From positions 1 to 42,880 of the forward strand of contig RDXZ01000024.1 in NCBI GenBank assembly GCA_004293265.1: a DNA stretch of 42,880 bases, written 5' to 3'. The notes under the pieces were generated by a model that worked only from the letters and a program-made list of their open reading frames with translations, had not been told where the DNA came from and did no database searches. Positions 1 through 42,880 of this stretch are shown piece by piece; within the stretch, counting starts at the first letter, position 1; each line of letters begins with the position of its first letter. Source of the DNA: Bacteroidota bacterium. GTDB taxonomy: Bacteria; Bacteroidota; Bacteroidia; Cytophagales; Microscillaceae. The position numbers were made by a program, and so were the translations under genes.

Positions 1-180
1 ATCTACTCGATTATATTTATCATATTCATCTTGTTTATTGGCTTCACTTTCCAAAATACTTTCTATGGTTACATCAAAACGCAATAATTCTGATAAAAAA
101 CCCTCCAAAATACCAAAATTGGCTTTATGACGCAGCAATTTTTTCATTGCCCAATCAAAACGAATTAGTTTTTTAATCAT
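1..180 (-). CDS. Rpn-family recombination-promoting nuclease/putative transposase (PD-(D/E)XK), N-terminal fragment running off the window
   Basis: Open minus-strand frame from ATG at 180 to the window edge: MIKKLIRFDWAMKKLLRHKANFGILEGFLSELLRFDVTIESILESEANKQDEYDKYNRVD, resembling the N-terminus of Rpn/TIGR01784-like proteins. Absent from the ORF track because it is partial. Confidence 0.7.
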   Translation of the reverse strand, partial: MIKKLIRFDWAMKKLLRHKANFGILEGFLSELLRFDVTIESILESEANKQDEYDKYNRVD

Positions 181-240
181 AGTTTTACTTTTTTTAATCT
201 ACTGTAAATAAACATCTTATAACAGCAAGAAATTTTATGA

Positions 241-271
241 AGGGCAGAATTAAATAAGAAATCTCTGCCCT
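241..271. repeat. small inverted repeat / hairpin
   Basis: gggcaga ... tctgccc, 7-bp arms in the intergenic gap. Confidence 0.4.
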
Positions 272-355
272 ATAAAGAAAAGTTTATAGAAAATACAAAA
301 GTTAAAATTATACACATTTGTACCATATTTTTGCAAATAAATTTGTGGTGGGATT

Positions 356-778
356 TTATTTACCTTTTTCATAAAGTTCAAATCGTCTGCTATCATAATG
401 AAAGGTTAATAACTCACCTTTCATTATAATACCAAGTACAAAGTCTAATGGCTCACGAAAGTATGGACTTCCCACTTCTGCTTTTTCGTCGTACAGTGGC
501 ACTTCCAATACATCGACTACAATTGCAGGTAGTTTGTTATCAGGAATACGTTTATTTTTTAAACCATCTTTCCAACGAACAATATCACCGACTTTAAATT
601 GGTATTTTTGTCCTAAGTTTGTGTTTAACCTTTGAAGATCTGCAATGTACTCGTCAAGGTCTATGACTTTGTTACTTTCTTCAAGCGAAGTTAATTGAGT
701 AAGTAAACTTACCAACTGACTTTCTTTGTCTGATTTTTCAGAACTTGATAAAAGTTTTAAGATTGTTTCTTTGTCCAT
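356..778 (-). CDS. uncharacterised small protein, SH3-like motif (GDIVRWKDGLKNKRIP...YFREPLDFVLG...FHYDSRRFE)
   Basis: ORF of 140 aa, third gene of a tight three-gene operon (6-nt gap to upstream gene). Confidence 0.75.
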   Translation of the reverse strand: MDKETILKLLSSSEKSDKESQLVSLLTQLTSLEESNKVIDLDEYIADLQRLNTNLGQKYQFKVGDIVRWKDGLKNKRIPDNKLPAIVVDVLEVPLYDEKAEVGSPYFREPLDFVLGIIMKGELLTFHYDSRRFELYEKGK

Positions 779-784
779 ATTGAG

Positions 785-1417
785 TTAATTTAATATTGGT
801 TCATTGATAGAACGAGATAAATTAATAGAATCTGTTAATAATATACTTTGACTTAAATATTCATCATTCTGCCTACCTCTATTGAGTTTATTGAGGATTA
901 TCTCAAGTAAAGTGTCTTGATTTTGTTGTTTATTTTTAATAGCCAAGAGTTGTATTAACAAAACTTCCATTATCTCATTTTCCTTCGAAGATTTTGCTTC
1001 TTTTTGCAATTCGTTTCTCAAAGTCAAAGCGTATTTTTCATATTGACTTTCTTTAAAAAACGACTTTCCTGATGGCAAGTAGTCATTAGGTATTTTATTC
1101 GTTGGACAAATAAAAGCATTTACTTCGTTTATGTCCGTATCTAAATCCACAAAATAAACGAATTGATTATTTTGTATTAATTGCAAAAGCGTTATGCTAC
1201 CTTCAAAAAAAGATGTTAAATTCTCTATCGTTACTTTGAAAATTAACCAACGATTGCAATTTTCATCAATATCACTCCATTTGTAAAAGTAATGTTCATT
1301 AGCATTTTCAGAGTTAATAAAATGCGTCAAGAGGGGACCTTCGTGATAAAGTAAATCTCCTTTACGTTGTAATGCAAGCCCTAAACTTGCTATTTTATAG
1401 TTTTCTAAATTTTCCAT
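785..1417 (-). CDS. uncharacterised protein, possibly DUF6575-like
   Basis: ORF of 210 aa; N-terminal pattern (PLL..., Y.W.DID...NRWLIFKV, ..G.ITLLQLI) recalls DUF6575; recalled from memory, not searched. Confidence 0.65.
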   Translation of the reverse strand: MENLENYKIASLGLALQRKGDLLYHEGPLLTHFINSENANEHYFYKWSDIDENCNRWLIFKVTIENLTSFFEGSITLLQLIQNNQFVYFVDLDTDINEVNAFICPTNKIPNDYLPSGKSFFKESQYEKYALTLRNELQKEAKSSKENEIMEVLLIQLLAIKNKQQNQDTLLEIILNKLNRGRQNDEYLSQSILLTDSINLSRSINEPILN

Positions 1418-1418
1418 A

Positions 1419-1907
1419 TCAAAGTTTTGAGATTATGGTAAAACGATTTTCGTAGTCGTGATTTTTCACTGGATGATGGTTAAAATGGCCGATATTATTA
1501 GGTTCTTCATTCAAACCATCATTTTCTGTTATATCACATTTTGCTACATTTGTTCCTAACACCTTATATGCAATAGGACAAGTAGTATCTTTCAAATCAT
1601 AAAACCTATTTTTTGCGAAATCTTCTGAAATAAATAAAGACAATGCTAAACCCTTGCATTTTTCCCAGTCACTTGCACCAAGATATTTTTTAGGATTTCG
1701 GTAAAATAAAGGCTGAAAATTTCTTTCATCAGTAATATCATCAAAAACCCATCTGAAAACCTGCATATTTTTGGATATATAACTTTCAGGTGGGCATTTT
1801 ACTGAAATTTTTTTAAAATCTTCTAAAAACTGAAAATCCATATTTTTTTTATTTTTTTGTAAAACGTTTTTTCTTGTTAAATATTTTATTTGTTTAAAAT
1901 AATGCAT
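1419..1907 (-). CDS. uncharacterised protein, first gene of three-gene operon
   Basis: ORF of 162 aa, 1-nt gap to the next gene. A second in-frame Met (MDFQFLEDF...) may be the true start. Confidence 0.65.
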   Translation of the reverse strand: MHYFKQIKYLTRKNVLQKNKKNMDFQFLEDFKKISVKCPPESYISKNMQVFRWVFDDITDERNFQPLFYRNPKKYLGASDWEKCKGLALSLFISEDFAKNRFYDLKDTTCPIAYKVLGTNVAKCDITENDGLNEEPNNIGHFNHHPVKNHDYENRFTIISKL

Positions 1908-2014
1908 AAATATTACCTATACAAACTAAAATTCACATATTTCTAAAAAATAAGCAACCTAAAAAAACTATAAATTTTATTAAATCTTTTTCATTCTTTC
2001 TAAAAACCTCACAA

Positions 2015-2064
2015 AGATAAAAAAATAATTACAAAAAAATCTTTTTGTAATTATTTTTTTATCT
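2015..2064. terminator. long perfect AT-rich hairpin, probable terminator of xth
   Basis: agataaaaaaataattacaaaaa-aatc-tttttgtaattatttttttatct: 23-bp perfect stem, 4-nt loop, just 3' of xth. Confidence 0.8.
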
Positions 2065-2103
2065 AAAATCTTTAAAAATTGAAATTATCAAACCAAAAAA
2101 AAA

Positions 2104-2871
2104 CTATTCAATCTCAATCAAAACAGGACAATGATCTGAAAATTTTGCCTCTGTTAAAATTATTGCACGCTTTACTTTGTCTGCCAAATGTGAACTAATG
2201 GCTTGATAATCAATACGCCAACCCAAATTTTTCTCGCGTGCCGTTCCCCACGAACTCCACCAAGTATAATGATGTGGTTCTTTGTTGAGATGCCTGAAAG
2301 TATCGACAAAACCACTTTCAAAAAAACTATCCAACCATTCTCTTTCTTCGGGCAAAAAACCTGATGTTTTTACATTCGCTTTTGGATTATGAATATCAAT
2401 ATCTCGATGACAAATATTATAATCTCCCACAATCAATAAATTAGGAATTTCTTTTTTGAGTGCCTGAATATATTGATGAAAATTATGATTCCACCTCATT
2501 TTAAAATCACGCCTATCTTCTCCACTCGAACCAGAAGGCATATACACACTCAAAATCGATAAATTTTCAAAATCTGCTCTGATAATTCTGCCTTCGTTGT
2601 CCTCGATTTCAGAAGGCAAATCATACCCTTTTGTAATTTTTTGAGGTGTATTTTTGGTAAAGATAGCAACCCCTGAATATCCTTTTTTTTCTGCTGATTG
2701 AAAATAAGTTTGATAACCTAAATCCTCAAACAAAACAAGCGGAATTTGAGAAGAATATGCTTTTGTTTCTTGCAAACAAATCACATCTGCTTCTGTTGCT
2801 TTGAGCCATTCGACAAATCCTTTTTGAATGACCGCCCTCAAACCATTGACATTATAAGTAATAATTTTCAT
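2104..2871 (-). CDS. xth: exodeoxyribonuclease III (AP endonuclease, EEP fold)
   Basis: MKIITYNVNGLRA...CLQETKA...GDYNICHRDIDIHNPK...WRIDYQ...FSDHCPV motifs. Confidence 0.96.
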   Translation of the reverse strand: MKIITYNVNGLRAVIQKGFVEWLKATEADVICLQETKAYSSQIPLVLFEDLGYQTYFQSAEKKGYSGVAIFTKNTPQKITKGYDLPSEIEDNEGRIIRADFENLSILSVYMPSGSSGEDRRDFKMRWNHNFHQYIQALKKEIPNLLIVGDYNICHRDIDIHNPKANVKTSGFLPEEREWLDSFFESGFVDTFRHLNKEPHHYTWWSSWGTAREKNLGWRIDYQAISSHLADKVKRAIILTEAKFSDHCPVLIEIE

Positions 2872-2997
2872 AAATATAAGTAAGAATAACGTTGAATAAT
2901 TGTATAAAGTTAGTTAAAATAATCGAGAAATACAAATTTTTCTTTGATTTTTTTGATTTATTTTTGATAATTATTTGAGTTATCAATTCTTTTATTT

Positions 2998-3005
2998 ACC
3001 TTTGT
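2998..3005 (+). promoter_or_regulatory. Bacteroidota -7-like box TAccTTTG upstream of pafA-like gene
   Basis: tacctttg matches TAnnTTTG. Confidence 0.45.
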
Positions 3006-3084
3006 TTTTTTATAGATTATTTTTATTTACTTAACTATTTCTTTCCTTGTGATTTTGAAATTTTCAAAAAAAACTTACTTCAAA

Positions 3085-4746
3085 ATGAAAAAAATATCGC
3101 TTGTTTTTTATATTATTTTTTTATTTTCTTGTTCATTATTGGCACAAAATAACGAAAAACCTAAATTAATTGTTGGAATAGTAATCGACCAAATGCGTTA
3201 CGATTATTTGAGTAGATACAACGAAAAATTTGGAGATGGTGGTTTTAGACGTTTGTTGAAACAAGGTTTTAACTGCAAAAACGCACATTATAATTATGCA
3301 CCTACCGAAACTGCGCCAGGTCACGCGTCTATTTATACAGGCACAACACCCGCCACACACGGAATTGTTGCTAATAATTGGTTTGAAAAAGGAAAATATT
3401 TATATTGCGTAACCGATACCACAACACAATTATTGGGAGCATTGGCAGGAGAAGGTTCTGCCTCACCTCGTAATTTATTAATGAATACTTTTGGAGATGA
3501 ATTAAAAATTGCAACAATGGGAAAAAGTAAAGTTTTTGGCGTTTCTTTGAAAGACAGAGGAGCAGTTTTGCCCGCAGGACACGCCGCCAATGCAGCTTAT
3601 TGGTTTGATGGTGTATCAGGAAATTTTGTTACAAGCACTTATTATATGGATAAAATTCCTACGTATTTAGAAAAATTTAACCAAAGAAAATTATCAGATA
3701 AATTTTTAAAAGATACTTGGAAAACGCTTTATCCTATTGAAAAATACACAGAAAGCACAATGGATAATACTAATTTTGAACAAAAATTAGGCAATGGAAA
3801 AGATGCACCTACTTTCCCTTACATTATGCCTGAAATTGTCGAAAAAGCCAAAAAAAATCAATTCAAAAAACCTATTTATGAATTGTTGCGTTATACTCCT
3901 TTTGGCAATACATTGGTAAAAGAAATGGCTTTGACAATATTAACCGAAGAAAAATTGGGAAAAAACAATCAAACTGACGTTTTGGCAATTAGTTTTTCTT
4001 CTACTGACCTCGCAGGACATCTTTATGGAGGGCAATCTATCGAAGTGGAAGATATTTATTTGCGTTTGGATAGAGAATTAGAAGAAATTTTTGAAAATTT
4101 GGATAAAGAAGTGGGCGAAGATAGTTATGTTGTTTTTTTGACGGCTGACCACGCAGGCGCATATCCACCTAATTTTTTAAAATCAATGAAAATTCCTGCA
4201 GGTTTTTTTGATTTTAAGGCAGAAAGCGAATTTTTTAAGATGAATTTAGAAGCAAAATTTGGGAAAGGTGATTGGGTAGCAAAATTTGACGACCAAAATA
4301 TTTATTTCAATAAAAATTTAATCTCTCAAAATAAATTAGAATTAGAAGATTTTGAAAAATTTGCTATCGAACATTATAGAAAAATTGATGGTGTTTTTGA
4401 TGTGCTTTCTCTCAATGAATTGGTAGAAGAAGGTGCAAAAACAACCGCACAACAAATGTGGCTCAATGGTTATTATCACAAAAGAAGTGCAGATATACTC
4501 ATTGCACTCAAACCTAATTGGATTGACAAAGGTTGGTATGAAAAAGGAGGAAGCAATCACGGCTCTACTTATAACCACGATAGCCACGTTCCAATTTTAT
4601 TTTATGGTTGGAAAATTCCAAAAGGAAAATATACATCAAGACGTATTAATATTACAGATATTGCTCCTACTATTACCAATATTTTGAATATTCAAAAACC
4701 AAACGGCTCGAATGGTGAGCCAATTTTGGAGGTTTTGGGAGAATAA
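3085..4746 (+). CDS. pafA: PafA-like alkaline phosphatase (type I phosphodiesterase/nucleotide pyrophosphatase family), exported
   Basis: IVIDQMRYDYLSRY...YAPTETAPGHASIYTGTTPATHGI..., LTADHAG, H..HVPILFYG; signal peptide starts at MKKISLVFYIIFLFSCSLLAQ, so start 3085 is preferred over 3049. Confidence 0.9.
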   Translation: MKKISLVFYIIFLFSCSLLAQNNEKPKLIVGIVIDQMRYDYLSRYNEKFGDGGFRRLLKQGFNCKNAHYNYAPTETAPGHASIYTGTTPATHGIVANNWFEKGKYLYCVTDTTTQLLGALAGEGSASPRNLLMNTFGDELKIATMGKSKVFGVSLKDRGAVLPAGHAANAAYWFDGVSGNFVTSTYYMDKIPTYLEKFNQRKLSDKFLKDTWKTLYPIEKYTESTMDNTNFEQKLGNGKDAPTFPYIMPEIVEKAKKNQFKKPIYELLRYTPFGNTLVKEMALTILTEEKLGKNNQTDVLAISFSSTDLAGHLYGGQSIEVEDIYLRLDRELEEIFENLDKEVGEDSYVVFLTADHAGAYPPNFLKSMKIPAGFFDFKAESEFFKMNLEAKFGKGDWVAKFDDQNIYFNKNLISQNKLELEDFEKFAIEHYRKIDGVFDVLSLNELVEEGAKTTAQQMWLNGYYHKRSADILIALKPNWIDKGWYEKGGSNHGSTYNHDSHVPILFYGWKIPKGKYTSRRINITDIAPTITNILNIQKPNGSNGEPILEVLGE

Positions 4747-4768
4747 ATTTTGGATAGGAATGTGTGTA

Positions 4769-4825
4769 GGGGCGAGGCTTTTCCTCGCCCTTCATATACA
4801 TAGTGCGAGGAAAAGTTTCGTCCCC
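4769..4825. repeat. GC-rich nested hairpin (REP/MITE-like)
   Basis: ggggcgaggcttttcctcgc ... gcgaggaaaagtttcgtcccc long imperfect stem; left arm alone also folds (ggcgagg-ctttt-cctcgcc). Confidence 0.65.
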
Positions 4826-5129
4826 ATAATCTTATTTTTTACAAAAAATTATCAATTTTGTTGTCTATATACATATTTTTCTTAAAAACTCAAATATATA
4901 CAAGATTTTTACAGCAAGAAAAAAATACACCAAACAAATGCCTTTTCCATTCTCCAGTATGATTTATAAGTATTTATCAAAAGACTATTATTTGGTCTGT
5001 TTATAATTTCGTTTTTTAGAAAAGATTAAAAAAATATTTTTTTATTAAATCAAACTTCAAAATAAAATTTTAACAGAAAAATATCGTTATAAAAAAATAA
5101 AAACAATATAAAAAAAACTTTGACAAACA

Positions 5130-5840
5130 ATGAAAACTTCCTCACATATTGCGACAGATTTACGCAATACATCTTTATTTCAACATATTTTAGCAGTTCA
5201 AAAAGGAGAACGAAAATTTGAAAACGTATTTCAAAGCGTTTCCAGAATGATTTTAGGTGATAACCAAAAAATCAAAAAAGTAAGCGTAAATGGATTAAAT
5301 ACCTATGATTTTTTAGTTTTTAGAGAAGGAAAAAAACATTTAATTGGTATGTATGACGAAATTAATAGTTTTGTTAGCTACGTCAAAGATGCTGCCGAAG
5401 GTGGCTCATCTGCCGAAATGGCTTTTGTTTTGATTGGAGAGCCGGGCAACGGAAAAACTTATTTTGTTGATTTTTTAAATAAATTATACAGAGATTTTTG
5501 CTCGATGCCCGAAAACAAACGTTATACATTCAAATTTAAAAATTTAGAAAAATTAGGCGGATATGGAAAAATTTATGAAATAGAATCTCAAACTTTTGAA
5601 GACCCTTTTATTTTGGGAATGAATTTATTTGAAACAAAAAATCAAAGTTTTGAATATTATAGGTTGTATCTTTTGATAAAGCCTCTTTCAAAGCCAAAAA
5701 ACGAATGTTTTGATGTTGAATATTGTTTGCTTTTATTTCGTTTGTATTTTCATTATTTTTATATCTCAACAACAACAATAATAAATTTTGTGGCAATATT
5801 CCAAACAAAGTTTCTTCAATATTTCCTGCGTTTTTATTGA
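5130..5840 (+). pseudogene. prkA: truncated PrkA-family serine protein kinase (N-terminal AAA region only); PrkA-like up to about nt 5630
   Basis: ERKFENVFQSVSRMILG..., AEMAFVLIGEPGNGKTYFVDFL (Walker A), RYTFKFKNLEKLGGYGKIYEIESQTFEDPFILGMNLFE resemble PrkA; residues beyond ~5630 lie antisense to the C-terminus of the convergent 1783-aa gene. Confidence 0.7.
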
Positions 5841-8800
5841 CAAAAATTTGTTTTTCTATCATCAAAGTATTTCCTTTGGTAAAAGATTTTGCGTTTTTGG
5901 TGTTGATAAACAATTGATAAGGAATTTCATTTTCATAAATAAAAATTTGATATTCAGTTTCAGATTTCCATTTTTCATAATATTGTTCTGCCCACTCATA
6001 CGATTTTGACAAAAGTAATTCATTATCCAAATTTTCTTCTATATTCAAAGATTGTGCATAACAAATTTTAATATCTAATTGAGTGAGTTGAATATTATTT
6101 TCTTTCAAAAACAACAACAAATTTTCCAAAGAAAATTGATATTTTTCTTTAAATTGTTTGATTTTATTATCATCAAGAAAAGAAAAATTAGCAGTTTCAA
6201 AACTATCAAAACCATATACCCATTTTCCTTCTTTGTCAATTTTTGTGATAAAAGGCAGAGCAATTTTTGGATTTGTGTCTGCTGAATTTAGTTCTAATAA
6301 ATTATAAAATTTACGAATCCAATTCAATCTTTCATCGCCTTGTGTGATTTCTAAACCACTCATTTTCAACCATTTAGCCGTTTTTTGAACAAATAAATTA
6401 TCATTAGTTAAGGCATCTTTGAGTTGTTTCAAAGTGATTTCATTTTGTCCATCAAAGAAATATTGTCTGATTTTTACGCCATCGCTTTCGTGTGTATGCA
6501 CGCCCAAAGCACGCAAAAAGTGATTTTTTAGTTTTTTTTCATCTTCTTTTGTCGAATTATTTTGCCATTCTTGTAACCAAGTAGGCATTTCCTCTTGTGG
6601 CAATGCCAAGTCATTGATTTCGATGGTTTGTGCAGGCACAAAGCCAATTATTTTCTCAGAATTTTCATCTTCCAAAACAATATTTTCAGGTTGTTTTTCT
6701 ATCCATTTTTCGAATAAATACTCCATACAAAGCATCTGTAAAGAAGAATTTTGAACGATAGTTTCAGAAAAAGGAGAAGATTTAAAAATATTTTTATCTA
6801 AAAATGGTTCTTTTCTAATTTCACCTTGCCCAAACTCAAACGCATTTCTTTTTTCTTCGTTCAAACGCAATAAATTCAAAATATTCGAATATTTTGTATC
6901 CAAAATAACTTCTTTTGACACAAAATCAGGTGCCTGCCAATACCAAATTTTATTATCAAAATTTTGTTTTCCTGCTTGCGTATATGCGTAAAAATTTTCG
7001 AGTTCGATAGCATAAAAACGGCTATATAAGACCAGAAAAGCCATTTGATTGTCATTTTCTATCGTTTGATAATCATTTTTTAATAATTCAAAAATTTCTT
7101 TTTTATCTTTTTCACCTAAAAATCCACTCAATTTTTTATGTAAATTTTGCGGTTCGATATCGATAAATTGTTGTGAAATTCGTTCTAAAATTTCAAAATA
7201 ATTTTGATATTCGGGCAATATTTTTGTCAATTCTAATTCATATTTTCCTATTTTTTCAAAAGAAAAATTGATATGGTTTTGATACAAAAACTCACTCAAA
7301 AAATAAGTTTTTCCCTGTGCATCTTCGACTTGAATTTTTGGCAAAATATTTTTTAAATCTGCTTCTTTTTGTTTAAAAAGTGAAATAGTTTGATATTCTA
7401 CGCTATTTTTATCATACAAAACGCCTTCTCTGATGATAATTTCATCGATTTTACTCAAAGTTTCACCCAACAACAACGGATTAGTTGTTTCTGATAAAAT
7501 TTCAGCCAACACTTCTGTTGGAACATTTTTAAGCAATTCTTGTGATAAAATATTTTCTCCAATCAAGCCTTTATTTTCATAACTTTGTGTGAATAATCTC
7601 TCAGGTAAAATTTTGTATTTTTTTGAGAAATATTCTGCAATAATATCGTGAATTTTTTGTTTATTTTTTCCTGCATAAGCCTGTGAAAAACTACCTTTTT
7701 TTGTCAAAATATATTCTTTTTCATTGCTTGATTGCTCAAAAAAGAAATGATTATAGATATATTCTTGCGAAATTTCTCCTAAATGAATTAAGTTTTGAGC
7801 TTCATCTTCTTGCAAAACAATATTATCATTTTTCCAAGATTTTATCCAAAAATTATGTTCAATTTTAAATGGATTTTCTGTTAAAATTTCATATATATTT
7901 TTATCAGGCATTTTCAAATTTGTGCCTTTTAAAATCGCTTTTTGTAACGCATTATAACCTCGAACTTGTAACGCAAAATGATTGAAAAAGATTTGGTTCG
8001 CATTTTCAAAACCTTCTTGTTTGTTAATAAATATCGTTTTTTTATTCAAAAGTGGTTTATTATTCTTATTTTGTGCAAATAATTCTTTCACTTCCAAATA
8101 AAATTCTGAAATATTTTCTTTTTTGATAATTTGTGGTTGCATCACAATCAAATCCCAAAAAGGAAAAATAATATTGGCATAAATATCTTCTTTGCGACAC
8201 AAATAAGGTTTCAAATCATCATTGCTTTCTTCGGGTTTGATTTTAAAAACTTTCAACCATTCAGGAACTTCCAAATCAATAGGCAACAAATTTTTAGGCA
8301 ATTGTTTTTCTTTAGATTGATTTTCAAAAAGTGGCACTTTTTCTGTAAAAGTTGTGTTACCAATTTGTCTAAAAAACTTAAAAACGATATTTTTTTCTGC
8401 AGGAGAAAGTATAATTTTGTCTATTTCCAAAGATTTTGTAAAAACTTCTATTTTTGGAACGCTCATATTTTGTAATTTAAAAGGTTCTTCGTTCAAAAAT
8501 TTCAAAAAATCTTTTTCAGGCAAATACAAATTTGTGAGTTTAAATATTGCCGTTTTCAAATCTGCATAATTTTCAACATTCGAAAACCTCAAATCATAAA
8601 AAATCTGAGTGCTATTTACCAATTTTTTAATTCCATTTTCTTCTGTGAGCATAAACTTTTTATCATTCAAAGTTTTGCCTTTTTTAAGTTTAAAATAACT
8701 CAAAACACTTTCGATAAATGGTAAATAATTATCTATAATTGATTGATTATCAACGATTTTTTCAAAATTTGGATAAATAATATTGGTATAAATATCTTCT

Positions 8801-10959
8801 TTTTTCAAACAAAATTCAGTTAGATTTTCTTCAAAACAACTTGGTTTGATTCTATATTTTTCCAAATAAAATTCTACTTCTGCATCAGGCAAAAGTAAAT
8901 TTTTCAGCGGCATTATTTCATTATTTTGGTTTTCAAATAACGGAATTTCTTTCAATTGTTCTTTTGTAATTTCTTTCAAAGTCTGAAAAAAAGCAAAAAA
9001 AGTACTTAATTTTTCAATCGAATCTGTATATTGTAATATTTTTGAAGTGATTTTTTGAAATAAAACTTTATTATCAAACAAATAATCCAAACGTCCTTTG
9101 AGTGCATTTTGAATTTCTTTAAACTCTGAAATATTAATTTCTAACACCAAAAAACCCAATAATTTGAGTTCATTTTTCAACATTTTTGTTTTTTCATTGA
9201 CCAAAAAAACATCAGTTTGATTTTTTAACTCTTCCAAAGAGAAAAATGTGGTTTTTCCTTGCATATCCACGCAACGAAAAACTTTTAAATGCACAAATTT
9301 ATTCAAAAACTCTCTATCAAAATCGACTAATTTTAGTTCCTCGATAAAAATTTCGTAATGCTTAGCACTCAAATTTTTGAACCATTCGTGAATCAAATTT
9401 TCATTTCCTTCTTTTAATAAAGTCTTTAAATTCCAAGATTGCAACCCTAATTTATCAGATTTAAGGGCTTCATTTTTAACAAAATCATCATCGTTTTCAG
9501 TCCAAAAAAACCATTCTTTTGCCACTCCAAAATTCATTGGTTCAATAGGCAAAGCCGTTTTTTTAATAATGACTAATTCTTTGTTGTATGTATTTTGTTT
9601 GGTAGTAGGTATATTATTTTGAATATAATTTAACAAAGGTTGGTATAAATATTTTAATAACAATTGACTATTATACTTATCAGGCTTATCCGATAATAAA
9701 ATCGCTTTATATAAGTTTGTAAATTCTAAAAAAGCATTACTTTTATTTTTATTTAATATATTTTCCAATCCATCGGTCAAATATTGTAATGTTGCAAAAT
9801 TGGCTTCGCCTTGGTCATCAAGATGAGTGCGGTCTGTAACTTTATTGAACGAAGTAGCGTGAATAAAAAATGCGGAGTTGTGCCTTTCGTTTCGCATCGG
9901 AAAATATTGATACAAACTTGGTGCTTGTTTCATTCTCAAAATTCCTTTTTCAGTTGTTTCATATCCAATTGTGATTTCAATGGGACAAAAAGGAAATTCG
10001 GGGCTGATTTTTTTAAACTCTTGCGTTTCTGTATCAATCACAAACTCTTGTTTTTGAATTGGAAAACGCTCAATTACTTCATCAATTAAAACGACTTTTT
10101 TGAGTGTTTTTAATAAATTGAGTGAATAACCTATTCCTGATTTGAGGTTTTCGAGGGAATCTTTGAGTTTTTCATATTTTTTTTCACCAAATTTTAAAAA
10201 AATCAAACTGCCTCTTTCTACGTTTAGATTGCTTAATAGTTGGGCGTGTTTTTGAACAAATTTTGCTAATTCATTGATTTCTTTTTTTTCAAAAACGGCT
10301 TTTTCTTTGTAGTCCAAATCTTTTATTTTTTCGTCAGGAGCGATAGGAAAACAAGATAAAATTATTTTCATTAACCAAGCCCCTTTGCTTTTATCAGAAA
10401 TATCAGGGGTAAATTCAAAAGATTTGTTTTCGTTCCAATTTAAAATATCATCAAAATGTTGTTTTTCGTTCCAAGAAAATAAAATAGGACCTGCCAAATC
10501 ATTCAATAATTCGTCTGCTCCGTCAAATTTTCCAACCAATCGATGGACTAATTTGAAACCAATGCCATAACGTCCGATTTTTCCACAATTTTCGGCTTTG
10601 GTTTTATCTGCTTTTGTACCTTGAAACGAATTGAGAACGGCTTTGATGTCATTTTCAGAAAAAGGTTTTCCATTATTGAGAACCAAAAAATAATTTTCAT
10701 CATACAAAATAGCACAATCAGTTGCCTGACTATCAGCGGCGTTTTGCAAAAATTCATAAATAGCCTGTGCATCTTGTGAATTTTGAAGTTTTGGGGTAAG
10801 GTCAGCTTTTATATTATTGATAATGCCATTGACCATTTTATAAAAGCCACCTATTTCTCCATAATTTGCACCGATAAAATTTTCGTCCCAATTAGGCATA
10901 TCATAGCCTTGTTCTTTCTTCCATGCTTGGCGGAAGTTTGCAGTATTTTTTAACAACAT
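5608..10959 (-). CDS. giant protein with N-terminal sacsin/HSP90-type (GHKL) ATPase domain and internal repeats
   Basis: EFLQNAADSQATDCAIL (N-box), LVLNNGKPFSENDI, GKIGRYGIGFKLVHRLV (G boxes); 1783-aa ORF. Confidence 0.85.
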   Translation of the reverse strand: MLLKNTANFRQAWKKEQGYDMPNWDENFIGANYGEIGGFYKMVNGIINNIKADLTPKLQNSQDAQAIYEFLQNAADSQATDCAILYDENYFLVLNNGKPFSENDIKAVLNSFQGTKADKTKAENCGKIGRYGIGFKLVHRLVGKFDGADELLNDLAGPILFSWNEKQHFDDILNWNENKSFEFTPDISDKSKGAWLMKIILSCFPIAPDEKIKDLDYKEKAVFEKKEINELAKFVQKHAQLLSNLNVERGSLIFLKFGEKKYEKLKDSLENLKSGIGYSLNLLKTLKKVVLIDEVIERFPIQKQEFVIDTETQEFKKISPEFPFCPIEITIGYETTEKGILRMKQAPSLYQYFPMRNERHNSAFFIHATSFNKVTDRTHLDDQGEANFATLQYLTDGLENILNKNKSNAFLEFTNLYKAILLSDKPDKYNSQLLLKYLYQPLLNYIQNNIPTTKQNTYNKELVIIKKTALPIEPMNFGVAKEWFFWTENDDDFVKNEALKSDKLGLQSWNLKTLLKEGNENLIHEWFKNLSAKHYEIFIEELKLVDFDREFLNKFVHLKVFRCVDMQGKTTFFSLEELKNQTDVFLVNEKTKMLKNELKLLGFLVLEINISEFKEIQNALKGRLDYLFDNKVLFQKITSKILQYTDSIEKLSTFFAFFQTLKEITKEQLKEIPLFENQNNEIMPLKNLLLPDAEVEFYLEKYRIKPSCFEENLTEFCLKKEDIYTNIIYPNFEKIVDNQSIIDNYLPFIESVLSYFKLKKGKTLNDKKFMLTEENGIKKLVNSTQIFYDLRFSNVENYADLKTAIFKLTNLYLPEKDFLKFLNEEPFKLQNMSVPKIEVFTKSLEIDKIILSPAEKNIVFKFFRQIGNTTFTEKVPLFENQSKEKQLPKNLLPIDLEVPEWLKVFKIKPEESNDDLKPYLCRKEDIYANIIFPFWDLIVMQPQIIKKENISEFYLEVKELFAQNKNNKPLLNKKTIFINKQEGFENANQIFFNHFALQVRGYNALQKAILKGTNLKMPDKNIYEILTENPFKIEHNFWIKSWKNDNIVLQEDEAQNLIHLGEISQEYIYNHFFFEQSSNEKEYILTKKGSFSQAYAGKNKQKIHDIIAEYFSKKYKILPERLFTQSYENKGLIGENILSQELLKNVPTEVLAEILSETTNPLLLGETLSKIDEIIIREGVLYDKNSVEYQTISLFKQKEADLKNILPKIQVEDAQGKTYFLSEFLYQNHINFSFEKIGKYELELTKILPEYQNYFEILERISQQFIDIEPQNLHKKLSGFLGEKDKKEIFELLKNDYQTIENDNQMAFLVLYSRFYAIELENFYAYTQAGKQNFDNKIWYWQAPDFVSKEVILDTKYSNILNLLRLNEEKRNAFEFGQGEIRKEPFLDKNIFKSSPFSETIVQNSSLQMLCMEYLFEKWIEKQPENIVLEDENSEKIIGFVPAQTIEINDLALPQEEMPTWLQEWQNNSTKEDEKKLKNHFLRALGVHTHESDGVKIRQYFFDGQNEITLKQLKDALTNDNLFVQKTAKWLKMSGLEITQGDERLNWIRKFYNLLELNSADTNPKIALPFITKIDKEGKWVYGFDSFETANFSFLDDNKIKQFKEKYQFSLENLLLFLKENNIQLTQLDIKICYAQSLNIEENLDNELLLSKSYEWAEQYYEKWKSETEYQIFIYENEIPYQLFINTKNAKSFTKGNTLMIEKQIFVNKNAGNIEETLFGILPQNLLLLLLRYKNNENTNEIKANNIQHQNIRFLALKEALSKDTTYNIQNFDFLFQINSFPK

Positions 10960-10990
10960 AGCGGTTGTGGTAGGATTTTGTTAAATTATT

Positions 10991-10998
10991 ATGCAAAT
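10991..10998 (-). promoter_or_regulatory. -7-like box TATATTTG for the 1783-aa gene
   Basis: caaatata on + strand = tatatttg on -, ~32 nt upstream of the ATG. Confidence 0.45.
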
Positions 10999-11070
10999 AT
11001 AGGTATTTTTTTAGATAAATAAAAATTTTTTTTGTTTTTTTTTAGATTTTTTTTGTGAGGTATGTAAAAT

Positions 11071-11107
11071 AAAAAAACACTCAAATTTAAAATTTGAGTG
11101 TTTTTTA
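11071..11107. terminator. bidirectional intrinsic terminator
   Basis: aaaaaacactcaaattt-a-aaatttgagtgtttttt near-perfect palindrome with A/T tracts, 3' of the OMP gene. Confidence 0.88.
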
Positions 11108-11125
11108 TTCTAAGATAAATAAGGC

Positions 11126-11767
11126 TTATTTAGAGAATAAACGATAACCTGCTGTAATTGAGAACACACGATTATTTATTGTTTGTGCATTAGAACCTGT
11201 TAAATTGTTTAAGTTTGTTAATCCTAAACCATAGTTTAAGTTAATCAAAATCTTATCTGTAATTTCTACACCTGCACCAACATTCAAACCAAAATCTGTA
11301 CGCTTAAGTTTACCAGCATCACTACCAAATTCAACATTTTCGTTAAAATCAAAACCACTGCCTGATGCTTTATATTTTCCATTCAAAGCATAAGCCAAAT
11401 AAGGACCAGCATTGATAACAATTTTTAATTGTTCACCTGCTGGAATTTTGTAAACTGCATTAATAGGAATTTCAAGGTAGTTTAAAGTTGTAGAACCTTT
11501 GATAAAATCTGATTTAGTACTTTCACCTTTTCCACTATATACTAAACCTGCTTGTAATGCAAAAGTAGGTGCTAAATTATAGTTAGCATATACCCCTAAG
11601 TTAAGTCCTAACAACATAGTTTTTGAAGTTGGTGCTTGAACTTTTGAAGTTGTACTGGCAAGGTTTAAACCTACACGCGCATCCAAGGAAAATTTAGATT
11701 CGTCTTGTGCTTGAGCAACAAAAGAGATAGTAAAGGCAGCTAAGGCTGCAAGAAATAACTTTTTCAT
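11126..11767 (-). CDS. outer membrane beta-barrel protein (PorT/OMP_b-brl_2-like)
   Basis: Signal peptide MKKLFLAALAAFTISFVAQAQ; alternating beta strands; ends ...VFSITAGYRLFSK. Confidence 0.85.
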   Translation of the reverse strand: MKKLFLAALAAFTISFVAQAQDESKFSLDARVGLNLASTTSKVQAPTSKTMLLGLNLGVYANYNLAPTFALQAGLVYSGKGESTKSDFIKGSTTLNYLEIPINAVYKIPAGEQLKIVINAGPYLAYALNGKYKASGSGFDFNENVEFGSDAGKLKRTDFGLNVGAGVEITDKILINLNYGLGLTNLNNLTGSNAQTINNRVFSITAGYRLFSK

Positions 11768-12071
11768 TTTTTTATTATATTTTTTAAATAAATTTAATTA
11801 TATGTACTTTCAAATACATAATTTATTACAAAACAATAAATTTCTTTTTTATTTTGATGTACAAAATTACATTCAATATTTTTATTTACCAAATATAATT
11901 CTATTTTTTTCTTTATTTTTTTATTAAAAGTAACGAAAATACAATATTATATTTAAAAAATGCAATACTATATCTAAATTTATAAAAAAACTCTTTACTA
12001 TTATATAATAAACATAAAATACTTTTTAACAATAAAATAATATTTTATATCCATCAAACCAAATACAAAAA

Positions 12072-14345
12072 CTATATAATTATCCATTTCAAAATTAAAA
12101 ATCGGTTTGATTTATCTATATTTTTAAGTTGAATGATATAAGTTCCTTTAGCCAACGTTAATAATAAGTTTTGTAAATAATTTTCAATTTCATTGGCATT
12201 GATTTGAACATTGTTCATATTTTTTCCTTGCATATCCGTTAAAATCAATATTACTTTATCATTTTCCCAAGCGTATGGAATTTTGACATCAATATTATCG
12301 TGGCTCGGATTTGGATATATTTGAAAATTAGTTTCATTTTTGAGCGTCAAAATATTACTTAACTTAGTTTCTTGGTTTTGATAAATTTGTTTGATACGAT
12401 AATACAAAATATCTTCGTTTTGTGTATAACTATAAAAATAAGTTTGGTTTTGATTGTTATTATAAGTTGCATCTTTAAAAAAGATAGTTTCAAAATCAAC
12501 CAAATTTTTACTTTTTTGTAGTTCATACCCAATGGTTTGCTTTTCAGGCAATACATTCCAAGTCAAATTTTTAGCATTATTACCTGACAATATCAAGTCG
12601 TTTGTCGCCAAAGGAATCAACTGACTTCCCAAAGTCCAATGCGAAAAAGCATTTATTTGTCCTGTTTTGGTTACATTATTTGTGCTTGTATTTTGTGTTA
12701 CATCTGAAAGCGTTTGCCAACCTGTTAAATTTGTCCAACGAAACATTTTAAAACCATCACTTTCTGAAATTGGACTTGGTATTTCTTCTTCTGAATAATT
12801 AATTTGAATATTTGTATTGGTAGGCGTTCCGACTAATTTATAAACTCTTCGAATACCTACAAATCCGCCTCGATAGTGCATACGTTCTATGTTTACATTA
12901 TAACCTGTGGCATCACTCAAAATAATTCCCAAACCTGATACATTAGTAATTGTATTATTGACTGCTCGATTATTGGCAATAATTTTTCCACCTTGAGTAG
13001 CATCATCAATGGCGGTTTTATCTTTTACCAAATGTCCGTTAAAAATATCTTCACTCAAAGCACCCGCAGTTAATAAATCAATATTGTTATTATTCAAATC
13101 TAAATCTCCCAAAGTAATGGTAAGCAAATTGCTAACACTTATGTTAGTCAATAACCTCAAATCAATATTATTAGATTTATTGACAATTAGATTATAAAAA
13201 TCTTCGGTAATGAGATTATTTTGCAATGTTTGTAAATTTGTACCATTAAAAGTAATATTTCTGTTGTTATGCGTAAAAGTTCCTCCGTTTCTTGTCCAAT
13301 TTCCTCGTAATAAAAAACCATTACTTGCTGGCAATGTACTCAAAGTAAAGTTTCCACTTGTCATTAAAAAATCACCATTTACCTGAAAAATATCTCTATT
13401 TCCCCGCACAATCAGGCTACCATTCGCTATCGTAAAATCATTGCCAATATTGGTAGTAGCGGTTACTCCACCACCACTATAATCTACATTATTAAAATCT
13501 ATTGTGCCATTGTTTACCACTAAATCCCCTCCGATATCCCAATTTTTATTGCCTGCGTCAGTTTTTCTAAAAATAGTTCTCCCTGTTGTGTTCATTGTAA
13601 AATCCCATACTTGAATGTCGGCAAAACCTGTTGCGTCAGAAGTGCGATTAAACACATAACAATCTCTTGAGAAAGGCTTAATGCTTGTCGAATTTTCGGT
13701 ATTGTTCACAATATAATACCTTTCATATCGGGCTGATGTACCAATGTTTCCTGTGGCATTAATACTTGGAACGGTTTTATAAACAAAGCCTGTATTTCTT
13801 GTGATATAACCAAACCACGCAAAAGACGCAGGTCTTCCACCTATCACACTCCAAGGAATCGAAACCTCTCTGACATTCCCCGCACCATCAGCATAACTCC
13901 CAAAAAATGTAGTCGAACTTGACCAAGTATTGCTCCCTGTTGAGGTGCGATATTCTCTGTATGTATTCCTAAAAGCGATAAATAAATTGGCACGAAAAGG
14001 TAGTTCTGCAAAATTTGTGTTATCAAATATACTTCCTATGTTTGTGCCGTCTGCATTTGTACCACCATTTATGGGTTGAGTTGGATTTGTTTTTAAATAC
14101 AAAATAGCCGTTTCATTCAAATCAGAATTTTGTATGGCAATATACAAATTTGTATTATCCCAAGTGAGATACCAATCTTGGTCAAAGTTTTGAGTATTAC
14201 TATGGTTTCCATATTCATTTACACCAATATTTCCATTGATACTTGGCGTGTTAAATTGAGCTTTTAAAGAAAAAAAAAGTCCTAATAAAACTTGAAAAAG
14301 TACAATTTTAAAAATTGCATAAAGTATTGATGATATTACTTTCAT
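12072..14345 (-). CDS. secreted protein with CBM9/DOMON-like N-terminus, beta-helix-like middle and T9SS C-terminal sorting domain
   Basis: N-terminal signal; C-terminal NFQIYPNPSHDNIDVKIP...GTYIIQLKN; type A CTD pattern. Confidence 0.82.
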   Translation of the reverse strand: MKVISSILYAIFKIVLFQVLLGLFFSLKAQFNTPSINGNIGVNEYGNHSNTQNFDQDWYLTWDNTNLYIAIQNSDLNETAILYLKTNPTQPINGGTNADGTNIGSIFDNTNFAELPFRANLFIAFRNTYREYRTSTGSNTWSSSTTFFGSYADGAGNVREVSIPWSVIGGRPASFAWFGYITRNTGFVYKTVPSINATGNIGTSARYERYYIVNNTENSTSIKPFSRDCYVFNRTSDATGFADIQVWDFTMNTTGRTIFRKTDAGNKNWDIGGDLVVNNGTIDFNNVDYSGGGVTATTNIGNDFTIANGSLIVRGNRDIFQVNGDFLMTSGNFTLSTLPASNGFLLRGNWTRNGGTFTHNNRNITFNGTNLQTLQNNLITEDFYNLIVNKSNNIDLRLLTNISVSNLLTITLGDLDLNNNNIDLLTAGALSEDIFNGHLVKDKTAIDDATQGGKIIANNRAVNNTITNVSGLGIILSDATGYNVNIERMHYRGGFVGIRRVYKLVGTPTNTNIQINYSEEEIPSPISESDGFKMFRWTNLTGWQTLSDVTQNTSTNNVTKTGQINAFSHWTLGSQLIPLATNDLILSGNNAKNLTWNVLPEKQTIGYELQKSKNLVDFETIFFKDATYNNNQNQTYFYSYTQNEDILYYRIKQIYQNQETKLSNILTLKNETNFQIYPNPSHDNIDVKIPYAWENDKVILILTDMQGKNMNNVQINANEIENYLQNLLLTLAKGTYIIQLKNIDKSNRFLILKWIII

Positions 14346-14691
14346 ATATTTATTTTATTGTTTTTATTGTTTTAATGTTATTGAAATTAGTTTTTATAGA
14401 AAAATAAAGAGATAAGTATTGTTTTTGTAAGGATACATTATTTCTTTATATATTTCTATTTACTTTTAATTTTCAGTACAAAACTAATGTATTTTTATAA
14501 AAATGCCAAATTTTTTTGTGATTTTTTTAAGATACTTACTATTTTTGTACCTATTTAAGCTAGTGGTATAGGCAAACATAATAGAGTGGCAAATTTCTTC
14601 TAAACTATGTTTTTTTCATAATCTAAAATTAGTAAGGAAAATCTGTCTTTTTTAATTTTTAACAAAAATTATCAAATTATGTCCAAAGTTT

Positions 14692-14763
14692 AATTTTTTT
14701 TAGAATGTAGTTTTTTCGATTTATTTTTTAAAAAAAGTATAAAAAATGTTTATCTTTGCGTTG
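14692..14763 (+). repeat. cassette repeat R1: right hairpin arm plus promoter (TATCTTTGCG)
   Basis: tttagaatgtagttttttcgattta...agtataaaaaatgtttatctttgcgtt shared with R2/R3; the left hairpin arm is missing. Confidence 0.8.
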
Positions 14764-14789
14764 TATTTGTAAATTAAATAATTAAAAAT

Positions 14790-15056
14790 ATGAAAGGAAG
14801 CAAAAAAAATGTAAAATATCCATATAAAACAATTTTAAAAATAAAAAAAGAATACCCTGATAGTTGGGTATTATTATTAAATGCAGTACGAAATCCAAAA
14901 AAAAGATTATCTTTTTTAGGAGGTGAATTTGTTTATGCTGATAAAGATAGAGAAAAGGTAGTGGATAAATGTGCCTCTCTAAAACATATTCATTCTGCCG
15001 CATTTGTTTATACAGGAAAAATTGTAAAACCTAAAAACACAATAATTTGTTTATGA
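14790..15056 (+). CDS. small protein, possibly DUF5678-like; partner of a retropepsin-like gene
   Basis: 88-aa ORF; KKEYPDSWVLLL...GGEFVYADKDREKVVDKC; ATGA overlap with next ORF. Confidence 0.6.
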   Translation: MKGSKKNVKYPYKTILKIKKEYPDSWVLLLNAVRNPKKRLSFLGGEFVYADKDREKVVDKCASLKHIHSAAFVYTGKIVKPKNTIICL

Positions 15057-15453
15057 TAGAATTTCAATTAAACGATAAACTCGATTTGATGATATTTGAA
15101 TGTACTTTGTTTCGTGTGGATAATGGCGAGGAATCCAGCATCAACTTAAATCTTGCACTTGATACAGGTTGCACTCAAACGATAATTATACCTCAATATA
15201 TAAAAGCGGTTGGTTATGACATCAAAAGTGGAAAAAGATAGGTGTAACGACAGGCACAAAGACAGACCCTGCCATTGAATTAAAAGTACATATGTTGGAT
15301 ATTTTGGGGCATAGAATAAAAAATATAAAAATTGTATCAAAGTCGTTGCCTTTGGGTTTGGGTATAGATGGTTTAATCGGGTTAGATTTTTTTAGAATAC
15401 TAAAAAAGCAGCTTTTAATAGATTTTGATTTACAATTTTTATCTTTATCATAA
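15053..15453 (+). pseudogene. retropepsin-like (gag-type) aspartyl protease, single -1 frameshift in an A5 tract
   Basis: Frame 1: ...LNLALDTGCTQTIIIPQYIKAVGYDIKSGKR*; restored by adding one A at 15232-15236: ...SGKKIGVTTGTKTDPAIELKVHMLDILGHRIKNIKIVSKSLPLGLGIDGLIGLDFFRILKKQLLIDFDLQFLSLS*. DTG and LIGLDFF motifs. Confidence 0.8.
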
Positions 15454-15477
15454 AATAAATAATATTTGAAATGCTAA

Positions 15478-15588
15478 AAAAAACTACATTCTTTTTTTAG
15501 AATGTAGTTTTTTCGATTTATTGTTCAAAAAAGTATAAAAAATGTTTATCTTTGCGTTATGAATTAAAATAAATTTTTAAAATTATGA
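15478..15588 (+). repeat. cassette repeat R2: terminator hairpin + promoter + leader
   Basis: aaaaaactacattct/agaatgtagtttttt 15-bp stem then TTG(15521)-N23-TATCTTTG(15547-15554); near-identical to R3. Confidence 0.9.
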
Positions 15589-15773
15589 AAGATAAAAATA
15601 AAATAAAACCAAAATACAATATTGTAAGTGGCGAAGAAATATTGAAAGCAGGTGGGGCTGAGGCTTGGGCAAAAAAGAATAACTATAAATTTTCTTTGGA
15701 AAATTATATTGGAAAAGTAAAACTTACGCCCAAATTAGAAAAATTAACCACTAAAATACTCTTAGAAGACTAA
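15585..15773 (+). CDS. VapB-like antitoxin (paralogue of 16414-16632)
   Basis: 62 aa; (V/M)VS(G/A)EEIL(K/E)AGG...AWAKK shared with the downstream paralogue. Confidence 0.65.
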   Translation: MKDKNKIKPKYNIVSGEEILKAGGAEAWAKKNNYKFSLENYIGKVKLTPKLEKLTTKILLED

Positions 15774-15811
15774 TGGCAATACTTTATGACACCAATATTT
15801 TAGTAAATTAA
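15773..15811 (+). pseudogene. PIN-domain (VapC) toxin stub, 12 codons
   Basis: MAILYDTNILVN*; same TAATG overlap and same LLYDTNIL start as the intact PIN gene at 16632. Confidence 0.75.
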
Positions 15812-15823
15812 ACGATTAAAAAT

Positions 15824-16144
15824 ATGAAAAACGAAAAAGAATTTCCAAAAACCAAAAAAGCCATATTGGAAAATGCCCAAAATCCTGAGTGGTTGGAATG
15901 GAAACAAATACAAAAAAAAAATCCAAAAAAATGGGTAATGCTTGGCTACAAAGACAAATCCATTACTACCGCTCACATTTTGGGTGTTGCTGAAACTTTT
16001 GACGAAATAAATATTTTTCGTTCTAAATATAAAAGTTTTTTTAGTGATACAGGTTTGTATTTTGGTTTTTCTACCAAAAAAACTACGCTTACGAAAAGAA
16101 AAAAAAGAATGATTATTAGTTTAAAAGTAGTTGTAATAGAATGA
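15824..16144 (+). CDS. small protein related to the 14790 ORF
   Basis: 106 aa; KNPKKWVMLGY... parallels KEYPDSWVLLL...; ATGA overlap with following protease remnant, same layout as 14790/15053. Confidence 0.55.
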   Translation: MKNEKEFPKTKKAILENAQNPEWLEWKQIQKKNPKKWVMLGYKDKSITTAHILGVAETFDEINIFRSKYKSFFSDTGLYFGFSTKKTTLTKRKKRMIISLKVVVIE

Positions 16145-16299
16145 AAGATAAATTAGAAATACCTTTTGTATTTTCCAAATATCAGATTTTTGATGTTTTA
16201 ATAGATGAAGAAGAATATGTAGGTTATTTAGGTTTAGATTTCTTCAAAGATAAAAAATTTTGTGTAGATTTAGATAAAAAAATTATTTCATTGGAATAA
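16141..16299 (+). pseudogene. internally deleted retropepsin-like aspartyl protease remnant
   Basis: 52 aa MKDKLEIPFVFSKYQIFDVLIDEEEYVGYLGLDFFKDKKFCVDLDKKIISLE: retains the LGLDFF C-terminal motif, lacks DTG. Not in the ORF track because of length. Confidence 0.6.
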
Positions 16300-16303
16300 A
16301 AAG

Positions 16304-16420
16304 AAAAAAACTACATTCGTTTTTTTAGAATGTAGTTTTTTTCGATTTATTGTTCAAAAAAGTATAAAAAATGTTTATCTTTGCGTTATGAACTAAAATA
16401 AATTTTTAAAATTATGAAAG
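16304..16420 (+). repeat. cassette repeat R3: terminator hairpin + promoter + leader
   Basis: aaaaaaactacattc/gaatgtagttttttt stem, TATCTTTG at 16377-16384, leader nearly identical to R2. Confidence 0.9.
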
Positions 16421-16632
16421 ATACAAAGAAAACAAAATCTAAATCAGTGCAAAAAAGTACTAATTTTGGAAAACTTAATATGGTATCAGCCGAAGAAATA
16501 TTGGAGGCAGGAGGTACAAGTGCTTGGGCAAAAAAAATAAACTACAATTTTTCATTGAGAAAGTTTATAGGCGTTATAAAATTAACCCCTAAAATGGAAC
16601 AATCTACTACTAAAATGCTTTTGAAAGACTAA
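16414..16632 (+). CDS. VapB-like antitoxin
   Basis: 72 aa immediately upstream of a PIN gene with TAATG overlap. Confidence 0.75.
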   Translation: MKDTKKTKSKSVQKSTNFGKLNMVSAEEILEAGGTSAWAKKINYNFSLRKFIGVIKLTPKMEQSTTKMLLKD

Positions 16633-17108
16633 TGGATTTATTATACGATACTAATATTTTGATAGAAGCTGTAAAACTTTCTCAAAATGATGAAAAAGTA
16701 TTTTGGAAAAAAGTAAATCCGCAACGTAAAAAAGAATTTATATCTGTTGTTACTTATGCAGAAATAAAAGTAATAACAATTTGTAATGCTTGGGGTAATA
16801 ATCGCATTGAAAAATTAAATACATTGTTTGAAGAAATTCAAATCATTCCTATTTCTCCCAAGATTATAGAGGCTTATGTGGAAATAGATGTTTGCAGTCG
16901 TGGTAAACATTCTGAAATAGCAATTATGAAAGACAATCAAAAAATGAGTGCCATAGAAATGGGTAAAAATGATTTATGGATAGCTGCAACTGCTCATTCT
17001 TTATCTTGTCAATTAGTAACAACTGATGATGATTTTGACCATTTGAAAAATATTTTTATCGCTGTAAATAAAATTGATAGAGATAAAAATGGTGCTATCA
17101 TTTTATAA
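16632..17108 (+). CDS. PIN-domain ribonuclease toxin (VapC-like)
   Basis: MDLLYDTNILIE..., SVVTYAEIKV, GKNDLWIAATAHSLSCQLVTTDDDFDHL: PIN acidic residues. Confidence 0.88.
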   Translation: MDLLYDTNILIEAVKLSQNDEKVFWKKVNPQRKKEFISVVTYAEIKVITICNAWGNNRIEKLNTLFEEIQIIPISPKIIEAYVEIDVCSRGKHSEIAIMKDNQKMSAIEMGKNDLWIAATAHSLSCQLVTTDDDFDHLKNIFIAVNKIDRDKNGAIIL

Positions 17109-17109
17109 T

Positions 17110-17149
17110 AAAAAAAACTACATTCTTTTTTTTAGAATGTAGTTTTTTT
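17110..17149. terminator. cassette repeat R4: same terminator hairpin, without the shared promoter
   Basis: aaaaaaaactacattct...agaatgtagttttttt. Confidence 0.85.
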
Positions 17150-17193
17150 ATAACCATAATTTTTATATAAAAATGTTAAAATAAGTATTTTTA

Positions 17194-17224
17194 TTGTTTT
17201 TCGACATTAAAATAAATAAATTTG
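17194..17224 (+). promoter_or_regulatory. Bacteroidota promoter TTG-N20-TAAATTTG
   Basis: ttg 17194-17196, taaatttg 17217-17224, upstream of the 17257 start. Confidence 0.55.
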
Positions 17225-17256
17225 CGCTAAGTTCTAAAAGTAAAAGAATAAAAATT

Positions 17257-18000
17257 ATGCATTCAGTACCTTTATTGTTTTTCGAGAGCATCAGAAAAAA
17301 AAGAATTATCAAAGATAAAGATAATTTAGAAACTCTTTTTAATGAATTGAGAGATAAAATAGATTTTTTCTTATCTAAAAAAGATATTTTACTAAATGAT
17401 TTTTGTACCAAAAATTTAGATTTTATTTTTAAATTGAGAGTGCAAGTTTTGGAATGGCTTGTTTTGAATGGTATTGATTTTGATGAAAAAGAATTTACAA
17501 ATACTCTTTCAAACACAAATAACGATAATTCAAGCCATAAAATATTAAAAGAAAATATTTTTTTTGCTATAAGAGTATCAAGTAAAATATTTAAAAATAT
17601 TGATGAAAGTAGTTTTTATTTTCCAAGATTTGATACTGAAATTAAAAATTTATCTTATTCGAGTGTTTTGTTTGCCTTTGATATGAATGTTATGGATAAG
17701 ACTATTTTGAATAATATAAAAGGTTTTTTTAATTCTTCATTATCATTGGAATTGGGAATGATTATGGGCTATTTTGTAATGAATAATCAATTTAGCAATA
17801 TAACTATTGACAAATCAAACGAATTAGCCAGATTTATTGCAAATAACTCACATAATTTTAGTGCGTTTGCAAAAATGTTAAATCCGTCTAAAAAACTCGA
17901 AAAAATAAATGACGTAGTTGCAGCGACAAAAGAACATCAAGAATTGGCAGAATTAGGCATAAACGACTATGCACAAAACTTAATAAAATATGACTTATAA
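17257..18000 (+). CDS. uncharacterised 248-aa protein, candidate large antitoxin for the downstream MazF-like toxin
   Basis: Start MHSVPLLFFES preferred because it lies downstream of the promoter; 11-bp overlap with the toxin ORF. Confidence 0.7.
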   Translation: MHSVPLLFFESIRKKRIIKDKDNLETLFNELRDKIDFFLSKKDILLNDFCTKNLDFIFKLRVQVLEWLVLNGIDFDEKEFTNTLSNTNNDNSSHKILKENIFFAIRVSSKIFKNIDESSFYFPRFDTEIKNLSYSSVLFAFDMNVMDKTILNNIKGFFNSSLSLELGMIMGYFVMNNQFSNITIDKSNELARFIANNSHNFSAFAKMLNPSKKLEKINDVVAATKEHQELAELGINDYAQNLIKYDL

Positions 18001-18337
18001 ACGTGGTGATGTCGTAAAAATAAATCTTGGAGATGTTAGCGAAGTAAAAGGACACGAACAAGCTATGGTAAGACCTTGTTTGATTATTAAATACTTGGAA
18101 CATCATAATTTGGCAGTTATAATACCATTTTCTACCAATCAAAATTATAACCTTTCTTATTGTAGTGTTGAAATAGAAATACGACAAGGAAACGGTTTAT
18201 CATCAATAAGTTATGCTTTGTGTCATCAAATAAGGACCGTATCAGCCGAGAGAATAATGCAAAAAAAAGGCGAATTAAATCAACTTGAAATAGAAAAAAT
18301 AACAAGCGTATTACTTGATTTTTTGGATACAGAATAA
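17990..18337 (+). CDS. PemK/MazF-family endoribonuclease toxin
   Basis: YKRGDVVKINLGDVSEVKGHEQAMVRPCLIIK...AVIIPFST...SYALCHQIRTVSAERI. Confidence 0.87.
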   Translation: MTYKRGDVVKINLGDVSEVKGHEQAMVRPCLIIKYLEHHNLAVIIPFSTNQNYNLSYCSVEIEIRQGNGLSSISYALCHQIRTVSAERIMQKKGELNQLEIEKITSVLLDFLDTE

Positions 18338-18338
18338 A

Positions 18339-18377
18339 CAAAAAAACTATATTCGTTTTGTTTAGAAAGTATCTTTT
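18339..18377. repeat. decayed cassette repeat R5
   Basis: aaaaaaactatattcgttttgtttagaaagtatcttttt: degenerate copy of the hairpin. Confidence 0.5.
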
Positions 18378-18550
18378 TGAAAAAAACAACTAAAAAACTT
18401 AACTTAAACACTGTATTTTTATGAGGCTTATGCCTTTTTTTATTTCTTAAAAAATTGATAGCAACTATAAATGGTAACATGCTTGCTTCAGGGTTGGGGG
18501 CTAAATAGTTACCTATTTTTTTGTTTTTATTTTTTGGTAAAAATTAGACG

Positions 18551-18594
18551 AAAAAAAACCACAAAAATTATTTTTAATTTTTGTGATTTTTTTT
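18551..18594. terminator. intrinsic terminator of ftsY
   Basis: cacaaaaatta-ttttt-(t)aatttttgtg with flanking A/T tracts, 3' of ftsY. Confidence 0.75.
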
Positions 18595-18648
18595 AACTAT
18601 TATATGGAAATTTTTGGAAAGTTAAAGATTTTTGGAAAGTTGAAAAAA

Positions 18649-19620
18649 CTAACTACCAAACAAAGAATCTACAAATTCCTCACGATTAAAGATTTGTAAA
18701 TGCTCTATGCCCTCTCCTACTCCAATATATTTTACCGGGATTTTAAATTGGTCAGAAACTCCAATCACTACTCCCCCTTTGGCAGTTCCATCTAATTTTG
18801 TGATTGCCAAAGCCGTTACTTGAGTTGCTTTTGTAAACTCTTGTGCCTGAATGAAGGCGTTTTGTCCTGTACTTCCATCTAAAACCAATAAAACTTCGTG
18901 AGGCGCTTCGGGCATTGCTTTCTGAATTACTTTTTTTATTTTTGATAATTCATTCATCAAATTTATTTTTGTTTGCAAACGTCCTGCTGTGTCAATGATT
19001 GCTACATCAGCATTGGTTTCGATAGCTTGCTTGACCGTATCAAACGCCACAGACGCAGGGTCAGTGTTCATTCCATGTGAAATTACGTCTATTCCTACTC
19101 TTTCACCCCAGATTTTAAGTTGGTCAACTGCGGCGGCTCTAAAAGTATCACCTGCACCTAAGATTACTTTTTTTCCTGTGGTATGAAATCTATGGGCTAA
19201 TTTTCCGATGGTAGTTGTTTTTCCTACGCCATTTACACCGACTACCAAAATAATATATGGTTTTTTATCTTGAGGAATATCAAAATTTTCAAAATTAGTA
19301 AGATTATTTTCTTCCAATAATTTTCCAATTTCACTTTTTAATATTTTATCCAATTCAGATACGCCCAAATATTTATCTTTTTTAACCCTTTCTTCTATCC
19401 TCTGAATGATTTTGATAGTTGTTTGAGGACCAACATCTGCTGAAAGCAATGTCATTTCTAATTCATCAAGCACTTCTTCATCGACGACCGATTTTCCTGC
19501 GACTGCTTTTGCGAGTTTAGAAAAAAAGTTTGTTTTTGTTTTTTCTAAACCTTGATTTAAGACTTCTTTATTTTTTTCGCCTTCTTTATTTTTTTTTGAG
19601 AAGAAACTAAATATTCCCAT
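18649..19620 (-). CDS. ftsY: signal recognition particle receptor FtsY
   Basis: GVNGVGKTTTIGKLA, AGDTFRAAAVDQL, DTAGRLQ, TKLDGTAKGG motifs. Confidence 0.97.
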   Translation of the reverse strand: MGIFSFFSKKNKEGEKNKEVLNQGLEKTKTNFFSKLAKAVAGKSVVDEEVLDELEMTLLSADVGPQTTIKIIQRIEERVKKDKYLGVSELDKILKSEIGKLLEENNLTNFENFDIPQDKKPYIILVVGVNGVGKTTTIGKLAHRFHTTGKKVILGAGDTFRAAAVDQLKIWGERVGIDVISHGMNTDPASVAFDTVKQAIETNADVAIIDTAGRLQTKINLMNELSKIKKVIQKAMPEAPHEVLLVLDGSTGQNAFIQAQEFTKATQVTALAITKLDGTAKGGVVIGVSDQFKIPVKYIGVGEGIEHLQIFNREEFVDSLFGS

Positions 19621-19682
19621 AATTGTAATTGTCTTTTAAATTGTTTTTAATGATGCTATAAAAAATAATTTTTGATTAATTT

Positions 19683-21932
19683 TTATTCATCTTCCTCATC
19701 ATTTTCGAGGTCTTTTTTCCTTCTTTCCGCCATTTTTCTACAATCCAATTCTACTTCCATATCTTCAGGTTTTTCAAAACTACCTTTGGGGTATTTTTGC
19801 CTAAGTTCTGGGTCTGCGTATATTTTTGTAAAAAATTTAGCCCACAAAGGTAATGCCAAAACCGCTCCTTGTCCGTTACCTATATCTAAAAAACGAGTAT
19901 GTTTTGTATCACCACCTACCCAAGCACCTGCCGCCAAGTTGCGTGTGTATCCCATAAACCAAGCATCAGCATTTAATTGTGTTGTGCCTGTTTTTGCCCC
20001 AATTTCATTTCCTTTTGTGATTGGGTCGCCGGGAGTTCCATAACTATTCACTGCCAAAGAAGTGCCGCCCGGTTCTGAAAGCGAACCCATTAACATATAA
20101 TTCATTTGATAGGCTAATTCTTCACTGACTACTTGTTTGGGTTGTGGATAAAAATCAATAATTGTATTGCCTTCTTTGTCTTCGATTCTGGTTACAAAAT
20201 TGGGCAAAATTCTTTTTCCACGATTGGCAAATACAGAATAAATACCTGTCATTTCAAAAATAGAAGCATCTTCTGTTCCCAAACATATTGCTAAATTATC
20301 TTGTAACTCACTCGTAAAACCTAATTCTTTTGCAAATTTGATAGTAGATTTTGCGCCAATATTATTAATTAATTGCACTACGATTGAGTTAGTAGAAGTG
20401 GCTACGCCTTGTCTTAGATTCATCATCGCACCTGACCAGCCTCCACTCGAATTTTTAGGTGTCCAATTACCAATCGTAATCATTTTATCTTGTAATTGTG
20501 AGCAAGCAGTATAACCATATTCTAATGCCGCTGCATAAACAATTGGTTTGAAAGTAGAACCGGGTTGTCTTTTTCCTAATTTTACGTGGTCATATTTGAA
20601 ATGTTTAAAATCCACACCTCCAACCCAAGCCCTGATATGCCCTGTTTGAGGCTCCATCGCCATAAAACCTGCTTGCAAAAAGTGTTTATAATAACGAATT
20701 GAGTCCATTGGAGTCATGGTAGTATCTTTTTCACCTTCCAAAGTATAAACGCGCATTTTAACAGGCGTATTCATAGCGTTTTTGATTCGTTCTTTGTCGT
20801 TTCCGTATTGTTCGACAATTTTTTTATATCTATCACTTTTTACAGATTCTTTTTCGATAAAATCTTTTACTTCCACACCATTATCATCTACCCAAGGGTT
20901 TCTACCATACATTTTCCAATAATTGATAAAATGTCTTTGTTTTTCTCTCATGTGTTCTTGGGTTGCTTCTTCTGCATACCTTTGCATACGCGAGTCTATG
21001 GTGGTGTGAATACGTAAACCTTCTTTGTATGGGTCTCTTTTGTTGTCTTTTCCCCATTGAACGAGCCATTTTTGTAGTTCTGACCTAAAATAAGGCGCGA
21101 TACCTGTTTCGTGGTCTTCTTTTCCTCGTCTGATTTCGATAGGTGTTTTTTTGAGGAAAGCACTTTGAGTAGCAGTAATAAATTTATATTTTTCCATCTG
21201 TTCAATGACGGTATTTCTCCTTTCTTTTGATTTTTTTGGATTGCTGATAGGATTATACATACTTGGAGCTTTCAACAAACCAACCAAAACTGCGGCTTCT
21301 TGTACGTTCAATTGGGTTGGGTGCTTGCTAAAAAAAGTTTTGGAAGCAGTATAAATTCCAAAGGCATTATGTCCAAACTCAACGGTATTGAGATACATTT
21401 CTAAGATTTCTTTTTTGGTATAACTTCTTTCGATACGCACAGAAGTAATCCATTCTTTTGTTTTGACAATCAAAGTACGCAATCCCGGAACGGCATATAA
21501 TTTTCCCTCACTTTCTTTTGCTCTCATTCGGAACAAATTTTTGGCTAATTGTTGAGTCAGCGTACTTCCCCCACCACTACCACCAAAAGTAGAAACGACA
21601 CGTATCAAAGCCATCAAATCAATGCCTGAATGTTCTTCGAATCTAATATCCTCAGTAGCCACCAACGCATTAATCAAATAAGGTGAAATTTCTTCGTAGC
21701 TCACAGGAGTACGATTTTCTCGGTAATATTTTCCCATCAAAATACCATCGGCAGAAAAAACTTCTGTGGCTTGTTCATTTTTAGGGTTTTCTAATTCTTT
21801 AAAGCTTGGAATTTCACCAAATAAGCCTAAAAAATTATAGTTAACCGCCAAAAAATATAAAAATACAAAAAGCATTAGACTGCTAAATGTTGTCCAAATC
21901 CAAAAAATAACTTTATAATATCTTCCTCTCAT
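19683..21932 (-). CDS. penicillin-binding protein 1A (transglycosylase/transpeptidase)
   Basis: TEDIRFEEHSGID, GGGSTLTQQLAKNL (GT51), KRQPGSTFKPIVY (SxxK), KTGTTQLNADAWFMGYT. Confidence 0.95.
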   Translation of the reverse strand: MRGRYYKVIFWIWTTFSSLMLFVFLYFLAVNYNFLGLFGEIPSFKELENPKNEQATEVFSADGILMGKYYRENRTPVSYEEISPYLINALVATEDIRFEEHSGIDLMALIRVVSTFGGSGGGSTLTQQLAKNLFRMRAKESEGKLYAVPGLRTLIVKTKEWITSVRIERSYTKKEILEMYLNTVEFGHNAFGIYTASKTFFSKHPTQLNVQEAAVLVGLLKAPSMYNPISNPKKSKERRNTVIEQMEKYKFITATQSAFLKKTPIEIRRGKEDHETGIAPYFRSELQKWLVQWGKDNKRDPYKEGLRIHTTIDSRMQRYAEEATQEHMREKQRHFINYWKMYGRNPWVDDNGVEVKDFIEKESVKSDRYKKIVEQYGNDKERIKNAMNTPVKMRVYTLEGEKDTTMTPMDSIRYYKHFLQAGFMAMEPQTGHIRAWVGGVDFKHFKYDHVKLGKRQPGSTFKPIVYAAALEYGYTACSQLQDKMITIGNWTPKNSSGGWSGAMMNLRQGVATSTNSIVVQLINNIGAKSTIKFAKELGFTSELQDNLAICLGTEDASIFEMTGIYSVFANRGKRILPNFVTRIEDKEGNTIIDFYPQPKQVVSEELAYQMNYMLMGSLSEPGGTSLAVNSYGTPGDPITKGNEIGAKTGTTQLNADAWFMGYTRNLAAGAWVGGDTKHTRFLDIGNGQGAVLALPLWAKFFTKIYADPELRQKYPKGSFEKPEDMEVELDCRKMAERRKKDLENDEEDE

Positions 21933-22146
21933 ATATTTTTAATTAGAATGTATGTTTTTAATTTTAATAATTTTAGTTTTTTTAATCCCCAGCCCCAAAA
22001 GATGAAAATAAATACTTCAATAAAGTTTGAAATATCAATAGACTTAGTTTTTACTTTATAAAACTACTTAAACCTTTCTTGTAAAGTTGAGAAGTAATAA
22101 ACATCATAAATAATACTATTTTTGAAAAAATAACCATAATCACAAT

Positions 22147-22188
22147 TATTTTACTGCAAATTTATTTATTTTTTTTGAAAATAAATAA
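22147..22188. repeat. 42-bp direct repeat, copy 1 (3' of HNH gene)
   Basis: tattttactgcaaatttatttattttttttgaaaataaataa, identical to 24405-24446. Confidence 0.92.
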
Positions 22189-22201
22189 ATTTATTCACTT
22201 T

Positions 22202-23305
22202 TTATTTGCCTGATTTACGTCTATTATCTTCTTTACACAACATTTGGCAATTGTCCGAGTTAGTTTTTCCTCCTGAGTGCCAAGGCGTTATATGGTCTGC
22301 TTCCATTTCTTCTATTTTAAAATTTTCTTTGCAGATAGAACAAACTCCTTTTTGCCTTTCATAAGATTCTCTTTTTTGATTATCACTAAATGCACGTATA
22401 TTTAGATGTTTTTCTTTTCTACTCAAAACGTAGGCATAAATTCCTTTTTTATTTGTTACGTCCTCGTCTTGCATTAGTTTTGTTACTTCGTCTTCTAACT
22501 TTTTTGGGTTAAATTTTCCACTTTTAAACTCGTTATAAAGAAATCCCCACTCTACCCCTTTCATTTCTTTACGATATTTCATGAAAGTTTCTTTTGTCCA
22601 TTTTATCACACTTTGAAAATAAAGCCAAAGTTCGTTAGCATTGGGTTCGTGTTGATGTGTTGCCATGTAGTCTTCAAGTTCGCCTCCTGAAATCCAATCA
22701 ATAACAGTTTCTAAATATTCTTGTCTGATTGCCGAACCATTAAGATAATCGCTGCCAATTTTAGAAGCGACACATCCATTTTTACTAAAATAACGTTTAG
22801 CATCGGAAACCCATTTACCTGTATAAACTGCGTTTCGTAATTCTTGTTCAGTAAGTTTTTCTCCTGCAATGTTGATGGTCTTGAACCATTCTAATTTTTC
22901 GCTTTCTGTTCCACTACACACATAAACCATTAATTTATAGTTTAAAATCTTTTCTTTTTCATCTTTTTTTAGGTTATGAAAATATCGATTTTGATAAGCG
23001 AAAACACCATCTACATATTGGCAAATCGAGATAGTTCTTTGTTGCCCATCTATTACTTCAAAAGTAATATCAATAAGTTCATACTTTCCATTTTCACGTA
23101 ATGCCCAATACATCACATTCAAAGGGAAGTTTTTGAAAATGGTATTAATAACTGCCTCTCGTTGTTTATCCTTGTATATAAATTCTCTTTGATAAGGTGG
23201 TCTAATATCCAATTTACCTCCATACCCAACAACACCATTTTCGGCATTATCTTCATAACCATTTGTAAGTTCTTTTATGGTAATTTCTTTCAGTTCTATA
23301 TTCAT
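22202..23305 (-). CDS. DUF262 (ParB/GmrS-like) domain + C-terminal HNH endonuclease
   Basis: PPYQREFIYKDKQREAVINTIFKNFPLN, VIDGQQRT; C-term CSICKENF...EADHITPWHSGGKTNSDNCQMLCKEDNRRK. Confidence 0.9.
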   Translation of the reverse strand: MNIELKEITIKELTNGYEDNAENGVVGYGGKLDIRPPYQREFIYKDKQREAVINTIFKNFPLNVMYWALRENGKYELIDITFEVIDGQQRTISICQYVDGVFAYQNRYFHNLKKDEKEKILNYKLMVYVCSGTESEKLEWFKTINIAGEKLTEQELRNAVYTGKWVSDAKRYFSKNGCVASKIGSDYLNGSAIRQEYLETVIDWISGGELEDYMATHQHEPNANELWLYFQSVIKWTKETFMKYRKEMKGVEWGFLYNEFKSGKFNPKKLEDEVTKLMQDEDVTNKKGIYAYVLSRKEKHLNIRAFSDNQKRESYERQKGVCSICKENFKIEEMEADHITPWHSGGKTNSDNCQMLCKEDNRRKSGK

Positions 23306-24396
23306 AAGGTTTTATTTTTTACGATTATTCTTGCGTAAATACTTGTATATAATTGTCCTGTTTCTGCATCTTTGAAGGCAGGTTTTTCGTCCTTTTTAGG
23401 ATTATATAGTTTGTATAATGTACCCTTTGCGTTATAGGTAAATTTTCCACTTGGCTTTCCATTTTTATCAAGAATTTCCATTTTTCGATTAGAAGTAAAA
23501 TCAATCGAGCCAATTATTCCAAGCGCTAATATTTCAAACTGTTCAGGATTGTATTTATCTAAAAAAGTGATAGGAACTCCTATCAAACCTTTATAATCTG
23601 ATGGTATTTCGCTAGTTTTATCTACATTGATAGCATCATAATTTTGATAAGTTGGGAATTCTTCAGGTGTATATTGTTTAAAAAGCATCAACTCTTCGTG
23701 TCGTTTTTTAATATCAAGATTAGTAAACCAATGCACTCCCGAAACTCTAATCATTCCTTCTTTATGATTGCCAGCAGTTGCATAGTCTTCATATTGCGTA
23801 TTTATAAAATGACTTGCACCTCCAGTAAACCCAAAACCTAACCAAAGTTTATCTTCTTTGATGAGTTTAAAAATTTCTTTGTAGGTAATAGCATTTTGGT
23901 GTCCGACAATTAGAAACTTTTTATCATATTGTATCAGTTGTGTTACATACTCGCGAAAAAGAGAAAATGGTGGATTTGTTACCACAATATCTGCTTGTTT
24001 CAAAAGTTCGATACATTCTGGCTTGCGAAAATCACCATCACTTTGCAAATTTTTTATGTGAGTTTTTGCATAATTGGGTACATTTTCAATCATTTCTCCA
24101 TTGTATTCTATAGAAACTGCCTTCTCTTCGAGATGCTGACTAAATAAATCAGGATTTGTATTTTTATAACAAGTAGCAATCAGTTTTTTCAACCCTAAAA
24201 ACTCAAAATTGTAAGCAAAATAATGAAAAAAATTGCTAACACGCGGGTCATCACAATTACAATATATTACTTTATCTTTAAAGTGTCGTCTGTAATGTTT
24301 TAACTCTTTTTCTATGTCAGTGAGTTGTGTATAAAACTCATCTTTTTTGCCTATTTTGGCTTTGTGTAGATTATTATTTTTTGATGTTGTTTCCAT
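23302..24396 (-). CDS. EcoRI-family adenine-specific DNA methyltransferase
   Basis: LHKAKIGKKDEFYTQLTDIEKELKHYRRHFKDKVIYCNCDDPRVSNFFHYFAYNFEFLGLKKLIATCY closely resembles the M.EcoRI N-terminus; catalytic NPPF. Confidence 0.93.
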   Translation of the reverse strand: METTSKNNNLHKAKIGKKDEFYTQLTDIEKELKHYRRHFKDKVIYCNCDDPRVSNFFHYFAYNFEFLGLKKLIATCYKNTNPDLFSQHLEEKAVSIEYNGEMIENVPNYAKTHIKNLQSDGDFRKPECIELLKQADIVVTNPPFSLFREYVTQLIQYDKKFLIVGHQNAITYKEIFKLIKEDKLWLGFGFTGGASHFINTQYEDYATAGNHKEGMIRVSGVHWFTNLDIKKRHEELMLFKQYTPEEFPTYQNYDAINVDKTSEIPSDYKGLIGVPITFLDKYNPEQFEILALGIIGSIDFTSNRKMEILDKNGKPSGKFTYNAKGTLYKLYNPKKDEKPAFKDAETGQLYTSIYARIIVKNKTL

Positions 24397-24404
24397 TTGC
24401 TTTT

Positions 24405-24446
24405 TATTTTACTGCAAATTTATTTATTTTTTTTGAAAATAAATAA
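24405..24446. repeat. 42-bp direct repeat, copy 2 (promoter side of methylase)
   Basis: Identical to 22147-22188; on the minus strand contains TAAATTTGC (TAnnTTTG -7 box). Confidence 0.92.
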
Positions 24447-24660
24447 TAAAATAAAATATTTTATAAAAAAAATCATAAGCAATAAAAAAAGTGCATTTTT
24501 TATCTCCACACTTGGCGTATTTGTCTTACAAAAATAGAAAAATTATTGAAAAAAGAAAATTATAAATAAATAATTTGAAAAAAAATATTTGAAAAAAATA
24601 TCTATTGTATTAGAATTTATGCTTACATTTGCAAACAAAACAAAAAATTAGCACAAAAAA

Positions 24661-25158
24661 ATGTTTCAAATACAAATACAAAACCAAGATTTTAACTTTG
24701 AAAATACAGAAGAAGGAATTAAAATCAATCAAAAATTACTCGATTTAGATATTTTTGAACTCAAATTAAATCAATCTTATCATATTTTACATCAAAATCA
24801 ATCTTATAATGTTGATATTTTGAAAGCAAATTATGCTGATAAAGTTTTTTCAGTCAAAATAAATGGAAATATTTATGAAATTAATGCTAAAAATAACTTA
24901 GATTTATTGTTAGCAAAAATGGGAATGGATAAACTAACAGAAAATAAAACAGAAAACCTAAAAGCACCCATGCCCGGTTTGATTGTAGAAATAAAAGTAA
25001 CCGAAGGACAAAACATTAAAAAAGGAGAACCTATTTTGATATTGGAAGCAATGAAAATGGAAAACATTTTAAAATCCCCTGCTGATGCCACTATTAAAAA
25101 TATTCGTATCAAAAAAGGTGAAAATGTAGAAAAAAATCAAATATTAATAGAATTTTAA
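24661..25158 (+). CDS. biotin carrier protein of an acyl-CoA carboxylase (biotin/lipoyl attachment domain)
   Basis: APMPGLIVEIKVTEGQNIKKGEPILILEAMKMEN with EAMKM biotinylation motif. Confidence 0.92.
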   Translation: MFQIQIQNQDFNFENTEEGIKINQKLLDLDIFELKLNQSYHILHQNQSYNVDILKANYADKVFSVKINGNIYEINAKNNLDLLLAKMGMDKLTENKTENLKAPMPGLIVEIKVTEGQNIKKGEPILILEAMKMENILKSPADATIKNIRIKKGENVEKNQILIEF

Positions 25159-25256
25159 AAAAAAATCTTATTTTTATTCTCATTTTCAATATTGATTTTT
25201 TACATTTGCAACAAAATTAAAATATTTATATAAAATAAACAAATATTTATTCGCTT

Positions 25257-25748
25257 ATGAAAGCAACTGATATTCAAAGTTTAATAGATTTTATTTCTAA
25301 AGCTGGACTTGATGAAGTAAGTATAGAAACCGAAAATCTAAAATTAAGTGTAAAACGTTATTCTCAAATAACCAACGTAGCACCCGCAAATATTATCAAT
25401 TCTACTCCTGTGTACATACCGCCTGTGCAAGCACAAGTATCTGCACCTGCCCAAACACAAGCAGAAACTAAAGAAGTAGCCAAAGAAGCAAAATTAGACA
25501 CAAGTAATTTATTGACGATAAAATCACCAATGATTGGTACTTTTTATCGCACTCCTACTCCTGACTCTCCTGTTTTTGTCAATGTTGGAGATGATGTAAA
25601 ATCAGGGCAAGTTGTTTGTATCATCGAAGCCATGAAATTGTTTAATGAAATTGAGTCAGAAGTGGCGGGCAAAATCGTAAAAGTATTGGTAGAAAATGCA
25701 ACTCCTGTGGAATATGACCAACCCTTGTTTTTGGTAGAACCTAAATAA
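25257..25748 (+). CDS. accB: acetyl-CoA carboxylase biotin carboxyl carrier protein
   Basis: DIQSLIDFISKAGLDEVSIETENLKLSVKR; SPMIGTFYRTPTPDSPVFVNVGDDVKSGQVVCIIEAMKLFNEIE. Confidence 0.95.
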   Translation: MKATDIQSLIDFISKAGLDEVSIETENLKLSVKRYSQITNVAPANIINSTPVYIPPVQAQVSAPAQTQAETKEVAKEAKLDTSNLLTIKSPMIGTFYRTPTPDSPVFVNVGDDVKSGQVVCIIEAMKLFNEIESEVAGKIVKVLVENATPVEYDQPLFLVEPK

Positions 25749-25829
25749 TTTTGATGTTTTTTTGGAATTTTATCTAAACAAAAATCAAATATATATTTAT
25801 AATAGAACCTTTGACTCAAAAAAAATTGT

Positions 25830-27179
25830 ATGTTCAAAAAAATTCTAATTGCCAATAGAGGCGAAATTGCGTTGCGAATTATTCGCACTTGTAAAGAAAT
25901 GGGTATCAAAACGGTAGCCGTTTATTCTACTGCTGATAAAGATAGTTTGCACGTTAGGTTTGCTGATGAAGCCGTTTGTATCGGAAAACCTGCTAGCAAA
26001 GATTCTTATTTGAATATTCCGCATATTATTGCTGCCGCTGAGATTACAAATGCTGATGCTATCCACCCAGGTTATGGTTTTTTATCTGAAAATTCTAAAT
26101 TTTCAGCTATATGCCAACAAAATGGTTTTAAATTTATTGGAGCAACTCCCGAACAAATTGACCAAATGGGTGATAAATCAACTGCCAAAGATACAATGAA
26201 AAAAGCAGGCGTGCCTATTATTCCCGGTTCTGATGGCTTATTAGAGTCTATCGAAGAAGGAAAAAGAATCGCCAAAGAAATAGAATATCCTGTGATTATC
26301 AAGGCAACTGCTGGCGGAGGAGGACGTGGTATGCGTATCATCAAATCTGAAGACGAATTTGAAAAAGCGTGGAACGAAGCCAAACAAGAATCAGGAGCGG
26401 CTTTTGGAAATGATGGTTTATATCTCGAAAAATTTGTAGTAGAACCAAGACATATCGAAATTCAAATCGCAGGTGACCAATTTGGAACAGTTTGTCATTT
26501 GTCTGAAAGAGATTGTAGTATTCAAAGAAGGCATCAAAAATTAGTAGAAGAAACGCCCTCACCAATTATGACTCCTGAACTGCGAAAAGCGATGGGTGAA
26601 GCCGCTATCAAAGCCGCCGCCTCTATCAAATATGAAGGAGTTGGAACGATTGAGTTTTTGGTAGATAAATATGGGAAATTTTATTTTATGGAAATGAATA
26701 CACGTATTCAAGTAGAACACCCCATTACCGAAGAAGTTACAACTTTTGATTTGATAAAAGAACAAATTAAAATCGCCGCAGGAATCGCTATCTCAGGTAA
26801 AAACTATGAGCCTCAACTACACGCTATAGAATGTAGAATCAATGCCGAAGACCCTAAAAATAACTTCCGTCCAAGTCCAGGAAAAATTACAAATTTGCAT
26901 ATCCCAGGTGGGCATGGTATTCGCGTGGATAGTCATATATACGCAGGTTATACAATCCCTCCGAATTATGATTCAATGGTTGCAAAACTTATTGTCAGTG
27001 CGCAAACCAGAGGCGAAGCTATTATCAGAATGAAACGTGCTTTGCAAGAATTTGTCATCGAAGGGGTAAAAACGACTATTCCTTTTCACTTAAAATTGAT
27101 GGACGACCCAAAATTCAATGAAGGAGATTTTACGACTAAGTTTTTAGAAGATTTTGATTTTTCTGATTTGGATCAATAA
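25830..27179 (+). CDS. accC: acetyl-CoA carboxylase biotin carboxylase subunit
   Basis: [31 protein letters not shown]...; ATP-grasp [24 protein letters not shown]. Confidence 0.97.
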
Positions 27180-27207
27180 GAATTTTGATATGATAACAGA
27201 CTTATCA

Positions 27208-27256
27208 CAAAAAAAATTGTAGGACAAATTAAAAACTTATCCTACAATTTTTTTTT
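27208..27256. terminator. bidirectional terminator between accC and the NDH-2-like gene
   Basis: aaaaaaaattgtagga ... tcctacaatttttttt, 16-bp stem. Confidence 0.88.
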
Positions 27257-27286
27257 AAATCTAATTAAATACAAAACCAAAAAAAA

Positions 27287-28621
27287 TTACGATTTTGGAG
27301 TAATAGTTTCTGTTTTTTCAGCTTCGTTTTGGATATTTGTGCCTGTGTTACCAATAATCAAACGATTACTTCTATCATAAGAAAAATAGCTCCACATCCA
27401 ACTAAAAAATACTAATAACCTATTTCTATAACCCACCAAAGACATCAAATGCACAAACATCCAAATAAACCAAGCAATAAAACCTTGAGTTTTAAACTTG
27501 CCCATTTCAACTACTGCACGATTTCTACCGATGGTCGCCATAGAACCTTGATTAAAATATTTAAAAGGTTTGAGTGGTTTTTTTTCCATAATTTTTTTAA
27601 TATTTTTAGCAATTAACTTTCCTTGTTGCATAGCAGGAGGAGCCATTTGCGGATGCCCACGTGGATAATCTTCTGAAACCATCGAAGCCACATCACCCAA
27701 AGCAAAAATATCATCATATCCTTTCACTTGGTTAAATTCATTGACGCTATAACGATTGCCTTTAGCAACTGCCTCAGGATTTAAACCTTCTAAAACACAA
27801 CCTGTAACGCCTGCCGCCCAAATCAAATTTTGTGTAACTAATTTTCGTCCATCGCTTAACTCTGCTGTATAACCATCATAAGATTTTACAGAGGTATTGG
27901 TATGCACCCTTACTCCCATATTTTCTAAAAATTTTTGTGCTTTTTGACCAGCAGGTTGTGCCATGCCATTCAGAAGGCTTGGACTTGCCTCTATCAAATC
28001 CACGTCCATTTTTTTCAAATCTAATTCTTTATAATCAGTAGGAAAAACGTGATTGCGTAGTTCTGCCAATGCTCCTGCCACTTCAACGCCTGTCGGACCT
28101 CCACCCACGACCACAAAATCAATTAAACTATTGAGTTTTGCTTCATCTTCTACCAATAAAGCCTGTTCAAAATTATTGATAATTCGGTTACGTAATCGAA
28201 TAGAATCCTCAATTGTTTTCATTGGAAGAGAATTTTGAGCGATGTCTTTTGCTCCATAATAATTAGTAGTTGCTCCTGTGGCAATCACTAAAAAATCATA
28301 TTCCAGCACTCCGATAGATGTTTCGATATATCTTTCTTCTGGATTTACTTTTTTTACTTCTCCTAATCTAAAATAAAAATTTTTTTGATTATCAAATTTT
28401 TTTCTAAAAGGATATACGATTGAGTTCGTTTCCAAACCTGATGTCGCTACTTGATAAAGCAAAGGCTGAAAAGTATGATGATTATGTTTATCAAATAAAA
28501 CCGTTTGCACTTCAACTTTTTTCAACGCTTTTGCTAATTCTAATCCACCAAATCCACCGCCAATAATCACTACTCTTGGTTTACCAATATTAGGAATACG
28601 AGTTTGTTTTTGATTTTCCAT
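27287..28621 (-). CDS. type II NADH dehydrogenase-like FAD-dependent oxidoreductase
   Basis: VVIIGGGFGGLELAKAL, VVVGGGPTGVEVAGALAEL, FALGDVASM. Confidence 0.93.
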   Translation of the reverse strand: MENQKQTRIPNIGKPRVVIIGGGFGGLELAKALKKVEVQTVLFDKHNHHTFQPLLYQVATSGLETNSIVYPFRKKFDNQKNFYFRLGEVKKVNPEERYIETSIGVLEYDFLVIATGATTNYYGAKDIAQNSLPMKTIEDSIRLRNRIINNFEQALLVEDEAKLNSLIDFVVVGGGPTGVEVAGALAELRNHVFPTDYKELDLKKMDVDLIEASPSLLNGMAQPAGQKAQKFLENMGVRVHTNTSVKSYDGYTAELSDGRKLVTQNLIWAAGVTGCVLEGLNPEAVAKGNRYSVNEFNQVKGYDDIFALGDVASMVSEDYPRGHPQMAPPAMQQGKLIAKNIKKIMEKKPLKPFKYFNQGSMATIGRNRAVVEMGKFKTQGFIAWFIWMFVHLMSLVGYRNRLLVFFSWMWSYFSYDRSNRLIIGNTGTNIQNEAEKTETITPKS

Positions 28622-28728
28622 GATGTGTTTTATGTTTTTTTATTACTAAGGTAAATAATATTTGGCAAAGATAGTTTTTTTTTAGGTAAATACAAATAAA
28701 AAAGAATAAAATTTGTAAAAATAGTTAA

Positions 28729-28767
28729 ATTATACTTGTTTAAAAATTAATTTCAAACAAGTATAAT
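28729..28767. repeat. inverted repeat between acyl-CoA carboxylase beta and NDH-2-like genes
   Basis: attatacttgttt ... aaacaagtataat, 13-bp perfect arms, no clear U-tract. Confidence 0.65.
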
Positions 28768-28816
28768 CATTGAATTGATGGCAATTAAATTTAGAAAAAT
28801 AAGAATTATAAAAAAA

Positions 28817-30385
28817 TTACAAAGGAATATTTCCATGTTTTTTCTTTGGTAAATTGACAACTTTATTTTCTAACATTTCGAAAGCACGTATTAATTTATA
28901 ACGTGTTTCTTCGGGCATAATTACTTCATCAATATATCCTCTGTGTGCGGCACGATAAGGTGTAGCAAATTTTTTGGTATATTCTTCTACTTTTTCTTGT
29001 AATTTTTCGGTTGGATTTTCTGCTTCTTCAATTTCTTTTTTGAAAATAATTTCGGCTGCACCTTTTGCACCCATCACCGCAATTTCAGCAGTTGGCAATG
29101 CGTAATTCATATCTGCCCCAATATGTTTCGAATTCATAACATCATACGCACCTCCGTAGGCTTTACGTGTGATGACAGTGATACGTGGCACAGTTGCCTC
29201 ACAAAAAGCATATAATAATTTTGCACCATTGGTGATAATTCCGTTCCATTCTTGGTCTGTCCCCGGTAAAAATCCCGGTACATCTTCCAAAACCAACAAA
29301 GGAATATTAAAACTATCACAAAAACGCACAAATCTTGCTCCTTTTGTACTTGCATTAATATCCAAAACACCTGCCAAAACCGCAGGTTGATTGGCTACAA
29401 TGCCAATACTTCTTCCTGCCAATCGTGCAAAACCTACAATCATATTTTCTGCAAAATTTTTATGAATTTCTAAAAAAGTTCCTTCATCTATAATTGCCTC
29501 AATGATTTCTTTCATATCATAAGGTTGATTTGGATTTTCAGGAATGATTGTATTGATAGCAGTTCTTAATTCTGCATTTTTATTTTTGAATTGATAAGGT
29601 AATTTGGGTGCTTCTTCTTCACAATTTTGAGGAATATAACTCAATAAATTTTTTAAAGTTTGGATACAAACTACTTCATTGGCACACGAAAAATGTGTTA
29701 CACCGCTTTTAGTGCTGTGCGTAGAAGCACCACCCAATTCTTCAGAAGTTACTTCTTCGTTGGTTACGGTTTTGACAACTTTCGGACCTGTTACAAACAT
29801 ATAAGATGTATTTTCGACCATCATAATAAAATCCGTAATCGCAGGCGAATACACTGCACCACCTGCACAAGGTCCCATAATGGCAGAAATTTGAGGAATA
29901 AGCCCTGATGCTAAAGTATTTTTATAAAAAATATCAGCATAACCTGCCAATGAAAGTACACCTTCTTGTATTCTTGCCCCACCCGAATCGTTCAATCCAA
30001 TCAGGGGCGCTCCATTTTTCATTGCCAAGTCCATAATTTTGCAGATTTTTTCTGCATAAGTTTCTGACAATGAACCACCAAAAACCGTAAAATCTTGTGA
30101 AAAAACATAAACAGCCCTTCCGTTCACAGTGCCATATCCTGTAACCACACCATCACCCAAATAATATTCTTTATCTAAACCAAAATCTTTGCATCTGTGC
30201 ATCACAAAACGCCCAATTTCTTCAAAACTTCCTTCGTCCAACAACAATTCGATGCGTTCTCTTGCGGTCAATTTATTTTTTTTGTGTTGAGAATCAATAC
30301 GGTTTTGTCCACCACCTAACAATGCTTCTGCATTTTTGCGTTGCAATTCATCGAATTTATCTTGATGTGTGTTATTTTCTTTCAT
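28817..30385 (-). CDS. acyl-CoA carboxylase beta subunit (propionyl-CoA carboxylase type)
   Basis: [76 protein letters not shown]. Confidence 0.95.
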
Positions 30386-30759
30386 TTTTATTTATTTTTT
30401 GTTTTTTCAAAACTTTTGCAAAACTAAAAATATTTATCATAAAAAACAATTAATTCTTTAAATAATCTTGTAAATTTAAAATATTTGTAACTATTGACGT
30501 ATTTTTGGTGGAAACGTCCATATTTGCACAAAAAACATATCAATAGTTATGATTTTTTTTAAATTAGAGTGCAATTTCTTAAATATTTGTTAAAAAAATC
30601 AAAAAATATTATAAAATTAAAAGAGCATTTCCAAAGTTCAAACGATATTAGTGAAAATAAATCTAAAAATTAGAAATTTTTTTTGACTTAGCAATACAAA
30701 AAATAAAAAAAATACTTAATTTTGCACAAAAATAAAGAGCAATCATTGCTTTTAATCTT

Positions 30760-31773
30760 ATGAACAATATAGACGAGTATCGAAGTTTGATGTCCCAACC
30801 GCAAAAAGTGGTCATCACTACTCACCAAGTTCCTGATGCTGATGCATTAGGCTCAAGCCTTGCTTTAAGCCGTTATTTATCAAAATTAGGACATCAAACC
30901 AAAGTAATCACGCCCACTGAATATCCAAGTTTTTTGGATTGGCTACCTAAACCAAACGAAGTAATTGTATTTAATTCAGAAAATAAAACAATATGCGAGG
31001 AGCAATTTGATGCCGCAGATGTTATTTTTTGTTTAGATTTTTCTTCTTATCATAGATTGCAAGAATTAGAAAAATATCTTAAAAATACGAGTGCAAAAGT
31101 GGTTTTAATTGACCATCATCTCCACCCAAACGTAATAGCAGATTTTGAAGTTTGGCAACCAGAAGCCGCCGCAACAGCAGAACTTATCTATCAATTTATA
31201 GAAGATATGGGCGACAAATCGTTAATCGATACTCATATTGCTGAAGGAATTTATGCAGGCTTGGCAACAGACACACTTTCTTTCAAATTAGGCACAACCA
31301 CTCCTGATGCACACAAAATTGCGGCTAATTTAATACAATTAGGGCTTGATTCTGCCAAAATTCATCGATTGATTTATGATAATAATAGAGTAGAAAAAAT
31401 TAAATTTTTAGGATATATATTGCAAAATAAATTGGTGCATCTCCCTGAGTTTAAAACAGCTTATTTTATAATTACTGCTGAAGAATTAAAAAGATTTGGC
31501 ATGGGCTTGGGCGATACCGAAGGTATTGTTAATTATGCTTTATCCATAGAAAATATTGTTTTAGCGGCTATTATTATAGAAAGAGCAGAATATACCAAAC
31601 TTTCTTTGCGTTCTATCGCTCAATTTCCTGCCAATGAAGTAGCTGAAAAATATTTTCAAGGCGGAGGACATCGCAATGCCGCAGGCGCAAATTGTGCTGA
31701 AAATAGTCAAGAATTAGAAAAGAAATTTTTAGATGTATTGAATATTTATCAAAATCAATTATTGAATAGTTAG
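30760..31773 (+). CDS. nrnA: DHH/DHHA1 phosphoesterase (NrnA-like oligoribonuclease/pAp phosphatase)
   Basis: TTHQVPDADALGSSLAL, LDFSS, LIDHHLHPN, GGGHRNAAG. Confidence 0.92.
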   Translation: MNNIDEYRSLMSQPQKVVITTHQVPDADALGSSLALSRYLSKLGHQTKVITPTEYPSFLDWLPKPNEVIVFNSENKTICEEQFDAADVIFCLDFSSYHRLQELEKYLKNTSAKVVLIDHHLHPNVIADFEVWQPEAAATAELIYQFIEDMGDKSLIDTHIAEGIYAGLATDTLSFKLGTTTPDAHKIAANLIQLGLDSAKIHRLIYDNNRVEKIKFLGYILQNKLVHLPEFKTAYFIITAEELKRFGMGLGDTEGIVNYALSIENIVLAAIIIERAEYTKLSLRSIAQFPANEVAEKYFQGGGHRNAAGANCAENSQELEKKFLDVLNIYQNQLLNS

Positions 31774-31938
31774 ACTCAAAAATCAAATGTATGTTATTCT
31801 TATACGATAGAAAATCTTTTTTTTATCTATTTTATAACGCAAATTGATTAAAAATATGTGTTTTCTAATTTATATCCATCATTTTCGTAAGCAATATACG
31901 CAGGAAAAAGTCCTCTATGAAGTACCAGTGTCATTATG

Positions 31939-32041
31939 TTAAGGATTTTACTAAAAATTGTACCAACAAACTTTAGCCTATTGTGATTATTTTTGGAAAC
32001 AACAGGCTAAAGCCTTTTGGTACATTTTTTCTTAACTTAAT
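31939..32041. repeat. hairpin repeat H1 (REP/MITE-like)
   Basis: gtaccaa...ctttagcctattg-tgattatttttggaaa-caacaggctaaag..ttggtac; related in inverted orientation to 39268-39331. Confidence 0.75.
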
Positions 32042-32075
32042 GGCTGTGGTAAGGACATAGACAATGGCTATGACT

Positions 32076-35000
32076 TTATTCCACAACAATTTTCCTCACT
32101 ACACGCATATTATTTTGAATAATATGAACAAAATAGATACCTTTTGGTAATGATTTGATGTTTATACTCGTTGAATTGCTTGTTTCATTATTTTTTATCA
32201 AACTATTGCCTTGTAATGTAAAGATTTCATACACAAAACCTTCTTTTGATGTTTTGATATTGATATTTTCATTGCTTGGATTAGGATAAACATTGACAAT
32301 ATTTTCACTTCCTTTGATAAAAATTATATTTGAATAACTAAATTCTCCATTAAAATCAATTTGTTTGAGGCGATAATAAGCATCATCACTATTTTGAGCG
32401 TTCAATTGATAGTTTTTGATGTTATTAGAATTGCCCGCACCGTCCACAAAAGCAATTTTAGTAAAGTTTTGTGCATTTTTACTTGTTTCTATTTCAAAAC
32501 CTTTGTTATTTATCTCTGTGGCAGTTTTCCAAGTGAGCAACACATTATTTTCATCTCTCCTCTCTCCTCTAAACTCTAAAAGAGTAATCGGTAATGGCGA
32601 ACTTCCACTACTGGAAATGACAAACTCGCTGAACCCATCGATGCCTGTGAACTGCACTATGCCTGTGCTGGCATTGGCACTGCTTCCATTGATAACGCTA
32701 CTCCACGCACCGCCTGAGTTCGAAGAGCGTTTGTTGAGTTTCAGGTTTGAGGGTGTAGTGGCATCTCCTGCGCTTACCTGCCCCGCACCCAGCACGAAAG
32801 TAGCCGTAACGTTCAAGCCTGTGTTAGTTCCACCATAGTTGTTGATAACCCAATAATATTTGGTATGCACGCTGTTTGCGCCACTTACCTGCGTGCCTGC
32901 AGGCAAGCCTTCCAAACGCGAAGCAACAACATTGCCCCCGTTGCTATTGCCAAAGTTCAGCGTAATGCCTGTGCCTGTGAAGGAATAGTCTGTTCCTGCG
33001 GTGGGTGTGCCTATTGTGAAACTCACTCCTTTGCTCACATTCGCACCCGAACCTACACGGATAGGCGTGTTTTGGAAGGTGGCAGGTTTATTGCCTACCC
33101 AATCGTTGGCAAAAGTAGCGTTGTTATCATTGAATTGGTAATAATTCGCCAAGCCTGTAGCCCCTGTAGGCAAGGTAAGGTGCATATTTTGGCGAATTTC
33201 GTCTGCTGTACGGGCTATACTCCAAAAACGTACTTCGTCTATCTCGCCTGCCCAATATTCATTCCCTATTCTAAAATAATCGGTGGGTGGATACGCACCT
33301 AAGTGAAAACTGGCTACGGTTTTACCATTCACATAAACACTCATGGTATTGGCTACATCAATGGTATGAGCTACGTGTACCCACGTTCCTAACGGCATCA
33401 AAACGCCTATATCCACGATATTTATTCCTTCATGCCAAACAATTAACTTGCCTACATGGTCTATGAACAATCCATAACCTCCCGTCAGAGGATTGCCATG
33501 ATAAAATATCAAGGCACGTTGTCCTGTAGGGGGCAAGGCATTTTGTTTTATCCAAGCCTCTGTCGTAACATTGATTGGCACACTCGAAAGCACGCTACTT
33601 GTGATAGCATATTGATTGATGCCATTCAGTTTCAGGGCATTGCCTCTGCGTTCGGTGGGCGAGGCATTGTCGTATATCACAATGGTGAAAGGATAGCTTT
33701 GCTCACAGCCTCCTGCCACATTGCGGAGCGTCAGCACAAAGTCAAACGTGCCAAGCGTGGTATTGGTAGGCAAGCCTACTGTGATAGGCGAACCCGCAAG
33801 TGGCGCATTGTTCACTGCCACGAAGTTAGGCAAGTTCGAGCTGAGGCTGTAATGCGTAGCTGTACCACTCGTGAGCGTATAAGGCACTTGGAACAAAGCA
33901 CTGCCTACCAACACATTGAGCGTGTTGTTCACTGTAGCCACCATAGAGGTAGTAGTCCATTGCGCATAGAGCGTTACATTCTCGGCAGGCAAGACGAGCA
34001 TACTGCCCACTGCATAGCTCGTGCCTGTGCCATTGGCTTTGGTGTTCCAGCCTACCAAGCAGTAGCCAGCCCTCGTAAGCGTGCCTGCACCCAATACAGT
34101 AGCCGAAGCCCCTTCGATGTATCGCGTGTTGTCGGTAGGCAAGTTCCCGCCTGTGCGGTCAGGAGCTAAGTACGCGATGCCATACTGATAGCGATAACGC
34201 AGGTAAGGATAGCCATCATTTTTAGCAGGGTCTATGCCCCACACATTCGTAAAATCCCACCCTGCACTCGTAAAGGTGGAGGCAGTTTTCATCTCGGCCT
34301 CCGTCTTGGGCGTGGACGAGGTTGATGTAAGCGTACCGATGTTCTGATGGAAATTTGCGTTGAAATTAACATTATAAATGTTACCCGCAATGGAATTCAT
34401 GTAAGGATTATGTTCAGGAGTAACTGTGTAATTTCGCTCAATATATCCATTCGAAGCCGCATCTATTAATCCACCACCTATATAGTCAAAGGTCACATCT
34501 GTATTAGCGACACCATTGAACACGGATACTCGTGCAAAGCAATCTTGTATTGATGCTAGTGAGCTCGTTCCAACCATTCCTCCTACGCCACCTAGGCCTG
34601 TTGATAGTATATGGATAGGGCTTCCTTTTGCATAACACCTCGTAAAACCACCCTCATAATGTCCTACTAACTTTCCTACCGCTTCTGTATCAACTTGGAC
34701 TTTTCCGCCTTCTACATAGCACTCTGTTATATTTGATAGACCTCCCACTCCATACCCTATTAGCCCTCCAACACCGGATTGCCCCAGAACTCCTGCTACG
34801 TCAATCTCTACCCCCACGCGGTTGATGGTAGCAGGTGCTTGTATAAATCCAAACAATCCAATGTTTTCTTCATAATGTCGGTTTATTTTCAAGCCCTTTA
34901 TCTTCTTGTAATTCCCATCAAACCCTCCTACAAATCGATTGCCATAAGCTCCAATGGGCAACCAAAAAGCTCCGCCATTGTACCCATACCCATTCGGCGC

Positions 35001-36959
35001 AAGGAAAGCCGTAAGGTCAATGTCAGCAATGAGTTTGTAGTGGGCACTCATGTTGGTACGTACATGATGCAGTTGTTCGGCATTGCTTATCAGGTAAGGG
35101 TTGGCAGGGGTGCCATCTCCACCTTCATTTACGCGCACCCATTCAGGATAGAGTACAAGATTTTGCGTAGGCATGGGGAGCGTATTGTAGTAGCGCGTGC
35201 CTGAGCCATCAGGGGCTGTATTCCAATGATAACTCAAATAACCCGGTTTGCTCAGACTCGCCATGGGGAATGGAAAAGTTACAGGGATACCTGTAAAATA
35301 AACTGTACTATCTACCGGAGGCATTCCACTCGTACTGCCCGTTCCCATGTAGGTAACTGTTAGTGCGGGAATCCACTGCACATAAAGCGTAACATCAGAG
35401 GCAGGCAAGACTAAACTGCTCCCAAATTCATAGCTCGTACCGCTTCCATCGGGTTGTGTATTCCACCTGCCTGGCGCAAACCCTGTTTTGAATATAACGC
35501 CATAGGCATTTTGCACAGGCGCGCTCTGCCCCGGTAAATAGCGGGTGGGCTGTGTAGGAGGCGTACCGCTTGTGTGTCCGTTGCCGTTGTAGATGATGGT
35601 GTAGGTGGGCAACCAGTCCGCATAGAATGTAATGGTAGTAATATCCGCAGGGTTGAACGAAAGAACAGCACCCCCATAATATAATGTACCCGAACCATTG
35701 GCTTGTGTATTCCAGCCTGTTTGAATGAAATTGGTGCGGGCAAGTGTGCCCCCTCCTGCAAGCGTCATCGCGATATAAGGATATACATGGTATTTGTCTG
35801 GAGGTAAGCCACTTGTATTGCCATTGCCCAAATATACAATGGTAAGCGTTTCATCTGCCAAAAAAGGGCGTGAATTGTTGTAGGAGCTATGCCTGAGCCA
35901 AATGGTATCAAAATTCCAAAAATCTGTTGTTTGCAGTTCGGTTAGGGTAATCGGCACACCACTTGCGGAGAAGTTAATGCCTGAAGTAGTAGCATCCCAA
36001 TACGCATCAGTAGCGGACACTGTAGCACCCAAATCCCAACCTATCAGCCCGCCTTTGAAAGGATTTGCGGAGGCACTGTTGGTCATGGGGCAACTGGCAT
36101 AGACTTTATTGAGCGTAACATTGGAATTGGTCGTACCAATGATACCTCCCAACTTATCAGGCGAGGCAGCTGAAAGTTCGCTACGCAGGCTTCCCGCAAA
36201 GTAACAATCCTGAATAGTGGTAGTGGTAGCCTGTCCCACAATACCACCCAAAGAAGACTCTTGGTAAGATTTGTAAGAATTATCGTCTGTGAGCAACATT
36301 GTGCTGGAACAATGCCTGATGATGGTCTGGTTTGCTGAACCTACGATGCCCCCGCCTCTTGCACCTGGTGCAATGACTGTGCCTCGACTATGGCATCTTG
36401 TAATTTTGCCTATCGATACACCCGCGATACCTCCCACACTTCCGAAAGATCCTGTTGCACTAAGAGTCTTCACTGTTCCGCGAACTCGGCAATCTATTAC
36501 CTCGCTATCCGTGAGTATGACTCCATTTGCAGTACCAAGATTACCTACTATGATTCCTACCTGATGATATCCCCATACAATACCCGCAACCTCCACAGTA
36601 AGTCTTTTGATAGTGCCTGCAAGCCCACGAAATAAGCCCACATTATTTTCTGCCCGTTCTATTTTTAGGTTGTAAATCCTATAATTATTACCATCAAATG
36701 TGCCTTGTAGGTCGATAGGATTCCAAAACTGTCCTCCATTATAGCCTGCCCCGCTTGGAGCAAGGTAGGAAGCCAAATTAATATCGTTCATCAATTTGAA
36801 ATGATGATTATTTGCGCTTACAGTGGCGATATTCGCCAACTGCTGGGGCGTGCTTATCAGGTACGGGTTGGCTGCTGTGCCATCGCCCCCTGCAAACTGC
36901 GCTTGTGCCTTGCCTACCCAAATGCATAGCACGAAAAAGAATAAGATAATTTTTTTCAT
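32076..36959 (-). CDS. large secreted adhesin-like protein: GLUG-like segments, four Listeria-Bacteroides (List-Bact) repeats, LamG-like domain, T9SS sorting domain
   Basis: Signal MKKIILFFFVLCIWVGKAQAQ; GGDGTAANPYLIS/GGDGTPANPYLIS modules; YNGNGHTSGTPP..WNTQPDGSGTSYEFGSSL.LPASDVTLYVQW repeats; NAALKLNG-type LamG (GNALKLNGINQYAITS...GEIDEVRFWSIART); C-term VNVYPNPSNENINIK...GIYFVHI. Confidence 0.9.
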   Translation of the reverse strand: MKKIILFFFVLCIWVGKAQAQFAGGDGTAANPYLISTPQQLANIATVSANNHHFKLMNDINLASYLAPSGAGYNGGQFWNPIDLQGTFDGNNYRIYNLKIERAENNVGLFRGLAGTIKRLTVEVAGIVWGYHQVGIIVGNLGTANGVILTDSEVIDCRVRGTVKTLSATGSFGSVGGIAGVSIGKITRCHSRGTVIAPGARGGGIVGSANQTIIRHCSSTMLLTDDNSYKSYQESSLGGIVGQATTTTIQDCYFAGSLRSELSAASPDKLGGIIGTTNSNVTLNKVYASCPMTNSASANPFKGGLIGWDLGATVSATDAYWDATTSGINFSASGVPITLTELQTTDFWNFDTIWLRHSSYNNSRPFLADETLTIVYLGNGNTSGLPPDKYHVYPYIAMTLAGGGTLARTNFIQTGWNTQANGSGTLYYGGAVLSFNPADITTITFYADWLPTYTIIYNGNGHTSGTPPTQPTRYLPGQSAPVQNAYGVIFKTGFAPGRWNTQPDGSGTSYEFGSSLVLPASDVTLYVQWIPALTVTYMGTGSTSGMPPVDSTVYFTGIPVTFPFPMASLSKPGYLSYHWNTAPDGSGTRYYNTLPMPTQNLVLYPEWVRVNEGGDGTPANPYLISNAEQLHHVRTNMSAHYKLIADIDLTAFLAPNGYGYNGGAFWLPIGAYGNRFVGGFDGNYKKIKGLKINRHYEENIGLFGFIQAPATINRVGVEIDVAGVLGQSGVGGLIGYGVGGLSNITECYVEGGKVQVDTEAVGKLVGHYEGGFTRCYAKGSPIHILSTGLGGVGGMVGTSSLASIQDCFARVSVFNGVANTDVTFDYIGGGLIDAASNGYIERNYTVTPEHNPYMNSIAGNIYNVNFNANFHQNIGTLTSTSSTPKTEAEMKTASTFTSAGWDFTNVWGIDPAKNDGYPYLRYRYQYGIAYLAPDRTGGNLPTDNTRYIEGASATVLGAGTLTRAGYCLVGWNTKANGTGTSYAVGSMLVLPAENVTLYAQWTTTSMVATVNNTLNVLVGSALFQVPYTLTSGTATHYSLSSNLPNFVAVNNAPLAGSPITVGLPTNTTLGTFDFVLTLRNVAGGCEQSYPFTIVIYDNASPTERRGNALKLNGINQYAITSSVLSSVPINVTTEAWIKQNALPPTGQRALIFYHGNPLTGGYGLFIDHVGKLIVWHEGINIVDIGVLMPLGTWVHVAHTIDVANTMSVYVNGKTVASFHLGAYPPTDYFRIGNEYWAGEIDEVRFWSIARTADEIRQNMHLTLPTGATGLANYYQFNDNNATFANDWVGNKPATFQNTPIRVGSGANVSKGVSFTIGTPTAGTDYSFTGTGITLNFGNSNGGNVVASRLEGLPAGTQVSGANSVHTKYYWVINNYGGTNTGLNVTATFVLGAGQVSAGDATTPSNLKLNKRSSNSGGAWSSVINGSSANASTGIVQFTGIDGFSEFVISSSGSSPLPITLLEFRGERRDENNVLLTWKTATEINNKGFEIETSKNAQNFTKIAFVDGAGNSNNIKNYQLNAQNSDDAYYRLKQIDFNGEFSYSNIIFIKGSENIVNVYPNPSNENINIKTSKEGFVYEIFTLQGNSLIKNNETSNSTSINIKSLPKGIYFVHIIQNNMRVVRKIVVE

Positions 36960-37028
36960 ACGTTTTGAATTTTATTTTAATTTTGTTGCAAAACAAGCAA
37001 AAACCACCCAAAACACCAAAAAAATGGC

Positions 37029-37046
37029 GTGGACAAAGTGTGGACA
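37029..37046. promoter_or_regulatory. direct heptamer repeat gtggaca x2, 11-bp period
   Basis: gtggacaaagtgtggaca, ~70-90 nt upstream of the 1627-aa gene start. Confidence 0.35.
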
Positions 37047-37058
37047 GTGAGAAAATAG

Positions 37059-37135
37059 TTTCCTCAATAGGTTTGAAGCCTATCCTATTGAGGAAAGAAA
37101 AATAACCCGCTGTGGTTTGTGGGGACACAAACCTC
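37059..37135. promoter_or_regulatory. two adjacent hairpins in the gap between the regulator and adhesin genes
   Basis: tttcctcaatagg/cctattgaggaaa (13-bp perfect stem, 37059-37096) and ggtttgtg-ggga-cacaaacc (about 37114-37133). Confidence 0.65.
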
Positions 37136-37170
37136 GGTAGGTAAACTTTCATCTCTCAACAAATCAGTTC

Positions 37171-38904
37171 TCAATTATCTTCGCGTTTTAGTTTTTTGTT
37201 TAGGCGCATTTTTGCCTTGCGCACACTTTCGGGAGCAATACTCAGGAGAGTGGCTATCTCTTTGGTGGACATATTCAGATGCAGATAAGCAGAAAGGCGC
37301 AAGTCGTAGGGCGTGAGTTCGGGGCATTGCGTCAATAAGTCTTGAAAAAAAGTAGGGTGTACTTGCTCGAAATGTAGTTTGAACCTGTCCCAGTCTGCCT
37401 CCAACTGAAAATTATTTTGGATAGTAACTTTGATTTCTCTGATGGCTTCGGTGTGTTGCGTATCGCTTTGTTGCGAGAGGCGTTCTATTTGTTTTTTTAG
37501 CCCCAATAGCATCTCATTTTTTTGGTATAAGTAGAGCGTGTTCGAACTAAGTTCGCGTTGATTGGCTTCGAGTTTGGCTTGTAGTTCTTCTTTTTGGTTT
37601 TTCTCAAGGGCTATTTCAGCCAAGATATATTCGTTTTCGAGTGCTATGAACTTATTGCGCGATACCATTTGTTCGTTTTCGGTCTGGAGCGTTTGCGCCT
37701 CCATTTGCTTTTGCTTTAGTTCTTCTTTCAGCATATTGATACGCGCCACCAACGCCACCGCAAACGCGAGGGCTTGCGAAACAATCGCCATACTTGGCAA
37801 CAGTCTTGCGCCCTTGCCATAAAACGTAAACACCGCAAAATATACCGCCAACGACAAAATGAGCAACAACGGAACGGTATTGGCTATCAAGAAATAACGC
37901 GCCAAACTATGATTGACGCGGTAGGCAAGCACCGCCACGCCAAGCAACAAAAGCACGATAAGAACTATCAAAATATTGCTTATCAATGCCACTTCTACGT
38001 CCCAATACACCACACCGCTCAACATCCCTAAGATAGCCACCCCCATAAAACCTACAAAAATCAATCCCGCATAGCGCAAGGCTTTGTCCCAAGTAGGCAA
38101 GTAATAAGGCGTTTGCAAGTAGGAGCGTGTAAACTGCACAAAGCCCCATAGCACACCCAAAATGCCCAAATCCATGACAAGATTGTTTGCATTGTACCAA
38201 TACAAACGCCCATTCGTCAGGTACTCAAAGCGTATCCACGTCCATTGTAGCCCCAAATTGGCGATATGATTTAGCCCTGTGATGTAGAGCAAACCACTCC
38301 CCACAATGACCAAATAAAACAAATAGGTGTGGTCGCGAAAAATGAAATAGACATAAAAATTATAGACAAAAAAGGCGAGCATAGTCGCGCAAGTAGCCCA
38401 CCACATAGTCCAAATGAAGTTTTCGCTTGCCTCAAAGGGTTTGGCTTTGTACCAATACACATCGAGAACAGGCGCGAGTGGCTGTTTTTGTAAAAGTGCT
38501 ACGCTCATTTTCACATACAAGGTATCTTGCCTACCGCGCAAAAAGGTATAAGGCACATAATTTGGCACACGAAACTTGTAGGGCGCAAGCAATCCCGTTT
38601 TTTGCGATTCGTATTGTTGGGTATGTGGATTTTTGATGTGCCATTCTTGGTAGAGCATAGGTTGCATAGAGAGATAGGCAGGCAAGTCGCCTATCGAGTC
38701 AAGACTTGCCACTATGCGCACCCAATAAAAAGGCGTTTTGGTGTGGTTTTCAAGCGTTTTGGCTTCTTTGAAAGGTAAATTCCCTTGTCTTACTTGCTGA
38801 AGACTATACTGCGCATCAGGCAAAACTTCCCACACGATTTTTTGGGCGAAGAGGTTTGAAGAAAAAGTAAATAATACAAGAAACAGTGTAGTTTTAAAAG
38901 GCAT
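37171..38904 (-). CDS. 7TM-DISM membrane sensor with coiled coil and C-terminal LuxR-like HTH
   Basis: Signal peptide, extracellular domain, seven hydrophobic segments (IWTMWWATCATMLAFFVYNFYVYFIF...), coiled coil, LTPYDLRLSAYLHLNMSTKEIATLLSIAPESVRKAKMRLNKKL. Confidence 0.88.
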   Translation of the reverse strand: MPFKTTLFLVLFTFSSNLFAQKIVWEVLPDAQYSLQQVRQGNLPFKEAKTLENHTKTPFYWVRIVASLDSIGDLPAYLSMQPMLYQEWHIKNPHTQQYESQKTGLLAPYKFRVPNYVPYTFLRGRQDTLYVKMSVALLQKQPLAPVLDVYWYKAKPFEASENFIWTMWWATCATMLAFFVYNFYVYFIFRDHTYLFYLVIVGSGLLYITGLNHIANLGLQWTWIRFEYLTNGRLYWYNANNLVMDLGILGVLWGFVQFTRSYLQTPYYLPTWDKALRYAGLIFVGFMGVAILGMLSGVVYWDVEVALISNILIVLIVLLLLGVAVLAYRVNHSLARYFLIANTVPLLLILSLAVYFAVFTFYGKGARLLPSMAIVSQALAFAVALVARINMLKEELKQKQMEAQTLQTENEQMVSRNKFIALENEYILAEIALEKNQKEELQAKLEANQRELSSNTLYLYQKNEMLLGLKKQIERLSQQSDTQHTEAIREIKVTIQNNFQLEADWDRFKLHFEQVHPTFFQDLLTQCPELTPYDLRLSAYLHLNMSTKEIATLLSIAPESVRKAKMRLNKKLKREDN

Positions 38905-38995
38905 AGATAGTTTTATACGTTTTTATATGCAAAATTTGTAACTATTTAGGTTGTTTTCCAAGTATTTATATTTCCGTTCAAAACATTTACCTATC

Positions 38996-39140
38996 AAACT
39001 TCAAGCGTCCCGCTCAATGCTATCAACTTAAGTATTTTATCATAAAAAAAAATTACAAAAAAAATAAAACATTTTATTTTTTTGCTTTAAAGCAAGATAA
39101 AAATATTGTTTTTTCTTAAATTGACAGCATTGAGCGTCCC
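38996..39140. repeat. inverted repeat element with agcgtcccgct termini
   Basis: agcgtcccgctcaatgctatcaacttaag ... cttaaattgacagcattgagcgtcccgct, with an AT-rich palindromic centre. Confidence 0.75.
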
Positions 39141-39267
39141 GCTTTGAGTAATTACAAATATAACAACGTTTACAACAATAATTTAATATAAAAATAGATG
39201 AATTTATTTTTATAGACTATAACAAGTTATCAAGCGGGGAAACTTGAGATTTGATAGGGACAAAATC

Positions 39268-39331
39268 GTACCAGCGGGTTTCAGTCTATTGTTTTCAAAA
39301 ATAACCACAACAGACTAAAGTCTGTCAGTAC
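39268..39331. repeat. hairpin repeat H2, inverted relative to H1
   Basis: gtaccagcgggtttcagtctattg-ttttcaaaaataacca-caacagactaaagtctgtcagtac; loop is the reverse complement of the H1 loop. Confidence 0.75.
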
Positions 39332-39356
39332 AAATCTCGTGTGCCTGTTGTTTCCA

Positions 39357-39391
39357 AAAAAAACACCTGAAAATCAAGTGTTTTTTTTGTG
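39357..39391. terminator. intrinsic terminator for 39415 gene
   Basis: aaaaaaaacacctgaaaatcaagtgtttttttt hairpin with T/A tracts. Confidence 0.78.
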
Positions 39392-39414
39392 TAATAGTGT
39401 GTAATGAGTATTTT

Positions 39415-42400
39415 TTATTCTTTGATAACTTTAATTGTATGTTTTTTCTCGCCTTTTGGTTTGATATTCCAAAAATACAAACCAATTGCCCAATTTTGAT
39501 AAGTTTGAGAAATTTCGTCAGTGATTTTTTGCCAATTACCTACAAAATTTGCAATTATTTTTCCTTGATTATCAACTACTTGTAAAGTAATATCTTTATT
39601 TTGTTTTAGATTTTCGCTTACTTCAAAGTTAATTTTTCCTTGTAATGGATTTGGATAAATCAAAACAAAATTTTCTTCACTTCCTTTCACAAATCGGATA
39701 AAACTAAATTCATCTGGGCTTGTATGATGAACAAAACGCAAACGATAGTAACTATTATTTTTTTCTGTATCTATAAAAGCATAATTTTTAGGTTGTAGTG
39801 ATGGATTTCGTGCATCAATTTTGCCCAATTCTATAAAATTGATGGCATCTGTACTTTTTTCTATCACAAAATATTTCAAATCAACTTCATTGGCTGTCTG
39901 CCAAGCCAAGTTTATTTTTTCATTGTTTTGGCGAGTAGCATTGAAAGATAGTAGATTGAGCGGGAGTGAGGTGTTGTTGGTAAAACCTATTGTAAAAGGA
40001 CTAAATACAGATACTGCATTTTTGATAATAGAACCTTGTATATTTGAACCTGCTGTGCCATCTGATGCGTTTCCATTTGTATTATCTACGCCAAAGTTTT
40101 CCCAAGCCATTGCATTACCATGCAATAAACGTAATTTTGTACGGTCTGTGATTTGTCCTAAATTATTATTCCAATATAATTGTATGTTTGCATTTCTTGT
40201 ACCTACACTTCTATCAATATCCCAATAGGCATCTATAACTTTGGTAATGGGTTCTGGAGTGCTTGGGAAAGGCTCTGAATTGAAAGGGTGTGCGGTGCTG
40301 TTATATTTTACATTAAAAGTGGTATTTCCTGCTCCGCCATTTGTAATCAATTTAGCAGGACTCCACCAAGTATCACTTCCCATTGGAAAAAGCAAAGTTT
40401 GTGCGTCAGTATCAGCACTAATGCTTACATTACCCACTACATAACTTGATGATTTACCTAAACTTGGACTTACTGCACCACTTCCTGCTTGCAAAGTTAG
40501 GGTATTATTGCCTGTTGTCAATTTTCCTGATGTAAGATTTAAAACGCCCCCAAGTGTTAAATTTGCACTTAAAGTTACCCCTGTGCTACTTGTATTTGTA
40601 GCGTTGTTGATGGTTAAATTATTGACTCTGTTTGCAATAGGGGTTGTAATAAATTCGCTTGTTTCTTGTGCTACATTGGCATTAAATTCATAATTTGCAC
40701 CTGAATTTAATAGTAAAGTTGTGCCTGCGGTAAAATTAGAAAAATTACTATTTAATCCAAAAACGTTAGCAGTTTTGATATTTGCACCACTTTCTAAAAT
40801 AAACAAAGGTATATTAGGGTCATTTGCCCCGATAACTTGCGTATTCAAATCTAATGTTCCGCCACTACTTACGGTAAATTTTGAAATAGGAAGTCCATTA
40901 AAACCTCCCAAAGCCAACCCTGTAAGCATCTGAACAGTAGCCCCAGCATTTACTTGATATTGTGTAAAGTCAGAATCAATGCCTGAATAAGAAAATGTTT
41001 GTGTGCCTGTACCATTGAATACAAAACCTAAACTTGTATTTGAACTTACAGTTTGAAAACGACCTGTGCCTGATTTAGAAAAATTACCGCCTATTCTAAT
41101 TGAATTGCCTGTGGCATCACCATAACCAAATTCGAGTGTAGGGTTGAGCGTGCTTGTTGATGTGAAGTTTCTTCCTACATTGATAGTGGCTATGGCTGTA
41201 TTTGATGTGGCATCAAATTCTAATGTGAGATTGCCATTTCCTGATATATTCAAATCTCTTGTAATATTTAAGGTGGTACTTGGGGTAGTATTGCCTCTCA
41301 TCACCACAAAAGAGCCATTTGAAATATTCAAATCATTGCCTATGCTAAGATTGATATTTCCTGTGGTATTATTTACCTCAAAACTACATTCACCACTCAA
41401 AGTAAAATCATTTGCTACACTCATTGTATTGCCTGCTCCTATACTAAAAAGTGCATTGGTTGTAGAACTCATAATGATGTTATAATAGTTAAAACTTTCA
41501 AGCAAAATAGTGCCTATTGTAGCAGAATGATTAACTGTGCTTCCTGTAGTAGTATAAGTTCCTGTTCCTGTTGCAAAAGTACCTGCGATATTTATCTCAC
41601 CATTTGTAGCAAGTGTGCGATTGCCATTGCCTGTATTGGTGATATTATAATAACTAAAAGCAGGAATAGTTTGCATACCTACACCGCTGAAATTTATGGT
41701 ATTATCTGTATTGGCATAAATTCCTACCCCTGTAGTAGTAACAGTAAAATTATTAGAAATATGTATCGTTCCTACGGGTAACTCAATCGTTGGACTGCCT
41801 ATTCTTGCACCTGAAATGGTTAGGTTGCTATAATTAGCAAGTGCAATGGTCTGTGCATTTATTCCGTTATAATCTATCGTACTGCCTATTGCCAAAGTTC
41901 CAAAAGTTGGATTGATAGCATCTTGCAACGTAAGCGTACCCATATTATTGACATCTATCGTACCTATTACGTTTGAGCCTACAGGCAAAGTAAAGTTCGT
42001 TGCATTTGTGCCATCGCCTACTACTATTTTAGCGCCAGCCCCAAGTGTCCAAGATGTAGCATTGCTTATATTAGTGGTGTTTCTAATATTCCAAGCGGTA
42101 TTTGTTTGTGTTAATGCAGTTGGATTAGTACCTGTGCCATCTGTATTTGTTCCCCAATCTGCCAAATTAGTAATAATTCCTGACGTTTTTAGGTAATAGT
42201 TCCCCAATACATTGAATACAACCGCATTAGAATATTCGCTAAAACTACTTCCTGAACATCTTGTTCTTACCTCAAAAATATAAGTCCCCACTCCCAAACC
42301 TGAAATAACAACATTGTTAGTTGCTTGTAAAGGCACATTTACAACAGCGTAAGTGGCTATTGATGCACTTTGCAAACGATAACGTATGTCATACCCATTT

Positions 42401-42880
42401 GTTGCTTCTGCTTGTGTAGTCCAATTTAGGGTTACATTTGTACCTGATTGTGTTACCGTTCCAATAATAGGAAAAGGGGAGCAGGAATTAGGGGTATAAG
42501 TAAAAGTAAGTCCAGAAGCAGGTCTATTAGCATTTGTTAAAGGCAAAGCACTTGTATTATTAGTACCCATAGTTGTTTTGTCCCAACTAAGATTATTTTC
42601 TCTGTTGAGAACTTGTGTACGCCAAGTTTCATTAGCACCACGAAGCCCTACTTGTGCGGTAATGTTTTCGTTTGCGACTGATGTAAAAGCACCATATACA
42701 ATATTTATCACACCTGTAAGCGTATTCATACGAATTTGAAAATTTAGGCTTTCGGTTAAACCTGCAGAGGTATATCGTCTTACATTTCTCCATTGCACCA
42801 CAATCTCGTTACCAACCATTCTACGTGTTACACTACCGCCTGTATTATTTTGTAAGTCAGCACCAAGCGCAGAAATAATA
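39415..42880 (-). CDS. large secreted beta-helix-like protein with FN3-like domain and T9SS sorting domain; N-terminus beyond window
   Basis: The track ORF starts at 42819, but the frame stays open to the window edge (IISALGADLQNNTGGSVTRRMVGNEIVVQW...). C-term FVLIYPNPLQGKINFEVS...GLYFWNIKPKGEKKHTIKVIKE. Confidence 0.88.
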   Translation of the reverse strand, partial: IISALGADLQNNTGGSVTRRMVGNEIVVQWRNVRRYTSAGLTESLNFQIRMNTLTGVINIVYGAFTSVANENITAQVGLRGANETWRTQVLNRENNLSWDKTTMGTNNTSALPLTNANRPASGLTFTYTPNSCSPFPIIGTVTQSGTNVTLNWTTQAEATNGYDIRYRLQSASIATYAVVNVPLQATNNVVISGLGVGTYIFEVRTRCSGSSFSEYSNAVVFNVLGNYYLKTSGIITNLADWGTNTDGTGTNPTALTQTNTAWNIRNTTNISNATSWTLGAGAKIVVGDGTNATNFTLPVGSNVIGTIDVNNMGTLTLQDAINPTFGTLAIGSTIDYNGINAQTIALANYSNLTISGARIGSPTIELPVGTIHISNNFTVTTTGVGIYANTDNTINFSGVGMQTIPAFSYYNITNTGNGNRTLATNGEINIAGTFATGTGTYTTTGSTVNHSATIGTILLESFNYYNIIMSSTTNALFSIGAGNTMSVANDFTLSGECSFEVNNTTGNINLSIGNDLNISNGSFVVMRGNTTPSTTLNITRDLNISGNGNLTLEFDATSNTAIATINVGRNFTSTSTLNPTLEFGYGDATGNSIRIGGNFSKSGTGRFQTVSSNTSLGFVFNGTGTQTFSYSGIDSDFTQYQVNAGATVQMLTGLALGGFNGLPISKFTVSSGGTLDLNTQVIGANDPNIPLFILESGANIKTANVFGLNSNFSNFTAGTTLLLNSGANYEFNANVAQETSEFITTPIANRVNNLTINNATNTSSTGVTLSANLTLGGVLNLTSGKLTTGNNTLTLQAGSGAVSPSLGKSSSYVVGNVSISADTDAQTLLFPMGSDTWWSPAKLITNGGAGNTTFNVKYNSTAHPFNSEPFPSTPEPITKVIDAYWDIDRSVGTRNANIQLYWNNNLGQITDRTKLRLLHGNAMAWENFGVDNTNGNASDGTAGSNIQGSIIKNAVSVFSPFTIGFTNNTSLPLNLLSFNATRQNNEKINLAWQTANEVDLKYFVIEKSTDAINFIELGKIDARNPSLQPKNYAFIDTEKNNSYYRLRFVHHTSPDEFSFIRFVKGSEENFVLIYPNPLQGKINFEVSENLKQNKDITLQVVDNQGKIIANFVGNWQKITDEISQTYQNWAIGLYFWNIKPKGEKKHTIKVIKE

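Follow-up and report, generated by a model that had tools for sequence, protein, structure and literature searches.

The closest described relatives of the locus analysed here belong to several classes of restriction system. In the EcoRI system, the gene for the nuclease R.EcoRI (PF02963) precedes that for the methyltransferase, which carries GAATTC-specific segments. GmrSD and BrxU, Type IV enzymes built of DUF262 and DUF1524, cut DNA with modified cytosines (PMC12707154; PMC10952713), and the SspE effector is licensed by phosphorothioate marks and harmless without them (PMC13251355). In LlaJI, a Type IV-type effector has been recruited into a methylase-protected system (PMC12707154). According to a 2026 review, ON/OFF phase variation is frequent among Type III restriction–modification (R-M) systems and of limited occurrence among those of Type II, and Type I specificity changes by hsdS recombination (PMC13076061). 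The gene pair described below joins an EcoRI-family methylase (M) to a DUF262-HNH nuclease (R), and PADLOC already catalogues it as a putative Type II system (R as REase_II, M as MTase_II). A literature search, with subscription journals, preprints and REBASE outside its scope, returned no paper on the pairing of M with DUF262-HNH or on repeats in EcoRI-family methylases.

The pair spans positions 22202-24396 on the minus strand of the window (the whole stretch of DNA that was analysed, 42,880 nucleotides), with M upstream and R downstream. An earlier note on this DNA had set outer limits of 22147 and 24446, which enclose both open reading frames and are slightly too wide; its account of an ATGA coupling to a DUF262 plus HNH partner was borne out, as the frames overlap at 23302-23305 and R matches both PF03235 and PF01844. 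The features of the pair are:

23302..24396, minus strand: M, EcoRI-family adenine-specific DNA methyltransferase, 364 aa (open reading frame; PF13651, 433 bits; PADLOC MTase_II)
22202..23305, minus strand: R, DUF262 (ParB/Srx-like) plus HNH nuclease, 367 aa (PF03235, PF01844; PADLOC REase_II)
23302..23305, minus strand: ATGA stop/start overlap of 4 nt coupling R to M (list of open reading frames; recurs in many homologous loci)
23737..23838, minus strand: TRD1, first hypervariable swappable segment of M, aa ~187-220 (mean pairwise identity 0.22-0.27)
23347..23526, minus strand: C-term, second hypervariable swappable segment of M, aa ~291-350 (identity mostly 0.12-0.2)
23036..23050, minus strand: DGQQR nucleotide-binding motif of DUF262, R aa 86-90 (invariant in 65 sequences)
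22205..22342, minus strand: HNH domain, R aa 322-367 (PF01844; D337, H338, N352, N361)

Ordinary chromosomal and housekeeping genes flank the pair, with no Ssp genes in this neighbourhood that would indicate linkage to sspABCD. The source genome (4.03 Mb) encodes a single EcoRI_methylase. An EcoRI-like nuclease elsewhere, which the earlier note had said would speak against its reading, was searched for across these 4.03 Mb and not found; the same search does detect PF02963 on an EcoRI plasmid, which served as a positive control. About 16 DUF262 proteins are encoded in this genome, four of them clustered on one contig (C124:44638-51114). Elsewhere in the window, a PemK/MazF-type toxin gene (17990-18337) overlaps an upstream open reading frame that has no Pfam match (region 17194-18337), and the two possibly form a toxin–antitoxin pair ~3.9 kb from the M-R system. 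Positions 5608-10959 encode a 1783-aa protein with a Sacsin/HATPase-like domain at its N-terminus and no assignment for the rest. At 32076-38904 the GC content rises from ~30% to 42-48% across the gene for a large secreted protein, with Laminin_G_3, Listeria-Bacteroides repeats and Por_Secre_tail, and the next gene.

M matches the EcoRI_methylase model PF13651 over its full length (E 8e-130), and its NPPF motif (aa 141-144) is invariant in 62 sequences. Variability was profiled as mean pairwise identity in 85 complete M-R pairs, where the core around both hypervariable segments of M keeps an identity of 0.55-0.96. Against M.EcoRI, the window M is 59-69% identical in two core blocks, 26% in TRD1 and 3% in C-term. 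The likeness to M.EcoRI that the earlier note had placed in the N-terminus is thus real, but extends through the whole core and leaves two unrelated segments. These are the very segments that EcoRI-coupled methylases conserve, so the family name does not carry GAATTC with it: because TRD1 and C-term are only 26% and 3% identical to those of M.EcoRI, methylation of GAATTC by the window M is unlikely on sequence grounds, and this specificity was dropped as a prediction. Searches of solved structures with the M sequence gave no credible match, and the M model no convincing match in the PDB.

R matches PF03235 (GmrSD_N/DUF262, E 2e-18), PF01844 at its C-terminus (HNH, E 1e-11) and, over its full length, the PADLOC REase_II model (E 5e-137). 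DUF1524 (PF07510) was not matched in R, where a PF01844 HNH stands in its place. In the HNH region, D337, H338, N352, N361 and K364 are invariant in 65 sequences. Across the 85 complete pairs, R shows a single short variable loop and nothing like the hypervariable segments of M. The AF2 model of R has a pLDDT of 89; its best PDB neighbours, all weak, are BrxU, a Geobacter HNH nickase, nucleotide-bound ParB (ParB-CDP) and SspE, and searches of solved structures with the R sequence returned HNH matches only. The window R carries an insertion of ~7 residues (KYELIDIT) just before DGQQR (window 23053-23083, R aa ~74-80), which looks like a tandem copy of FEVID and is absent from all 147 other aligned R sequences.

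The earlier note had seen in the locus a restriction system with a substituted effector and had called for a survey of how often the pairing recurs. In the loci fetched by homology to R, M lies on the same strand in 157 of 160, and a contig end truncates each of the remaining three: 78 of 80 loci on cellular contigs (two such cuts) and 79 of 80 on viral contigs (one). This recurrence excludes a chance pairing. Cellular loci come from Bacteroidota, Actinomycetota, Acidobacteriales, Rickettsiales, Campylobacterales, Firmicutes, Patescibacteria and archaea, and plasmids and isolated phages are further carriers. The idea of a substituted effector is therefore supported, but as a family across phyla, archaea, plasmids and phages; a one-off substitution of the EcoRI nuclease is ruled out by the survey. 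Within the phylum Bacteroidota, the methylase occurs in 20 of 396 genomes, with R directly downstream in most intact loci. It was found in none of 14 other genomes sampled from the same order, which fits horizontal acquisition by the source genome. M-R fusions, sought as evidence of a complex, were not found.

Some loci depart from the plain arrangement. Bro-N or Fic genes separate M and R in several and look like unrelated insertions, and in an Enterococcus dispar plasmid (L158) the resistance gene optrA lies between the two. In some mycobacteriophages (L042, Marchy, Norz), all that remains of R behind an EcoRI-family methylase is its first 43-58 codons; here the nuclease is lost and the methylase kept. 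At one locus (L141, G271:C145) an intact R stands beside what is left of M, its last ~100 aa, the remnant lying behind an unrelated gene; the genome concerned encodes three more R genes.

The relation between the two partners is clearest where R is nearly constant. Clustering of segments from 148 systems at 60% identity gave 42 TRD1 and 94 C-term clusters, and each segment reassorts regardless of the other and of R. Among R pairs at 94-99% identity, TRD1 is 11-26% identical and C-term, in most, 6-18%. One pair of loci (L065/L066) has R 98% identical with TRD1 at 13% and C-term at 10%, and two further pairs (L065/L067, L052/L058) likewise combine R at 94-99% with unrelated M segments. Single segments are also exchanged: TRD1 only in L074/L179 (R 99%, C-term 100%, TRD1 24% identical) and in L116/L117, where R is near-identical; in L076/L088 R is 90%, TRD1 94% and C-term 11% identical. 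Two copies within one genome (L004/L021) have R 97% identical and unrelated M specificity segments. In L052/L058, R remains 94% identical although the M core itself is only ~61-63% identical. The dN/dS of R in swap pairs is ~0.01-0.1 (dN 0.008 and dS 0.72 in L116/L117), which indicates that R is under purifying selection.

Systems of EcoRI type from E. coli, two Klebsiella, Leuconostoc and Rhodococcus, in which the same methylase family is partnered by the EcoRI endonuclease, provided an internal control. EcoRI-coupled methylases overall are 63-95% identical in TRD1 and 74-100% in C-term. Even where the nuclease has diverged to 61-66% identity, TRD1 (63-76%) and C-term (74-79%) are conserved like the core. 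This indicates that a nuclease with a fixed site obliges its methylase to retain both segments, a constraint from which the DUF262-HNH nuclease is free. Joint change of R and M specificities, the pattern of an orthodox Type II pair, is not what the sequence comparison gave: near-identical R stands beside unrelated M segments. The comparison suggests that R is indifferent to the sequence specificity of M, which is our main new result; what was already known is the PADLOC entry as Type II.

A single R may also stand beside several Ms. Variovorax plasmids and two viral contigs (L188, L234) have the order M-M-R with unrelated M segments. One locus (L142) reads M-M-R-M, its Ms having a common TRD1 and three different C-termini, each after a G8-G9 tract, and the third M is frameshifted.

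Slippage-prone repeats were scored in 102 loci; a tract was counted if it was a G/C homopolymer with a length of 8 or more, or a repeat of 2-6-mer units that covered 16 bp or more. Twelve tracts fall inside the methylase gene, in 10 of the 102 loci (104 kb), none in R (111 kb) and 8 in the flanks (376 kb); for repeat-bearing loci, the difference between M and R has a Fisher p of 0.0015. The window M is without such a repeat, so that this copy is fixed. The G22 tract that closes R in one locus (L201) was rejected as an artefact, since it sits at a contig end. In five Bacteroidota Ms, a G9 (open) or G10 (frameshifted) tract lies at the NWGG codons, immediately ahead of the C-terminal segment. 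In both L018 and L024, G10 puts M out of frame and R is open, and one genome holds both L024 and an open G9 copy (L009); G11 frameshifts M in L220. The M-off, R-open state of L018 and L024 would speak against the Type II rule that an active R does not tolerate the loss of M, provided that the assemblies are sound, that R is active and that no other methylase of these genomes steps in. Single homopolymer frameshifts may be errors, because many loci are metagenome assemblies. Error is unlikely as the general cause, given the recurrence at one codon position, the isolates among the three-frame cases described below and the absence of tracts from R. Within-species variation in repeat length was sought in A. 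kunkeei and E. faecium plasmids, which contain no repeats.

In four loci the repeat lies at the C-terminal segment: (GAGAA)12 in Riemerella columbina (L059), G10 in Fibrobacter intestinalis (L077), (AG)9 in L098 and (AAGC)n in L093. In all four, each of the three frames after the repeat stays open as far as a terminal strand of the Y-x-R-I-x-I-R type found in the family, so that slippage would exchange one C-terminal module for another. A motif count gave alternative-frame motifs for 4 of 4 three-frame loci and for 1 of 94 others (hypergeometric p ~1e-6). The three-frame regions are:

L059:4900-5300
L077:2440-2800
L098:2620-2980
L093:1-455

The first three of these loci, which belong to different phyla, have one similar cassette (IPG.IKNAEGKINGKITY) in common, and their repeats differ.

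We think it probable that M and R form a two-gene R-M system in which M sets the sequence at which methylation and restriction alike take place, and R, with no fixed recognition sequence of its own, cuts where M directs. The features behind this proposal are the obligate pairing, the invariant DGQQR, HNH and NPPF motifs, constant R beside swapped M segments, loci with several Ms, and repeats or frameshifts in M with intact R. M would be an adenine methyltransferase of the EcoRI family, Type II in style, whose two recognition segments can be exchanged, and R a DUF262 NTPase with an HNH nuclease that would cut only where M directs, at unmethylated M sites, which are the presumed target. R may dock on M or on the M-DNA complex, and NTP hydrolysis by DUF262 may gate or trigger the HNH nuclease. 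From the loci with M off and R intact and from the arrays of several Ms, we infer that R acts only in complex with M. The conservation of R at 94% beside an M core of ~61-63% (L052/L058) would place any docking surface in the most conserved core, or else R reads something else. This counts against the proposal, as do the M-R fusions sought in vain and the filing of R by PADLOC under ordinary Type II REases. Segment swaps, extra M genes or repeat slippage in M would then retarget both activities, or switch them off, together, leaving the host unharmed.

The main rival to direction by M is that R works like SspE: it would sense the m6A marks set by M on self DNA, be licensed by them through NTP hydrolysis and attack unmarked DNA, with neither contact to M nor a sequence of its own. 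SspE is a precedent for such a DUF262 nuclease and, like BrxU, a weak match of the R model; the rival explains the same facts as the M-directed model, including the indifference of R to M specificity, the multiple Ms and the M-off loci with intact R, and sequence alone cannot separate the two. R would, however, need to recognise m6A in many unrelated contexts (the 42 TRD1 and 94 C-term clusters), and it lacks DUF1524 and has no Ssp genes nearby, so that we rate licensing by methylation as unlikely. A nuclease that responds to lost methylation, the second suggestion of the earlier note, likewise stays a candidate among the rivals.

An orthodox Type II pair, in which R itself recognises and cuts the sequence of M and M simply protects, would suit the gene order and coupling typical of R-M, the Type II label that PADLOC models give to both partners, and an R that is always accompanied by M, with dedicated methyltransferase and endonuclease genes adjacent. 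That R stays 97-98% identical while both M specificity segments are replaced, as EcoRI-coupled Ms do not do, makes such a pair distinctly improbable, as do the service of one R to two or three Ms and the frameshifted M beside an intact R, expected to be lethal if R were autonomous. The earlier note had linked the architecture to modification-dependent cleavage of GmrSD type. R would in that case destroy foreign modified DNA, with M there for another reason, such as site masking or as an addiction partner; DUF262 is indeed the fold of GmrS. Type IV enzymes need no methylase, whereas R practically never occurs without this methylase family, its HNH is PF01844 and not DUF1524, and PADLOC models it as a Type II REase, so that this reading is disfavoured and now very improbable.

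Our best reading is a Type III-like logic assembled from other parts, in which a DUF262-HNH nuclease would be directed by an exchangeable and sometimes phase-variable methylase. PADLOC files the family as ordinary Type II, which implies a fixed-site nuclease; the comparison indicates that specificity is replaceable in the methylase alone. We see about an even chance that the family is a very widespread and distinct R-M class, in which EcoRI-family Ms with two independently swappable segments direct a specificity-free DUF262 NTPase-HNH nuclease and, in some lineages, slippage selects one of three alternative C-terminal modules from overlapping frames, methylation and restriction specificity switching together.

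With the EcoRI system, the family has in common the methylase family and its core. R.EcoRI is unrelated to the DUF262-HNH nuclease, the gene order is reversed to M then R, the M segments are free to change beside a constant R, and the GAATTC-specific segments are absent from the window M. To GmrSD and BrxU, R is alike in having DUF262 with DGQQR followed by a His-Me-finger nuclease, and differs in its PF01844-type HNH, its smaller size and its obligatory methylase partner. The likeness to SspABCD-SspE lies in the joining of a DUF262 NTPase to a nuclease, which acts alongside a self-marking system, but the marks in the M-R family are presumably m6A set by one methylase and not phosphorothioates. 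LlaJI is an earlier case of a Type IV-type effector at work beside protective methylation; its effector is a GTPase of McrBC type that reads DNA through a B3 domain of its own, and it uses two methylases for a fixed asymmetric site. As in Type III systems (Mod/Res, phase-variable mod included), the recognition region is variable and lies in the methylase, the nuclease is constant and repeats occur in the methylase gene; switching off may likewise be tolerated. The parts differ: Res combines an SF2 helicase with a PD-(D/E)XK nuclease, whereas R is DUF262 plus HNH in 367 aa with no helicase, and the place of Mod is taken by an EcoRI-family enzyme.
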